Below, one piece after another: positions 1 to 64,000 of a stretch of DNA of 64,000 nucleotides. Origin of the DNA: an uncultured Sphingomonadales bacterium. GTDB taxonomy: Bacteria; Pseudomonadota; Alphaproteobacteria; Sphingomonadales; Rhodothalassiaceae. The position numbers and the translations under genes were made by a program. The notes under the pieces were generated by a model. The model was not told the DNA's origin, ran no database searches, and was given only the letters and a program-made list of their open reading frames with translations. Position 1 is the first letter of the stretch. Each line of letters opens with the position of its first letter. The DNA lies in assembly GCA_947499155.1 (NCBI GenBank), contig CANMND010000005.1:1-64000 (forward strand). The letters are read 5' to 3'.

Positions 1-129
1 CCCCGGCACTAAGTTCGTCAGCCCCGGAACCAAGCAGGTCAGACCCCGGCACTAAGTTCGTCAGCCCCGGAACCAAGCAGGTCAGACCCCGGCACTAAGT
101 TCGTCAGCCCCGGAACCAAGTTTGTCATT
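1..129. repeat. 43-bp tandem repeat array (about 3 copies, runs off the left edge)
   Basis: Three consecutive copies of a 43-bp unit are visible (1-43, 44-86, 87-129), the last diverging at its end. Each unit consists of two related subunits of 21 and 22 bp that both begin CCCCGG and end near GTCA. The last subunit (108-129) ends GTCATT and runs into the palindromic element that follows, which starts with the same CCCCGG word. The array therefore looks like an expansion of that element's edge. Its true length is unknown because it begins outside the window. Confidence 0.9.
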
Positions 130-211
130 CCCCGGCTTGACCGGGGAATCCACCTTGACACCGCAGTCATTGAGTACATGACGGATCCCGCGATCAAGTC
201 GCGGGATGACA
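121..211. repeat. Dispersed palindromic repeat of the alphaproteobacterial VIPRLDRGI type
   Basis: The outer ends are inverted (GTCAT at 124 and ATGAC at 206-210). Each arm is itself a hairpin: CCCCGG-CTTGA-CCGGGG at 130-146 and CCCGCGA-TCAAG-TCGCGGG around 187-205. On the minus strand one frame reads VIPRLDRGI and DSPVKPGND, the translation signature of a repeat scattered through many alphaproteobacterial genomes. It is probably a non-autonomous, MITE-like element. No transposase is present. Confidence 0.75.
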
Positions 212-432
212 GCTAAGGCCTGGTCGTTGAATGACTGGGAGGACGGATCGCCAAGTGGCTGGGTAAGTAGATCGCTGGGTGACTCGAATAGCGGTTGGCG
301 GGGCAACTGGCAGGAAGGCCGCAAGGATGTATCTCACGAAAGGGAGGCAAAAAATGACATAGCAGATCGCACTACTTCATTCGGGCCGACATTCTCATTA
401 ACCCGGAACGAAAACAAAACGCCTCCTTACTC
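212..432. other. Intergenic stretch downstream of the TPR oxygenase gene
   Basis: I see no convincing gene here. Open frames on both strands run through low-information sequence containing short degenerate direct repeats (ATCGCCAAGTGGCTGGGTAA and ATCGCTGGGTGACTCGA). I found no clear rho-independent terminator for the gene ending at 433. Confidence 0.5.
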
Positions 433-2262
433 TCATTCGGGCACTACATCGAATGCTATTGTCGTGCGTGGCTTGTCATCATCGAAGGGGACGGTGCCAT
501 GATAGATATAAGATGGGAACAGCACCAGCTTCCCCACCTCAGGCTTTACAATTTTGGCAATCCTCTCTCGCTCGCCAAGAGCCATATTGGTTTCACCAAA
601 TTTGATCCAGCCTTCATGGGCATCAGCATGGCGTTCTACCGCATCGGGCAGCGCCACATAATAGCATGAACTTATCCAGCCTTCCGTATGCACGTGATTA
701 ACGTGAAAGCCCTGTCGTTTCAGATGCACTGACCAGGACCCGGAAAAACGGAACCCGGCAGCCTTGCGCCTATACAGGATATGCTCACTGTCATCAGGCA
801 TATCCGCAATATAATAGGCAATGGCTTTTTCAAGCTGCTGCCGGACAAGCTGGATTTCCGGGATATCATGGGCAAACAGGCTGCCCATTGTCTGGGACCC
901 CCCACGCAAGGTCTGTTCAACCGGATGCCGGCTGGCCTTGTGAAGGCCGATCAGAACCTCTCTCAGCCGCTCATTAAAGCTTTCGATACTGCCATAGCCT
1001 TCAGGTGGCTCGATCATGTAACTTTTAACCATGGTTTCATAATCATTGAGCACCGGCTCACGCGGATCGTCCAACAAGCGCCAGGCAACACCCTGATAAG
1101 CTATGGCTTCCTGGTCATAAGGAGAAGATCTGAGAACCTCTTCAATGTTATTAAGCGCTCTGACATAGTCTCCGCTCTGGATCAGGACATGTGCCATATC
1201 CAGGCGATAAGTCCGTGAACCCGGTTCATGGCCCAAAGCCTGATTGTAACAGGTCATACCGGCACTTTTGCGGCCGAGTGCAAAATGCGCCTTGCCCAAG
1301 CGATGATATATATCCGGGTGATCAAGCCCCATGCCCAAAGCGGTTTTTAGAACAGTTTCAGCATTAGCTGAGCGCCCAGCCAGATTTAACCAGTCTGCCC
1401 AGTCTACCCACAGGCCAACGCATCGGGGGGCGCGCATAACAGCCTGACGATAGCTTTCCAGATATTGATCATTATATCCGTGCTGCCAATAGAGCTTGTT
1501 AAGTGTGTCATGGCCTTCCAGATAATCTGGCCTGATGGCAAGGGCACGCTCATAGGCCTGAGCTGCCTCCTCGACCCGATCCATATTATAAAGAGCATTG
1601 CCCCGGTTATAGTGCACTTCAGCAAGATTCGGCGCCAATGAGATACATCTGTCAAGCAAGTCCAGCGCCTCTTGCGGCTGCCCAGACATTGTCAGGGATA
1701 CTGCCAGATTATGAAGTGCTGGCACATGGTCAGGGGCAAGACGCACTGCCTCCCGCTGAGTTGCGATGGCGTCATCCATCTTTCCGGCTTCCCGCAGTGC
1801 GGTTCCCAATACAGACCGAATACGCGCATTTTGAGGAGCAAGACCCATTGCCGAGCGCAGAACAGTGCATGCCTCCTGATGGTCGCCGGAATCAGTGAGG
1901 GCTATTCCAAGATTAAGAAGAGCGTCGGCGTAATCCGGCTTAACCCGGATGGCAGTGCGATATGATGCAATTGCTTCATCTGCCAACCCAAGTGCCAATA
2001 ACGCATTTCCCATATTGTTATGAACATGGGCCTGCGCCCCATCCTGTTTAAGAGAACGTTTAAACCAGGTTACGGCGGCCTCATTATCACCCTGGCCGCG
2101 CCTTACCAGACCCATGAATTGCAAGGCATCTGGATGTTCAGGTGCCCGGCTCAATATCGCTTGCAATATATTTTCTGCCTCTGTCAGGCGACCCGAACGG
2201 GCATGGGACAAGGCATCCTGTAGTGCACCTGTCAGTGCAGCGTTTGCGGATGGTGACCCCAT
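433..2262 (-). CDS. TPR-repeat 2-oxoglutarate/Fe(II) oxygenase (TIGR02466-like)
   Basis: A 609-residue protein. About 400 N-terminal residues are tandem tetratricopeptide repeats with typical signatures (ALLNLGIAL, VHYNRGNALYNM) and no signal peptide, so it is probably cytoplasmic. The C-terminal 150 residues form a jelly-roll dioxygenase domain. Likely Fe(II) ligands are H523 and/or H525 (NHVH) and H588 (YIYHG), with R599 (KPRTTIAFD) as the candidate 2-oxoglutarate anchor. This matches the putative 2OG-Fe(II) oxygenase family TIGR02466, whose substrates are largely unknown; the TPR part probably binds a protein or peptide. The start has a good Shine-Dalgarno (GGGAGATGAAAA). It diverges from a TonB receptor gene, a neighbourhood often seen in Caulobacter- and sphingomonad-like bacteria. 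The hydroxylase assignment is firm at family level; the substrate is not known. Confidence 0.88.
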   Translation of the reverse strand: MGSPSANAALTGALQDALSHARSGRLTEAENILQAILSRAPEHPDALQFMGLVRRGQGDNEAAVTWFKRSLKQDGAQAHVHNNMGNALLALGLADEAIASYRTAIRVKPDYADALLNLGIALTDSGDHQEACTVLRSAMGLAPQNARIRSVLGTALREAGKMDDAIATQREAVRLAPDHVPALHNLAVSLTMSGQPQEALDLLDRCISLAPNLAEVHYNRGNALYNMDRVEEAAQAYERALAIRPDYLEGHDTLNKLYWQHGYNDQYLESYRQAVMRAPRCVGLWVDWADWLNLAGRSANAETVLKTALGMGLDHPDIYHRLGKAHFALGRKSAGMTCYNQALGHEPGSRTYRLDMAHVLIQSGDYVRALNNIEEVLRSSPYDQEAIAYQGVAWRLLDDPREPVLNDYETMVKSYMIEPPEGYGSIESFNERLREVLIGLHKASRHPVEQTLRGGSQTMGSLFAHDIPEIQLVRQQLEKAIAYYIADMPDDSEHILYRRKAAGFRFSGSWSVHLKRQGFHVNHVHTEGWISSCYYVALPDAVERHADAHEGWIKFGETNMALGERERIAKIVKPEVGKLVLFPSYIYHGTVPFDDDKPRTTIAFDVVPE

Positions 2263-2733
2263 TTTTCATCTCCCTTTCGGGCTAATCAGATAAAATTAAT
2301 CGCGCCACTCTACCCATCTCATAGCCCGAACGGGAATATAAAACCACGCTCCGCAAGATTTCTCTGGGCAGTATCTGACTGCATTCAGATCAGGATTAAA
2401 GGGTAGCTCTGCACCAATGGCGAGCATAATGCGTCTCCGATGGAGAAGTTTATAAAACTTTTGGCAACGCAATATGAGGCGATAAGGATAAAAATTCCAC
2501 CGGACGCATTATGTGGCAAAAAAGCCACATATGAAACGATTTTTATAATAATTTAAAAAGAATTCTTTACACCCGCCTATTTTGTGTGCCGCCTTACGAG
2601 TGTATAACTTTAAAAATCTTGCTATTAAAGAGTATCACGCTAACAATTCAAAATGTCTAATAAGCGGAGATACGCGCAATATCGAGATATGAAACAACGG
2701 TTTGGGGAATAAACCGTATTAGGAGGGGACACC
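2263..2733. promoter_or_regulatory. Divergent promoter region between TPR oxygenase and TonB receptor
   Basis: This is 471 bp of AT-rich sequence without a credible gene. It contains a perfect 7-bp inverted repeat ATGTGGC-(A)6-GCCACAT at 2511-2530. A second hairpin, ACGGTTT-GGGGAAT-AAACCGT, lies at about 2697-2717, just before the receptor's Shine-Dalgarno AGGAGGGG. The second would fold in the 5' leader of the receptor mRNA. Promoter elements are not certain. Confidence 0.5.
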
Positions 2734-5709
2734 ATGAACATACAAAGACCTTCTCATTTGAGAAGTCTGTTGCTGTGCGGGGGATCCATAGGAGCGATGC
2801 TTCTTGGAACGGCATATGCACAGGCACAAACCAGTGACCAGAACGCAGTAGCAGACTCCAGTGCCAGCGGGTCACTTGAGCAGATTGTCATCACCGGTTC
2901 GCGCATCACCCGTGGCAATCTCACATCACCCAGCCCGGTAACAACCATTGGCGCTGCAGAAATCGAGGCGCGCGGGACAATACGTGTTGAAGATATGCTC
3001 AACACACTGCCGCAGGTCTTTGCGGGGCAAGGCGCCAATATCGCCAATGGTGCTACAGGCACTGCAACAGTCAACCTTCGCGGCCTTGGTGCGTCACGCA
3101 CTCTCGTCCTGGTGGACGGCAAGCGGCTGCCTTTTGGTTCTCCTTTGGCAGTTCCGGCTGACCTGAACCAGATCCCGTCACAGCTTGTTGAGCGCGTGGA
3201 AGTCCTGACCGGTGGCGCCTCGGCCATCTATGGTGCAGATGCGGTGGCGGGCGTCGTCAACTTCATCATGAACAGAAATTTTGAAGGCGTTGAAATCGAC
3301 GTCCAGGGCAGCGGCTATCAGACCAGCAATAAACGGGGCCGTATAAAAAATGTACTGGATGACTTCAACATCGAAGCACCTGGATCTACCTTTGATGGTC
3401 GCGGGCTTGATCTCAATATCGTGGTTGGGACCAATACATCCGACGGCAAGGGTAATGTGACCGCATATTTCAACTGGAAAAACCAGAATGAAATTATTCA
3501 GGGCGATCGCATCAGCAGTGCCTGTGCATTCGGGACACGCAATGCGGGCACTGACTTTTCTTGCTCCGGTTCAGGCACAACAGCACCCGCCCAGTTCACT
3601 GATTTCGGGATCGCTGACTCGTCGTTCGGATTCACCCTTGATGGCCAAGGTGGCATCAGGGATTTTAATACGGACACAGATACACATAATTTCGCACCTC
3701 TGAACCACTATATCCGCCCGGCTGAACGGTATTCCGCCGGAGCATTCGCCCATTATGAAATCATGGAAAATGCTGAGCTTTATGCAGACTTTTCCTTTCA
3801 CGACGACAGGTCTGTCGCCCAGATCGCACCGGGCGGTAATTTCTTTGTCACAGAGTCGATCAACTGTGACAACCCCTTCCTAACGCCGGATATGGTTCAG
3901 ACAATATGCCTTAATAACGGGGTCGATCCCCAGGCCGCTGATCCTGAAGACCGCAACGCGCTTCTATTCATCGGTCGCCGGAACGTTGAGGGTGGCGGTC
4001 GCCAAAGCGATATTCGCCATACGTCTTACAAGGTGGTCGGCGGCTTGCGTGGCACCCTGATGGACAATTGGGATTACGATATTTTCGGTCAGTATTCGAC
4101 TGTGATCTTCCAGGAAGAATCCCGGAACGACTTCAACGTCAACCGCCTGGTCCAGGCGCTTGAAGTCCGCATCGATTCTGCCACCGGACAAGCCGCCTGT
4201 CAGTCAGCTATTGATGGTACCCAGCCAGACTGCGTTCCCTGGAATCCTTTTGCGATCGGCGGGGTCACGCCTGAATCTCTTGCCTTCCTGCAAACACCCG
4301 CAATGCGGCAAGGGGATATCACGCAGAAAGTATTTGGCGGAACCCTCGCCGGTGACCTTGGTGCCTATGGACTGACCAGCCCGTTTGCCACCACTGGCGC
4401 ACAAGTGGTTGTCGGCACAGAGTATCGTGAAGACTTCCTTAGCCTGCGCAATGACCTGATATTCCGTAATGGTGACCTGGCGGGTCAAGGTGGCCCCAGT
4501 GAAGACGTGGACGGTGTCGTTAAGGTTTATGAATTCTTTGGCGAATTGCAGATCCCATTGGTTCAGGACAAGCCATTCATTGAAGAACTGACAATCAATG
4601 GTGCCTATCGCTATTCGGATTTCTGGCTGACAACTGGCACACAAAGCACATACGCCATGGGAGCCACCTATTCTCCGACTTCCGATGTGAAGGTCCGTGG
4701 CCAGTTCCAGCGGGCAACACGCTCACCAAACCCCGTTGAACTCTTTTCACCAAGCTCCATTGGCCTAATTGATCTCACGCAAGGCTCAAACGGCCAGTTT
4801 GATCCCTGTGCTGGCGCAAACCCAGCCCGCAGCCAGGCAGATTGCGCCCGCTCGGGTGTCACTGCAGCCCAATATGGCAATGTGGCCGACAATCCGGCAG
4901 GCCAGTTCAATGCGCTTTTCGGTGGCAATCCTGATCTCGATAGTGAAAAGTCTGACACCTTTACGATCGGTGCGGTCTTCACACCGCGTGTCGTACCGGG
5001 TCTCACCCTTTCCGTCGATTATTTCGACATCAAGGTAAAAGGCTTCATTGACACGGTTCCACCGGAACTTGCGCTCAACAACTGCCTTGATACGGGTGAT
5101 GCATTCTTCTGCAGCCTCATCAATCGTGGCCCAGGCGGTCAACTTTGGGTGAATGACCTGTCCTTTATTGAGGCGACCAACATCAATACCGGATCGCTTT
5201 CAACCAAGGGCATCGACATTAGCATGACCTATGACCTCGACCTTGAGGACCTGGGATCCATGCGGATTGATTATGTCGGGACTTATCTCGACAGTCTGGT
5301 TACCGAACCACTGCCCGGTGAGACGCCTTTTGACTGTGCAGGTTTTTACAGCAGCGACTGTGGCATTCCAAACCCTGAGTATCGCCATCGTTTGCCTGTG
5401 ACATGGAACACGCCATGGGGCGGTCTGAGCACACAGCTCACCTGGCGCTATTTTGCAAGCGTTAAGCAGTTCGGCGCTTCTCCTGCACCGATTAATGCCA
5501 AGCTTGGGGACCAGAACTACTTCGACCTCTCCTTCAGCATGCAAGTGCACGAAAATATCCGCTTGCGTGGTGGCATAAACAACATCTTCGACAATGACCC
5601 ACCAGTCAGTTCAACGGTGGGTGCGGGCTTTGGTAACGGCAATACCTTCCCGCAGGTCTATGACGCACTTGGCCGCTTCATGTTCCTCGGGGCGACCTTC
5701 ACCTTCTGA
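2734..5709 (+). CDS. TonB-dependent outer-membrane receptor 1
   Basis: A 991-residue receptor. A signal peptide of about 32 residues ends in an AQA-QT type site. It is followed by a TonB-box-like segment (EQIVITGSRI), a plug domain (RGLGASRTLVLVDGKRLP, GGASAIYGADAVAGVVN) and a 22-strand-type barrel ending in the aromatic Phe expected for BAM-assembled proteins. Loops carry Cys pairs spaced 8-14 residues apart, typical of long extracellular loops. The ligand cannot be read from sequence; such receptors import siderophores, cobalamin, glycans or peptides. The gene starts after AGGAGGGGACACC, diverges from the TPR oxygenase and converges on the Asp/Asn hydroxylase gene. It is only distantly similar to the two receptors further along, sharing the signal-peptide motif RSLLL. 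Confidence 0.95.
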   Translation: MNIQRPSHLRSLLLCGGSIGAMLLGTAYAQAQTSDQNAVADSSASGSLEQIVITGSRITRGNLTSPSPVTTIGAAEIEARGTIRVEDMLNTLPQVFAGQGANIANGATGTATVNLRGLGASRTLVLVDGKRLPFGSPLAVPADLNQIPSQLVERVEVLTGGASAIYGADAVAGVVNFIMNRNFEGVEIDVQGSGYQTSNKRGRIKNVLDDFNIEAPGSTFDGRGLDLNIVVGTNTSDGKGNVTAYFNWKNQNEIIQGDRISSACAFGTRNAGTDFSCSGSGTTAPAQFTDFGIADSSFGFTLDGQGGIRDFNTDTDTHNFAPLNHYIRPAERYSAGAFAHYEIMENAELYADFSFHDDRSVAQIAPGGNFFVTESINCDNPFLTPDMVQTICLNNGVDPQAADPEDRNALLFIGRRNVEGGGRQSDIRHTSYKVVGGLRGTLMDNWDYDIFGQYSTVIFQEESRNDFNVNRLVQALEVRIDSATGQAACQSAIDGTQPDCVPWNPFAIGGVTPESLAFLQTPAMRQGDITQKVFGGTLAGDLGAYGLTSPFATTGAQVVVGTEYREDFLSLRNDLIFRNGDLAGQGGPSEDVDGVVKVYEFFGELQIPLVQDKPFIEELTINGAYRYSDFWLTTGTQSTYAMGATYSPTSDVKVRGQFQRATRSPNPVELFSPSSIGLIDLTQGSNGQFDPCAGANPARSQADCARSGVTAAQYGNVADNPAGQFNALFGGNPDLDSEKSDTFTIGAVFTPRVVPGLTLSVDYFDIKVKGFIDTVPPELALNNCLDTGDAFFCSLINRGPGGQLWVNDLSFIEATNINTGSLSTKGIDISMTYDLDLEDLGSMRIDYVGTYLDSLVTEPLPGETPFDCAGFYSSDCGIPNPEYRHRLPVTWNTPWGGLSTQLTWRYFASVKQFGASPAPINAKLGDQNYFDLSFSMQVHENIRLRGGINNIFDNDPPVSSTVGAGFGNGNTFPQVYDALGRFMFLGATFTF

Positions 5710-5736
5710 TCCTTGTCAGAAGTACAGACAAAAAAG

Positions 5737-5770
5737 AACAGTGGGCTCCAATGGGGCCCACTGTTTTTGT
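5737..5770. terminator. Rho-independent terminator between convergent genes
   Basis: The hairpin ACAGTGGGC(t)CC-AAT-GG(g)GCCCACTGT is followed by a T-run (TTTTTGT). It ends receptor 1 and, having an A-run on its other side, may also work for the convergent hydroxylase gene. Confidence 0.85.
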
Positions 5771-5795
5771 GCTTTATAAAGATAGGACAAGCCGG

Positions 5796-6866
5796 TCACT
5801 GATGTGCGTCAAAGGCCTCGATTGCCTGGAACAGACTGCGAATAAATACCCGTTCTTCTTCTGCCAGTTCCGGTCGCCAGACTTCAAATAGCAAAATGAC
5901 CCTTTGATGATCACTATTGTTCCAGGCTTCATGTTCAATTGAATCATTAAAGACCAGCATTTCCCCTTCCTTCCAATCGCGTATCTGATTACCGACACGA
6001 AACTGGCATCCAGCGGGAACAATCAGGGGCAAGTGACAGATAAGACGAACATTCAAAAGGCCTGTATGAGCAGGAATATGCGTGCCCGGACGCAACAGCG
6101 AAAACAGGATTGAGGGTGTGCGACCCGGAATATCGCATAAGGGGACATGCCTGAACGCCTCCATCGTCTTTGGGAACGCACGCGCGTGCTCTACAAGCAA
6201 CCGGCTGTCCTGTTGCAAATAAAGCGCTCCCCAATCAGGATTATCAAGTAAAGGCGTGCGGTGAAGCTGGACCGCCTCACTGCTTGATGTCAGATAAGGC
6301 GAGAATTCCTGTCCATGCTCGAAATAGCCCTCAAGTTCACTGCGAATCTCTTCCCATACGGATTCCACCCCAGCCACCCACGGAAAGTCCTGCCGTTTAT
6401 AAAACTGAATGGTGGGAATATCCGGGTAGTAAAAAAGTGTCGGCTCTTGCGCGTATCTTTGTTGGCGACCGAACAGGATATCCAAAGACATACCAAACCG
6501 GCTGGCGGGATCAGAAACTGCGAACCCTTCGCTTTTAAGATGATCTCGTAGGAATTCTTCATAAAGTTTGCTGGATTGTGCGCAGAACTGTTCTGCACGC
6601 TGCACTTCGGATTCAATGTGAGTAATATCTCCTGAATAGGAGCGTGCAATGCGGGCTGCAGCAGAGTAAAAAGATGTGGCAGTTCGGCGTTTGCCCGCCT
6701 CCACCAACAAATCTGCTTTCAGCATCAGGGCGAGAAAACTGGACGGCGCAACCGCCAAAATCCTGTCCACAAGCGCTTCCGCCTCAAAATGCCGACCAGC
6801 TTTGGCAAGATCCGATGCCTGCTGAAACGCCACGGCAAGCTGATCTCCTGTCATCGACGCCGACAT
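5796..6866 (-). CDS. Aspartyl/asparaginyl beta-hydroxylase family protein with N-terminal TPR-like helices
   Basis: A 356-residue protein. I chose the start at 6866 because AAGGGGGAAC lies just upstream of that ATG; the open frame continues upstream without a ribosome site. The N-terminal 100 residues are TPR-like. The C-terminal domain matches aspartyl/asparaginyl beta-hydroxylases: H267-T-G269, H312 (SIEHEAWN) and R322 (HQRVILLFEVWRP). The spacings (45 residues between the His, then 10 to Arg) mirror human AspH H679-x-G681, H725 and R735, including Gly in place of the usual carboxylate ligand. The predicted reaction is Fe(II)/2-oxoglutarate hydroxylation at the beta-carbon of Asp or Asn. 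The gene sits among TonB receptors and 8.3 kb from a gene for an Asp/Asn-rich secreted peptide, a plausible but unproven substrate. Confidence 0.88.
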   Translation of the reverse strand: MSASMTGDQLAVAFQQASDLAKAGRHFEAEALVDRILAVAPSSFLALMLKADLLVEAGKRRTATSFYSAAARIARSYSGDITHIESEVQRAEQFCAQSSKLYEEFLRDHLKSEGFAVSDPASRFGMSLDILFGRQQRYAQEPTLFYYPDIPTIQFYKRQDFPWVAGVESVWEEIRSELEGYFEHGQEFSPYLTSSSEAVQLHRTPLLDNPDWGALYLQQDSRLLVEHARAFPKTMEAFRHVPLCDIPGRTPSILFSLLRPGTHIPAHTGLLNVRLICHLPLIVPAGCQFRVGNQIRDWKEGEMLVFNDSIEHEAWNNSDHQRVILLFEVWRPELAEEERVFIRSLFQAIEAFDAHQ

Positions 6867-7008
6867 AATGTTCCCCCTTAAATAAAGACGACTATGGTCA
6901 ATGGCTCTCTTCCCCCGATTAAAACAAGCATAAAATATCGTCAGAATATTGAAACAGTCTTCAATAGAGGCTATCGATAGCAGGAATTGAATCAAAGGGG
7001 ATTATTCC

Positions 7009-7293
7009 ATGATACGGCTGCTTACAGGCTTCCTCCTTGGCGCACTATTTCTAGCGTCTCCCGTATCCGCACAGGAAGACGTCGTGTCGGACTTTCTGTC
7101 CTGTGATCCTCTGGTTATCCCTGCAGAGCGCCTTACCTGCTTTGACAGTATCCTCAAGCAATACAAACTGAGGTACGGCCTGCTGAAAAGCGATGCGCAA
7201 AGCCTGGCCAGCGAAAACAGACAGCGCCCCCGCGCGGTCCCACAAGGCCGGGTAGACGCGGAACGATTGGATAAGCCACTCCCCAACAGGTAA
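7009..7293 (+). CDS. Small exported protein of unknown function, one C-x15-C pair
   Basis: A 94-residue protein starting after AAAGGGGATTATTCC. It has a clear signal peptide (MIRLLTGFLLGALFL, then SPVSA-QE), so the mature periplasmic form is about 72 residues. The mature part has two Cys in a C-D-P-x4-PAERLTCFD arrangement. This resembles the C-x-x-I-x-d-x-x-RLxCYD motif found at the start of many small uncharacterised periplasmic proteins, and a disulfide is likely. The C-terminus is basic and Pro-rich. It diverges from the hydroxylase gene with only 142 bp between starts, suggesting shared regulation. No function is assigned. Confidence 0.7.
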   Translation: MIRLLTGFLLGALFLASPVSAQEDVVSDFLSCDPLVIPAERLTCFDSILKQYKLRYGLLKSDAQSLASENRQRPRAVPQGRVDAERLDKPLPNR

Positions 7294-7763
7294 TAACAGA
7301 CTGGCGCTAATCAGCCATGGCGAGATAAACAGACTGTCATGGACGCCGGATTATAGGCACATTACACTCATAAGTTGCGACACCCCCGGCACAGTCATAA
7401 CATTATGCTTTTGGCACCCTATGCTCGGTCGAGCTTGCTGTGCCTTAGAATTTGTCTGCGCATCAATATTTTACAGTCACAAGACCGGACTCCCCTTTCA
7501 GAATAATTTATATGCGAAGATCAATTTCTGAGCGGCATGTTTTTCGTTGTATAAAAATCACACATTCTACTTAAAGCAAATTAATGCTCAGGCCGGACTT
7601 TACAGTCTAGGCCTCACATGCTGTCCTCCAAACGAGAAGTATTCTATCGGGATCCACTATTGGTCTATGCTTATGCCAAGCCAAACAGATCCCTCCAGAT
7701 GACTTCTTCAACAATAAGAAGCTCGTTTAGTAGCTAAAATGACTAAAAAGGGGAGGAAATTCC
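7294..7763. promoter_or_regulatory. Upstream region of TonB receptor 2
   Basis: This 470-bp stretch holds no gene I can support. It becomes AT-rich from about 7490. The segment ATTCTAC...AATTAATGCTC at about 7566-7590 resembles ATTCTAC...AATTAATACTC upstream of receptor 3 (about 11680-11710). The paralogues may therefore share an upstream control element as well as coding sequence. Confidence 0.4.
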
Positions 7764-10700
7764 GTGAATTCAGTCAAAAACTCAAAATTACGATCGCTCT
7801 TGTTATGTGGCAGTTCCTTAGGGGTATTGTTCTTAGCCTCTGCAACTGCACATGCAAGTGGCATAGAGGAGCTGGAGCAATCAAAAGACGAACGTATCGT
7901 CCTTGCACAAGCCCAAACTGATGCACAAATGCAAACTGCAGATGCATTGAATGATACAGATCAACTCGAACAGATCATCGTAACCGGCTCTCGTATTTCC
8001 ATGCCGAATGTGATGTCTTCGGTTCCAGTGACATCCATCACTGCTGGTGATTTGACCTTGAAAGGGAACGTTTCACTAGGTGATGCTCTTAACGAACTGC
8101 CAGCTCTGCGTTCAACTTTCAGCCAGGCGAACTCGACCCGCTTTATCGGAACATCTGGCCTGAACCTGCTTGATCTGCGTGGATTAGGTACGTCACGTAC
8201 TCTGGTTCTGGTTAACGGACGACGCCATGTCACATCCCAGCCGGGTTCGTTTAGTGTCGATACCAATACAATTCCCAGCGACCTGCTTGAAAGAACTGAC
8301 GTCGTAACGGGCGGCAACTCCGCAATCTACGGGTCTGACGCCGTGGCAGGTGTTGTCAACTTCATTATGAAGCGTGATTTTGAAGGTATATCTGCGCGTG
8401 CCCAAGGTGGCATTTCTGATCGAGGTGACCGAGAATCCTATTTTGCCAGCCTTACCGCCGGGCATAATTTTGCCGACAGCCGCGGAAATATCGCAGGGTC
8501 CTTTGAATATTCCAAATCCAAAGTCCTCTTTTTCACGGAACGTGACAATCAAACCGGTGCGCTTACCGGCAGGTCCCAGTTCAACTCCACACAAAACACC
8601 ATTGGAGAAGGTCCTGAGGGTGATGGTGTACCTGATAACTCATTCTTAAGGGGTGTCCGAAACGGTAATATCTCCGAAGGCGGGCTTTATACATCATTCT
8701 GCCCATCAGCCGTCCCCTCAGACGATCCGAACTTTGCAGCAATTGAAGCACGTCGCGCCTTCAACTGTAATGGATTACGAGGCAATACAGGTTCCGAACT
8801 GGGGAGAACCTTTGTATTTGACGATTCAGGGACCCTGATCGTCAATCCGGTTACAACCGACTTGCGTCCTTTTGGATCTTCCAACTCAATTGGCGGACTT
8901 GGCTCAACCCTGCGGTTAACAGGCATGCTGCAGCCCGGCCTGGAAAGATATTCGGGTAACATTCTCACAAGCTTCAAAGTTTCAGAATCTTTCCAACCAT
9001 TCCTGGAAGCAAAATACGTACGCATCGATTCACTGCAGGAAGGGCAACCTACGTTCCACAGCAACCCATTCAGCATTGACAACCCGTTCCTGAATGATGC
9101 CAGCCGTGCCGTCCTTCAACAAAGCCTAGCACCGGGTGCCACGTCCTTCTCTGCTTTCCGGTTCAATGTGGATTTCGGCGGGCGCGGGGAAGAACATAAA
9201 CGTGAAACCTATCGCATTGTCGCGGGCGCAGAAGGCACCTTCAATAAGACCTGGTCTTATGAAATATCGGCAAACTTCGGTAAAACTACAACGTTCTACG
9301 AAACCAACGGTAATATCGACAATGTAAAATTTGCAGCAGCCAGAAACGCTGTACGAGATTCCAGCGGTAACATTGTTTGTGCGATCAATGCAGATGCTGA
9401 CACATCCAATGACGACCCAGGTTGCGTGCCGGTCAATCTGTTCGGTTTTGGTGCACCGTCCCAGGAAGCACTCAATTACTTTATCGTCAATTCTTTCCGC
9501 AACCAGAAAGCGACCCAATTTGACGTGACTGGGTTTATCTCTGGCGATAGTGCTCAGCTTTTCGAATTACCGGGAGGCCCCATAGGCTTTGCATTGGGTG
9601 CTGAGTACCGTCGTGAGACCGCTTCTTCAGCATTCGATGCTTTCACAGCCAGCGGCGCAACATTCCTGAATGCCATTGCCCCCTTTGATCCGCCTTCTTT
9701 TGAAGTTTCAGAAGTTTTCGGAGAAATCAGGGCTCCAATTCTGAATAACCACCGTTTCATCGAAGAGTTAACTGTTGAAGCCTCGGCGCGCTATTCTGAC
9801 TATAAGGGGTCTGTAGGGTCTGTGTTTGCCTATAATTTTGGCGGCGTGTATTCTCCTGTCTCAGATATTCGTATCCGTGCAGGTTATGCGCGCTCTGTTC
9901 GCTCTCCCACGCTTGGCGATCAGTTCAGTGCCGGAAGCCAGACTTTCGTGAATGGGCTCTCTGATCCATGTAGTGCGCAAAATATCGATGAAAATCCAAA
10001 CCGTCGTGCGAATTGCGCTGCGTTTGGTGTGCCTGCAACTGAGATTGTTAAAGGCGTTGAGGTTCCGTGGACCAATCAACCTGCATCTGGGGTTTCTGGA
10101 TTACAAGGCGGGAACCCAAATGTAACTGAAGAAAAGGGAAAAAGCATAACAGTCGGCTTTGTTGCCACACCACGGTTCATTCCGGGGCTGACAGCATCCG
10201 TCGACTACTATGACATCAAGCTTAACGACGTCATATTCACTCTGGGTGGACAAACCATCATTAATCAGTGTTTCGACAGTCCCAGTGGGATTGACAATCC
10301 GTTTTGTGCTGCAGTTTTCCGCAACCCTGACGGTACATTCCAGGGACAATCAGACCGTGCTGTCGGTGGCACCACAGAGTCTTTCGCCAGGACAGGACAA
10401 TCGTTCCTTGCCGGTCCGTTTAACTTTGCAAGACAGGAAACATCCGGCATTGATATCGACCTGAGCTACCGCACGGATCTGTTCGATAAAGTCCAGGCCA
10501 GCTTCCGTGGAATTGGCTCCTATGTAATCAAAAGGAACAACTTCACCGACATCAATCAACCCGACTTTAAGGAACGCCTGAAATCCGAACTGGGTGATCC
10601 GGCGTGGGCAATCAGCTTCACAACTGATCTTACTTATGAAGCGTTCAACCTTCATTACAACATGCGGTATGTCGGCCGTCAGACCATCGGGGAATTCGCA

Positions 10701-10949
10701 CTGCAGAACTCAGTGCAGGGACGTCCTCCGCTGAACCCGGATGCATTCCAGGATATCTTCCATCCGGCAGTCGCATACCATAACTTCCGTTTGTCCTATG
10801 ACATTAACGCCAACTTTGAGGCATATGCTGGCGTTGACAATCTCTTTGACCGCTTGCCCCCTAATGGTGATCTGGCCACCGGCGGTGGTGGTGCGATTTG
10901 GGACAACGTTGGTCGCTTCTTCTATGTCGGATTTAAAGCCAACTTCTAA
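7764..10949 (+). CDS. TonB-dependent outer-membrane receptor 2 (paralogue of receptor 3)
   Basis: A 1061-residue receptor starting at GTG after AAGGGGAGGAAATTCC. Its signal peptide (LRSLLLCGSSLGVLFL, site near AHA-SG) precedes an unusual acidic and Gln-rich linker of about 45 residues. The TonB-box-like EQIIVTGSRI and a plug (RGLGTSRTLVLVNGRRH, GGNSAIYGSDAVAGVVN) follow. The barrel ends KANF, with a terminal Phe. It is strikingly similar to receptor 3 over its full length. It forms its own transcription unit, with a strong terminator downstream. The ligand is unknown. Conserved Cys pairs occur in several loops (for example NQCFDSPSGIDNPFC). Confidence 0.95.
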   Translation: MNSVKNSKLRSLLLCGSSLGVLFLASATAHASGIEELEQSKDERIVLAQAQTDAQMQTADALNDTDQLEQIIVTGSRISMPNVMSSVPVTSITAGDLTLKGNVSLGDALNELPALRSTFSQANSTRFIGTSGLNLLDLRGLGTSRTLVLVNGRRHVTSQPGSFSVDTNTIPSDLLERTDVVTGGNSAIYGSDAVAGVVNFIMKRDFEGISARAQGGISDRGDRESYFASLTAGHNFADSRGNIAGSFEYSKSKVLFFTERDNQTGALTGRSQFNSTQNTIGEGPEGDGVPDNSFLRGVRNGNISEGGLYTSFCPSAVPSDDPNFAAIEARRAFNCNGLRGNTGSELGRTFVFDDSGTLIVNPVTTDLRPFGSSNSIGGLGSTLRLTGMLQPGLERYSGNILTSFKVSESFQPFLEAKYVRIDSLQEGQPTFHSNPFSIDNPFLNDASRAVLQQSLAPGATSFSAFRFNVDFGGRGEEHKRETYRIVAGAEGTFNKTWSYEISANFGKTTTFYETNGNIDNVKFAAARNAVRDSSGNIVCAINADADTSNDDPGCVPVNLFGFGAPSQEALNYFIVNSFRNQKATQFDVTGFISGDSAQLFELPGGPIGFALGAEYRRETASSAFDAFTASGATFLNAIAPFDPPSFEVSEVFGEIRAPILNNHRFIEELTVEASARYSDYKGSVGSVFAYNFGGVYSPVSDIRIRAGYARSVRSPTLGDQFSAGSQTFVNGLSDPCSAQNIDENPNRRANCAAFGVPATEIVKGVEVPWTNQPASGVSGLQGGNPNVTEEKGKSITVGFVATPRFIPGLTASVDYYDIKLNDVIFTLGGQTIINQCFDSPSGIDNPFCAAVFRNPDGTFQGQSDRAVGGTTESFARTGQSFLAGPFNFARQETSGIDIDLSYRTDLFDKVQASFRGIGSYVIKRNNFTDINQPDFKERLKSELGDPAWAISFTTDLTYEAFNLHYNMRYVGRQTIGEFALQNSVQGRPPLNPDAFQDIFHPAVAYHNFRLSYDINANFEAYAGVDNLFDRLPPNGDLATGGGGAIWDNVGRFFYVGFKANF

Positions 10950-10975
10950 TTCTTGGCTATATCGACAAAAACAAT

Positions 10976-11003
10976 GCCCGCTCCTTTGATAAAGGGGCGG
11001 GCA
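10976..11003 (+). terminator. Terminator of TonB receptor 2
   Basis: GCCCGC(t)CCTTT-GAT-AAAGG(g)GCGGGC forms a near-perfect 12-bp stem 27 bp after the stop codon. Only a weak T-containing tail (AACTTATTT) follows. Confidence 0.8.
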
Positions 11004-11766
11004 ACTTATTTCACAAAGCGGTTAACTGAAATCCAGCGTAAATTATTCCGACTATCACAAGAACAGGGTTTCCGCCTCCCACGTCGCCATTCAGGTGCGG
11101 TTTGGCCAGTGGGCTTGGCTCTGCCGCTGAATCGTGCGAATTAAATGCTGCTGGGCGCCATAGGCTGCTTCATTGATTCCTTCAGCCAGCCCATGGCCCT
11201 ATCTTTCACATCCAGCACAATTTAATGCCCCTCCAAAGACACACGAAGTCTTTGCAACTGACGGCCCACAATTCCCACAGTTCTTAACGGGACAGACGAT
11301 CAGAATTTTCCTCCTCAAACCACATTTCGTAGAATTTAGAGAAATAGTTCTGGCTATCGCCTTCTCGGCAAATGCGAAGGACTCGTATTCGAAAGTGTAA
11401 TGTCCCCGATTATCCGAGGAAGATGCTGTCCATGAACATCCTCACGCAGGAAAAAGCGGTATATGACACAGAGAATGATCACGCTTAACAATTCTCTATA
11501 TTTTTCAATACACGACCGGCTTTATAATACTCATTATAAATAATATTACGATTTATCGTTGTGTTATAAGTACAACACCCCCGCAATTTCACCCGCATTA
11601 TAAGAATATATTATTTACAGCCCGTTCTGCGCGTGATGATTTATCACGGTTAACGAGACTGGTTTGTGCTTGTCCATATTCTACATTTTAAAAATGTAAA
11701 ATTAATACTCCAAAATAAATCCGCCAGTTTTTGAACAATAAGCTGAATAAGAGAGGAGAACCCGCA
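11004..11766. promoter_or_regulatory. Long AT-rich leader and promoter region of TonB receptor 3
   Basis: About 760 bp with no supported gene on either strand. From about 11480 it is strongly AT-rich. It contains a perfect 8-bp inverted repeat TTTATAAT-ACTC-ATTATAAA at 11521-11540 and a near-palindrome TACATTTTAAAAATGTA at about 11684-11700. These are reasonable operator candidates for receptor 3. They do not match the Fur consensus closely, so I do not call a Fur box. Confidence 0.45.
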
Positions 11767-14700
11767 ATGATCATCAATCACTTGAAAGTTCGTTCGTTGC
11801 TACTTCGCAGCAGCTCTGTTGCAATCATGGCGCTGGGTGCAACACAAGTTTCAGCTCAGACCGTCGATGAAATTGATCAGTCCTCACAGAAACGTATCCT
11901 CTCAGCTCAAGCTCAAACCAATACCCAGTCCGATGCAGTGAATGGTCCTCTTGATAGAGATATTGAACAGATTGTGGTTACAGGGTCCCGCATTGCAACG
12001 CCTAATGTGCTGTCATCCATCCCTGTGACATCAATATCGGCTGACGATCTGCGCCTCCGTGGCGATGTCTCGCTGGGCGATGCACTCAACGACCTGCCCG
12101 CCCTGCGCTCAACTTTCAGCCAGGCGAACTCCACCCGCTTTATCGGCACCGCGGGGCTTAATCTTCTTGATCTGCGCGGGCTTGGTACGTCTCGCACCCT
12201 TGTGTTGGTTAATGGTCGCAGGCACATCACTGCGACACCCGGGGACTTCAATGTCGATACCAACACAATCCCCAGTGACCTGCTGGAAAGAACAGATGTC
12301 GTGACCGGCGGCAACTCCGCAATCTACGGGTCTGACGCCGTGGCAGGTGTTGTCAACTTCATTATGAAGCGTGATTTTGAAGGTATATCTGCGCGTGCCC
12401 AAGGCGGCATTTCTGATCGTGGTGACCGGGAATCCTATTTCGCCAGCCTCACTGCCGGCACGAATTTTGACGATAATCGCGGTAATATTGCGGGCTCAGT
12501 TGAATATTCCAAATCAAAAGTTTTGTTCTTCACTGAACGTGACAATCAGACCGGCGCTTTAACTGGCCGGTCCCAATTTAATGTAACACAAAACACCATT
12601 GGCGAAGGGCCCGCAGGTGATGGTATCCCGGATCGGTCCTTCCTAATGGGTGTGCGTAATAACAATATTTCTGAAGGTGGACTATATACCTCTTCCTGCC
12701 CGACGGCTGTACCATCAAGCGACCCCAACTTCGCGGCTGTGGAAGCACGCAGAGCCTTCAATTGCAATGGCCTTCTTGGCAATACCGGCTCCGAACTTGG
12801 GCGGACCTTTGTCTTTGACGACAATGGCACGCTGATTCCCAACCCGATTATCTCCGACTTGCGACCTTTCGGATCCGGGAACTCAATCGGTGGTCTTGGC
12901 TCCACATTGCGCTTGACCGGAATGCTTCAACCTGGCCTTGAGCGCTACTCCGGCAACTTCCTTTCGAGCTATGAAGTGTCAGAAGCGTTCCGCCCGTTCA
13001 TTGAGGCAAAGTATGTTCGCATTGAATCGCTGCAAGAGGGGCAACCCACTTTTCACTTCAATGTCTTCAATACCGACAACCCGTTCCTGAACGACGCCAG
13101 CCGTGCCGTCCTTCAACAAAGCCTGGCTCCGGGTGCCACTGCATTCGGTGCTTTCCGTTTCAACGTAGACTTTGGCGGGCGTGGAGAAGAACACAAGCGT
13201 GAGACCTATCGTATCGTTGTGGGCGCAGATGGCACATTCAATGAAGATTGGTCATATGAAGTTGCCGCCAATTTCGGCAAGGTAACAACCTTCTTTGAGA
13301 CAAACGGCAATATCGACAATGCCAAATTCGCCGCAGCAAGAGATGCAGTGCTTGATGCCAATGATAATATCGTCTGCGCCATCAATACGGACGCCGACCC
13401 GAATAATGACGACCCAGCTTGCGTGCCTGTCAATCTCTTCGGTTTCGGCGCCCCCTCTCAGGCAGCGCTTGATTATTTCGTTGTGAATTCCTTCCGTGAC
13501 GAGAAAGCAACACAGTTTGACGTCACTGCATTCATATCTGGGGATTCATCGCAGCTTTTCGAATTGCCTGGAGGCCCCATAGGCTTTGCACTGGGCGGCG
13601 AATACCGCCGTGAGACTGCTTCGGCTGCATTCGATCCATTCACCGCCAGTGGCGCAACATTTTTGAATGCCATCGCCGAGTTTGATCCACCTTCGTTCGA
13701 AACGAGAGAGCTGTTTGGTGAAGTCCGTGCACCTATCCTGAGCGGTCAACCCTTCATCGAAGAGCTGACCTTTGAAGCATCAGGTCGCTATTCTGATTAT
13801 AAAGGTGCTGTGGGATCGGTCTTCGCCTACAACTTCGGCGGCGTCTATTCGCCCATTTCCGATATTCGCATTAGGGCCGGTTATGCCCGCTCTGTGCGAT
13901 CACCAACGCTTTCCGACCAATTCAGCGCGGGCAGCCAAACATTCGTGAATGGATTGCAGGATCCATGCAGTGCCCAGAACATTGATAACAACCCAAATCG
14001 TCGCGCAAATTGTGCCGCCTTTGGTGTGCCTGCAACGGAAATTATCAATGGTGTCGAGGTTCCATGGACCAATCTTCCTGCATCGGGCGTATCCGGTCTC
14101 CAGGGCGGCAATCCGAATGTGACAGAAGAAAAGGGTAAAAGCCTGACCATTGGTTTTGTCGCTACACCGAGGTTTATCGATGGACTGACTGCCTCAGTGG
14201 ATTATTACGATATTACGCTCAATGATGTCATCTTCACCCTGAATGGACAGACCATCATTGATCAGTGCTTTGACAATCCCAGTGGCATTAACAATCCCTT
14301 CTGTGCTGCCGTGTTTCGTAATCCTGATGGTACGTTCCAGGGTCAGTCCGATCGTGTCGTTGGCGGCTCAACACTCTCTTTCCCTACGACAGGACAGTCA
14401 TTTCTGGCCGGTCCTTTCAACTTTGCACGGCAAGAGACCACTGGTATCGATATAGACCTCAACTATCGTACACAACTGTTCGAGACGATTCAGGCGAATT
14501 TCCGAGGCATCGGCTCCTATGTCATCAAGCGTAACAATTTCACCGACATTGATCAGCCTGACTTCAAAGACCGCCTGAAAAGCGAGTTGGGTGATCCGGC
14601 ATGGGCGATCAGCTTCACCGCAAATCTCGCCTATGAGGCCTTCTCTTTGAATTACAATATGCGTTATGTCGGTCGTCAAACCATTGATGACTTCGAAACT

Positions 14701-14946
14701 CAGAATTCGGTGCAAGGACGCCCGCCGGAAAATCCGGATGCATTTCCCAGTATTTTCCATCCGGCAGTCGCCTATCATAATTTCCGCCTGTCATATGACA
14801 TTAACGAAAATTTCCAGGCCTATGGCGGTGTGGATAACCTCTTTGATCGCCTGCCACCCGATGGCCTTCTCGGCACCGGCGGCGGTGATTCAATATTCGA
14901 AAATGTCGGCCGTTTCTTCTACTTCGGTGTTATGGCTGACTTCTGA
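11767..14946 (+). CDS. TonB-dependent outer-membrane receptor 3 (paralogue of receptor 2)
   Basis: A 1059-residue receptor. I place the start at the ATG at 11767, which follows GAGAGGAGAACCCGCA and opens a normal signal peptide (MIINHLKVRSLLLRSSS, site near VSA-QT). An in-frame TTG at 11731 lies upstream of that ribosome site. The domains follow receptor 2: acidic/Gln-rich linker, EQIVVTGSRI, plug and barrel ending MADF. Sequence identity with receptor 2 is high throughout, and a 98-bp plug segment is identical at the DNA level. Differences include single substitutions in predicted surface loops. The pair is best read as a tandem duplication with later divergence. The ligand is unknown. Confidence 0.95.
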   Translation: MIINHLKVRSLLLRSSSVAIMALGATQVSAQTVDEIDQSSQKRILSAQAQTNTQSDAVNGPLDRDIEQIVVTGSRIATPNVLSSIPVTSISADDLRLRGDVSLGDALNDLPALRSTFSQANSTRFIGTAGLNLLDLRGLGTSRTLVLVNGRRHITATPGDFNVDTNTIPSDLLERTDVVTGGNSAIYGSDAVAGVVNFIMKRDFEGISARAQGGISDRGDRESYFASLTAGTNFDDNRGNIAGSVEYSKSKVLFFTERDNQTGALTGRSQFNVTQNTIGEGPAGDGIPDRSFLMGVRNNNISEGGLYTSSCPTAVPSSDPNFAAVEARRAFNCNGLLGNTGSELGRTFVFDDNGTLIPNPIISDLRPFGSGNSIGGLGSTLRLTGMLQPGLERYSGNFLSSYEVSEAFRPFIEAKYVRIESLQEGQPTFHFNVFNTDNPFLNDASRAVLQQSLAPGATAFGAFRFNVDFGGRGEEHKRETYRIVVGADGTFNEDWSYEVAANFGKVTTFFETNGNIDNAKFAAARDAVLDANDNIVCAINTDADPNNDDPACVPVNLFGFGAPSQAALDYFVVNSFRDEKATQFDVTAFISGDSSQLFELPGGPIGFALGGEYRRETASAAFDPFTASGATFLNAIAEFDPPSFETRELFGEVRAPILSGQPFIEELTFEASGRYSDYKGAVGSVFAYNFGGVYSPISDIRIRAGYARSVRSPTLSDQFSAGSQTFVNGLQDPCSAQNIDNNPNRRANCAAFGVPATEIINGVEVPWTNLPASGVSGLQGGNPNVTEEKGKSLTIGFVATPRFIDGLTASVDYYDITLNDVIFTLNGQTIIDQCFDNPSGINNPFCAAVFRNPDGTFQGQSDRVVGGSTLSFPTTGQSFLAGPFNFARQETTGIDIDLNYRTQLFETIQANFRGIGSYVIKRNNFTDIDQPDFKDRLKSELGDPAWAISFTANLAYEAFSLNYNMRYVGRQTIDDFETQNSVQGRPPENPDAFPSIFHPAVAYHNFRLSYDINENFQAYGGVDNLFDRLPPDGLLGTGGGDSIFENVGRFFYFGVMADF

Positions 14947-14969
14947 TATCCAAGCAAAATCAAACAAAC

Positions 14970-14993
14970 AGCCCGTCCCACAGGGGGCGGGCT
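14970..14993 (+). terminator. Terminator of TonB receptor 3
   Basis: AGCCCG(t)CCC-ACAG-GGG(g)CGGGCT is followed by GCTTTATTAT, 23 bp after the stop codon. Confidence 0.8.
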
Positions 14994-15019
14994 GCTTTAT
15001 TATCTCCAGCGCACATCTA

Positions 15020-15053
15020 AAGAAAGGGTCGCTCTCAGGCGGCCCTTTTCTTT
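15020..15053. terminator. Second hairpin downstream of TonB receptor 3
   Basis: The stem AAGAAAGGG-t-CGC pairs with GCG-g-CCCTTTTCTT around a TCTCAG loop. It is followed by T-rich sequence and may back up the preceding terminator. Confidence 0.55.
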
Positions 15054-15149
15054 CTGATTCCTGATGCAGAAATTGGTCAGTAAATATTCTGTATGACAAG
15101 TATATAGTAGACAGAAAAAATGGCGACACCTGCACCTCATAACTTCATA

Positions 15150-15181
15150 CAAAAACACCTGCCCAGTTACCCGGACAGGTG
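15150..15181 (-). terminator. Terminator of the double-glycine peptide gene
   Basis: On the minus strand CACCTG(t)CC-GGGTAACT-GG(g)CAGGTG is followed by TTTTTGT. It begins 25 bp after the stop codon of the 46-codon gene. A dedicated terminator argues that this tiny gene is a real, monocistronic transcription unit. Confidence 0.85.
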
Positions 15182-15205
15182 AAAGATGAAATATACTAAA
15201 TTCGA

Positions 15206-15346
15206 TCAGGGCTCACCAAAAGGATCGATACCATTACAAGGTGATAAATCATCGTCATATGGATCGTGATTTACGGGGCCATCGCAATAGCCTCCCCTAA
15301 CGGCTTCAATTTCAGCGATATCCAAATCACGGATTTCGTTATTCAT
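15206..15346 (-). CDS. Double-glycine-leader peptide precursor, Asp/Asn-rich core
   Basis: A 46-codon gene. ATG at 15346 follows a perfect GGAGG with a 5-nt spacer (GGAGGTTATT-ATG). Residues 8-19 read LDIAEIEAVRGG and match the double-glycine leader consensus (LSxxELxxIxGG) position by position: Leu -12, Glu -8, Ile -7, Val -4, Gly-Gly -2/-1. Such leaders are cut by C39-peptidase ABC exporters, releasing microcins, class II bacteriocins or other secreted peptides. The predicted core is 27 residues starting YCDGPVNHDPYDDD. It has six Asp, two Asn, five Pro and two Cys (C21, C37), and is acidic rather than cationic or hydrophobic. That is unlike a membrane-active bacteriocin and suits metal binding. 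It has its own terminator and an AT-rich upstream region. No exporter is encoded in the window. Its role, and any modification by the nearby Asp/Asn hydroxylase, are inference. Confidence 0.75.
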   Translation of the reverse strand: MNNEIRDLDIAEIEAVRGGYCDGPVNHDPYDDDLSPCNGIDPFGEP

Positions 15347-15606
15347 AATAACCTCCAATATATTTTACCTGCATTATCAGGACCAAAGTACCTGATAACA
15401 CGTGATGGAAGCATATCACTATTTTATTGTCAATTTTCAATCTAAGTAATGTTTATTTAAAATTTGTAATATAAAATATATCCATCATATATTCAGACAT
15501 GACGCAGATCAGCATGCTCCCGGCAATAAATTCTTCTCTTTCTAGATGCGCATGACCAGACAATCCAGTGCGTTGTACGACGCTCCATCTCACAAAATAC
15601 GATAAG
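15347..15606 (-). promoter_or_regulatory. AT-rich upstream region of the peptide gene
   Basis: About 260 bp without a gene and markedly richer in A+T than the surroundings. On the minus strand it contains TTGACA (15428-15433) with TATGCT 12 bp downstream, and TTGAAA slightly further upstream. No pair has ideal spacing, so the exact promoter is uncertain. Confidence 0.4.
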
Positions 15607-15639
15607 GGCCGCCCCGGCATAACCCAAAGGCGGCCCCCG
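15607..15639 (-). terminator. Terminator of clpB
   Basis: On the minus strand GGGGGCCGCC and GGCGGCCC pair around a loop of about 15 nt, followed by TTATCG. This lies about 25 bp downstream of the clpB stop codon. Confidence 0.7.
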
Positions 15640-15664
15640 TTAGCAACAGCACCTATCCAATCGG

Positions 15665-18274
15665 TTACGCCGCCTTTTCCCCACCGGCGACTGGTGTCAG
15701 GGCGAGAGCTCCGCTTTCTCCGACTGTGACACGAACCGTTTCACCGTCTTTCACATCCCCCTTCAGGATCAGTTCGGCCAGTGGGTTCTGCACCTGTCGC
15801 TGGATTGTGCGTTTTAAGGGGCGGGCACCATAGACCGGGTCATACCCCGCCTCACCCAGCCACGCCAGGGCCGCCTCATCCACATCAAGCGTGATTTTGC
15901 GGTCTGTCAGAAGCTCACGCACTCTTTGCAACTGGATATCCACAATACCGGCCATATCACCGCGTGCGAGCCTGTGGAACAGGATGATTTCATCAAGCCT
16001 GTTGAGGAACTCCGGCCGAAAAGCACTTCTGACGACGGCCATCACGTCATCGCGGGCCTCTTCCACATCCGCACCATCTGGCAGGCCAGCTATAACATCA
16101 CTGCCCAGATTGGACGTGAGAATAATCAGGCTATTGGTGAAATCCACCGTCCGCCCCTGACCGTCGGTCAGGCGTCCGTCATCAAGCACCTGCAACAGGA
16201 TATTGAAGACATCCGGGTTGGCCTTTTCCACTTCGTCAAACAGGATCACCTGATAGGGTCTGCGCCGGACCGCCTCTGTCAAAACGCCGCCTTCCTCATA
16301 GCCCACATAGCCAGGCGGTGCGCCGATCAGGCGTGAGACCGAATGCTTTTCCATGAATTCGGACATGTCGATGCGCAGCAAGGCCTGTTCGTCATCAAAC
16401 AGAAATTGTGCCAGCGTTTTGGTCAGTTCGGTTTTCCCGACGCCGGTCGGGCCGAGGAACATAAACGACCCAATGGGGCGATTGGGATCCTGAAGCCCCG
16501 CCCGCGCCCGGCGAACCGTATGGGACACAGCCTCGATCGCTTCCCGTTGCCCGATTACGCGCTTGCCCAGTTCATCTTCCATGCGCAAGAGCTTTTCACG
16601 CTCGCCTTCCAGCATGCGGTCAACAGGGATCCCGGTCCAGCGCGACACAATGCCAGCGATATCGTCATCTGTGACTTCTTCCCGCAGCAGACTGTCCACA
16701 TCGCCCTTAGCCAAACCAGCGGCGTCTGCCAGTTGTTTTTCAAGGTCCGGAATCACGCCATAAGAAAGTTCACCTGCCCGTGCCAGATCACTGCGTCTTT
16801 GCGCTTGCTCAAGTTCGACCCGTGCCTGATCCAGCTTCTCTTTCAGCTTTTGTGCGACGCCAAGCTTATCTTTTTCAGCCTGCCAGCGCGCTGTCAGTTC
16901 GGCTGAGGCCTGCTCCTGCTCTGACAGTTCCTTTTCCAGCGCCACCAGCCTGTCACGTGACGCGTCATCTTTTTCTTTCTTCAGGGCCTCACGCTCGATC
17001 TTGAGCTGGATAATCCGACGGTCCAGAACTTCTATCTCTTCAGGCTTTGATTCCACTTCCATCTTGAGCCGTGACGCCGCCTCGTCCATCAAATCAATGG
17101 CCTTGTCCGGCAAAAAGCGGTCGGTGATATAGCGGTTGGACAAGGTGGCGGCCGCTACCAGCGCCCCATCCGTAATACGGACGCCGTGGTGCAACTCGTA
17201 CTTTTCCTTGAGGCCGCGCAGGATGGAAATGGTGTCTTCCACTGTTGGCTCATTAATGAAAACAGGTTGAAATCGTCTCTCAAGGGCAGCGTCCTTTTCC
17301 ACATGCTTGCGATATTCATCCAGCGTGGTCGCACCAATGGTATGCAACTCCCCGCGCGCCAAGGCAGGTTTCAGCAGATTGGACGCGTCCATGGCCCCAT
17401 CTGATTTACCCGCACCAACAAGAGTATGCATCTCGTCAATAAACAGGATGATATCGCCAGCGCCATGTTTGACTTCTTCCAGAACACCTTTAAGCCGTTC
17501 TTCAAATTCACCGCGATATTTTGCACCGGCAATGAGCGCACCCATATCCAGCGCCATAATCCGTCTGTCACGCAAGGAATCCGGGACATCACCATTGACG
17601 ATGCGAAGAGCGAGACCTTCAGCAATGGCCGTCTTGCCCACACCTGGCTCACCGATCAGAACCGGATTGTTCTTGGTTCTTCGTGCCAGCACCTGAATGG
17701 TCCGTCGGATTTCCTCGCCGCGACCAATAACCGGATCAAGCTTGCCGTCGCGGGCCGCTTGTGTGAGGTCGTGGGCATAGCGCTTCAAGGCATCAAAGCT
17801 GTCCTCTGCACCGGTGCTCTGCGCTGTTCTGCCTTTGCGGATATCATTAATCGCGGCATTCAAACCCTGTGCCGTGACGCCTGCATTTTTCAGGATACGG
17901 GATGAAGTGGACCCTGCCTCCAATGCCAAGGCCAGAAGCAAGCGCTCCGCTGTTACATAGCTGTCCCCGGACTTTTCAGCCAGTTGCTCTGCACTCTCAA
18001 AGACTTTTGCAAGCGTGGGATCAAGATAGATCTGACCCGCACCGGACCCTTCCACCTTTGGAAGTTTTGCAAGTTCGGCTTCGGTTGCCACCAGCGCATC
18101 TTCAGGCCGGCCCCCACTGGCACGGATCAGGTTCGCTGCCAGTCCCTGCTTGTCATCAAGCAGCACCTTCAAAAGATGCTGTGGGGTGAATGTCTGATGA
18201 TTGGACCGCAGTGCAAGACCTTGCGCGGACTGAATGAACCCTCGTGAGCGATCAGTATAACGTTCAATATCCAT
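15665..18274 (-). CDS. clpB: ATP-dependent disaggregase ClpB (Hsp104 family)
   Basis: An 869-residue AAA+ chaperone that, with DnaK/DnaJ/GrpE, pulls polypeptides out of aggregates in the cytosol. It has an N-terminal Clp repeat domain (1-145) and a first ATPase with Walker A GEPGVGKT (208-215) and Walker B LFIDEMH. A coiled-coil middle domain follows (about 400-530, rich in Glu, Lys and Leu), then a second ATPase with [12 protein letters not shown]. There is no ClpP-binding loop of the ClpA/ClpX kind. The length is normal for ClpB. It is monocistronic with its own terminator. The ribosome site is weak (GGGATGATATATCC), and I do not see a convincing sigma-32 promoter upstream. Confidence 0.98.
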
Positions 18275-18469
18275 GGATATATCATCCCATGTCTGGACGA
18301 CCCCCTACTAAGGCAGTGTCGTCATGTTTCACTGTAACGTCAGGGCCTTGTTAGCACGGAATACTCCGCCTGCCCCCGTTACCGCCTTTTCGATATGGGG
18401 CATTTTGCGATCCGGACAAGTGGCGGATTGAATGTGGTCGGCGATGTGTTCACAAAAGCTGACACGAAA

Positions 18470-18500
18470 AAGCCGCGAAAACAGGTGTCTTCGCGGCTCA
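18470..18500 (-). terminator. Terminator of the DUF4167 gene
   Basis: On the minus strand GAGCCGCGAA-GACACCTGT-TTTCGCGGCT is followed by TTTTTCG, 30 bp beyond the stop codon. Confidence 0.85.
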
Positions 18501-18527
18501 AGTTATTTTTCCTTAAATAAGGATATT

Positions 18528-19181
18528 CTATTCCGGTGCTGCGTCCGCTGTCTCTTCAGCCAGCTTGCGACGACGCCGGGGGCGGGGCTTTGGCGCCTCG
18601 TCTTCTGGTGCAGGAGGTGACGCCTCCGCAGTTACCGGCGCTTCCCCTTCTGGGCTTGTCTCTTTTCGTACAACGGCGCGGCGACGTCCGTTGGGACGTA
18701 CGACTTCAGCCTTTTTTGGAGCATCTTCCAATTGTACGTCTGGTGCCTTGTCTTCGACCTTGGCGACAGGTGCATCCTCGGGTTCTTTTCGGATCACCTG
18801 CCTTGGTCGTTCCGTACGTTCCATGGCAACGGCTTCTTCAGCGCGTTGACTCCTGGAGCGCTGTTGTGGACGTCTGGCCTGAGGCTGGGACTGCTGATCT
18901 TCCTGATCAACGGATTCGACATCACTATCGCTATCATCTTCAATGCTCACGCCAAAGCGCTCATTGCACACACGCTGATAGTGGTCGGCAAATTGGAAAT
19001 AATGTTCTGCCAGAACCCGATCACCGGACTGCAAGGCATCCCGCGCCATGGTCTTGTATTTTTCAAGTGATTGTCTTGGGTTGCCCTTGCCCCGGTTATC
19101 GCCGCGACCGACACCACTTCCCTTATTGCTACGTTTGGGACCACGGCCGCGCGGTCTGCGCGGACTTTGAGGTTTATTCAT
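18528..19181 (-). CDS. DUF4167 domain protein
   Basis: A 217-residue protein. A very basic, Gly/Arg-rich N-terminus (PRRPRGRGPKR...) is followed by the compact conserved segment around residues 35-80 (SLEKYKTMARDA...GDRVLAEHYFQFADHYQR). This is the DUF4167 domain typical of alphaproteobacteria. The remaining 130 residues are low-complexity, acidic and Arg-rich, ending in an RRRRK cluster, and are probably disordered. The basic tails suggest RNA or ribosome contact, but no role is established for the family. It commonly lies next to prmC and prfA, as here. Confidence 0.9.
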   Translation of the reverse strand: MNKPQSPRRPRGRGPKRSNKGSGVGRGDNRGKGNPRQSLEKYKTMARDALQSGDRVLAEHYFQFADHYQRVCNERFGVSIEDDSDSDVESVDQEDQQSQPQARRPQQRSRSQRAEEAVAMERTERPRQVIRKEPEDAPVAKVEDKAPDVQLEDAPKKAEVVRPNGRRRAVVRKETSPEGEAPVTAEASPPAPEDEAPKPRPRRRRKLAEETADAAPE

Positions 19182-19378
19182 AGAAGATTACCAATAATTT
19201 CCGTTACTGGACACGCTGGCCACCCCGTCGGCGATGCGACTGCACCGTCCAATACCTTTCGGCATGAGTAAAGCTTTTCTTCCTGGGGAGCCCGGTAGTG
19301 GCATTTCCTGCCTCACGCCCGTGCCTTTCTGATTTGACAGTAACGGGTTCAGAAACACATTCCAAGACTTTTTGATGA

Positions 19379-20245
19379 TTAATCACAAGGTATTTGTCCC
19401 ACAACCACACGAATGACCTGTGAGAGGTCTTTTAACTGTCTGATCTCGATACCTTCAACAGCCTGTCGCAATAGCTGGATTACCGCCAGTTCCTGCCCTT
19501 TTCCGATTTCAAATGCCACGACCCCTCGGGGTTGGAGATAAGACTTCAGCTGTGCTGTCAAAATGCGGTAATTCTCAAGCCCATCATTACCACCAACAAG
19601 AGCAATATGTGGCTCATAATCGCGGACATCACGCATCAGATGAGCCACATCCCTGTCTGGAATATAAGGTGGATTGCTGATGATCACATCAAACGGCGGG
19701 CAGTTGGCAGGCAGTGCTTCATACCAGCTTCCTTCAAAAAACGTCACCCGTTCCGGGTTATCCAGAAGCTTCGCATTTTTATGTGCTACCACCAGTGCCT
19801 CAGGGGAGAGGTCAATTCCAACCCCTTCTGCGTTGGGCAGTGCATGCAGCAAGCTAATCAGCAAACAGCCTGACCCGGTTCCAAGGTCCAGAAGCCGTAA
19901 TGGTCCCCGCCTCTTCTGAACCAGCGAAAGAACCGATTCTACCAGTGTTTCACTGTCCGGACGCGGGATAAGAGTGCCCGGTGATACTGCAAAGGGAAGG
20001 CCCCAGAATTCCTTGGTTCCTAGCAGGTACGCCACTGGCTCATGGGCTGCACGTCGCACCAGAAGCGCCCGATAACGGGCCAGTTCATCCGCGCCCAGAG
20101 TCCTGTCCCGTCCAAGGACAAGACCCGCGCGATCAAGCCCCATAACATGCGCGAGCAGCAAGTCCGCATCAAGCGCACCACTGGTAACGCCCGCTGCCAA
20201 TAGCCGTTTACGCCCTTCAGACAAAGCTTCGTGAAGTCTGGTCAT
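19379..20245 (-). CDS. prmC: Release-factor glutamine methyltransferase PrmC
   Basis: A 288-residue SAM-dependent methyltransferase that N5-methylates the glutamine of the GGQ motif in RF1/RF2, raising termination efficiency. It has the N-terminal helical substrate domain, the SAM-binding LLDLGTGSGC (around 118-127) and the catalytic NPPYIP (191-196) typical of glutamine N-methylation. Its ATG overlaps the prfA stop by one base (TAATG), so enzyme and substrate are translationally coupled. Confidence 0.97.
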   Translation of the reverse strand: MTRLHEALSEGRKRLLAAGVTSGALDADLLLAHVMGLDRAGLVLGRDRTLGADELARYRALLVRRAAHEPVAYLLGTKEFWGLPFAVSPGTLIPRPDSETLVESVLSLVQKRRGPLRLLDLGTGSGCLLISLLHALPNAEGVGIDLSPEALVVAHKNAKLLDNPERVTFFEGSWYEALPANCPPFDVIISNPPYIPDRDVAHLMRDVRDYEPHIALVGGNDGLENYRILTAQLKSYLQPRGVVAFEIGKGQELAVIQLLRQAVEGIEIRQLKDLSQVIRVVVGQIPCD

Positions 20246-21324
20246 TATTGATGTGCGTTAAAATCGGCCAGACGCTCTGCACGATCTTCCGAAATCAGGG
20301 CATCAATTACTTCTGATAATCCTGTACCGGCCAGAACCTGATCAAGCTTGTGCAAGGTGAGGTTAATCCGGTGATCTGTCACCCGGCCTTGCGGAAAATT
20401 ATAGGTACGGATGCGCTCAGACCTGTCCCCTGAACCAACCTGGGATTTACGCGCATCGGCCCGCTCACGGGCCACCTTGTCGCGTTCATGCTCATAAAGG
20501 CGCGCACGCAGGACTTTCATCGCCTTTTCGCGGTTTTTGTGCTGGGACTTTTCATCCTGCTGGCTGACAGTCACACCCGTTGGCAAGTGAGTAATCCTGA
20601 CAGCACTGTCCGTTGTATTCACCGACTGTCCACCTGGACCTGATGCCCGAAACACATCAATCCGCAGGTCCTTGTCCTCGATCTTTATGTCCACGTCTTT
20701 TGGTTCGGGCAAAACCGCGACAGTCGCAGCCGAGGTGTGGATCCGCCCTCCGGATTCAGTTGTCGGGACCCGCTGAACCCGATGGACGCCTGATTCATAT
20801 TTAAGATGCGAGAACACCCCCTTGCCGGAGATGGAACAGATCACTTCCTTAAAGCCACCTGTGTCAGATGTGCTGCCCGACAGCATCTCCATGCGCCAGC
20901 CCTGATTTTCAGAATAATGCTGATACATGGAATAAAGATCAGCCGCAAACAAGGCTGCTTCCTCGCCACCGGTGCCTGCCCTAATCTCAAGAATTGCAGA
21001 CAGTTCATCGGCTGCGTCCTTTGGCAAGAGCAGGATCTGCAGGTCTTTTTCCAAAGTCGCGATCAAGGCTTTGATGGTTTTCATTTCATCAGCAGCAAGA
21101 GCGCGCATTTCTGCGTCTTCACCTGACATCATGGCATCAAGATCAGCAAGCTCGGACCGGGCGCTGTCCAGATTGCGCGCACACGCAACCACCGGCTCCA
21201 GGTCGGAATATTCCTTGGATAAGCTGACAAATTCCGCCGTCTGAAGATCCGCAGGATTATTCATCCGATGGCCCAGCTCTTCAAAGCGATCATAAAGAGC
21301 GGCAAGTGTATGTTGATTGATCAT
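20245..21324 (-). CDS. prfA: Peptide chain release factor 1
   Basis: A 359-residue class I release factor reading UAA and UAG. The codon-recognition tripeptide P187-T-T189 (RVPTTES) has the PxT form of RF1, and the hydrolysis motif GGQ is at 231-233 (SGPGGQSVN). The N-terminal helical domain and the conserved [11 protein letters not shown] segment are intact. It lies immediately upstream of prmC, whose product modifies the GGQ glutamine, and downstream of hisS with a 42-bp gap. Confidence 0.98.
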
Positions 21325-21366
21325 CCTGTCTTGTGTCCCTGGCTGCCTTACGCCGATGTCAACCTA

Positions 21367-22620
21367 TCAGGAAGATGTCAGGGTCGCTGAGAAATACGCA
21401 AGAATCTGATCAAGCGCCACCTCTTCCTGCGTGCCACTATCCAGATTCCGAATGGTTGCCACATTATTTTCCAGTTCATCATCACCCAGAATAAGGGCAA
21501 AACGCGCCGCCGACTTCGCTGCGCGATTAAGGCGCCTTTTCATATTGCCTTTGTAATCCATGCCGGTGCTGTATCCCGCTGCACGAAGCTCCTGCACCAG
21601 AGATAATGCGTGCTGTTCCGCCCGTTCACCCAATGGGATCATAGCTATGGCAGGTCTTGGTTTGTCTGGCTCGGCAATAAGCATAGCCAGTCGTTCTATT
21701 CCTGCTGCCCAGCCCACGCCAGGGGTTGATGTGCCCCCCATCATTTCCATCAGTCCGTCATAACGACCACCGGCCAGGACCGTACCCTGTGCACCCAATG
21801 CATCCGTAATGAATTCAAAGGCGGTGTGGGTATAATAATCAAGACCCCGCACCAGCTTTTCATCATGGACAAAAGGAATGCCCAGGGCGGTCACCCCATC
21901 GCAGACACGGGCGAAAAAGTCTTTTGCGCCAGTTGTGAGATAGTCGGAAATTCTGGGTGCATCAGCCAACAAAGTGCGATCCCCATGATCTTTTGAATCA
22001 AGAATTCGCATGGGGTTTTTATGAAGACGGACGCGGCTGTCTTCCGACAGCTTCTGCTCATGCACAGAAAAATAATCTACAAGAGCTGCCCTGTATGCGC
22101 TGCGACTTTCGGGGTCGCCCAGACTGTTGAGATGGAGCTTGATGTCTCCTGCAATGCCAAGATCGTTCAAAAGCTGCCATGCCAGAGCCAAAAGCTCGAT
22201 ATCGGCCATGGGCTCAGCCGCGCCGATAATCTCAGCATCCAATTGATGGAACTGGCGATACCGCCCCTTTTGTGGCCGCTCATAGCGAAACATCGGGCCA
22301 TACCCAAACAGCCTGACCACACCCTGTTGTGCCAGACCGTTCGACATATAGGCCCGCGCAATACCAGCGGTATATTCAGGTCTCAGCGTCAGCATCTCGC
22401 CTGAACGATCCTCAAAACTGTACATCTCCTTGGTCACCACATCAGAGGTATCCCCCAATGTGCGCTTGAAGACATCGGTAAACTCGAAAATCGGCGTGAT
22501 GATTTCGTCAAAACCGTAGGTTCCCGCAATTCTTCTGAATGCGTCTGTTACATAGGAAAAGCGGCGAATATCTTCGCCAAAAATATCGCGGGTCCCGCGC
22601 ACGGGCTGAAGTTTGGTCAT
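21367..22620 (-). CDS. hisS: Histidyl-tRNA synthetase
   Basis: A 417-residue class II aminoacyl-tRNA synthetase charging tRNA-His. The motif 2 region (FRYERPQKGRYRQFHQ), the histidine-specific loops (LVRGLDYYTHTAFEF) and motif 3 (GVGWAAGIERLAML) are intact, followed by an anticodon-binding domain. The start has AACAAGAGACTT upstream. It lies in a co-oriented run with ispG and prfA-prmC. Confidence 0.97.
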   Translation of the reverse strand: MTKLQPVRGTRDIFGEDIRRFSYVTDAFRRIAGTYGFDEIITPIFEFTDVFKRTLGDTSDVVTKEMYSFEDRSGEMLTLRPEYTAGIARAYMSNGLAQQGVVRLFGYGPMFRYERPQKGRYRQFHQLDAEIIGAAEPMADIELLALAWQLLNDLGIAGDIKLHLNSLGDPESRSAYRAALVDYFSVHEQKLSEDSRVRLHKNPMRILDSKDHGDRTLLADAPRISDYLTTGAKDFFARVCDGVTALGIPFVHDEKLVRGLDYYTHTAFEFITDALGAQGTVLAGGRYDGLMEMMGGTSTPGVGWAAGIERLAMLIAEPDKPRPAIAMIPLGERAEQHALSLVQELRAAGYSTGMDYKGNMKRRLNRAAKSAARFALILGDDELENNVATIRNLDSGTQEEVALDQILAYFSATLTSS

Positions 22621-22669
22621 AAGTCTCTTGTTATTTTAAGGAGAGCAATCCGCCTGAACCGGTCAGACT

Positions 22670-23788
22670 TCACTCAGCTGCATTAAGAGCGTTGTTCGCT
22701 TCAATCTCAGCCGCCTTGGCCTCTACCAGATCAACAATATGGTCTATCATCTTATCGTCCGACACATGATGGTCAGTGACACCAGACAGATAGACCATGT
22801 GTTTGCCATTACCACCACCTGTTATGCCAATATCGGTTTCACGCGCCTCACCGGGACCGTTAACGACACAGCCAATAACAGACAGGGACATGGGCGTTGA
22901 GATATGAGACAGCCGCTCTTCAAGCACTTCGACGGTTTTGATCACCTGAAAACCCTGCCGTGCACAAGACGGACAGGACACAATACGCACACCACGATGA
23001 CGCAGGCCCAGGGACTTGAGGATGGAAAAGCCCACCTTCACTTCTTCCTCAGGCGGTGCAGACAAGGACACACGGATCGTATCCCCAATACCCGACCATA
23101 AAAGCATACCCATCCCGATGGAGGATTTCACTGTCCCGTCTCTCAAGGCTCCAGCTTCGGTGATGCCAAGATGCAAGGGATAATCACAGGCGTCTGCCAG
23201 ACCCTGATAGGCTGCGACTGCCAAAAATACATCTGAAGCTTTGCATGAAATCTTCATCTCGAAAAAGTCATTGTCTTCCAGAATACGGATATGATCCAGC
23301 GCACTTTCAACCATGGCTTCAGGACATGGCTCGCCATATTTTTCCAGCAAGTCACGCTCAAGGCTACCGGCATTAACCCCAATCCTGATGGAACAGCCAT
23401 TATCTTTGGCCGCCCTCACAACTTCCTTCACCCGATCAGCTGACCCGATATTTCCAGGATTGATCCGCAGGCAAGCAGCCCCTGCATCTGCGGCTTCCAA
23501 TGCGCGCTTATAGTGAAAATGGATATCAGCCACGATCGGGACATTGACGGCTTTCACGATGCTTTTGAGCGCGGCGGTCGATTCCTTGTCCGGGCATGAT
23601 ACGCGGACGATATCAACGCCTGCCTCTTCTGCACGACGGATCTGGTCGATGGTCCCTTTCACATCATGGGTCAGCGTATTTGTCATGGTCTGCACAGTAA
23701 TGGGGGCATCCCCGCCAACAGGTACATTACCGACCATGATCTGACGACTTGCGCGGCGTTGGATGTCGCGATATGGACGAACGCTCAT
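22670..23788 (-). CDS. ispG: 4-hydroxy-3-methylbut-2-enyl diphosphate synthase (IspG/GcpE)
   Basis: A 372-residue [4Fe-4S] enzyme of the non-mevalonate isoprenoid pathway, converting MEcPP to HMBPP. Cluster ligands are visible as SCPSC and the Cys of [10 protein letters not shown] near the C-terminus. The N-terminal TIM barrel contains [10 protein letters not shown] and VRVSCPD. I chose the ATG at 23788, preceded by GAAGAGGGTATTC; the frame extends 12 codons further upstream without a ribosome site. It is the bacterial two-domain form. Undecaprenyl phosphate from this pathway feeds the mraY/murG steps encoded further along. Confidence 0.96.
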
Positions 23789-23957
23789 GAATACCCTCTT
23801 CCTGCGCATCGATATGCGCATCATGACAAAGAAAACCCTACGGCCCGGGACGAATTGTCAACCCAATACAAACGAGCACGGGCCACAAACGGGCGCACGC
23901 CCGAGCAGCCTCGTCAAAAATGGTGCAATCAGACCGAAAACGCAAGTGACGCTTAGG

Positions 23958-23984
23958 TTAATTAGACAGAATCTCGCTAATTAA
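23958..23984. promoter_or_regulatory. Inverted repeat with a central GANTC site upstream of ispG
   Basis: TTAATTAG and CTAATTAA form a perfect 8-bp inverted repeat around an 11-bp centre that contains GAATC, a CcrM methylation site of alphaproteobacteria. It lies in the intergenic region between the RodZ-like gene and ispG, 170 bp from the ispG start. It could be a protein-binding site or a weak terminator for the RodZ-like gene. Confidence 0.45.
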
Positions 23985-24013
23985 TAATCGAAGGCTACCT
24001 ATAACGGTGAATT

Positions 24014-25075
24014 TCAGCGCATGGCCAGTTTTTCACGCTTCTTAAGGCCGTCCGGGGTGAGAAGAACATCACGCACCACATCGCCTCCCTTGCCCAGCGC
24101 GCCGATATCTACGCCGTCCACAATTACACGCAAAGCACCGGCATTACTGGTCATCAGCCGCAAGCCTGTGTCATCAGCACGTGGAGTCCAGTTTTCACCT
24201 GCCCGCAATACGCCATTCCAGACTTCGCGGTCCATGGCGTCGACCACATAAAACCAGGTATCTGTTTTCGCTTTGATCAATATCCTGGGAGGCGTCACAG
24301 GCCGAACGCTGACTTTCTCCGCCGCTGTCACCTCTGCATCTTCTATGGTCTTTGCCACCATAGAACGATCCTGACCTTCAGCATTGTCTGTTCTTGTGGG
24401 AAGATTGGCGGCTTTAGCGACAATCGTATTTTTCGCCACCGGTCGTTCATCTCCAGATTCCATAGACTGAACAGCCTGATCAGAGACAGCAGCTTCCGAC
24501 TCCACACCTGTTTTATTGACGGCGGGCTGATAGGCATTGCCCAGATCCTGAGGAGCTGGACCGCTTAAAGGCACTGAGACCTTGTCATCGGCCCTTCTGT
24601 GGTCGTCATTGGTGGCGGCTGCCGATTCTGTTGACAATCCGGACAGGCGATCGGGAACTGGTGACACAGCCATTTCAGGCGTAACGGAGCTTCCAAAGTT
24701 CGCGATCCAGCCAAAATAAATTGCTAGCGAGGCAGCGACACCCATCAACAAAACAGCACGACCCGGCATACGTGACTCGGCCACTGGCTCAGGAAAATTC
24801 AATTCTGGCCGATTACACTCATCCCCGGCTTCGCATTTAAAATCACGAGCAAGAGCACAACCATCAAGCTTTAGAAGGGTCCCATATGAACGGACAAACC
24901 CGGCACTGAAAGCAGTCCGAGGCAAGTCTTCATAGCGCCCGGCTTCCAAAGCTTTAAGGAAACAGGAACGAATATTCAGTTCGATAGCAATATCCTCGAC
25001 GCTGCGCCCCTGACTCTCTCGAGTTTTTTTCAAGATTTCCGCGACCGTCTGCGTAACTTCAGTCATCCCATTCAT
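24014..25075 (-). CDS. RodZ-like HTH membrane protein (DUF4115)
   Basis: A 353-residue protein. The N-terminal Cro/C1-type HTH (about 8-70, ILKKTRESQGRSVEDIAIEL) is followed by one transmembrane segment (about 106-126, AVLLMGVAASLAIYFGWIA). A long Ser/Ala/Asp-rich linker then leads to a C-terminal beta domain of the DUF4115 type (WFYVVDAMDREVWNGVLRAGE). This is the architecture of RodZ, which links MreB filaments to the cell-wall elongation machinery across the inner membrane. Its place before ispG is conserved in many proteobacteria. Two closely spaced starts (25075 and 9 bp later) are possible. Confidence 0.85.
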   Translation of the reverse strand: MNGMTEVTQTVAEILKKTRESQGRSVEDIAIELNIRSCFLKALEAGRYEDLPRTAFSAGFVRSYGTLLKLDGCALARDFKCEAGDECNRPELNFPEPVAESRMPGRAVLLMGVAASLAIYFGWIANFGSSVTPEMAVSPVPDRLSGLSTESAAATNDDHRRADDKVSVPLSGPAPQDLGNAYQPAVNKTGVESEAAVSDQAVQSMESGDERPVAKNTIVAKAANLPTRTDNAEGQDRSMVAKTIEDAEVTAAEKVSVRPVTPPRILIKAKTDTWFYVVDAMDREVWNGVLRAGENWTPRADDTGLRLMTSNAGALRVIVDGVDIGALGKGGDVVRDVLLTPDGLKKREKLAMR

Positions 25076-25373
25076 CCCGGCTCGTCATAAATAGTTTCTA
25101 AGCCCTCGGTTTGCCGCCATTATTGTCTCATGCCAAATTACAGTATCCTGTGAAATACCGGCATGATGGCAGTTTCGCGCTCCTTGCTATTTTCGATACA
25201 ACCAACTGGCGTCTGCAAATCTGGAAAACCCAGCCAAGCTGCACGACCAGACGCCCGCACTCCTCCAAAAATGAGGTTAACGTATCTTATAGGTCACAGG
25301 TCAATGAAATATTAAGCCCCATAGTCAAAATAAGATGAATTCTTATCTTGATTTATGCCGATTTAGCTGAATT
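25076..25373. other. Intergenic region between ptsP and the RodZ-like gene
   Basis: About 300 bp without a supported gene. A short perfect inverted repeat ATAAGA-TGAAT-TCTTAT lies near 25329-25345. The part near 25076 must hold the promoter of the RodZ-like gene, but no strong -35/-10 pair stands out. Confidence 0.4.
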
Positions 25374-27629
25374 TCACAAATCTACGTCATGATCATAGGC
25401 ATAATTATACAGTGATGCGCGCAGTGAGTGTGCGGGCGAATGCAATTCAGCGACGATGTAATCTTCGATTCGTTGCAAATCGAGAGACCGAATCATCCGC
25501 CTGACCGGCCCGATCGTCATGGGCGAAATGGATAATCGGCGCAGGCCAAGTCCAATTAAAGCCATGGCTTCCAGAGGGCGACCGGCCATTTCACCGCACA
25601 GAGTGACGGGGACATTTGCCTTGTCGCACTTTTCTACAACCATATGAATAAAGTTCAGAACAGCCGGGGACAATAAATCATAGCGATCAATCAGGCGGGG
25701 ATTTGATCGATCACTGGCAAAGAAGAACTGCATAAGATCATTCGTGCCGATAGATACAAAATCCACATCTTTTAACAAGGGCTCCAACTGCCAGGCCAGT
25801 GACGGCACTTCCAGCATTGTCCCGATTTCCAGCTTTGCAGGTCGTTCCGCGCCCAGTTTTTCAAACCTGTTCCATTCCTTGAGAGCAATTTTGCGTGCCG
25901 CCCGGAATTCCGACACATCAGCAACCATAGGAAACATGATCGACAAGGTCCTGCCCACGGCTGCCATCATCAGGGCCCGCAACTGATAGCGAAGCAGAAC
26001 CGGGCGATCCAGAGCAATGCGTATTGCACGCCAGCCCATGGCCGGGTTTTCTTCTTCCTCATGCGGCAAAAACGGCACCGCTTTATCGCCTCCGACATCA
26101 AGGGTACGGAAAGTTACCGGCTTGTCACCGGCTATATCAAGAATTGCTGCATAAAGCTCACGCTGTGCCTCAAGGCGCGGCAAGGTTGCGCTAACCATGA
26201 ATTGGAATTCAGTCCGAAAAAGCCCTACACCGTCTGCTCCCAGGGACTCCAGATGCATCATGTCAGACTGCAGACCCGCATTCATGAACAGTTCAACCCG
26301 CACTCCATCCCGCGTGACCGTCGGCAAGTGGCGTTCGGCGCGGAACTGGGCTGCCTGTTCACGCTTGAGTTCGATGCTTTCGCGATAGGTGTCACAAATA
26401 TCATCACTGGGACGCACCAGCACCTGCCCTGTGTCACCGTCGACAATCACCTTGTCTCCTGCATTGACATGGGCTGCTGCATCTGTGCAGCGTCCAATCA
26501 GGGGTATCCCCATGGCCCGGGCCAGAATTGCTACGTGGCTGGTGGACGTACCCTCAGCCAAGACAATCCCGCACAGCTTTTCCCGGTCGTAATCAAGCAG
26601 TTCCGCAGGCCCCATATTACGGGCAAAAATGATGGATTGCCCTTCCAGCACCTCGCTGTCGGACCGCCCGGCAAGAGTACGCAGCAAACGATTTGCAAGG
26701 CCATCAAGGTCAGCCAGTCGTTCACGCAAATAAGGATCAGGAGTCGCAATCATGCGCCGCCTGTTTTGTTGCTGGACCCGTTCAACAGCCGCCTCTGCCG
26801 TCAGTCCCGCTTCAATCGAATCGAAGATGCGCTGCTGCCAACCCCGATCATAGGCAAACATCTTGAATGTTTCCAAAATGTCATGATGCTCGCCCGCCAT
26901 GCCGATTTCGGGGGCTGCTATCATCTTGTCGATCTGTGCCCGCATGGTGTTGAGAGCTTCCAGAAGCCGCGCCTTTTCATCATCCACATTCTCGGCAACA
27001 AAGCGCGTCACCTCGACCCGACCCTCATGGAACACGGCTATGCCCATGGCGATACCATCGGCCATTTTCTGTCCCTTGAGACTAAGGGGCAGACCACTCT
27101 GGGTGAGGCCGTTGGACATCTCCGCCGGGTCCACAAGCTCACCGCCCCCCACCAACTCGGCGAGAACCATGGCAACGGTCAGAAGGGCCTCTTCTTCCTC
27201 AGATGTGTATTCACGTTGCTTGACGTTCTGAACCACCAAAACACCCAACACCTTGTCATGTCGAATGATCGGCACACCCAGGAATGAGTGATAGTCTTCC
27301 TCTCCGGTCTCTTCCCGATAAACATAGCGTGGATGAGACGATGCCTCTTGTACATTGAGCGGAAGCGCACGTTGCGCAACAAGACCCACCAGTCCCTCGC
27401 CAAATCGAAGGCGTGTTTTGTTGACCGCTTCTTTCTTCAGGCCCTCTGTGGCAAAAAGCTCAAGGATCTCGCCCGCCCGCACCAAATAGACCGAGCACAC
27501 CTCGGCAACCATGTTTTGCGCGATGACAGTGGTCAGGCGTTCCAGGCGTTCCTGGGCACTTCCCGGCCCTGCCATAACCTGATGAAGGCGGCGTAACAAC
27601 AGTCTTGGACGACTGGCTAAATCGGACAC
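25374..27629 (-). CDS. ptsP: Phosphoenolpyruvate-protein phosphotransferase PtsP (EI-Ntr)
   Basis: A 751-residue enzyme I of the nitrogen-type phosphotransferase system. It takes phosphate from PEP and passes it to NPr and then EIIA-Ntr, a regulatory rather than sugar-transport relay. Domains: N-terminal GAF sensor (about 20-165), HPr-binding helical domain, phospho-histidine domain with H365 in GTSTSHVAILAR, and the PEP-binding TIM barrel (FRTEFQFM, FRTLDVGGDK, SIGTNDLMQFF, CGEMAGRP). The GAF domain distinguishes it from sugar-type EI. Partners NPr and EIIA-Ntr are not in the window. Confidence 0.96.
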   Translation of the reverse strand: MSDLASRPRLLLRRLHQVMAGPGSAQERLERLTTVIAQNMVAEVCSVYLVRAGEILELFATEGLKKEAVNKTRLRFGEGLVGLVAQRALPLNVQEASSHPRYVYREETGEEDYHSFLGVPIIRHDKVLGVLVVQNVKQREYTSEEEEALLTVAMVLAELVGGGELVDPAEMSNGLTQSGLPLSLKGQKMADGIAMGIAVFHEGRVEVTRFVAENVDDEKARLLEALNTMRAQIDKMIAAPEIGMAGEHHDILETFKMFAYDRGWQQRIFDSIEAGLTAEAAVERVQQQNRRRMIATPDPYLRERLADLDGLANRLLRTLAGRSDSEVLEGQSIIFARNMGPAELLDYDREKLCGIVLAEGTSTSHVAILARAMGIPLIGRCTDAAAHVNAGDKVIVDGDTGQVLVRPSDDICDTYRESIELKREQAAQFRAERHLPTVTRDGVRVELFMNAGLQSDMMHLESLGADGVGLFRTEFQFMVSATLPRLEAQRELYAAILDIAGDKPVTFRTLDVGGDKAVPFLPHEEEENPAMGWRAIRIALDRPVLLRYQLRALMMAAVGRTLSIMFPMVADVSEFRAARKIALKEWNRFEKLGAERPAKLEIGTMLEVPSLAWQLEPLLKDVDFVSIGTNDLMQFFFASDRSNPRLIDRYDLLSPAVLNFIHMVVEKCDKANVPVTLCGEMAGRPLEAMALIGLGLRRLSISPMTIGPVRRMIRSLDLQRIEDYIVAELHSPAHSLRASLYNYAYDHDVDL

Positions 27630-27659
27630 GATAAAGCGTTCCTCGTTCCCATGAAACTT

Positions 27660-28721
27660 TCAGATATCTGACGGACGCGATAAAAAGAGGGCAGCGTCTG
27701 CCAGCAAATCGGCGATGATATCTGCAACGGGCTGCTCGCTCTTTACCATACCAACGCTTTGTCCGGCCATAATTGAGCCCTGCTCCACATCTCCGTCCAC
27801 AACAGCGCGCCGCAAGGCTCCCGCCCAGAAGTGTTCGATATCAAGCTGAGCCTGTTTTATATCGACCTCGCCTTTATCTACGCGCTCAATCGCTTGCCGT
27901 TGCACCTCCATGAAACGCCTGGAAGCTTCATTTTTCAAGGCCCGAACCGGAATGACCGGAAACCGCGGATCAATCTGCATGGAAGTAACAGCATCACGCG
28001 CAGACGCCCGGATAAAGGCGCGCTTGAAATTCGGGTGTGCCGTTGACTCTGTTGCACATACGAACCGCGTACCCAACTGAACGCCCGATGCCCCCATCTC
28101 AAGATATGCGGCAATAGCCTGCCCGCGTCCGATGCCGCCTGCAACAAAAACCGGCACGTCACGTATTTCAGGCAAGATTTCCTGGGCAAGGACATTGGTG
28201 GAAACAGGGCCAATATGCCCACCGGCCTCTGCCCCCTCTATCACCAGGGCGTCGACACCGGATCGTACCAGCTTTTTGGCAAGAGACAGGGCCGGAGCGA
28301 AACAAATTACCTTGCTGCCTGCGCCTTTCAATCGCTCTATGACCCATGCAGGCGGCAATCCACCCGCCAATACGACGTGACTGACACCGGTCCTGATGCA
28401 GACATCAACCAGACTTTCAAGCTCGTCATGAAGAGTAATAAGATTGACGCCAAATGGCTTTTTAGTCAGCGCCCGCGTCCCCAGTATTTCTGCTTCAAGC
28501 AGTTGGGGACTCATCGACCCGCAGGCAATGACTCCAAAACCACCAGCATTGGAAATGGCGGATACAAGGGTGCGTTCCGACAGCCAGGTCATGGCACCAC
28601 CCATGATCGCCCACTCAACGCCCAGGAACTGGGCTCCACGCGCCATCAAGCGGTTCAGACGACGATGTGCATCGCCTGTAATGTTGCAGCCTTGTCCTGC
28701 TACAGGTGACTCAGGCGCCAT
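27660..28721 (-). CDS. Nitronate monooxygenase-like FMN protein (2-nitropropane dioxygenase family)
   Basis: A 353-residue TIM-barrel flavoprotein. The start at 28721 is supported by AAGGAGAGACGGGC and leaves a 16-bp gap after lysC; a longer frame overlaps lysC. Family marks are the early GGAMTWLSERTLVSAISNAGGFGVIA segment (residue positions about 43-68), a GAEAGGHIGP loop that binds the FMN phosphate, and VFVAGGIGRGQAIAAYLEMGA-type glycines. Members oxidise alkyl nitronates or act as FabK-like enoyl reductases, and sequence alone does not separate these. It is co-oriented with lysC and ptsP, possibly as an operon without an obvious pathway link. Confidence 0.85.
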   Translation of the reverse strand: MAPESPVAGQGCNITGDAHRRLNRLMARGAQFLGVEWAIMGGAMTWLSERTLVSAISNAGGFGVIACGSMSPQLLEAEILGTRALTKKPFGVNLITLHDELESLVDVCIRTGVSHVVLAGGLPPAWVIERLKGAGSKVICFAPALSLAKKLVRSGVDALVIEGAEAGGHIGPVSTNVLAQEILPEIRDVPVFVAGGIGRGQAIAAYLEMGASGVQLGTRFVCATESTAHPNFKRAFIRASARDAVTSMQIDPRFPVIPVRALKNEASRRFMEVQRQAIERVDKGEVDIKQAQLDIEHFWAGALRRAVVDGDVEQGSIMAGQSVGMVKSEQPVADIIADLLADAALFLSRPSDI

Positions 28722-28737
28722 GCCCGTCTCTCCTTGT

Positions 28738-29958
28738 TTAGTCTGTGTCAAGGCCATAAGCCGTGTGCAGAGCCCGTAATGCAAGCTCTGTATAATCTGA
28801 ATCGATCAAAACACTAATCTTGATTTCAGATGTGGATATGGCGCGGATGTTGATACCACGATCTGCAAGTGTTCGGAACATGGTATTGGCTACACCAGCG
28901 TGGCTGCGCATACCAATGCCCACAACAGACAGTTTCACCACATTCGAATTGGTCAGAAGCCCGGTAAAGCCGATCTTTTCCCGGTTGGCTTCCAGAAGAG
29001 CCTTTGTTTCTTCAAGAGCCGTAGCGGGCACGCTAAACGTCACCTCTGCCTCATCATTATGTGGTGTTTGGGACTGCACGATCATATCGACAATGATATC
29101 TGCATCCGCCAAGGGCCCGAACATATCTGCGACCCTCCCCGGCCTGTCAGGCAGACCAAAGACCGTCACCACTGCATCGGCGTGCGAATAGGCAAGTCCG
29201 GTTACTAGTTCCTGTTCCACAATCTCTTCCTCATTAACCACCAGCGTGCCCGGTACATCATCAAAACTGGACAGCACTTGTAGTCGAACACCATGGGTCA
29301 TGGCCATTGCAACGGATCGCGTTTGAAGGACCTTGGCCCCAAGAGACGCCATTTCCAACATTTCTTCATAGCTGACCCGGTCCAGCTTGCGGGCACGGGT
29401 AACGATACGGGGATCAGTGGTATAGACACCGTCCACATCCGTATAGATGTCACAGCGATCGGCCTTAAGGGCGGCTGCCAGTGCCACGGCAGACGTATCA
29501 GACCCGCCCCGGCCAAGGGTAGTGATCCGGTTATCCGGACCCAGACCCTGGAAGCCAGCTATAACAGCCACCTGCCCCTCAGACATCCGCTGTTCCAAAT
29601 CGGCTGTTTCCACCCGTTCGATCTGGGCAGCACCATGAACTCCACTGGTGGATACAGGGACCTGCCAGCCCATCCATGACCGGGCCGAAATCCCCATGGT
29701 CTGGAGAACGATGGCCATGAGGCCAGCTGTCACTTGCTCTCCCGATGCAACCACCGCATCATATTCCCGTGCATCATGAAGAACTGCTGCTTCCTGGCAC
29801 CAGGTGATAAGCTGATTGGTAGCGCCAGACATGGCAGACACCACAACAGCCACTTCATCGCCTGCGTCTACAGCACGCTTGATATGAGAGGCAGATGCCC
29901 GAATTCTTTCAATATCCGCAACAGAGGTGCCACCGAACTTCTTGACAATACGCGCCAT
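28738..29958 (-). CDS. lysC: Aspartate kinase
   Basis: A 406-residue enzyme phosphorylating aspartate, the first step to lysine, threonine, methionine and the diaminopimelate used by murE. The N-terminal kinase signature KFGGTSVAD opens right after the start. GRGGSDTSAVALAA and the TDVDGVYTTDPR loop follow, then two C-terminal ACT domains for feedback control. I placed the start at 29958 because AAGGACC precedes it; the TTG at 29985 lacks a ribosome site. It is divergent from ubiG, a common alphaproteobacterial pair. Confidence 0.97.
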   Translation of the reverse strand: MARIVKKFGGTSVADIERIRASASHIKRAVDAGDEVAVVVSAMSGATNQLITWCQEAAVLHDAREYDAVVASGEQVTAGLMAIVLQTMGISARSWMGWQVPVSTSGVHGAAQIERVETADLEQRMSEGQVAVIAGFQGLGPDNRITTLGRGGSDTSAVALAAALKADRCDIYTDVDGVYTTDPRIVTRARKLDRVSYEEMLEMASLGAKVLQTRSVAMAMTHGVRLQVLSSFDDVPGTLVVNEEEIVEQELVTGLAYSHADAVVTVFGLPDRPGRVADMFGPLADADIIVDMIVQSQTPHNDEAEVTFSVPATALEETKALLEANREKIGFTGLLTNSNVVKLSVVGIGMRSHAGVANTMFRTLADRGINIRAISTSEIKISVLIDSDYTELALRALHTAYGLDTD

Positions 29959-30128
29959 GGAATGGTCCTTGAAACTGACCGACAAACTTATCTAGACATG
30001 CCCACAAGACAAAAGGGCCGGTGTCGTCCCGACCGATGGGGCGTATTCATAAGGGCAAGCCGCTCCGCCTGCAAGACGGCTGGGCAGAATGTCATCAGGC
30101 CACTCATGGATTAAACAAGGCAAAGCCT

Positions 30129-30896
30129 ATGTCACCCGAAAGCCTTACTGCAACGATCGACCCGGAAGATGCCGCCAGATTTGCCGCCATAGCTGATGAA
30201 TGGTGGGATCCCGACGGTCCGTTCAGACCTCTGCACAAACTCAATCCTGCCCGCTTGTCTTATATTCGCGACACCATAGGACGTCATAAAAAATGCGATG
30301 CCGCATCATTGCGGCCATTCAAGGGCATGACAGTTCTGGATCTGGGCTGTGGTGGCGGACTTATTGCAGAGCCGCTATCCCGTCTTGGTGCAAGCGTCAC
30401 CGGCATTGATGTCTCCGATGAAACCATTGCAGTCGCATCCGCTCATGCCAAAGCCATGGGTCTCGACATTACCTATTTGCGCGCCACTGCTGAGGATATG
30501 GCAGCCAAAGGCGAAACCTTTGATGTGGTTACAGGACTTGAGGTGATCGAGCACGTGGCTGACCCTGCTCTGTTTCTGTCTGCCTGCCGCACGCTCGTCA
30601 AAGATGATGGCCTGTTTCTGTTTTCCACACTCAATCGCACTGTGCGGTCCTTTATTATGGGGATTGTGGCTGCTGAATATATTCTGGGCTGGGTCCCACG
30701 GGGCACCCATGACTGGAAACAGTTCGTTACACCCGATGCCTTTACAGACTTGCTGGAGAAAAGCGGCTTTAAGTGTGAGGACATAAGAGGCCTGAGTTAT
30801 GTGGCAGGGACCGATAGCTGGCGTGTCTCTCATGATACTGGCGTCAACTATATAGGCCACGCCATACCGCATGTGCCGGAAAAGGCTGCCACCTAG
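30129..30896 (+). CDS. ubiG: Bifunctional ubiquinone O-methyltransferase UbiG
   Basis: A 255-residue SAM methyltransferase performing both O-methylations of ubiquinone biosynthesis. The N-terminal segment ADEWWDPDGPFRPLHKLNP is characteristic of UbiG, and VLDLGCGGGLIAEPL is the SAM-binding motif. The ATG at 30129 fits the family length; an upstream in-frame extension of 36 codons is not family-like. The ribosome site is weak (AAGGCAAAGCCT). Confidence 0.95.
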   Translation: MSPESLTATIDPEDAARFAAIADEWWDPDGPFRPLHKLNPARLSYIRDTIGRHKKCDAASLRPFKGMTVLDLGCGGGLIAEPLSRLGASVTGIDVSDETIAVASAHAKAMGLDITYLRATAEDMAAKGETFDVVTGLEVIEHVADPALFLSACRTLVKDDGLFLFSTLNRTVRSFIMGIVAAEYILGWVPRGTHDWKQFVTPDAFTDLLEKSGFKCEDIRGLSYVAGTDSWRVSHDTGVNYIGHAIPHVPEKAAT

Positions 30897-30905
30897 AGGA
30901 CAGAA

Positions 30906-33900
30906 TCAATAAGTTGGCCCTTTTTTCGGTGAATCGCCTGTGTCGCTGCCGACCACTTCAGGAACGCCCAGCGCGCTCGTCTCCGGCGTTGACAGCCTAA
31001 TCGGCAAATTATTGACCGCACGTGCAAGCAGCCAACGCCTTAAAGGACCCGTATCAAGCGCCATAACAGGCCGTGAAAGGTTGCCGCCAAGATCAATGTT
31101 GACCGGTGGCGCCTTTGGATGGTCAGCAAGGGTAAGAGATCCTTTCGCCGTCAGTGACCAATCGGCGATATCCGCCCTGAACCGTCCAGACAAGGAGCCA
31201 TCACCCATGTCCGCTTTCAGATTTTCACTGATGAACGCGGCCTTTTCCACATGGATATCGGCAGAAAGCTTCTGAAAAACCGAATGATCGCCCGATGCGA
31301 ATGCCCCAACCAGCAAGGCCATGTCGGACGGGCGTTTCACCTCTTTCACGCCCTTGGCCAGCGCACCGAAATCAAACCCCTTCAGCGTTCCATCACGTGC
31401 ATCAAGTCGCATATCCCCGTCCAGACCGGCGACCAAGACATAGGGCGAACGACCACGAGCCGATAAAGTCCCCACAATGTTGGCCCGACCATCAGCTGCC
31501 CGCGCTCCCAGTCCTGCATCCATCACGTCACCTAAGGACACATCAGTCAGGCTGAAATCAAGTGCCAAAGTCGGCACATCCGTACCAGTCAGCGTTCCGT
31601 TCAACTGCAACTTGCCATCGAATACACGTCCATCAACACGATCAAGGGTCAAGGTCCCGTCTTCAAGATGCACGGTTACATCAAGGTTTGTCATGATCAC
31701 ACCGTCAAAAGTCGCGTCTTCCATCATCAGGTGGAGACGGCCTTCCAACATGCTCAAGGCTGAAAGATCCATCGCTTTGTGTGACCAGCGCGAAGACGCC
31801 TCGTCATCCACCTTGCCCGCAGTGATTTTTGGCGACTCCCGCTTGAACATGTTAAAAAGTGACGGGCCATGGCTGCTCAGAGTTGCAGTCAGGTTTGGAC
31901 GCTTTGCACTGAAATCAATGCGTGCATCACCTTCAACAGCCGTTTTACCGATGGCAAGATCCAGTTGATCAATTGAAAAGACACTGGCCTCATAGCCAAG
32001 ATCGAGCCTTCCCTTCAACGCTCCGGGATCGCCTGCAGCAAGGCGGTAATCGGGAACCACCTGCTGGAGCAGCCGGGCAAGGGATGGATGTGACGCGTCC
32101 AGTGCAAGTGACAAGACCGGCGCGTCCAGCCAACCGTCCATTCCCCCTGACAAGGCCAGTCGCCCGCCAAAAATCGTCAAATTCCCAAGGAGTTCCATAT
32201 CCGATGGCGGGCCTGCTGCCGTCACCGACAGACCAATCGGCAGGGCCTGGCCCTGTGTCAGCCACGGCATTCCCAGCTTTTGCCCCAGCACCCTTTGTGA
32301 GGCATGGTTAAATGTGAGTGCCAGATCAACATGGGCCTCCGGTTTCTTTTGGCCAGCATCAGACACTGCCGAATTCAAATTTCCCCGCACAGTCATGCGG
32401 CCTTCCGCAATATTTCCGACAAGATCCAGAGACATGTCGGAAAAATCACCGGACAATTTACCTTCGAGGGTGACTTCTCCAATAGCTGCATCTTCTGCAG
32501 TCATGAACGAAGGCAAGGCTATGTCCGCCATAGAGGCAAATCGCGACAGATTGGATGTGCGGCCTTGAAACATAAGGTCAAAGCCCGGCAGGCGTTCCCC
32601 ATGGTCCAGACGCCCGGACGCTGTCAGTGCAAGGCCATCAAGACTTCCGATCTCCAATGCCTCAATCACCAGACCCTCGCCGTTTTGCGAAAGCGCAATG
32701 GACAGCCTGTCCAGACGATGCTGCATAAAGCGCATGCGGCCAATGGACAGTTGCAGATCCCTGTCCATATTGCCCAAGGTCCCAAGGCCGTCATTGAGCG
32801 CCTTGGCCATGTCCTCAATCGTGAATGGCGGCAAGGCTGGATCACGTGGCCGCAGATAGCTATCAAGATCGAGGCGGTCCACTGCCAGATCAGCCATAAG
32901 TGCGGGCTTTTCCCCGCGTTTAAGCAAGGTTAATGATCCTGTCACCTGACTGCCGTCAAGAACGACATCCAAAGCAGACGCGGAGAAACGGTCAGGGCCA
33001 ACCACAATATCGGTCGAAAGCTGTAATGACGACAACCGGCCTTCTGGGACTGAATGAGGAATATCCAGCCAGTCGAAAACTGTGCGCAAACTGCTGGAAG
33101 ACGCATCCAGATGCCCTTTTAATTCAGCCCCGCCCTCGCCACTCTTCAAAACCTCGCCGGTCAGGGACAAACGCGATACGCCGGGAAGATTGACCTCGAA
33201 TGTCTCAAGCCGTGCATTTGCTGAAGTAATCTGTGTCTTTATAATCAGGTCACTGGCAACCCCCGCTCCATAGGATATGGCCCCCACCTTAACAGCCAGA
33301 TCAAGGCTCCCCCCATCAGGAAGAACGGGATAAGCCGGCAGGGCAAAAGGCTCTGCTGCTGGAGATGACCCTTCAGGATAGGGACCTGCTCGCGCAAAAG
33401 CAGGCAGCGCCAACCGATCAATTTCAAGAGCAAGAGTTGCCTTGGGACCATCGGAAAAGTCCAACGTCCCGTCCGCCTTCAAAGGACTGCCGTCATAGCG
33501 CCCTTTAAGGTCACTCAAGGTGATTGCCTGCCCACTGCCAGACAATGCCACCTTCAAGGACATTGGCCCATCCAGCCAGGGCACAAAGTCTGGCAGTGCC
33601 TGATCTTTCGATCCCGACAGACGAACAGCATTTTCAATGAACAGTCCCAGTTTTGGGCTGTCCACCTCAACTGTCAGGGAAAAGTCTGGTATTTTCTCGT
33701 CGGCCAAAGGCTGCACCCAACCCATCGCAGCCAATGCCCCCTCACCCATATCAAAACGCACGGACAAGGGTGCACGGTATCCCGCTTCTATCTTGTCGGT
33801 CCTGAGCGTCAAATACAAAGGCAGGCCATCCAATCGCGCTGAACCCTCAAGCCTGTATGGGCCAGATAAAGAACCGGCCTTTACGCGGGCATCAATAGCT

Positions 33901-34448
33901 TCAAACCGCCAGTTACGATTCGTAGTCCCGTCCTGAATCAAAAGTGTGCCATCCTTAATGACGATATTGTCAAAGCGGATCGCGCGACTTCCAGAAGGCG
34001 TTCTGGTGCTATCCCCCAAAAGCCAGGTGACACGGCCATCGGGCAAACGTTCAGGATTCACAAGCGGACGAACAAGTTCAAAACGCCGAACCTCGATATC
34101 GCCTCGCAACAAAGGGCCCAGCGCCAATTCCATATCGAGTCGGTCAATCCGTGCCAGAAACGGGGCCTGACCTTCAGGCAGGGTATCAATTGTTACTGAT
34201 TCTGCACTAAATGAAGGTGTCGGCAAAAAGCTAAATGACAGGGGACCACTTATAGTGACAGGACGCTGTAACATGTCAGATGCCACTGTCTCAAAGCGGG
34301 CGCGATAAGGGGTCCAGTCAATAAAGCCAGGAGCAATGAGAGCAATGACAAGGCAACCGGCAAGAGCCAAAACCAGCATCAGGGGCCACTTGAGCCACCT
34401 GCTATCCTGTTTTGTCTTTTGGTCGCTATGTGTCATGGATCGCGTCAC
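30906..34448 (-). CDS. Large AsmA-family envelope protein
   Basis: A 1180-residue protein with one N-terminal membrane anchor (about 20-42, PLMLVLALAGCLVIALIAPG) and a long periplasmic part. The AsmA domain follows directly (FIDWTPYRARFETVASDML...), with many beta-strand repeats and a C-terminal AsmA-like region (GRANIVGTLSARGRS...). AsmA/TamB/YhdP-type proteins form elongated beta-grooves that move phospholipids between inner and outer membranes and affect outer-membrane assembly. The start is either GTG at 34448 or ATG at 34436; neither has a strong ribosome site. It converges on ubiG, and its upstream end overlaps no credible gene. Confidence 0.88.
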   Translation of the reverse strand: MTRSMTHSDQKTKQDSRWLKWPLMLVLALAGCLVIALIAPGFIDWTPYRARFETVASDMLQRPVTISGPLSFSFLPTPSFSAESVTIDTLPEGQAPFLARIDRLDMELALGPLLRGDIEVRRFELVRPLVNPERLPDGRVTWLLGDSTRTPSGSRAIRFDNIVIKDGTLLIQDGTTNRNWRFEAIDARVKAGSLSGPYRLEGSARLDGLPLYLTLRTDKIEAGYRAPLSVRFDMGEGALAAMGWVQPLADEKIPDFSLTVEVDSPKLGLFIENAVRLSGSKDQALPDFVPWLDGPMSLKVALSGSGQAITLSDLKGRYDGSPLKADGTLDFSDGPKATLALEIDRLALPAFARAGPYPEGSSPAAEPFALPAYPVLPDGGSLDLAVKVGAISYGAGVASDLIIKTQITSANARLETFEVNLPGVSRLSLTGEVLKSGEGGAELKGHLDASSSSLRTVFDWLDIPHSVPEGRLSSLQLSTDIVVGPDRFSASALDVVLDGSQVTGSLTLLKRGEKPALMADLAVDRLDLDSYLRPRDPALPPFTIEDMAKALNDGLGTLGNMDRDLQLSIGRMRFMQHRLDRLSIALSQNGEGLVIEALEIGSLDGLALTASGRLDHGERLPGFDLMFQGRTSNLSRFASMADIALPSFMTAEDAAIGEVTLEGKLSGDFSDMSLDLVGNIAEGRMTVRGNLNSAVSDAGQKKPEAHVDLALTFNHASQRVLGQKLGMPWLTQGQALPIGLSVTAAGPPSDMELLGNLTIFGGRLALSGGMDGWLDAPVLSLALDASHPSLARLLQQVVPDYRLAAGDPGALKGRLDLGYEASVFSIDQLDLAIGKTAVEGDARIDFSAKRPNLTATLSSHGPSLFNMFKRESPKITAGKVDDEASSRWSHKAMDLSALSMLEGRLHLMMEDATFDGVIMTNLDVTVHLEDGTLTLDRVDGRVFDGKLQLNGTLTGTDVPTLALDFSLTDVSLGDVMDAGLGARAADGRANIVGTLSARGRSPYVLVAGLDGDMRLDARDGTLKGFDFGALAKGVKEVKRPSDMALLVGAFASGDHSVFQKLSADIHVEKAAFISENLKADMGDGSLSGRFRADIADWSLTAKGSLTLADHPKAPPVNIDLGGNLSRPVMALDTGPLRRWLLARAVNNLPIRLSTPETSALGVPEVVGSDTGDSPKKGPTY

Positions 34449-34621
34449 TCATATTGATCTGGATTATGGCTTGCCGGACGGGCCGCAAACTTGCAACTGC
34501 CCACCTTAATGCCTATCAGGAAAGCAATCCTGTGGCACTCTTATGGCATGAGATAATATCGGGATCGCCATTTTCTGCTCCAAGATGTTACCCGGCAATA
34601 ACAACGGACGCGGGTTTTAAA

Positions 34622-35164
34622 ATGAAGACCACAGACCGAACGAAAACTGAAACCGTACGGATCGGCGCCAATCTCTGGCCGCAGATGTTGCTGTTTTTAC
34701 TTTTCAGCCTGCTACCGGCCAGTGCCTATGCCAGTTGTATGGATGCACCGCGCCCTGATGTGGAATGGGTCCGCTGCCTGCTTAATGAACGCACCTTCAC
34801 CGGCATTTCCATTCCAAATGCCGTGGTCCGGGACAGCTCCTTCAATCGTGCCATATTGGATAATGCGGATATGGAAGGGGTCGACGCAAGACGTGCAAAG
34901 TTCGTATCTGCCAGTATGAAAGGGGTCATTCTTCGCGACGCCAATCTTCAATACGCCGACATGACAAAGGTTGTGCTCGATAACGCGGACCTTACAGGTG
35001 CCGATATGCGCAGCGCCCGCTTGTTTCAAGCCAGTTTGCGTAGCGCGAATCTGACCGGTGCCCTGCTCGACAATGCGGATTTTTATCGAACCGACCTGTC
35101 TGGCGCCACATGGGTCGATGGCAAGACAATCTGCGGCGAAGGATCACTTGGTATCTGTAAATAA
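34622..35164 (+). CDS. Secreted pentapeptide-repeat protein
   Basis: A 180-residue protein. I chose the ATG at 34622, which opens a signal peptide with a hydrophobic core (MLLFLLFSLLPASAYA) and site before SC. The mature part has about 17 pentapeptide repeats of the A(D/N)LxX type (LDNADM, LRDANL, LDNADLTGADM), which fold as a right-handed quadrilateral beta-helix. A short C-terminal cap carries a Cys pair (TICGEGSLGIC), and a third Cys follows the signal site. Function is unknown; most such proteins are protein-protein scaffolds. The open frame extends 70 codons upstream across the AsmA gene start, but that part is not coding-like. Confidence 0.82.
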   Translation: MKTTDRTKTETVRIGANLWPQMLLFLLFSLLPASAYASCMDAPRPDVEWVRCLLNERTFTGISIPNAVVRDSSFNRAILDNADMEGVDARRAKFVSASMKGVILRDANLQYADMTKVVLDNADLTGADMRSARLFQASLRSANLTGALLDNADFYRTDLSGATWVDGKTICGEGSLGICK

Positions 35165-35385
35165 GGACTGGAAAACATACCATTTTGCAAACAAGGCAAC
35201 GCGGGCACAGTTCTCACATGGAGATGAATCCGCGCTTATTCCAGAAGTAAAGCGCCTGCTTTATCGTCAGGGCCGATTTCCTGATTTCAGAAAACTCTGC
35301 CCCCTGAACCGTGCTTTTGCAGCCGCCCCAAGACATGCTATAGCGTGACCAACTTCCAGCCCCCCCCTGCTGATCGGTTATTTAA

Positions 35386-37755
35386 ATGAGTTCCGACCCT
35401 TTTGATTTTTCCAGCCATGATATCCCGTCAGACCGGAATACGCCTGCCGGCCCACCGGCCTATATGGCAGGGCTTAACCCTGTCCAGAAAGAAGCTGTAG
35501 AGGCACTGGATGGTCCACTTTTGGTTCTCGCCGGTGCAGGAACCGGAAAAACCCGGGTTCTTACCACCCGCATTGCTCATGTGATCGGTTCGGGCAAAGC
35601 CTATCCGGGCGAAATATTGGCTGTCACCTTCACCAACAAGGCAGCCCATGAAATGACCGAGCGTATTGCCCATATGCTGGGCCGCCCGGCGCTTGGCATG
35701 CTGCTTGGTACCTTTCATTCCATATCAGCACGCTGGCTGCGAGAATATGCAGAGCTTGTGGGACTGAAATCGAACTATACCATCCTTGATACCGACGACC
35801 AGATCCGACTATTGAAACAGCTTATCAAGGCCGAAGATATTGATGAAAAACGCTGGCCTGCCCGCATGCTGGCGGGGCTGATCGATCGCTGGAAAAACAA
35901 GGCCTTATTGCCCGCCAATATCCCCCATGATGAAGCCTTCAGCTTTGCAGATGGCAAGGCAAAGTCCTTGTATGAACAATATCAGGCACGTCTGAAGGTG
36001 CTGAACGCCTGTGACTTTGGTGATCTTTTGCTTCATATGATCACCATCTTTCAAAAGCATCCCGATATTCTGGCGCGCATCCAAAGACGCTGCCGCTATC
36101 TTTTGGTGGATGAATATCAGGATACCAACGTCGCCCAATATCTGTGGCTGCGCCTGTTGGCCCAGCGTCCTGCCGAGGAGCCTCGCAATATCTGCTGTGT
36201 CGGTGATGACGACCAGTCGATCTATGGCTGGCGCGGTGCGGAAGTGGGTAACATCCTGCGCTTTGAAACAGACTTTCCCGGCGCGAAAGTTGTCAGGCTG
36301 GAACAGAACTATCGCTCGACAGGGCATATTCTCGGTGCGGCCTCGTCACTGATTTCCGCCAATTCCGGGCGCCTTGGCAAGACCTTGTGGACCGAAGCGG
36401 AAAGTGGCGAAAAAGTACAGGTGCGCGGGGTCTGGGACGCCAATGAAGAAGCCTATCTTGTCGGCGATCTGGTGGAAGACTTCCAGCGCAAGGGGTGCAA
36501 GCTTTCTGAAATGGCCGTGCTGGTTCGCGCAGGCTTTCAAACCCGAGAGTTTGAAGAGCGCATGATCACCCTTGGCATTCCTTATCGGGTTATCGGTGGC
36601 CCACGCTTTTATGAGCGGGCTGAAATTCGTGATGCCCTCGCTTATTTGCGAGTCCTTGTGCAGCCTGATGACGATCTGGCGTTTGAACGGATCATAAATG
36701 TTCCCAAACGTGGACTGGGTACCGCCGCCCTTCAGACAATCCATCGCCTTGCCCGCCTTGAAGATATCTCCATGACCCGCGCCGCTGCCAGACTGGTGGA
36801 AACAGAAGACCTGCGTCCACAAGCACGGCGCTCCCTCAGTGGGCTTCTTGATGATTTCAGCCGTTGGCGGGATGAAATGGGCAGGCTGGAACATCCGGCT
36901 CTGACTGAGATCATTCTGGAAGATTCAGGCTATGTGGCCATGCGCCAAAAAGACACCGAACCCAACGCCAAAAGCAAGCTGGAAAACCTTCAGGAACTTG
37001 TCAGCGCCATGGGAGACTTTGAAAATCTGACCGGCTTTTTGGAGCATATCTCTCTGGTCATGGAAAATCAGGAAGTGTCTGGCAGCGAGAAACTGTCAAT
37101 CATGACCCTTCATGCGGCCAAGGGGCTGGAGTTTGACACTGTCTTTCTGCCCGGCTGGGAAGAAGGTGTCTTCCCTAATCAGCGCGCTCTGGATGAAGGG
37201 GGCCTGCAATCTCTGGAAGAAGAGCGCCGCCTTGGCTATGTCGGCCTTACACGCGCCAAGGTTCGCGCCATTGTCCTTTTTTCAGCCAACCGCCAGATTT
37301 TTGGCCAGTGGCAAAGCAGCCTGCCTTCGCGATTTATTGAGGAACTGGACCCGGATCATATCGAAATGGACAGCGCCCAGGGGCTTTCACAAGGGAGCCA
37401 TGGCACTGGGCAAGCGGGCTGGGGTGGATTCCAGGGCTATGACGTGGAACCTGCCCGCGGCCCCGGCTGGGAGCGGGCGCGTCGCCATATGACACAAGCT
37501 CATTCAGCACCAGGTGATGGCCATGACCGGGGTACCCTCATCAGACGTGCCCGGCGCAACAGGGCAACGCAGGCAACCGGCAGACGCGGTTCTGACCTTA
37601 ACGATGCACAGCCACGCTATAGCGTTGAAGAACGCGTCTTCCACGACAAATTCGGTTATGGGCTGGTTACGCAAGTGGATGGCAACAAGCTGACTGTTAC
37701 GTTTGAGCATTCAGGCGAAAAGCGTGTAGTCGACAGCTTTGTGAGGCCGGCATGA
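35386..37755 (+). CDS. uvrD: UvrD/PcrA-type DNA helicase
   Basis: A 789-residue superfamily 1A 3'-5' helicase used in excision and mismatch repair and in clearing replication and transcription conflicts. Walker A AGAGTGKTRVL, motif II DEYQDTN, QNYRST and the C-terminal motifs (MTLHAAKGLEF, GLTRAKV) are intact. The last 50 residues form the Tudor-like RNA polymerase-interacting domain of UvrD/PcrA (VEERVFHDKFGYGLV). The start is the ATG at 35386; the upstream sequence is C-rich without a clear Shine-Dalgarno. Its stop overlaps the prmA start by 4 bp. Confidence 0.95.
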   Translation: MSSDPFDFSSHDIPSDRNTPAGPPAYMAGLNPVQKEAVEALDGPLLVLAGAGTGKTRVLTTRIAHVIGSGKAYPGEILAVTFTNKAAHEMTERIAHMLGRPALGMLLGTFHSISARWLREYAELVGLKSNYTILDTDDQIRLLKQLIKAEDIDEKRWPARMLAGLIDRWKNKALLPANIPHDEAFSFADGKAKSLYEQYQARLKVLNACDFGDLLLHMITIFQKHPDILARIQRRCRYLLVDEYQDTNVAQYLWLRLLAQRPAEEPRNICCVGDDDQSIYGWRGAEVGNILRFETDFPGAKVVRLEQNYRSTGHILGAASSLISANSGRLGKTLWTEAESGEKVQVRGVWDANEEAYLVGDLVEDFQRKGCKLSEMAVLVRAGFQTREFEERMITLGIPYRVIGGPRFYERAEIRDALAYLRVLVQPDDDLAFERIINVPKRGLGTAALQTIHRLARLEDISMTRAAARLVETEDLRPQARRSLSGLLDDFSRWRDEMGRLEHPALTEIILEDSGYVAMRQKDTEPNAKSKLENLQELVSAMGDFENLTGFLEHISLVMENQEVSGSEKLSIMTLHAAKGLEFDTVFLPGWEEGVFPNQRALDEGGLQSLEEERRLGYVGLTRAKVRAIVLFSANRQIFGQWQSSLPSRFIEELDPDHIEMDSAQGLSQGSHGTGQAGWGGFQGYDVEPARGPGWERARRHMTQAHSAPGDGHDRGTLIRRARRNRATQATGRRGSDLNDAQPRYSVEERVFHDKFGYGLVTQVDGNKLTVTFEHSGEKRVVDSFVRPA

Positions 37756-38711
37756 GTACGTGGCGCATTTGGGTCACAGTGCCCCCTCAGGCGGTCCCCA
37801 TTCTTGAAGATGCCATAGAATCCACCTGTGCATTTGATTCTGAACCACCAAGCATATCCAGCTTCGAGATCAAAGAGCATGAGACCTGGCAGGTTGAAGC
37901 TTATTTCACCAGCCAACCCGATATGGGTCTCATGCAGCAAACTGTATCAGATGCAGCACGCAACCTGGGTCTCACCCTTGCGCCCCTGCAATCTGAACGT
38001 CTGCAAGAAAAAGACTGGGTAAGTGAGAGTCAAAAACTTCTGCACCCGGTGACAGCCGGCCGTATTTTTGTTCATGGCAGCCATGACCGAAAACATCGCC
38101 GCCCCTATGGAATCAATCTGCAAATAGAAGCAGGCCAGGCCTTTGGCACCGGACAGCACGCAACCACATTGGGCTGCCTTTTGATGCTCCACCGTTTGGC
38201 GCGGTATTTAAGGCCAACGCGCCTGTGCGATTTGGGATGTGGATCAGGTGTTCTGTCCATGACAATGGCGCGTATATGGAATAAAGGCGTTCTGGCCAGC
38301 GATATCGACCCTATAGCGACACAGGTCTGTACAGAAAACGCCACCATTAACTCCATCCGTGTCCATGGTGCGCCAGTTACCAGAAAGGGAATGTCAATTG
38401 TAACCGCTGCTGGCACCCAAAACCGGGTTATACAGCGCCATGGCCCCTATGACCTGGTTACAGCTAATATTCTGGCAGGACCGCTGATAGATATGGCCCA
38501 CGATATCGCCCGTATCATTGCACCGGGTGGCCGACTCATTCTTGCTGGCTTGCTGGTGGATCAGGAAGCTGGCGTTATGGCAGCCTATCGCAGTCAGGGG
38601 CTGGTGCGTGAAGCAAGGACCGTTATTGATGGCTGGCCGGCACTGCTGCTGAAACGTCCGCACGGTCTGGACACAAAAAATCCAGGCTTAAAAGCCAGAG
38701 CGGTTCTTTAA
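37752..38711 (+). CDS. prmA: Ribosomal protein L11 methyltransferase PrmA
   Basis: A 319-residue SAM methyltransferase that trimethylates lysines and the N-terminus of ribosomal protein L11. It has the N-terminal substrate domain, the linker segment AFGTGQHATT characteristic of PrmA, the SAM motif LCDLGCGSGVLSM and the NILAGPL motif. It overlaps uvrD (ATGA), so the two are coupled. It is somewhat divergent between the SAM motif and NILAGPL, where an insertion of about 15 residues rich in Thr, Gln and Arg is present. Confidence 0.92.
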   Translation: MSTWRIWVTVPPQAVPILEDAIESTCAFDSEPPSISSFEIKEHETWQVEAYFTSQPDMGLMQQTVSDAARNLGLTLAPLQSERLQEKDWVSESQKLLHPVTAGRIFVHGSHDRKHRRPYGINLQIEAGQAFGTGQHATTLGCLLMLHRLARYLRPTRLCDLGCGSGVLSMTMARIWNKGVLASDIDPIATQVCTENATINSIRVHGAPVTRKGMSIVTAAGTQNRVIQRHGPYDLVTANILAGPLIDMAHDIARIIAPGGRLILAGLLVDQEAGVMAAYRSQGLVREARTVIDGWPALLLKRPHGLDTKNPGLKARAVL

Positions 38712-38728
38712 ACGGCCCACAAAAGCAC

Positions 38729-38761
38729 ATCGCCCATTAGGCGACAAACCCGATGGGCGAT
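38729..38761. terminator. Hairpin between prmA and the 62-codon gene
   Basis: A perfect 9-bp stem ATCGCCCAT/ATGGGCGAT with a 15-nt loop between two convergent genes. It lacks a strong T-run on either side, so termination strength is uncertain. Confidence 0.55.
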
Positions 38762-38798
38762 CATATGCTCGTCAATCGTTGGCTCTGCCTGTCACGCC

Positions 38799-38987
38799 TT
38801 ATGCGGCAAGTTGTTCTGCTTCAACGGCCTGATCCTGTGACCGTTTGGCGGCGAGGTTGAAATCGACTACAATCGTGCTATTTGAATAACGGCTGTTATA
38901 GTCTGCAATCAGCTCGAAGATGCCGTAAGGGCGACCAAACATGCCGATAGCTGCGAGCCGGGCATTCTCCCTTATAGACGCGATCAT
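38799..38987 (-). CDS. Small unknown protein ending in an LAA motif
   Basis: A 62-residue protein starting at the ATG at 38987, preceded by AAAGGAG with an 8-nt spacer. The N-terminal half is mildly basic and amphipathic (ASIRENARLAAIGMFGRPYG) and the middle is FELIADYNSRYSNSTIVVDF. The last residues are EAEQLAA. I do not recognise a family. The C-terminal LAA matches the end of the ssrA tag and could be an intrinsic ClpXP degron. The gene is monocistronic and divergent from a 44-codon gene. Confidence 0.6.
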   Translation of the reverse strand: MIASIRENARLAAIGMFGRPYGIFELIADYNSRYSNSTIVVDFNLAAKRSQDQAVEAEQLAA

Positions 38988-39046
38988 ATTTTCCACTCCT
39001 TTGAAATCGAACGATCATTGTGATCATGTTCAGCCCCTTATGTGGG

Positions 39047-39052
39047 TATAAT
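39047..39052 (+). promoter_or_regulatory. Consensus -10 element placing transcription at an ATG
   Basis: TATAAT ends 7 bp before the ATG at 39060. Transcription from it would start on or next to that ATG, giving a leaderless mRNA. No good -35 is seen at 17 bp. The palindrome GATCA-TTG-TGATC (39013-39025) between the two divergent small genes is a candidate operator. Confidence 0.4.
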
Positions 39053-39059
39053 ATCCCGA

Positions 39060-41298
<2,239 letters not shown>

Positions 41299-42981
41299 TC
41301 AGGCAGTCTGTCTCATAAGGCGGGAAGCCGCTGCCCGCGCCTCGTCAGTCACTGCGGCACCAGACAGCATGCGGGCAATTTCTTCGCGTCGGGCGTCCAG
41401 GTCAAGTGCCATTACATCGGTCACAGTTGTCACATGAGCACCATCCGCCTGATCCGACTTCATGATCATCAGATGTTCGTCACCCCGGGCGGCTACTTGT
41501 GGTGAATGAGTGACCACCAGCACCTGTGCGTTATCGGCCAGTCGTGCCAAGCGCTCGCCCACAGCGTCTGCTGTCGCACCGCCGATACCGCGATCGACTT
41601 CATCAAAAACCAGCGTTGCCACATTCATCCGTGACGCCAACGACACCTTGAGAGCTAGAATGAACCGTGCAAGTTCGCCACCGGACGCAATCTTTATCAG
41701 ATCACCAAAAGGTGCGCCGGGATTCGTTGAGACTTCAAATGTCACCCGTTCTCCGCCATCCATCGTCCAGTCCGCTTCATCAAGCTCCCGCATCCGGGTC
41801 CGAAAACGTGCCTTTTCAAGCTTCAGCGGAGGCAGTTCGGCATTCACTGCCTGATCCAGTCGGGTTGCTGCGTCTTTCCGGGCCGTACGCAAGGCCATAA
41901 CCATATCACGAAATGCATCGCGACAATGAGCAACTGCCGCCATGCATTCCTTAACCGCTTTATCCCCTGCATCCACCTGCTCCAGCCGGGCTGCCATCTC
42001 AGTGCGTAAATCTGGCAGTTCTTCAGCACGACATTTGTGTTTGCGGGCAAGAGCACGCAGGGCAAACAGACGTTCTTCCACGCGTTCGGCTTCCAGGGGA
42101 TCAAAATCAAGGTCCGTCCGCACCTGTTCAAGCGCGGCAAGGCCTTCAGTCAGTTCAATCGTCGCCCGATCAAGAGCTGTGATAACCGGCAAAAGCAAAT
42201 CATCAGACTCCGTCTCAAGCCGTTCAAGACGCCGCAACACCCCACGCAAAGATGCATCAATCCCCGCACCATCCAACAGTTCCTCATGGATCTCGGTCAG
42301 GCTTCCCGCCAGTTTTTCACCCTGCATCATCATGGCGCGACGGTCCGCCAGTGCCTGTTCCTCTCCAGGTTCCGGCGCCAGGTGCTCAAGCTCTTCCAGG
42401 GAATGCCGCAGATAATCTTCATCTGCCCGCGCCGCAGCCAGGTCTGCTTGCGCCGCAGCCAGTGCCTTTTCCGCCAATCGCAGGCGGCCATGGGCGTCAC
42501 CAACTGCGATTACCGAGCCTGAAAGATCGCCAAAAGCATCCAAAAGCGCCCGATGTCCCGCCGAATCAAGAAGACCCCTGTCATCATGTTGGCCATGGAC
42601 TTCCACCAACATGTCACCCAAGGCACGCAAGATAGATACAGACGCTGGCTGATCGTTCACATAAGCCCGACTGCCGCCATCTGCATTGACAACACGCCGC
42701 AACACCAGATCATCATCGTCACATGCCAGATCACGGTCCTTCAGGAACCGGCGAACAGGATGTATGGGGGTAAGGGAGAAGCGTGCGGTGACCATCCCTT
42801 TGTCAACGCCTTGGCGGACAAGAGAGCTGTCGGCACGCGCACCAAGAGCCAGCCCCAGAGAATCAAGCAGGATGGATTTGCCCGCGCCTGTCTCTCCAGT
42901 CAGAACTGTCAGCCCGTCACCAAAGGTCAGGTCAAGCCGCTCGATCAATACAATATCGCGAATGACTAGACCCAGAAGCAT
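41299..42981 (-). CDS. recN: DNA repair protein RecN
   Basis: A 560-residue SMC-like ATPase acting early in double-strand break repair. Walker A GETGAGKSILLDS lies near the N-terminus, a long coiled-coil centre covers about 150-360, and the C-terminal ABC signature with Walker B (IASGGELARFILALK, VFDEVDRGIGGATA) is intact. It stands between bamD and ligA, the common alphaproteobacterial order. Confidence 0.97.
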   Translation of the reverse strand: MLLGLVIRDIVLIERLDLTFGDGLTVLTGETGAGKSILLDSLGLALGARADSSLVRQGVDKGMVTARFSLTPIHPVRRFLKDRDLACDDDDLVLRRVVNADGGSRAYVNDQPASVSILRALGDMLVEVHGQHDDRGLLDSAGHRALLDAFGDLSGSVIAVGDAHGRLRLAEKALAAAQADLAAARADEDYLRHSLEELEHLAPEPGEEQALADRRAMMMQGEKLAGSLTEIHEELLDGAGIDASLRGVLRRLERLETESDDLLLPVITALDRATIELTEGLAALEQVRTDLDFDPLEAERVEERLFALRALARKHKCRAEELPDLRTEMAARLEQVDAGDKAVKECMAAVAHCRDAFRDMVMALRTARKDAATRLDQAVNAELPPLKLEKARFRTRMRELDEADWTMDGGERVTFEVSTNPGAPFGDLIKIASGGELARFILALKVSLASRMNVATLVFDEVDRGIGGATADAVGERLARLADNAQVLVVTHSPQVAARGDEHLMIMKSDQADGAHVTTVTDVMALDLDARREEIARMLSGAAVTDEARAAASRLMRQTA

Positions 42982-43015
42982 ATCCGGGCGATCCCCTTTT
43001 TGATTCTGCTAGGTG

Positions 43016-43894
43016 TTATTTACCAAATATCCGCGCAAAAAGGCTTCGCGATTCGTCCAGATCATCGACTTCACCATCAGTGACCATGGCATAGGAGTAT
43101 CGGTACCACTTGCTGTCGGGATAATTATAACCAAGCACAGCAGCATATTTTTGCGCTTCCCGCTCGACGCCGAGAGCTGCATAACACTCCACCAGCCGGT
43201 GCAGTGCTTCGGCAGCATGCGAGGTGGTTCCATACTGGTCAACTACATTGCGGAATCGCCCAATAGCAGCCAGATACTGTTCCTGCTTCAAATAGAATCG
43301 ACCTACATCCATATCCTTGGCTGCCAGTTGATCTCGAACCAGATCCATTTTCAAATTTGCATCGCGGGCATAATCTGTATCGGGATAACGCTTGATTACT
43401 TCGTTCAAGGCCTGAGCTGCCTGTTCTGTCACCCTTTGATCACGATACACATCAGATATCTGCTCATAATAGCTGATAGAAATCAGATAATGGGCATAAG
43501 CCGCATTCCGATTGCCCGGATGCAGAGACAGGAATCGCTCTGCCGAGAGAATCGCACTGTCATATTCATCCGCCATGTATAGCGCGTAGGCTCCCATGAG
43601 CTGGGATTGCCGCGCCCAGACAGAATAAGGATGCTGGCGCTCCACCTCATCAAAAGCCGCTGCCGCCATTTTCCAGCGCTTGCGGGTAAGATTGTCATAG
43701 CCAAGATTATAAAGAACCTCGACATCCCGTGCCACATAGGTGTCTTTCTTGCTGCTGGAACAAGCGGCGGTTACTGCGACCAGAAGCCCGATTGAAATAA
43801 TCCGAAACAATGCAACCTTTTGGCGCGAGGAATTTTTTTGAAATCGCATCTGTACATATCCAATGAGTTGTCTTATTTTCAGTTTCACCACCAT
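43016..43894 (-). CDS. bamD: Outer-membrane assembly lipoprotein BamD
   Basis: The essential lipoprotein of the BAM complex that folds outer-membrane barrels, including the TonB receptors encoded here. The lipobox is VTAAC, followed by five TPR-like repeats (LYNLGYDNLTRKRWKMAAAAFDEVERQHP-type units). Two starts are possible. The ATG at 43894 has AAGAGG upstream but gives an unusually long 44-residue lead peptide. The ATG at 43849 gives a normal 29-residue lipoprotein signal but a weak ribosome site. In most alphaproteobacteria lpxC precedes this gene; here an XRE regulator on the opposite strand does. Confidence 0.93.
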   Translation of the reverse strand: MVVKLKIRQLIGYVQMRFQKNSSRQKVALFRIISIGLLVAVTAACSSSKKDTYVARDVEVLYNLGYDNLTRKRWKMAAAAFDEVERQHPYSVWARQSQLMGAYALYMADEYDSAILSAERFLSLHPGNRNAAYAHYLISISYYEQISDVYRDQRVTEQAAQALNEVIKRYPDTDYARDANLKMDLVRDQLAAKDMDVGRFYLKQEQYLAAIGRFRNVVDQYGTTSHAAEALHRLVECYAALGVEREAQKYAAVLGYNYPDSKWYRYSYAMVTDGEVDDLDESRSLFARIFGK

Positions 43895-44053
43895 GGGTTA
43901 AGACCTCTTGCTGGGGGGCTGATCGACTTTATCGGTCCTTATAGCACAACTAAGGGGGTCTTCGGCAATTCGTAGATGCAGATTGACGGCAGGGGCCATC
44001 TGGTGGTTTGACCAATCTGCCCAATTCGCGAATGAAAGAAGGGCACGAGGACT

Positions 44054-44494
44054 ATGACAGTGCAGACTGAAGAACAAAAAGACTCACCTTTTCCGGATAA
44101 AACCGCTTTGAGCCGATTGGCAAATAATGTGGACCAATATGTTGGGCTCCGTATCAGGGAAAGGCGGCAACAACGTGGCGTCACGCAGCAAGAACTGGCT
44201 CGTGCGCTAGGCATATCATATCAGCAAGTGCAAAAGTATGAAAATGGCACCAACCGGGTCAGTGCCGGTCGCCTTTACATCCTTGCACAGGCGCTAGACC
44301 TTACGGTCTCCGATTTCTTTGAAGGATTCGGTACCGCCGTAACACAAGCAAGTCTCGCCGTCACATCTGAAGATGTGGTGATCGCAGCAAAGGAATTAAA
44401 CGCAGTAAAAGACCTCCGTGTCCGCAACTCTATCAGGGCCCTGGTCCGAATTCTGGGAAACCAGATCAACGGATCGTCACAAGATCCCCACTGA
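44054..44494 (+). CDS. XRE-family transcriptional regulator (PraR-like)
   Basis: A 146-residue regulator starting after GCACGAGGACT. The N-terminal HTH (about 27-85) carries the alphaproteobacterial signature VGLRIRERRQQRGVTQQELARA and YQQVQKYENGTNRVSAGRLY, as in PraR/SinR-like regulators of surface and biofilm genes. The C-terminal 50 residues probably dimerise. It lies divergent from bamD and convergent to ftsZ, exactly where lpxC usually sits. Its targets cannot be read from sequence. Confidence 0.85.
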   Translation: MTVQTEEQKDSPFPDKTALSRLANNVDQYVGLRIRERRQQRGVTQQELARALGISYQQVQKYENGTNRVSAGRLYILAQALDLTVSDFFEGFGTAVTQASLAVTSEDVVIAAKELNAVKDLRVRNSIRALVRILGNQINGSSQDPH

Positions 44495-44536
44495 TATGAG
44501 CACTGCCGGGCTGACATAACGCGCAGGCTGCAAGTC

Positions 44537-44571
44537 CAGTGTACAAAGGCGTTCAAGAATTTTGTACACTG
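44537..44571. repeat. 11-bp perfect inverted repeat between XRE gene and ftsZ
   Basis: CAGTGTACAAA and TTTGTACACTG flank a 13-nt centre. No T-run follows in either direction, so it is not a classical terminator. It could be a protein-binding site or an mRNA 3' stabilising hairpin. Confidence 0.6.
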
Positions 44572-44604
44572 CTGGCCTCGCGCATCATCATCTTCTGCCC
44601 TTGC

Positions 44605-44646
44605 CATGCATACCGCCTACGGATTATTCCGCTGGCAGTATGCATG
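44605..44646. repeat. Second long inverted repeat downstream of ftsZ
   Basis: CATGCATAC-c-GCC and GGC-a-GTATGCATG pair around 16 nt. It lies 30 bp beyond the ftsZ stop and 34 bp from the previous inverted repeat. It may define the 3' end of the ftsZ transcript although no U-run is present. Confidence 0.6.
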
Positions 44647-44676
44647 TGGCAAAGCTTTATCCAAAAGGCATCGAGC

Positions 44677-46362
44677 TCAGTTGATCTGCCTACGCAAGAA
44701 TGCAGGAATTTCAAGCTGTTCTTCTGATCGACCGCTGGGAACCGGACGATCTTCGGGTGTCAGGCGTCCAAGGCGTGTAGCCCCATCTTCATCAACTTTT
44801 GTTGCTGCACCTGATCCTTGTGCCGGATTTGTTGGAACGTCTGCATGGCGCTCGTCCGTATCGTTCACCCGGTTGCCAAAAGATGTCATGCGCCGAAACA
44901 GGCTCATTCCGCGTTCACGCTGGCCGTCCAGGTCATGAGCCGAGGCAACTTCGGATACGGTTTCTTTCTCTTCTTTTACACCATTCTCATAAGCAGCTTC
45001 CGCAAAAACGTCGGGACGTCCCGCAGGAGCCGTCAGATTTTGCGGCATTTTCGGCTCCGGCGCCACAAAGGCATCTTCATTATGGGCGGCGGCCAGCGCA
45101 TATTCTTCTTCAGCACGAGCCTCCTCTCCTGCTTCATCCATCTTGTCCTGATAATCAGGGTCATCAACATCGTTATCAGCAACGGAATCATGGCTCGTGA
45201 AAACCATATCCGGATCATCCTCAAGGACGCGCACCTGTTCTGATTCAAGCGCACGAGCCACAACAGCTTCAGCACGCGGCTGCATGACGCTGGCGGGAGC
45301 TGACGTATTAGCAGTTCCTGATGTGGAACTACGTGGCGTCCGGGAGAAACTGACAACAGATGCAGACGAATGGTCTGCTTCGTCAGCCTGCATGGCCTCA
45401 CTATCGATGCCCGTTGCAACAACGGAGACGCGAATCTGCCCGTTCAGAGTTTCATTGAAGGCCGAGCCAACAATGATATTGGCGTCTTCATCCACTTGAG
45501 AACGGATATGCTTTGCAGCCTCATCCACCTCAAACAGGGTGAGATCCATGCCGCCGGTTATGTTGATAATGACGCCCTTTGCACCTTTCAGGGACACTTC
45601 ATCCAGCAAGGGGTTGGAAATCGCGGCTGTGGCAGCTTCCACTGCGCGGTTTTCGCCATCGGCCTCACCGGTTCCCATCATGGCCTTGCCCATTTCCATC
45701 ATCACCGTTCGCACATCTGCGAAATCCAGATTAATCAGGCCGGGCATCACCATCAGGTCCGTAATTCCGCGAACACCGGAATTCAGCACGTCATCGGCCA
45801 TGGCAAAGGCGTCTTGGAACGTGGTCTTTTCCGTGGCAATCCGGAACAGATTCTGATTGGGAATGACAATCAGCGTATCCACCTGCTCTTGCAGTTCGGC
45901 CAGACCATCTGCTGCGATTTTCATCCGCCGATTGCCTTCAAAGCTAAAGGGCTTTGTAACAACACCAACCGTCAAAATTCCACGTTCACGAGCGGCTTTT
46001 GCTATGACAGGTGCAGCCCCTGTACCGGTCCCGCCGCCCATACCAGCCGCGAGGAACAGCATGTGGCATCCATCCAGATGCTGCTCAATCTGGGACAAGG
46101 TCTCTTGTGCGGCGCGTTCGCCGACTTCAGGCTTTGAACCGGCACCCAGCCCCCGTGTACTCTCAACACCCAACTGGATGCGGGTATCACACAAGCTGTT
46201 GGCAAGGGCTTGAGCGTCAGTATTTGCCACCACAAAGCTTACGCCTTGCAGTTCGGACCGGATCATATTGTTGACAGCATTGCCGCCGGCTCCCCCCACA
46301 CCCATAACGGTGATGCGCGGTTGAAGTTCTGTCAGTTCCGGCATTGTCAGTTCGATCGACAT
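44677..46362 (-). CDS. ftsZ: Cell division protein FtsZ
   Basis: A 561-residue tubulin-like GTPase that polymerises into the division ring. [10 protein letters not shown] (22-31) and the tubulin signature GGGTGTG (109-115) lie in the GTPase domain, which ends near residue 320. A linker of about 225 residues, acidic and low-complexity, then leads to the conserved C-terminal peptide [10 protein letters not shown] that binds FtsA. Such long linkers are usual in alphaproteobacteria. It is separated from ftsA by 73 bp. Confidence 0.98.
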
Positions 46363-46435
46363 AGGGCCTCTCCCTTCCTGTTATACTCATTTGGAATTCT
46401 GGCGACGAGTCCCGACGAACCCCTGGCCAGCCTTC

Positions 46436-47692
46436 CTAAAAATTCTCGCGTAACCAGCGTCCCACTCTTGCGATCGGGCCCTGAGGCACGCGGGACGTAT
46501 CAGCTATGCGCTGGTCCATGGCTTCAAACGGCGCATGGCGTTCGTACAAAAGAAGTCCTGCGCAGGTGGCAAAGGCCGGACCTGCTGTTGCATCAGCCAG
46601 ACCCGCCATGCTTCGGGGCCGCCCAATGCGCACGTTCTTTTCCAATATTTTTTGTGCCAGATCTCGCAGTCCTGGCATCTGCGCACCGCCTCCAGTGAGG
46701 ACGACACGCTGGGCATCCGCACCACCAAAGCCACTGGCCGCAAGGCGGTCTCTTACAAGTTCAAGAGTTTCTTCCACCCGTGGACGAATGATCCCGGTCA
46801 GAACCGACCGTGGAAAGACGTTGCTGCCATCTTCTTCGTCGCGCTCATATTCACCCAGTTGCGGTACATCAATCATCTCACGGTCATCAGTGGCGCTGGC
46901 CATGACGCTGCCATAATAGGTCTTGAGCCGTTCTGCGTGATCCACAGGCGTCATCAGGCCACGTGCGATATCCTGGGTAATATGGCCTGCGCCAACAGGA
47001 AGCACGTCTACATGGACCATGGCACCTGCGGCGAAGACAGCGATTTGCGTACTGCCCGCACCCATATCCACCACAGCCGCACCCAGTTCACGCTCATCCT
47101 CCACAAGGGTTGCAAGGCCTGATGCATATGGACTTGCGACAAAGCGTGAGACCGACAGGTGCGCCCGCTGTATCGCGCTTTCCAGATTACGCACAGGTCC
47201 TGCAGCGGCTGTTACCACATGCATGGTAACCGCCAGCTTCTCCCCGAAAAGACCGACAGGGGCTTTGACACCGTAAGACCCATCAATAGAATAGCAAGCA
47301 GGATAAGCATGGACCACGATCCGGTCGCCGGGATCAATTCCGCTGCGAGCTTCATTTAAAACGCGGGTAATATCAGCCTCTTCCACGCGGTGACCGGAAA
47401 TATCCACTTCCATCTCGATCACCTGACTGTCCAGCTTCCCGGCACTAAGACTGACTGTTACCTGGTCGATGGTCTCGCCCGCCAGAGTTTCTGCCTGCTG
47501 GACGGCTGCACGAATGGCCCGTTCGGCATCGGCAATATCCACAACGGCTCCGGCCCGCACGCCATGGCAGACACGGTGGCCAAGGCCGAGCACGTCTATC
47601 GTGCCGGCGCCATCAATACGCGCAATAAAGCAGGCAACCTTGCTGCTGCCCACATCCAGTACCGCAATCAGACCCTCACGCGGGACGTTCAT
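46436..47692 (-). CDS. ftsA: Cell division protein FtsA
   Basis: A 418-residue actin-like protein tethering FtsZ to the inner membrane. I set the start at 47692 (MNVPREGLIAVLDVGSSKV), which gives the family length; the open frame extends about 116 codons upstream across ftsQ but lacks FtsA sequence there. The phosphate-1 motif DVGSSK and the DMGAGST motif are intact. The C-terminus VGRWLREN forms the membrane-targeting amphipathic helix. It follows ftsQ by 40 bp. Confidence 0.97.
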   Translation of the reverse strand: MNVPREGLIAVLDVGSSKVACFIARIDGAGTIDVLGLGHRVCHGVRAGAVVDIADAERAIRAAVQQAETLAGETIDQVTVSLSAGKLDSQVIEMEVDISGHRVEEADITRVLNEARSGIDPGDRIVVHAYPACYSIDGSYGVKAPVGLFGEKLAVTMHVVTAAAGPVRNLESAIQRAHLSVSRFVASPYASGLATLVEDERELGAAVVDMGAGSTQIAVFAAGAMVHVDVLPVGAGHITQDIARGLMTPVDHAERLKTYYGSVMASATDDREMIDVPQLGEYERDEEDGSNVFPRSVLTGIIRPRVEETLELVRDRLAASGFGGADAQRVVLTGGGAQMPGLRDLAQKILEKNVRIGRPRSMAGLADATAGPAFATCAGLLLYERHAPFEAMDQRIADTSRVPQGPIARVGRWLRENF

Positions 47693-47732
47693 TCCGGCTT
47701 TTCTCCCTTCCTGTATCCAGACAGATGACAGC

Positions 47733-48533
47733 TCATATGCTGTGCCCCTCTCCCAAACCCAGAGCCCGGCCATTGGGTGTGAGACGCACGACCAGTCTTG
47801 ATTCAAGGCGCAGATCGATGATGGCGATATCACGAGACAGAAGACTGTAGCGTTTCTCCAGATCAACAAAGCGCTGCCATGCCGCTTGTTGTGACCATTT
47901 CTGCTTGCCATCGTCAGGAGGCAGACGCAGAACAATATTATTCCGCAATCGAACATCCCAGCGCCGGTCGCCCACTCTGACCAGAGCCTCAACCGCGTCA
48001 GTAAAGTCTGGTTCTGAATGAAGGGTCGCCAGAATATCATGAGCGTGTGCGGGAGCGCCCTCTCCCACCAGCAGAGGCAAATGACGCCAGCGCGCCAGAT
48101 CTTCGTGGGTCAGCATGACGCCATCTTCATCCACCAGTCCCAGAATCCCGTTTCGCTGCCATAAAGCAAAGGGTGAGCGTTCGGTTAAACGGATAAGAAC
48201 ACGATCCGGCAAATGGCGTTTCACATCTGCATGACGCACCCAGCTTATAGCTTCCAGTCGGGCTTTGAGGCTATCCAATGCAATATCATCAACGAGCTTG
48301 CCCCTCAAATCGCCAATAGCTTCATTCAGTGCAACGTCAGGGGTATTAATAGCGCCGACCACATCAACTGTATGGACCACAAGACCAAAGCTGCGCTTGG
48401 CATGGTTCACGCCATCGCTGACACCACTTGCGATTTCAGGCAGATAAGGCCGGACCAGCAAGGCTCCCAGTGCCAGGAAAGCGACAAGGGCCAAGTGAAT
48501 TACCCATTTACGCCAGGCAAGCAACATGGTCAT
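47733..48533 (-). CDS. ftsQ: Cell division protein FtsQ
   Basis: A 266-residue bitopic divisome protein. A short cytoplasmic N-terminus and one transmembrane segment (about 8-28, WVIHLALVAFLALGALLV) are followed by a periplasmic POTRA domain (VVHTVDVVGAINTPDVALNEAI-type start) and the FtsQ beta domain. It recruits FtsL/FtsB and connects the ring to septal wall synthesis. The start overlaps the murB stop by 4 bp; the ddl gene usually found between them is missing. Confidence 0.93.
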   Translation of the reverse strand: MTMLLAWRKWVIHLALVAFLALGALLVRPYLPEIASGVSDGVNHAKRSFGLVVHTVDVVGAINTPDVALNEAIGDLRGKLVDDIALDSLKARLEAISWVRHADVKRHLPDRVLIRLTERSPFALWQRNGILGLVDEDGVMLTHEDLARWRHLPLLVGEGAPAHAHDILATLHSEPDFTDAVEALVRVGDRRWDVRLRNNIVLRLPPDDGKQKWSQQAAWQRFVDLEKRYSLLSRDIAIIDLRLESRLVVRLTPNGRALGLGEGHSI

Positions 48534-49459
48534 GCTTCACCCCCTTTAAAGCGCCCGATGCGTCGTATTTCCCACTGAAGCTCCACGCCGCAATGGTCCA
48601 TCACCCGGTACCTTACTTCTTCCCCCAATGTCTCCAGATCAAAGGCCGTTGCCTTGCCGCGGTTGATCAGAAAGTTTGTGTGCTTTTCTGAAACTTCTGC
48701 GTCTCCCACCCGCAGGCCACGACAGCCTGCACGGTCGATCAGCTCCCACGCTTTCATGCCTTGCGGATTTTTGAACGTAGAGCCGCCCGTACGCGACCGC
48801 AGAGGCTGGGACAATTCCCGCTCCGTACTGATCACCTTCATACGGGCTGCAATTTCGGCTTTATCTCCGGGCTGGCCCTGAAGCCGCGCCGACAGTACAA
48901 AATGATCAGACCCAAGTGCACTGCTGCGATAGCTGAAACCCAGATCTTTCGCTGTCCATATGCTGACATTACCCTGCCGGTCAGACACCCGCGCATCAAG
49001 AACGATGTCATTCATTGCGCGGCCATAGGCACCAGCATTCATGAACACCGCGCCTCCGACACTGCCGGGAATGCCACGCAGGAACTCAAGCCCCGCAATA
49101 CTTTTGTCACGGGCTTTATTGGCAACGGCAAAGTCAGATGTGCCAGCGCCTGCGGTCACAATATCCCCGTCAAAACTGATGTTTGCCAGTGCCTTGCCCA
49201 TGCGGATGACCACCCCGTCCACACCGCCATCGCGAATAAGAAGGTTGGAGCCAACACCGATCACTGTAAGGGGCACGTCCTTCGGAATTTCTGCCAGAAA
49301 GGCGCATAAATCTGCATCATCTGCCGGCTCGAACAAGACCTCAGCCGGCCCACCGGTCCTGAACCAGCTGTATCGGCGCAAGGGTGCAAGAGCGGTCAAC
49401 TCGCCACGCACCGCTGGCAGCCGCTCCATGAGCGCTCCTTTGGCCATCGCCGCCATCAT
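48530..49459 (-). CDS. murB: UDP-N-acetylenolpyruvoylglucosamine reductase MurB
   Basis: A 309-residue FAD enzyme reducing enolpyruvyl-UDP-GlcNAc to UDP-MurNAc with [31 protein letters not shown] and [18 protein letters not shown] mark the FAD domain. [12 protein letters not shown] and the C-terminal [13 protein letters not shown] are characteristic of the shorter type II MurB. Two starts have ribosome sites: 49459, with ATGA overlap to murC, and 49426, with AAAGGAG. Confidence 0.96.
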
Positions 49460-50880
49460 GGAGCACTCCCCTTGTTCAGCAGCGAGCGCAGACGATCCGG
49501 CAAGGCATGTGCCCAGCGCGTGATGGAACCAGCACCCAGGCAGATCACCATATCCCCCGAACCTGCCTGTTTTGCGATTGCTTCGGCAAGTTCCTCCTCG
49601 TCACTTATAATCACAACGGACCTGTGGCCATGGGCCTTTAGCCCTTCGGCAAGGGAAGCTGAGTTGATCCCCTCAACAGGCTTTTCACCCGCCTCATAAA
49701 CCGGGGTAACTATGACTGTATCCGCCTGGTTGAAGGCGGTGCAGAAATCTTCGAACAGGTTTTTCAGGCGGGAATAGCGATGCGGCTGGACCACGGCAAT
49801 CACACGACCATCGCTCGACTGCCGCGCCGCATCAAGAACCGCTGAAATTTCAACCGGATGGTGCCCATAATCGTCTATAATAGTGATCCCATTCACCACA
49901 TCAACGCGGGAAAATCGCCGTTTGACACCCTCAAACCCGGCCAGTGACGCCCGCAGCTTTTTGTCGTCAAGTCCCATTTCAAGACCAACACACAAGGCCG
50001 CCAGAGCATTTTGAACATTGTGACGCCCCGGCATTGGCAGACGCATATCGTCGACCCGCCGCATGTCGCCTGTCCGCCTGTCGGTGATCTCCAGCGAAAA
50101 GTCCGCGCCACCACCAGAAAAGCTCAAGTCCACTGCCCGAACATCGGCCTGACTGGAAAACCCGTAAGTCAAAATATGGCGGTCATTAATATCGGCCATT
50201 AAGGACTGCACCTCTGGATGGTCCAGACACAAGATTGCCGTCCCATAAAAGGGGATATTCTCTATGAACTGGCGGAAGGCCGCCCTTTCCGCTTCAAAAT
50301 CACCGTAAAAATCCAGATGTTCGGGGTCGATACTGGTCACAACGGCCAAGGTTGCAGGCAGTTTGACAAAGGTGCCATCAGACTCATCGGCTTCCACAAC
50401 CATCCAGTCACCGGCCCCCAACCGGGCATTGGTGCCATAGGCATTGATGATACCGCCATTGATAACAGTGGGATCAAATCCGCCACCATCCAGAATGGCC
50501 GCACACATGGATGTGGTGGTGGTTTTGCCATGGGTACCAGCGACCGAGACACACCATTTAAGGCGCATCAGTTCCGCCAACATTTCAGCGCGGCGAACAA
50601 CAGGTATTTGCCGCTCCCGTGCCTCTTTTACTTCCACATTGTCAGAGCCGATGGCGGATGAAACAACAATCACCTCCGCATCACCCAGATTGTCCGCCTT
50701 GTGCCCGACCACAACAGAAATACCCAGATCCCGCAGCCTAATTACATTGGCCGTCTCAGCGATATCGCTGCCCTGGACGTCATAGCCCAGATTGTGCATG
50801 ACCTCAGCAATGCCCGACATGCCTATGCCGCCAATACCGACAAAGTGAATGACGCCAATGTCAAAGGGAATGGACTTCAT
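49456..50880 (-). CDS. murC: UDP-N-acetylmuramate-L-alanine ligase MurC
   Basis: A 474-residue Mur ligase adding L-Ala to UDP-MurNAc with ATP. The N-terminal Rossmann-like start ([16 protein letters not shown]), ATP loop [11 protein letters not shown] and the C-terminal [12 protein letters not shown] segment are those of MurC. It overlaps both murG and murB by 4 bp. Confidence 0.97.
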
Positions 50881-52061
50881 GGTGAGGCCTCGTGAAAATC
50901 ATGGCGGGTATGAATATGTGTCTGCGCCTCCTCTTGACGCTTGGGATCGTGCAGCCTGCGGGCAAATGCGGTTTCTTCAACCAGATTGGCCAGACTTGCA
51001 GCCGCCAATGGCCGCCCCAGATCCCGTGCCTTTCGGCCCGCCTCTTCAAGGCGTTGCGGTTCCAGCGCCAGTTTCTGGATGTGCTTGGCCAGAGTTTGTG
51101 GAGTAAATTCAGGCTGGGGGATGCACCAGGCAGCCCCAAAATCCGCCAGACGACGGGCATTGACAGTCTGGTGGTCGTCGGTAGCAATGGGCAGTGGCAC
51201 AAGGATTGACGGACGTCCCGCAGCCGTCAGTTCCGCTAGGGTTGAGGCGCCCGAGCGTCCGATGACCAGATGAGTCCATCTCAGCCGGTCCGGCATATCT
51301 TCCAGATATGTCGCGAGCTCAGCCGCGATAGCTGCATCCTGATAGCGGGCCTTGACCCTCGCCACATCTTCGGCGCGGCACTGCTGCGTCACTTGCAGTC
51401 GATGCTTTAAATGGGGTGGCAACAGGCTAAGCGCATCGGGCACCACATCGGACAATATCTTTGCACCCAGACTTCCACCCACCACCAAAAGACGCAGCAT
51501 ATGATCTTCGCCGATTTGAGGATAAGCCTTGCGGGCAAGGATGGATATTTCCTCTCGCACAGGATTGCCGGTTACAAGCGTCTTGTAAGCGACACTGGCG
51601 GGCAGTTTTTCCGTCACCTTAAAAGACAGGGCCAGCACGTCCGCGCCCCTGGACAAAAGACGGTTAGCCCGCCCTAAAACAGCATTCTGTTCATGGAGCA
51701 CAGTCGCAATCCCGGCCATACGTGCCGCGATCATGCCAGGAAGAGACGGATAGCCCCCAAAGCCAAGAAGAATATCCGGTGTCTGCTTTTGAAAAATACG
51801 TCGGACCCGACCGATATTGCGAATAATGCGGAAGATGGAGCCAAGCTTGGTCATCAGGCCGCCTGTCATGTGGCCGCTGTCCAACTCATGAGAGACAACC
51901 CCTGAAAACAGTCCCGGTATAGCCGCCCCCCGTCCGTCCGTCAGCAGCATGACATCATGCCCGCGCGTGCGGAGTTCTTGTGCCAGCACGTGAGCAGGAA
52001 CCATATGTCCGCCAGTGCCACCAGCTGCAATCGCGACCAAAAGCGGACGGGACGTAATCAT
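50877..52061 (-). CDS. murG: UDP-GlcNAc transferase MurG
   Basis: A 394-residue GT28 glycosyltransferase that adds GlcNAc to lipid I on the inner face of the membrane, giving lipid [12 protein letters not shown] binds the acceptor side. [31 protein letters not shown] is the UDP-GlcNAc site region (residue positions about 276-306). I chose the ATG at 52061 because GGGAGGTGGAC precedes it and it makes the ATGA overlap with ftsW; a GTG lies two codons upstream. The His-rich C-terminal tail ([12 protein letters not shown]) is longer than usual. Confidence 0.96.
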
Positions 52062-53203
52062 GTCCACCTCCCGGCGCGGATCTGTGACTTTCCCTCAAAA
52101 CGGTTGCGACGGGTCAAAGCCAGCACCATGCCCATGCTCAATCCCAGGGCCAGCATGGATGAACCGCCATAGGATATGAACGGCAGGGTCATGCCCTTGG
52201 ACGGCAACAAGGCGAGATTGACCCCGATATTGATCATGGCCTGAAGACCAAACAGCGTAATCAGCCCTCCGGTTGCCAGTACAACGAACGGATCGTCTTC
52301 TTCAGTCAACAGCATCAGGGACCGCATGACGATCACGGCAAATAGCGTTAGAATGACAAGGCAGGCAATGGTGCCGAATTCTTCTCCTGCTACGGCGAAA
52401 ATATAATCGGTATGGGCGTCGGGCAGGACTTTTTTCACGGCGCCCTCACCGGGGCCACGCCCAAAAATGCCACCGGCTCGAAAGGCGTTAAGGGCTGTAT
52501 CCACCTGATAGGTGTCACCGCTTGCAGGATCAAGAAACCGGTCAATTCGGCTGGTAACATGGGGAATCATGAGATAGCAAAGACCCAACGCCACCGCGCC
52601 ACCCAGAACCAGCCCCCCGATCCACAGCAAAGGCAATCCGGCCAGCACAAGCTGCATGCCCCAGACCATGGACAGAAGGATAAACTGGCCGACGTCAGGC
52701 TGGGCGACCAGCAAGACTGCCGCGATGATAAAAAGCCCGGAGGCAATGGAACGGCCTGGAAAATCTTTGTCGTCCATCGCGCCTGCAAACAGCCACGCGC
52801 AGACGACAATCAGGGACGGCTTCAAAAATTCAGACGGCTGAAGGGTGAAATTGCCAAGTGGTATCCAACGGGTCGCCCCTTTATATTCCGGGCCAACCAG
52901 CAAGGTCAGGATCATCAAGACCAGACTGAGAGCAAACAAAAAGATCGCCCCTCGCCGCACTGTATGAACCGAAGCAAGGGACACAAGGCCCATAACAACG
53001 ACACTGGCTGCCATGAAAACAACCTGCCGTTTGGCAAAATAAAAGACCGGCAGACCCAAACGCTCTGCCACCGGAGTACTGGCACCAAAGGTCAGGATCA
53101 GTCCAACGGCAAGCAACAGGGCAAGGGTTACCAGCAGCCAGCGGTCCACAGTCCACCACCAGCGGGCAATCAGGCTGTCATCGGATCGGGAAAGAACGCT
53201 CAT
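52058..53203 (-). CDS. ftsW: Septal peptidoglycan glycosyltransferase FtsW
   Basis: A 381-residue SEDS-family integral membrane protein with about ten transmembrane segments that polymerises glycan strands at the septum together with FtsI. Conserved stretches include the QPSEFLKPSLIVV loop, AQPDVGQFILLSMVWG and the C-terminal LPFISYGGSSMLAL. It is linked by ATGA overlaps to murD and murG. Confidence 0.96.
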   Translation of the reverse strand: MSVLSRSDDSLIARWWWTVDRWLLVTLALLLAVGLILTFGASTPVAERLGLPVFYFAKRQVVFMAASVVVMGLVSLASVHTVRRGAIFLFALSLVLMILTLLVGPEYKGATRWIPLGNFTLQPSEFLKPSLIVVCAWLFAGAMDDKDFPGRSIASGLFIIAAVLLVAQPDVGQFILLSMVWGMQLVLAGLPLLWIGGLVLGGAVALGLCYLMIPHVTSRIDRFLDPASGDTYQVDTALNAFRAGGIFGRGPGEGAVKKVLPDAHTDYIFAVAGEEFGTIACLVILTLFAVIVMRSLMLLTEEDDPFVVLATGGLITLFGLQAMINIGVNLALLPSKGMTLPFISYGGSSMLALGLSMGMVLALTRRNRFEGKSQIRAGRWT

Positions 53204-54567
53204 ACGCTGTTCCCTTCCAGAATGGCATTTGCAGCACGGCGAAATGCATCGCCCCGCACTTCAAAATCGGGAAACTGGTCAAAGCTTGCGCAGGCAGGTG
53301 AGAATAAAACAGTTTCTCCTGGCCGGGCATCCTTGTGTGCGGCTCTTGTTGCCACCTCCACACTGCCACATTGGGTCGTCTCCACCTTGCCTTTAAGGGC
53401 GGCGGCAAAGCTTTCAGCCGCCTCTCCAATCAGATAGGCATGACGAATATGCGGGAAATAGGGAGACAGCGGCTCAAGATCCGTGCTTTTTGCCCGACCG
53501 CCCGCAATCCAGCGCACAGCATCATAAGCAGCAAGCGCGGTTGCGGCTGCATCGATGTTTGTGGCCTTTGAATCATTGACGAAGCGTACATCATTGCGGC
53601 TGCCCAAATACTCACAGCGATGATGAAGACCGCGGAAGCTTTGGAATGCCGCCAGCATCTCATCAGCGGTCAGTCCCAAAGATATCCCCGCCCCATAGGC
53701 CGCGGCGGCATTTTGCCAGTTATGCCGACCCTTAAGTGAGGCAATGCCGGCAAGGGAGCCAACAGACCGCTTGGCGCCGTCGCGGGCATCCACCAGCGTA
53801 CCCTCGCCATCCACATAAAGACCACGATCAAGCGGCCGTGTAACCGAAAGCGGTATGGCCCGCTTTCCAAGGCTTTCGGCGATTATCCTGCCCGGCTCGT
53901 CATCCACACCGATAATTGCCACATCGGTTTCAGTTTGCATGGAAAACAGACGGCGCTTGGCTGCAACATAGCCTGCCATGTCGCCATGGCGGTCAAGATG
54001 GTCAGGGGTCAGATTCAACAGGATTGCCACATCGGCTTCAAGGCTGTGCGTAAGGTCGATCTGAAAAGACGACAGTTCAAAAACATACACGCCGCCCGCC
54101 ATTAATGGATCAAGGCCAAGGATGGGAACACCAATATTCCCCCCCAAAGCCACAGGACAGTGACAGGCATCCCACATATGGGCCAGCAAGGCAGAAGTCG
54201 TGGATTTGCCATTGGTCCCCGTGACTGCCACCAGTTTGTGGGCCGGAAGATTTGCTCTTGCCGCTGCAAAAATTTCGGTATCACCGATGATTTGAGTACC
54301 GGCGTCTTTGGCTTTTACCACCAATGGATGGGGTGTCGGGTGGGTCAAGGGTACACCCGGTGCAAGCATCAATGCATCAAGGCTTGTGAAATCTGCATCA
54401 TAAAGATTGACGGCCACATCCCTGACGCCCTCCAGCCGTTTGGCGTCATCATCCCAGGCAAGAACCCGCGCGCCAGCGGCTTGCAGCGCCTGGACAGCAG
54501 CAAGGCCGGTTCGGGCAAGGCCGAAGACCGCTATTTGTTTATCCTTATATGCGTGCGGAACAATCAT
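53200..54567 (-). CDS. murD: UDP-MurNAc-L-Ala-D-glutamate ligase MurD
   Basis: A 455-residue Mur ligase adding D-Glu. The N-terminal domain begins IAVFGLARTGLAAVQAL, the ATP loop is GTNGKSTTSAL, and FVNDSKATNIDAAATAL is a MurD signature. Length and domain order are normal. It is separated from mraY by 4 bp and overlaps ftsW. Confidence 0.97.
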   Translation of the reverse strand: MIVPHAYKDKQIAVFGLARTGLAAVQALQAAGARVLAWDDDAKRLEGVRDVAVNLYDADFTSLDALMLAPGVPLTHPTPHPLVVKAKDAGTQIIGDTEIFAAARANLPAHKLVAVTGTNGKSTTSALLAHMWDACHCPVALGGNIGVPILGLDPLMAGGVYVFELSSFQIDLTHSLEADVAILLNLTPDHLDRHGDMAGYVAAKRRLFSMQTETDVAIIGVDDEPGRIIAESLGKRAIPLSVTRPLDRGLYVDGEGTLVDARDGAKRSVGSLAGIASLKGRHNWQNAAAAYGAGISLGLTADEMLAAFQSFRGLHHRCEYLGSRNDVRFVNDSKATNIDAAATALAAYDAVRWIAGGRAKSTDLEPLSPYFPHIRHAYLIGEAAESFAAALKGKVETTQCGSVEVATRAAHKDARPGETVLFSPACASFDQFPDFEVRGDAFRRAANAILEGNSV

Positions 54568-54571
54568 CTGG

Positions 54572-55648
54572 TCACCGCAGCTTCAAGGTGGCAAGGCCGA
54601 TAAGGGCAAGGATGAGTGCTATGATCCAGAACCGGATCACAATAGTCGGCTCAGACCAGCCCTTATGCTCGAAATGATGATGCAGCGGCGCCATGCGGAA
54701 AACCCGCCGTCCCGTCAGCTTGAAACTGGCCACCTGCACAATAACAGAAACGGTTTCAAGAACGAACAGGCCACCGATAATCATCAGCACCAGTTCATGC
54801 TTTGTGACAAGGGCAACTGAACCCAGTGCGCCCCCTAATGACAGGCTGCCCGTATCCCCCATGAACACCATGGCGGGCGGGGCGTTGAACCATAAGAAGC
54901 CAAGCCCTGCTCCAATCATCGCGCCACAAAAGACCGCCAGTTCGCCAGAACCCCGGACGAAGCTTATCTGCAGATAGTCGGCATAAATGATATTCCCCAC
55001 CAGATAGGAAATCAGCCCAAAGGCGCTGGCAGCGATAATCACCGGCATGATGGCAAGGCCGTCGAGGCCATCGGTCAGATTGACTGCATTTCCTGTTCCC
55101 ACAATCACGATCAAACCGAAAACGGGATAAAACCAGGCAAGATTGATTGTGAGGTCCTTCATGAACGGCACCATCAAGGTCGGACCGCCAATGCGGGCAA
55201 CGCAAATGGCTGCGACCACAGCAATGATGCTTTCGGCCACGAACTTATAGCGCCCCGGCACCCCTTTCGGATTGGATTTGGTGACTTTCAGATAGTCGTC
55301 CAAAAAGCCGATAACGCCAAATCCTGCCGTCACACCCATGCAGGCCCAGACATAAGGATTGCTGAGATCTGCCCATAAAAGAGTACTGACCAGAATACCG
55401 ATCAGAATCATCAGGCCACCCATGGTTGGCGTGCCTGCCTTGGAAATCAGATGAGATTGGGGCCCGTCTGAGCGTATGGGCTGGCCTTTCTTCTGTTTTA
55501 CTTTCAACCAGCGGATCAGCCCTGGCCCGATAACCAGACAGATCAGCATAGCTGTCAGAACAGCAGCGCCGGTGCGGAAGGTGAGATAACGCACCAGATT
55601 GAATATCGCGACATCACTGGCAAGCGGTGTCAGGAGGTTGTATAGCAT
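54572..55648 (-). CDS. mraY: Phospho-MurNAc-pentapeptide transferase MraY
   Basis: A 358-residue ten-helix membrane enzyme that transfers phospho-MurNAc-pentapeptide to undecaprenyl phosphate, making lipid I. The catalytic DDYLK, the [10 protein letters not shown] loop and [14 protein letters not shown] near the C-terminus are intact. It begins inside the end of murF (19-bp overlap) after GGAGGAGATGCA. Confidence 0.98.
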
Positions 55649-57099
55649 TGCATCTCCTCCTGCTGCACAGAGCCGGATTTTGGCATGTCCAAACCGGGCC
55701 GCTGTCCGCCGTGTCTTGCATAATTAGCAATGAGATCGCGCAAATTTGCACCGTGGGACCCCTTCACCAGAACAACATCGCCGGGACGCACCATCTGGTT
55801 TAAAAGCCTGATCGCCTCTTGCACCGATTCTACTGCGTGACAGGGCGCGCCCGCAGCATGAGACAGAGCTGTCATATGACTGCCAAGTGCGATTACTGAT
55901 GTGAAGTCCGCACTTTTCATGTCCGGCACGAGGCCAAGGTGCAGATCTCGGGTGTGCTCACCCAATTCCGCCATATCCGCCAGGATTGCCAGTCTGCGTC
56001 CGGTCTTGTTTGCGGACTCACGGGATAACGTCGCCAAAGCTGCAGCCATTGATAAGGGGTTGGCATTATAGGCGTCGTCAATCAGGGTGAAGTCGCCGTC
56101 ACGAGTGGTAATTTTGTGTCTCAAGCCCCGGCCAGCGGGAGCGCGCATTTCGGCAAGGGCCAGTGCCGCCATGCCGATATCAGCCTCCATCGCCTTAACC
56201 GTTGCCAGAACCAGCAAAGCATTCATCACCCAGTGCTGTCCTGCACTTCCCACTTTGCAGGTAACAAGCGTCTCGCCAAGACGAGCGGTCATGCAGCTTT
56301 TATCCTGAGCCATCACAAGGCGCATGGGGCAGACATCAGCATCCTTGTCATGAACCGAGACCTGAATGGTCGCAGCATTCGCTTTTTGTGCATGCTTTAA
56401 AAGTCGCTTTGCCCAGGCATGGTCCACATTGAGAATGGCGGTACCGTCTGGGGCGAGACCTTCGAATATCTCTGCCTTGGCGTCTGCTATGGCATCCACA
56501 TCTTTAAAAGCCGCCATATGTGCAGGGCCAACAGATGTAATAACCGCCACATCGGGACGCACCAGTCGGGACAAAGGTGCAATCTCACCGGCCTTGTTCA
56601 TGCCAAGCTCAAAGACGGCACAGCTTGTCTCACGTGGCATCCGCGCAAGTGACAAGGGAACGCCCACATGATTATTAAAGCTGCGAATGCTGGTATGCAC
56701 CCGCTCACTGCGGCCAAGAGCAAGGCGCAGGGCTTCTTTTACGCTGGTTTTCCCGGCACTTCCCGTGACAGCCGCGACAACGCCTGTCATTCGGTCCCGT
56801 GCCACCCGCGCTAACGCCAGAAGGGCGCTATAGGTATCACAGACCCGCATAAGGCGTGGATCGTCTCTTTCCAGACCTGGGCAATCGCATGAGACGATCG
56901 CAGCCACTGCGCCCGCCTTCAAGGCATCGGCCACATGGTCGTGACCATTGCTGGATTGGCCGTGCAAGGCAATGAACAGATCACCCGGCACAATATCACG
57001 GCTGTCGATGGCGATACCTTCGACGGACCAGCGACCGGTTGACGTGCCACTGGTTGCTGCGGCGATTTCTGCTTCGGTCCACAAGGGTTCATATGTCAT
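55630..57099 (-). CDS. murF: UDP-MurNAc-tripeptide-D-Ala-D-Ala ligase MurF
   Basis: A 489-residue Mur ligase that attaches D-Ala-D-Ala. I place the start at 57099 ([18 protein letters not shown]) because AAGGGGGTCAGACC precedes it; the longer frame extends 13 codons into murE. The ATP loop is [12 protein letters not shown], and the [11 protein letters not shown] motif is typical. The D-Ala-D-Ala substrate must come from a ddl gene outside this window. Confidence 0.96.
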
Positions 57100-58561
57100 G
57101 GTCTGACCCCCTTGCGAGACATTCGCGCACCACCGCATGGTCGGAAAAAGGCAAAACCTGATCGCCTACAATCTGGCCCTCCTCATGACCCTTGCCAGCG
57201 ATAACCAGACAATCCCCCGCGCCCATCTTAGCAATGGCATGGTGGATCGCGGCTTTACGATCGCCGATGTCAAGCGCATCCGGGCAGGCAGCCAAAACTT
57301 CCTTGCGGATAACGCCTGCATCTTCGCTTCTGGGATTGTCGTCGGTTACGATGACATGATCGGCCATTCTATCGGCAATACGCCCCATTTCCGGGCGCTT
57401 GCCGCGATCACGATCGCCGCCACAGCCAAACACCACCCAAAGCTTACCGTCTGTATGCGGACGCAAGGCTGAAAGAACGGTCTTCAGGCCATCGGGCGTA
57501 TGGGCATAATCTATGAAAATGGCGCCACCCTGGGCATTTCTCCCCACGTCCTCCAGCCTGCCCGGCACGGCTGTCAGATGTGCCAATGCTTCCATTACCT
57601 GCTCTGGCGCCGCTCCACAGACAATAACAAGGGCCGCAGCAAGAAGTGCGTTATCCGCCTGAAACGGTCCGGCAAGCGGCAAATAAACCTCATAGGTCCG
57701 GCCTTCATAATCAACGGCCAGATGCTGCCCCTCATTAGCAGTAACGGTGTCTTTCAGCCTAAGCCCGGCGTCTTTGTTGCGCCCGACACGCAAGGGGTTA
57801 AGGCCGCGGCCTTCAGCGATTGCAGCCATGCGCTGGCCGTCATGGGTATCAACCATGATGGCACAGCGTCCCGGCGGCTCCAGCAGCTCACCGAACAATC
57901 GGGCCTTGGCATGGAAATAAGCCTCCATGGTGCCGTGATAATCCAGATGATCGCGGCTGAGATTGGTGAACGCAGCCCCATGAAGCCGCACGCCATCAAG
58001 GCGACATTGCGCAAGGCCATGACTAGATGCCTCACACACGCCATGAGTGACGCCAACATGTGCAAGTTCGGCCAGAATTTTGTGAAGCGTGACCGGATCC
58101 GGGCTGGTGAGGCCGTGCGGAATATCCAATTTATCACTTTTCACACCGAGCGTACCGATGCTGGCGGATACTTTCCCCAGATACCGCCAGATTTGCTGCG
58201 TGAAATGGGCAACCGAGGTCTTGCCATTGGTTCCGGTCACGGCTGCCATGCATGAAGGCTGTGCGCCATAAAATGCTGCCGCCATCTCCGCAAAACGAAG
58301 ACGCGGGCTTGACGCCTCCACAACCGGGACAGCGGCGCTGACAGGTGTATCAAACGGAACCAGTAACGCCGCCGCCCCCCGTCCCAGGGCGTCAGCAATA
58401 AAGGCCCGGCCATCGGTTTTGCTGCCTGGAATGGCTGCAAACAGGTCGCCGGGTCTCACCTGCCTGCTGTCAGCGGTAAGGCCCGAAATATGACAGGTCA
58501 AATCCCCATGCCCGCCCAAAAGAGCAGACAGGCTTTTGCCCTCATGTCGAGGCGAGGTCAT
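57089..58561 (-). CDS. murE: UDP-MurNAc-L-Ala-D-Glu-meso-DAP ligase MurE
   Basis: A 490-residue Mur ligase. The ATP loop is GTNGKTSVAHF. The DNPRSE motif in VTDDNPRSEDAG is the meso-diaminopimelate recognition signature, so the peptidoglycan is the usual Gram-negative DAP type. It overlaps ftsI by 4 bp and murF by 11 bp. DAP derives from the aspartate pathway begun by lysC. Confidence 0.97.
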   Translation of the reverse strand: MTSPRHEGKSLSALLGGHGDLTCHISGLTADSRQVRPGDLFAAIPGSKTDGRAFIADALGRGAAALLVPFDTPVSAAVPVVEASSPRLRFAEMAAAFYGAQPSCMAAVTGTNGKTSVAHFTQQIWRYLGKVSASIGTLGVKSDKLDIPHGLTSPDPVTLHKILAELAHVGVTHGVCEASSHGLAQCRLDGVRLHGAAFTNLSRDHLDYHGTMEAYFHAKARLFGELLEPPGRCAIMVDTHDGQRMAAIAEGRGLNPLRVGRNKDAGLRLKDTVTANEGQHLAVDYEGRTYEVYLPLAGPFQADNALLAAALVIVCGAAPEQVMEALAHLTAVPGRLEDVGRNAQGGAIFIDYAHTPDGLKTVLSALRPHTDGKLWVVFGCGGDRDRGKRPEMGRIADRMADHVIVTDDNPRSEDAGVIRKEVLAACPDALDIGDRKAAIHHAIAKMGAGDCLVIAGKGHEEGQIVGDQVLPFSDHAVVRECLARGSDHDI

Positions 58562-60243
58562 TGCCGCCTCCGTGAATCCGAGATGACATAGGCGGCCTGC
58601 TGAAACAGACCATCATCTTCCTCATGTGGAGAAACGCCAAGCAGGGGCGCAGTACGCAAAATGATGTTGGCAACAGTGGGTGCTGCGGTCCAGCCACCCC
58701 CGGCGAAGTTAAAGGTTTCCTTTGTGCCTTTTGGTTCGTCGATAAGGACAAAAACCAGATAACGTGGGCTATCCATCGGGTAAACGCCGACAAAGGATGA
58801 CAGTATGGCCTTCTTTGCATAGCCCCCTGCCTCCGGCTTTTCGGCGGTGCCTGTCTTGCCGCCCACACGATAGCCGGGAACATCAGCACGAGTGGCTGTA
58901 CCCTCACGCACCACAAGCCGCATAAGTTTGCGGATGGTGTCGCTGGTTTTGGCGGAAATAACCTGTGTACCGTCGTTGTCATATCCCATGGTTTTGCGGA
59001 TCAAAGTGGCAGGAACGAGGTGACCTCCGTTCACCATTGAGGCAAGGCCCGAAGAAAGCTGCACGGGACTAACTGCAATGCCGTGGCCATAGGCGATTGT
59101 CATGGTGGCAATATCGCGCCATCTGTCAGGTACAATCGGATGGCCAACTTCTGTCAGTTCCAGACTTGCAGGCCGCAAAAGCCCGAGTTTTCCCATAAAG
59201 GCCTGTTGACCATCTGCCCCCACTTCCATCGCCATTTTCGCTGCACCGATATTCGACGAATGGACAAAAATTTCCGGCACCGTCATGACGCGCGCTTGTG
59301 GATGATCATCCCTGATCAAAAAGCGGCTGATACGGATAGGATCCGTTGCGTCATACGTACTGGAGACTGTCGCTGTACCGGCTTCCAGCGCCATTGCAAC
59401 AGTGAATGCCTTGAAAGTGGACCCCAATTCATAGACACCTTGTGACACCCGGTTAAACAAAGCGTCAGGAGACGCGGCTGCCTGATGGTTGGGATCAAAG
59501 TCAGGCAAAGATGCCATAGCCAGCAGTTCGCCCGTTTCCACATCCATGACAAGCCCGGCTGCACCTTTGGCAGAAAAGCGCTCCATGGCGCGGCTTATTT
59601 CGTCAGTCAGGGCATGCTGTACACGCACATCGAGGGAAAGCTGCAAGGGCATATCTGCATTTTCAAGACTTGCCAGACGTTCGTCAAAAAAATGCTCAAC
59701 ACCAGCGAGGCCACGACCATCAGGGTCAGTAAAGCCAAGAACATGGGCGGCCAGCCTGCCTTGCGGATAAACGCGCTCTTCTTCTTCCTGAAAAGCAAGG
59801 CCTGGCAGACCCAGTGCATTCACCTCCCAGACCTGTCGCGGTGTGAGCTTGCGCCTGATCCAGACAAAGCGCCTTTTACCTTTGAGTTTTTCCACCAGTT
59901 CCGCCTCAACAAGGTCAGGCAGAACCCTTACTAGCTGCTGAGCCGTTTCTTCAGGATCAAGGACACGTACAGGGTCGGCATAAAGGGATTCAATTTTAAG
60001 ATTGGTGGCAAGCACCACACCATTTCGGTCAACAATATCAGCACGCGCCGATAGACGGGCCGGTGCTTTTACATGATGGATACCCGGCTCCGATATTCCC
60101 TGGAAAAGACCAAGTTCAACTGTACGAGCAGCCATCACAAGAAAAATGGTCCCAAACAAGAGGGCGACTACGGTCAACCGCTGGCGGGCTCGCTCCATCG
60201 CAGTGGCCCGCGCGCCCTGCACAGTGACGCGCGCCCGGTTCAT
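58558..60243 (-). CDS. ftsI: Septal transpeptidase FtsI (PBP3)
   Basis: A 561-residue class B penicillin-binding protein that cross-links septal peptidoglycan. One N-terminal transmembrane segment (about 22-42) is followed by a dimerisation/pedestal domain. The transpeptidase domain has the nucleophile S275 in STFK, SSN (329-331) and KTGT (463-466). It overlaps ftsL and murE by 4 bp. Confidence 0.97.
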   Translation of the reverse strand: MNRARVTVQGARATAMERARQRLTVVALLFGTIFLVMAARTVELGLFQGISEPGIHHVKAPARLSARADIVDRNGVVLATNLKIESLYADPVRVLDPEETAQQLVRVLPDLVEAELVEKLKGKRRFVWIRRKLTPRQVWEVNALGLPGLAFQEEEERVYPQGRLAAHVLGFTDPDGRGLAGVEHFFDERLASLENADMPLQLSLDVRVQHALTDEISRAMERFSAKGAAGLVMDVETGELLAMASLPDFDPNHQAAASPDALFNRVSQGVYELGSTFKAFTVAMALEAGTATVSSTYDATDPIRISRFLIRDDHPQARVMTVPEIFVHSSNIGAAKMAMEVGADGQQAFMGKLGLLRPASLELTEVGHPIVPDRWRDIATMTIAYGHGIAVSPVQLSSGLASMVNGGHLVPATLIRKTMGYDNDGTQVISAKTSDTIRKLMRLVVREGTATRADVPGYRVGGKTGTAEKPEAGGYAKKAILSSFVGVYPMDSPRYLVFVLIDEPKGTKETFNFAGGGWTAAPTVANIILRTAPLLGVSPHEEDDGLFQQAAYVISDSRRRQ

Positions 60244-60785
60244 TGATCGCCCCCGACCCGATCAATGGCTTGTTGCATGCGCGCTCCAAAATCCTGACGC
60301 CTCGGCTGTCGGTGCCGCGCATCCCCCAGTGAATAAGACGCATTTGAAAGCACGGATGGCTGTCCAGGTGGCGTAGTTTCTCCTGATGCCATTAAAACAT
60401 CGGCCTTGCGGTGATCATCGGGACGTGTCGGTGCAACGGGTTTGCTGCGCGGCGAAGGTACAGGCTGGATGTCGTCACCACTGACAGCTGCCAGCACATG
60501 ATGGTCAAGCCGATAGGGTAAAACAGCAAGACTCGTCACCACCTGGTCGGGCGTGGCAGGCCTCAGACGCAGATAGCGCACGGCTTGATCTTGCACCAGT
60601 TGCGGACTGGCCAGATAGGCCCATTCCGCTTCCAGAACACGCAGCGCTTCTGAATCGTGCATGATTTGCCGCTCAAGCGCCAATACCTGGTCGCGCCGGG
60701 CCTCTACCTTATGCTTCAAAAGATAAAGTCCGCCTGCGGATGCAAGAACGAGCATGGCTGCAAAGACGGTCAATAACTGTCTCAT
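60240..60785 (-). CDS. ftsL: FtsL-like division protein with long C-terminal tail
   Basis: A 181-residue bitopic protein. I chose the ATG at 60785, which makes the ATGA overlap with rsmH and has GGAGACAGGCAGC upstream. One transmembrane segment (about 4-24) is followed by a coiled coil (HKVEARRDQVLALERQIMHD...) and the conserved WAYLASP segment. FtsL bridges FtsQ/FtsB to FtsW/FtsI. The last 90 residues are Pro-, Ser- and charge-rich and probably disordered, making this protein longer than E. coli FtsL (121 residues). Confidence 0.88.
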   Translation of the reverse strand: MRQLLTVFAAMLVLASAGGLYLLKHKVEARRDQVLALERQIMHDSEALRVLEAEWAYLASPQLVQDQAVRYLRLRPATPDQVVTSLAVLPYRLDHHVLAAVSGDDIQPVPSPRSKPVAPTRPDDHRKADVLMASGETTPPGQPSVLSNASYSLGDARHRQPRRQDFGARMQQAIDRVGGDQ

Positions 60786-61747
60786 GCTGCCTGTCTCCAT
60801 GCTGGTGCGTCAGTCCTAATCGCAACACGCAACCGTGCCGAGCGGGCGCGTGGATTGGCTGTCGTCTCATCAGCACCGGGCTTGATGGCGCCTTTTCTGG
60901 GCAGGTGAAAGCTGGGCAAGGGCCCTTCAGAGTCCTGAGTAGGGATATGGCGCGAGACCGACGGCAAGCGTCCGGCCCGTTCAGCAAGAAATGTTTTAAC
61001 GATGCGATCTTCCAGGGAATGAAAGGCGACAATGGCCAGACGTCCTTGAGGCATAAGCAGACGCTCGGCAGCTTCAAGAGCGCGTGTCAATTCGCCCAGT
61101 TCATCATTCACCAAAATACGCAACGCCTGAAAACTGCGGGTGGCAGGGTGGCGCTTCTTTTTACCGGGCGGCCCATGACCTATGGCTCCTGCGATAATAG
61201 ACGCCAGATGCCCGGTCCGTAAAATAGGTGACTCTTCCCTTGCAGCGACTATGGCCTTGGCGATCCGTCGTGCCTTTGGCTCTTCACCAAGTTTAAACAG
61301 AATGTCCGCCAATTCCCCTTCGCTGCGACTGGCAATCACATCAGCGGCGCTTTCACCGCTTTGATCCATGCGCATGTCCAGCGGGCCGTCCACCTGGAAG
61401 GAAAATCCACGCTCTGCAGTCTCAAGCTGAAACGAAGATACGCCGATATCAAGGGTAATGCCGTGAACAGCTGTTACGCCCCGTTCCACCAACAACGCTT
61501 CCATCTCGGAAAAGCGGCCTTCCATCAAAATGAACCGGCCCTTGTAACGCTCCACCATCACCGTACCGCGGCGGATCGCCTCCGGGTCGCGGTCGATGGC
61601 ATAGACATGCACATCATCAGACGATTGCAGCAGGGCCTGACTATAACCGCCATTACCAAAGGTGCCGTCCACATGCACTTCACCCGGACAAGGAGCCAGA
61701 GCGGTTATCACTTCTTCGCACATGACGGGCTTATGGATCATGGTCAT
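60782..61747 (-). CDS. rsmH: 16S rRNA (cytosine-1402-N4)-methyltransferase RsmH
   Basis: A 321-residue SAM methyltransferase (MraW) modifying C1402 in the ribosomal decoding centre. HKPVMCEEVITAL, DGTFGNGGYS and the C-terminal TRSFQALRILVNDELGEL region are characteristic. It overlaps mraZ and ftsL by 4 bp each. Two in-frame ATGs (61747 and 61741) follow GGAGAAGGTGG. Confidence 0.97.
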   Translation of the reverse strand: MTMIHKPVMCEEVITALAPCPGEVHVDGTFGNGGYSQALLQSSDDVHVYAIDRDPEAIRRGTVMVERYKGRFILMEGRFSEMEALLVERGVTAVHGITLDIGVSSFQLETAERGFSFQVDGPLDMRMDQSGESAADVIASRSEGELADILFKLGEEPKARRIAKAIVAAREESPILRTGHLASIIAGAIGHGPPGKKKRHPATRSFQALRILVNDELGELTRALEAAERLLMPQGRLAIVAFHSLEDRIVKTFLAERAGRLPSVSRHIPTQDSEGPLPSFHLPRKGAIKPGADETTANPRARSARLRVAIRTDAPAWRQAA

Positions 61748-62226
61748 CCACCTTCTCCCGCCGGTGATGCCGCACGCATGCGCAATGCACCAAGCCGCAT
61801 GGCAGCTTCACGCGCCTTGGCCCGCTGTTCAGTGCGATAGGCCTCCCACTGTGCTGGTTCCCAGATCAGGATCTTTTCACCGACACCAACAAACACGGCC
61901 ATTTCCGTAATACCTGCAAACTGCATCAGGCTTTGGGGCAAAAGGATACGGCCGCCTCCATCAAAAGGCAGATCAAACGCCGCCCCCAGGATGGTTGCCG
62001 CCAGAGCCTCTTTTTCATCTGCAAAAGCGCCGAAATCTTCAGTCAGGCGTTGGGACAACTCGTCCATATATTCGCGTGAACTGGCCTCAAGACAGGGCAA
62101 TTTGAACGATTCATAGACGACAATGCCATGGAACTCGCTTTTTTCCAGCAAGGCACGATAACGGGCAGGAACCGATACACGGCCCTTGCTGTCAACCTTA
62201 TTGCTGTAATTAGCGGTGAAGCGCAT
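61744..62226 (-). CDS. mraZ: Transcriptional regulator MraZ
   Basis: A 160-residue protein with two SpoVT/AbrB-like domains, forming a ring that binds repeats in its own promoter. I place the start at 62226 after GTAGGGGCT; the open frame continues upstream but lacks MraZ sequence. The two DXXXR-type motifs (KVDSKGRVSVPARYR and DGGGRILLPQSL) are intact. It is the first coding gene of the dcw cluster, and in other bacteria it represses that cluster. Confidence 0.95.
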   Translation of the reverse strand: MRFTANYSNKVDSKGRVSVPARYRALLEKSEFHGIVVYESFKLPCLEASSREYMDELSQRLTEDFGAFADEKEALAATILGAAFDLPFDGGGRILLPQSLMQFAGITEMAVFVGVGEKILIWEPAQWEAYRTEQRAKAREAAMRLGALRMRAASPAGEGG

Positions 62227-62300
62227 AGCCCCTACCCGTCCCTGACCTGCGCCATTTTGAGGATCAATCAGGCGCGTTAAAATTCGTCCCCTACAGATTT

Positions 62301-62345
62301 TGGGTCTATATGGGATACCATGCCATAAAATGGTTCGCAATGGGA
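62301..62345. promoter_or_regulatory. Candidate MraZ-box array
   Basis: On the plus strand five pentamers occur in strict 10-bp register: TGGGT (62301), TGGGA (62311), TGCCA (62321), TGGTT (62331) and TGGGA (62341), each followed by a 5-bp spacer. MraZ operators are TGGGN repeats with 5-nt spacers, so three of five fit well. They lie 75-120 bp upstream of the mraZ ATG. Upstream on the minus strand, TATAAA within CATATAAAT (near 62356) may be the -10. Confidence 0.65.
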
Positions 62346-62609
62346 TCGAGCGGATTTATATGCGTTTCTACGGGGTTGCATGACGTTTTGCATTAATGAT
62401 CTGGTAAGGATTATCGGACATGCACAAGCGCCGACCCAGAGGAAAAAACGTCCAATTCCTTCAAAATACGGTAGAATATGGCATGCGTTTTCGTTTTGTT
62501 CTGGCCTGCTGGCAAAAATATGGCGATTTGTAACGCTCAGTGAAAAAGTCACACAAAATCACTCGGGTTTCCCCGAGTCGTTACAGATCGTAATCCATGA
62601 AATAAAATG
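62346..62609. promoter_or_regulatory. Upstream region between mraZ operators and rnpB
   Basis: About 260 bp without a supported gene. It must hold the dcw promoter on the minus strand and the 3' processing region of rnpB. No strong hairpin terminator for rnpB is evident. Confidence 0.4.
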
Positions 62610-63003
<394 letters not shown>

Positions 63004-63147
63004 CCCCACCACATGGTGTACTTTTGCACTCCAATCAAGAGAAATACGCTCTATGGGACGTGACTTGCACCAAACAACAAAGTAGGACACTGTCCAAACG
63101 GAAACGACAGACTTTGACAACAGACCATGACAGATGGACACATATCC

Positions 63148-63396
63148 ATGACAAGACTGATCAGCCTCATACTTCTTCCCATTCTCCTGCTTGCGCTTTC
63201 CGGGTGCAGCTGGTTTTCAAACAAAGAGGTCGATCCCATCTTTGAAAATCTGCCGACGGGGACCGATGCCAAAGTATTGTTGCAGCAGCTGCCAAAGGGC
63301 CTGCCCGGTGATACGGAGAACACTCGCCACATGGGTTCAACCCATGCACCATCCGAACTTGTACTTTCTCCAAACGGAGAAAACGGGACGCCTTAA
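63148..63396 (+). CDS. Small putative lipoprotein
   Basis: An 82-residue protein from the ATG at 63148 (89 from an in-frame ATG at 63127). The signal MTRLISLILLPILLLALSGC has a clean lipobox (LSGC, Cys20), then SWFSN. The mature part of about 60 residues is polar, with VDPIFENLPTGTDAKVLLQQL. No family is recognised. Its ribosome site is weak. It is divergent from rnpB. Confidence 0.6.
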   Translation: MTRLISLILLPILLLALSGCSWFSNKEVDPIFENLPTGTDAKVLLQQLPKGLPGDTENTRHMGSTHAPSELVLSPNGENGTP

Positions 63397-63824
63397 GCCA
63401 CGACGGCCAGCCACCAATAGGCGGACAATAGCTTGATTGTCGCTTTCAAGTACATCAGTCCGAACCGATGCCCCATGATGTGAACAAGCATTTGTCACCC
63501 CCACCTGTTTCGACAGGTAGGAAAATCCGGGGCTGCCCCAGTCTGCCCGCTTGCTACTGAATCAAAAAGTCTCTTTTTATTAGTAATTTGGCCATAGACT
63601 GATCGTACACCCCATAAGACATGCGGATAAAAAATTCATCTGAACTGCGATTTCTTTAGGGGCATGCGAACTGTGGGAAGGCCGCTCGATACTGGACTCA
63701 CTGCTACATACTGGTAAAAGTGGCTTTGATATTAAGCATAGTCCTCACATAGTGAGGCGGGGGTAGATAAAAGTCTCATCAAGAGACCCCCTAATCTTTC
63801 AGGTACATTAAGGCGGCGCCACTC
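63397..63824. promoter_or_regulatory. Intergenic region upstream of the efflux adaptor gene
   Basis: No supported gene. An ACCTGT-TTCG-ACAGGT tetraloop hairpin (about 63508-63523) follows the lipoprotein gene. A perfect inverted repeat CCTCAC-ATA-GTGAGG (63743-63757) lies 70 bp before the adaptor ATG. It overlaps the -10 position of a possible promoter (TTGATA, 17-bp spacer, ATAGTG) and is a good operator candidate. Confidence 0.45.
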
Positions 63825-64000
63825 ATGACAGCTTCCCGACCTCCCCTGCTTCGCCTATTGGTGCCAGTGGCCGTGGTCCTGGGAGTTGCTCTTTTGACCC
63901 TGCTTCTTGTCCCTTTTAAAAATGACCTGCTCCCCGCCTCAAGCATGAATAATCCCGAACGGGCGCTTCCTGTGTCTGTCATGCGCGTTGACATGCGTGA
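63825..64000 (+). CDS. RND efflux periplasmic adaptor, N-terminal fragment (runs off the window)
   Basis: 58 codons are visible from the ATG at 63825, preceded by AGGCGG. A basic N-terminus and one hydrophobic segment (LLVPVAVVLGVALLTLLLVP) are followed by a short polar linker and ALPVSVMRVDMR. That is the typical entry into the first beta-strand of HlyD/AcrA-type membrane fusion proteins. The gene continues past 64000, so the assignment is provisional. Confidence 0.55.
   Translation, partial: MTASRPPLLRLLVPVAVVLGVALLTLLLVPFKNDLLPASSMNNPERALPVSVMRVDMR

Follow-up and report, generated by a model that had tools for sequence, protein, structure and literature searches.

Class II microcins have leader features in common, while their mature peptides show low to no similarity, according to PMC10233263. 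In microcins of the MccV type (PCAT/MFP), as described there, the leader is of about the same length as the leader reported here and ends in GG or GA. For alphaproteobacteria, PMC5380434 describes the Cdz system of Caulobacter, contact-dependent bacteriocins with a glycine zipper, in which a type I exporter serves small glycine-rich two-protein toxins. In streptococci, PCATs export GG peptides which take part in cell-to-cell communication and competition (PMC7018657). Of the open-licence PMC papers listed in literature searches, none deals by its title or the beginning of its abstract with orphan GG peptides of alphaproteobacteria.

Here we analyze a short gene for a double-glycine peptide within a stretch of 64,000 nucleotides, hereafter the window. 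As for the MccV-type microcins, the genome codes for a C39 PCAT and a HlyD protein. Unlike these microcins, however, the window peptide is an orphan with no immunity ORF, its 27-residue core is acidic and the exporter is encoded on another contig. The genome also contains on contig 3 a cluster which, judged by eye against PMC5380434, resembles Cdz. The window peptide lies outside this cluster, is not hydrophobic and carries no glycine zipper. It further differs from the streptococcal peptides, which come from Gram-positive bacteria, and no regulator pair was identified for it. The window peptide belongs to a known kind of peptide, of which it is a variant. The sequence-only reading had inferred a new class of possibly metal-binding or signalling peptide; to speak of a new class is too strong, as short orphan GG peptides, some of them acidic, occur elsewhere in the order and class.

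The peptide gene and its signals

The peptide gene is located between clpB and a convergently oriented TonB receptor gene (Table 1). The 46-codon frame with its GGAGG and the make-up of the core (8 Asp/Asn, 5 Pro and 2 Cys in 27 residues) are as first read from the letters. A terminator had been placed at 15150–15181, and here we find a stem of 11 pairs, 7 of them GC, with a T-rich tail. The terminator scan alone is weak support because five terminator-like sites were seen between positions 14000 and 17000, with 3.0 (sd 1.6) expected. The GC content is 0.44 in the peptide frame, 0.35 upstream of it and 0.53 in the whole window. By its codon score the frame ranks 7th among 385 short frames, which is modest backing for a gene. 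Ahead of the peptide gene the scan lists no sigma-70-like promoter for the minus strand.

Table 1. Features of the peptide locus in the window
Feature	Position	Strand	Basis or remark
Precursor peptide ORF	15206..15346	minus	ATG...TGA, 46 aa, ATG at 15346
Double-glycine leader, 19 residues, MNNEIRDLDIAEIEAVRGG	15290..15346	minus	match to leaders of exporter-adjacent precursors
Acidic core, 27 residues, YCDGPVNHDPYDDDLSPCNGIDPFGEP, two Cys	15209..15289	minus	composition count
Shine-Dalgarno GGAGG	15352..15356	minus	5 bases upstream of ATG
Terminator-like stem with T-rich tail downstream	15156..15181	minus	24 bases past peptide stop
8-base inverted repeat, TTATCAGG-9 nt-CCTGATAA	15374..15398	minus	between presumed promoter and peptide gene
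12-base word TTTAAATAAACA	15450..15461	minus	115 bases upstream of peptide ATG

The inverted repeat upstream of the gene has a fold z of -2.1, and 5 of 200 shuffles equal its fold. Its length is common, with 41 such inverted repeats in the window. The repeat is perfect and, in the stretches of its own genome that were scanned, the sole match of its 7-base arms. It might serve as an operator or as an RNA hairpin. The word TTTAAATAAACA is also present 111 bases upstream of an orphan precursor on contig 1, and a further site was not found in the 210 kb of the genome that were scanned. Such sharing was seen in 1 of 3000 shuffles, a figure uncorrected for five comparisons and therefore overstated about fivefold, as the word was noticed after comparison with five upstream regions. 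The word stems from a word search; a MAFFT alignment of the upstream region with that of the contig-1 orphan left it unaligned.

Comparison of the leader with other leaders

The residues L-12, E-8, I-7, V-4, G-2 and G-1 of the leader agree with the leaders of exporter-adjacent precursors. Thus the fit to the double-glycine consensus which had been noted from the letters holds, and all the hallmarks of a PCAT-substrate leader are present, namely a hydrophobic residue at -12, Glu at -8, Ile/Leu/Val at -7, Val/Ile at -4 and the Gly-Gly. At position -3 the window peptide has Arg, whereas the leaders of its five sister precursors (see below) have Ser.

By itself the bare pattern is not rare. In 150 dinucleotide shuffles of the window, L...[EDQ][LIMV]..[VIL].GG matched 38 times within short ORFs, with at least one match in 34 of the 150 shuffled windows. 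Combined with a Shine-Dalgarno sequence the pattern gave only 1 match in 200 shuffles. A fair test is a leader profile made without the window peptide. We used ten leaders of precursors adjoining C39 exporters, three from the same genome, three from a genome of the family (G004) and four from a genome of the class (G209). Of the 993 window ORFs, the window peptide scores best with this profile, at 14.7 bits (E = 0.0013). The runner-up, a long gene, reaches 8.3 bits, and the top score over 200 shuffled windows is 10.4 bits. Four other orphans, two each from the same genome and G209, score between 14.5 and 19.3 bits. The window peptide is again at rank 1 with a profile from 13 other leaders (E = 0.0022) and with one from eight leaders of other genomes (E = 0.00021), two of which had been obtained via similarity to the window peptide. 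When the profile is restricted to the five remaining own-genome leaders, however, the window peptide does not stand out (rank 3, E = 4). Therefore, the likeness is to a wider class of leaders.

Exporters and sister precursors in the same genome

The genome (2.81 Mb in 25 contigs) contains three C39 matches. The sequence-only reading had proposed a search for C39 ABC transporters and held that a genome devoid of any C39 exporter would speak against the peptide; what we find on contig 3 is a canonical PCAT (L007:7857-10106) in which C39, membrane and ATPase domains are all present, and in its cluster a HlyD-family protein (L007:16907-18331). The catalytic residues of this PCAT are intact, since Cys, His and Asp of its C39 domain align with those of the solved ABC-type bacteriocin transporter 8vp3, a protein which we take to be PCAT1. 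The match on contig 5 belongs to an exporter of the HlyB type (NCBIfam type_I_sec_HlyB, above cut-off) with Thr at the position of the catalytic Cys. The third match is a stand-alone C39 peptidase of 247 residues on contig 1.

Between the contig-3 PCAT and HlyD are three precursors of 101–106 residues with glycine-rich cores and leaders of the form ARELTxLEI[ED][FY]VSG[GA]. As a whole, this cluster (L007:7857-18331) with its PCAT, HlyD and three glycine-rich GG/GA precursors appears Cdz-like or class-II-like. Profile searches revealed two further orphan precursors, on contig 1 at 523 kb (96 aa) and on contig 2 at 440 kb (67 aa). A search of the genome with all leaders, the profile including the leaders of these precursors, gave no additional precursor at E ≤ 10. 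With two orphans outside the cluster plus the window peptide, three of the six GG/GA precursors found here are not linked to the exporter genes, and such a distant location is thus normal in this genome.

Upstream of the contig-2 orphan and of the three cluster genes lies a common module, about 170 bases long (mean column identity 86%; L007:12749, 13746, 16283 and L124:1572). It contains 6 to 11 consecutive G, and changes in the length of this run could switch expression (phase variation). Upstream of the window peptide this module is absent.

Each of the five sisters is followed by a hydrophobic ORF, which is a candidate for an immunity gene. In four cases the ORF has 59–85 residues and starts at most about 75 bases downstream; for the fifth sister it has 171 residues and lies 188 bases downstream. 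No hydrophobic ORF is found downstream of the window peptide, and the listed frames beyond the terminator stem have no strong hydrophobic segment. Unlike the five sisters, the window peptide has no candidate immunity gene adjoining it, though an unlinked one may exist. The cores differ as well. The window core has a net charge of -7 and a GRAVY of -1.00, in line with the earlier description as neither cationic nor hydrophobic, and the five sister cores have net charges of 0 to -2 and GRAVY values of +0.48 to +1.25. There is no GxxxG in the window core and thus no glycine zipper of the Cdz kind. Among the sister precursors, two of five have a match to Bacteriocin_IIc, under the curated cut-off, and in Pfam and NCBIfam up to E = 10 the window peptide matches no family, including Bacteriocin_IIc and MccV.

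Relatives in other genomes

A homologue of the core was not found in two congeners, in the sampled order and class, or in the plasmid, phage, viral and genome-contig searches, so that purifying selection cannot be shown. When the whole peptide was used as query, the family (7 genomes) gave the peptide itself plus two matches (E = 0.22 and 1.1). In the order, 37 of 196 genomes had matches at E ≤ 10, with 0.079 as best non-self E-value, and in the class 32 of 385 genomes at E ≤ 0.5. In total, these searches gave 58 loci in other genomes (family 1, order 28, class 29), 12 of which were read. The G209 match in the class search (E = 0.0073) is a GG relative. A match in G281 (E = 0.0023) was rejected as a relative because it sits in a frame of 491 residues and not in a short GG ORF. 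Genome contigs, viral contigs and plasmids gave no match to the whole peptide; the contig scans, which start from short identical stretches, detect only close relatives. Matches in six phage records (E = 2 or worse) were taken as chance.

We also searched with leader profiles. Profile A2 matched 20 loci in 17 of the 385 genomes of the class at E ≤ 0.1. Seven of these loci were read and comprise the two orphans of the own genome, tandem GG peptides in G475 and four loci with no GG ORF at the match. Profile A3 gave matches in 13 of 396 genomes of the order at E ≤ 0.02, and 8 of the 10 loci read (out of 11 new ones) had a GG or GA ORF. As A3 includes six leaders of the own genome, its E-values for these leaders are not independent. 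Among the seven genomes of the family, A3 matches at E ≤ 0.02 are confined to G000 and G004, both of which have ABC-type C39 exporters. In G001, G002 and G006 neither an ABC-type C39 match nor a leader match at this threshold was found. G003, a fragmented assembly, has C39 exporters and no leader match at E ≤ 0.02. Two more orphan GG precursors are plausible although their profile scores are weak, one in G003 (L132:1375-1707, E = 0.6) and one in G004 (L141:1372-1677, E = 1.1), the latter with a two-Cys core and an acidic end stretch.

The nearest leader-level relatives found come from G209, a genome of the same class, and are two orphans arranged in tandem, 51 and 47 residues long. Their cores are VMEGGCIIWIDLPVEPIPFPSPL and VIDGGCIPDPFEDIFPIGL. 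In common with the window peptide they have a leader of the form xEIRxLxxx[EI/EV]xx[I/V]xGG, a short, net negatively charged core that contains Cys and Pro, and an exporter on another contig, where PCAT and HlyD lie beside four short precursors with quite different cores. In contrast to the single window gene they are two genes in tandem, and their cores are hardly alignable with the window core, on average hydrophobic (GRAVY +0.74 and +0.88) and with one Cys each. This PCAT/HlyD cluster is on contig 1 of G209 (L104:10558-11640), and one of its four GG precursors has a proline-rich core, PYPIPGPYPIPGPYPVPGPIPGP, which consists almost wholly of Pro, Tyr, Ile, Val and Gly.

In the order loci that were read, the cores range from hydrophobic to acidic, and the core in G073 has 75 residues with a net charge of -14. 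Thus, few of the cores read are both hydrophilic and acidic, but the window core is not the only one, and to call it unusual refers to 19 cores from the loci read and not to a census. A search for conserved relatives had been proposed from the sequence alone; no homologue of the peptide turned up in the two congeners, and elsewhere there are leader-level relatives only.

The clpB junction and the TonB receptors

It had been suggested that the peptide is linked to the neighboring TonB receptor. This could not be substantiated, since in G001, G002 and G006 TonB-receptor-like genes come closely after clpB and the peptide is missing; we rejected the receptor as evidence for a partner. Only 135 bases (G002) and 103 bases (G006) separate clpB from the receptor-like gene, too few to hold the peptide. 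In G001 a frame of 98 aa lies 113 bases past clpB and was called the end of a TonB receptor by eye; this frame nearest to clpB has no BLAST match, and the frame next to it has one with 28% identity. The receptors of G002 and G006 are only about 30% identical to the window receptor, and the clpB/TonB arrangement is therefore a recurring kind of junction rather than a case of orthologous receptors. These gene orders show that a neighbor of this kind can occur independently of the peptide, and the TonB neighbor is incidental.

Elsewhere in the window, an Asp/Asn beta-hydroxylase-family protein (5796-6995) and a TPR-2OG oxygenase (433-2262) are interleaved with three TonB receptors (2734-14946). 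A 52% identical relative of the oxygenase adjoins TonB receptors in G002. The hydroxylase-family protein had no match in the stretches of the relatives that were compared.

Discussion

We consider it likely that the window peptide is an orphan substrate of the PCAT and is exported in trans. Its leader very probably acts as an export leader in trans, because it is at rank 1 of 993 in the profile search, one canonical PCAT/HlyD is encoded elsewhere and further orphan precursors exist. We suggest that export proceeds in the following steps. The C39 domain of the contig-3 PCAT, the only canonical PCAT of the genome, would bind the 19-residue leader. Then the precursor would be cleaved after Gly-Gly, and the 27-residue core could exit via PCAT, HlyD and an outer-membrane channel. 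Once mature, the peptide would be strongly acidic and probably closed by one disulfide between Cys2 and Cys17.

Several findings count for export. The profile score is above the best of 200 shuffled windows, the canonical PCAT has aligned C39 residues and a HlyD in its cluster, and orphans exist in the own genome as well as in G209, there too with the PCAT cluster on another contig. Within the family, leader matches at E ≤ 0.02 occur only in two genomes with C39 exporters, and the contig-1 orphan also has TTTAAATAAACA, at an almost equal distance. Against export we count that the core is without homologue, that the own-genome leader profile puts the peptide only at rank 3, that the upstream module is missing, that no sigma-70-like promoter is listed on its strand, that Arg at -3 differs from the Ser of the sisters and that G003 has C39 exporters with no match at E ≤ 0.02.

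The window ORF is probably a real gene. A chance ORF, i.e., a frame in an AT-rich intergenic stretch which resembles a leader by accident, would be compatible with the frequent bare GG pattern in the shuffled windows, the lack of a counterpart in two congeners and the lack of a listed promoter-like site on the minus strand. We regard it nevertheless as quite improbable, given the single match in 200 shuffles once a Shine-Dalgarno is required, the profile score above all 200 shuffled windows, the terminator 24 bases beyond the stop and the codon score. As to its role, the core is probably secreted. Most likely it would be a soluble extracellular peptide that does not insert into membranes, a signal or accessory peptide, although we hold this reading tentatively and with slightly less than even confidence. 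It ranks above the role of a self-toxic bacteriocin, which we think unlikely. A non-toxic extracellular role is favored chiefly because no immunity-like hydrophobic ORF follows the window peptide, in contrast to each of the sisters.

An antibacterial peptide of the microcin or bacteriocin type would share the export step through the same PCAT and differ in its role; it would bind to, or enter through, an outer-membrane receptor of competitors, with resistance encoded elsewhere or not needed. The leader is of the same class as those of the glycine-rich bacteriocin-like precursors of this genome, and diverging mature peptides behind common leader features are just what PMC10233263 describes for class II microcins. 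Still, we would give this role a rather small chance, as the adjoining immunity-like ORF of the five sisters is missing, the core is acidic and hydrophilic with no GxxxG, and relatives have the TonB-receptor-like neighbor and no peptide. It is also conceivable, but improbable, that the peptide is a RiPP precursor with a core modified before export by an enzyme encoded elsewhere. The unusual composition of the core and the presence of the beta-hydroxylase-family protein and the TPR-2OG oxygenase inside the window, within 15 kb, would fit. However, no modifying enzyme adjoins the peptide gene, the neighbors being clpB and a TonB receptor, G002 has a related TPR-2OG/TonB block and no peptide at the clpB junction, and beside the G209 relatives no such enzyme stands out (ORF starts by eye). 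Very improbable indeed is a scheme in which the core would be beta-hydroxylated by the 5796-6995 protein or the 433-2262 oxygenase, secreted by the PCAT, bind metal and be taken up again via one of the TonB receptors between 2734 and 14946.

If the soluble peptide that we favor is real and exported, a bacteriocin-type exporter of a probable alphaproteobacterium also carries a short, hydrophilic and acidic peptide, which comes from an unlinked gene with no immunity partner. Peptide signalling or another extracellular role would then be directly testable in this group. It would further suggest that searches limited to the neighborhood of exporters overlook some exported peptides.

Further observations

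The stand-alone C39 peptidase on contig 1 adjoins a protein which carries LDTARGGF behind a signal-like stretch at its N-terminus (L008:8635-9987). The two possibly form a separate peptidase–substrate pair, which may resemble fap-type amyloid operons. Compared with plasmid records, the FtsZ encoded in the window is closest to FtsZ proteins of alphaproteobacteria, among ten of the 115 matches. At its gathering threshold Rfam detects in the window nothing besides RNase P RNA (class A), which lies on the minus strand near the window end at 62608-63000.
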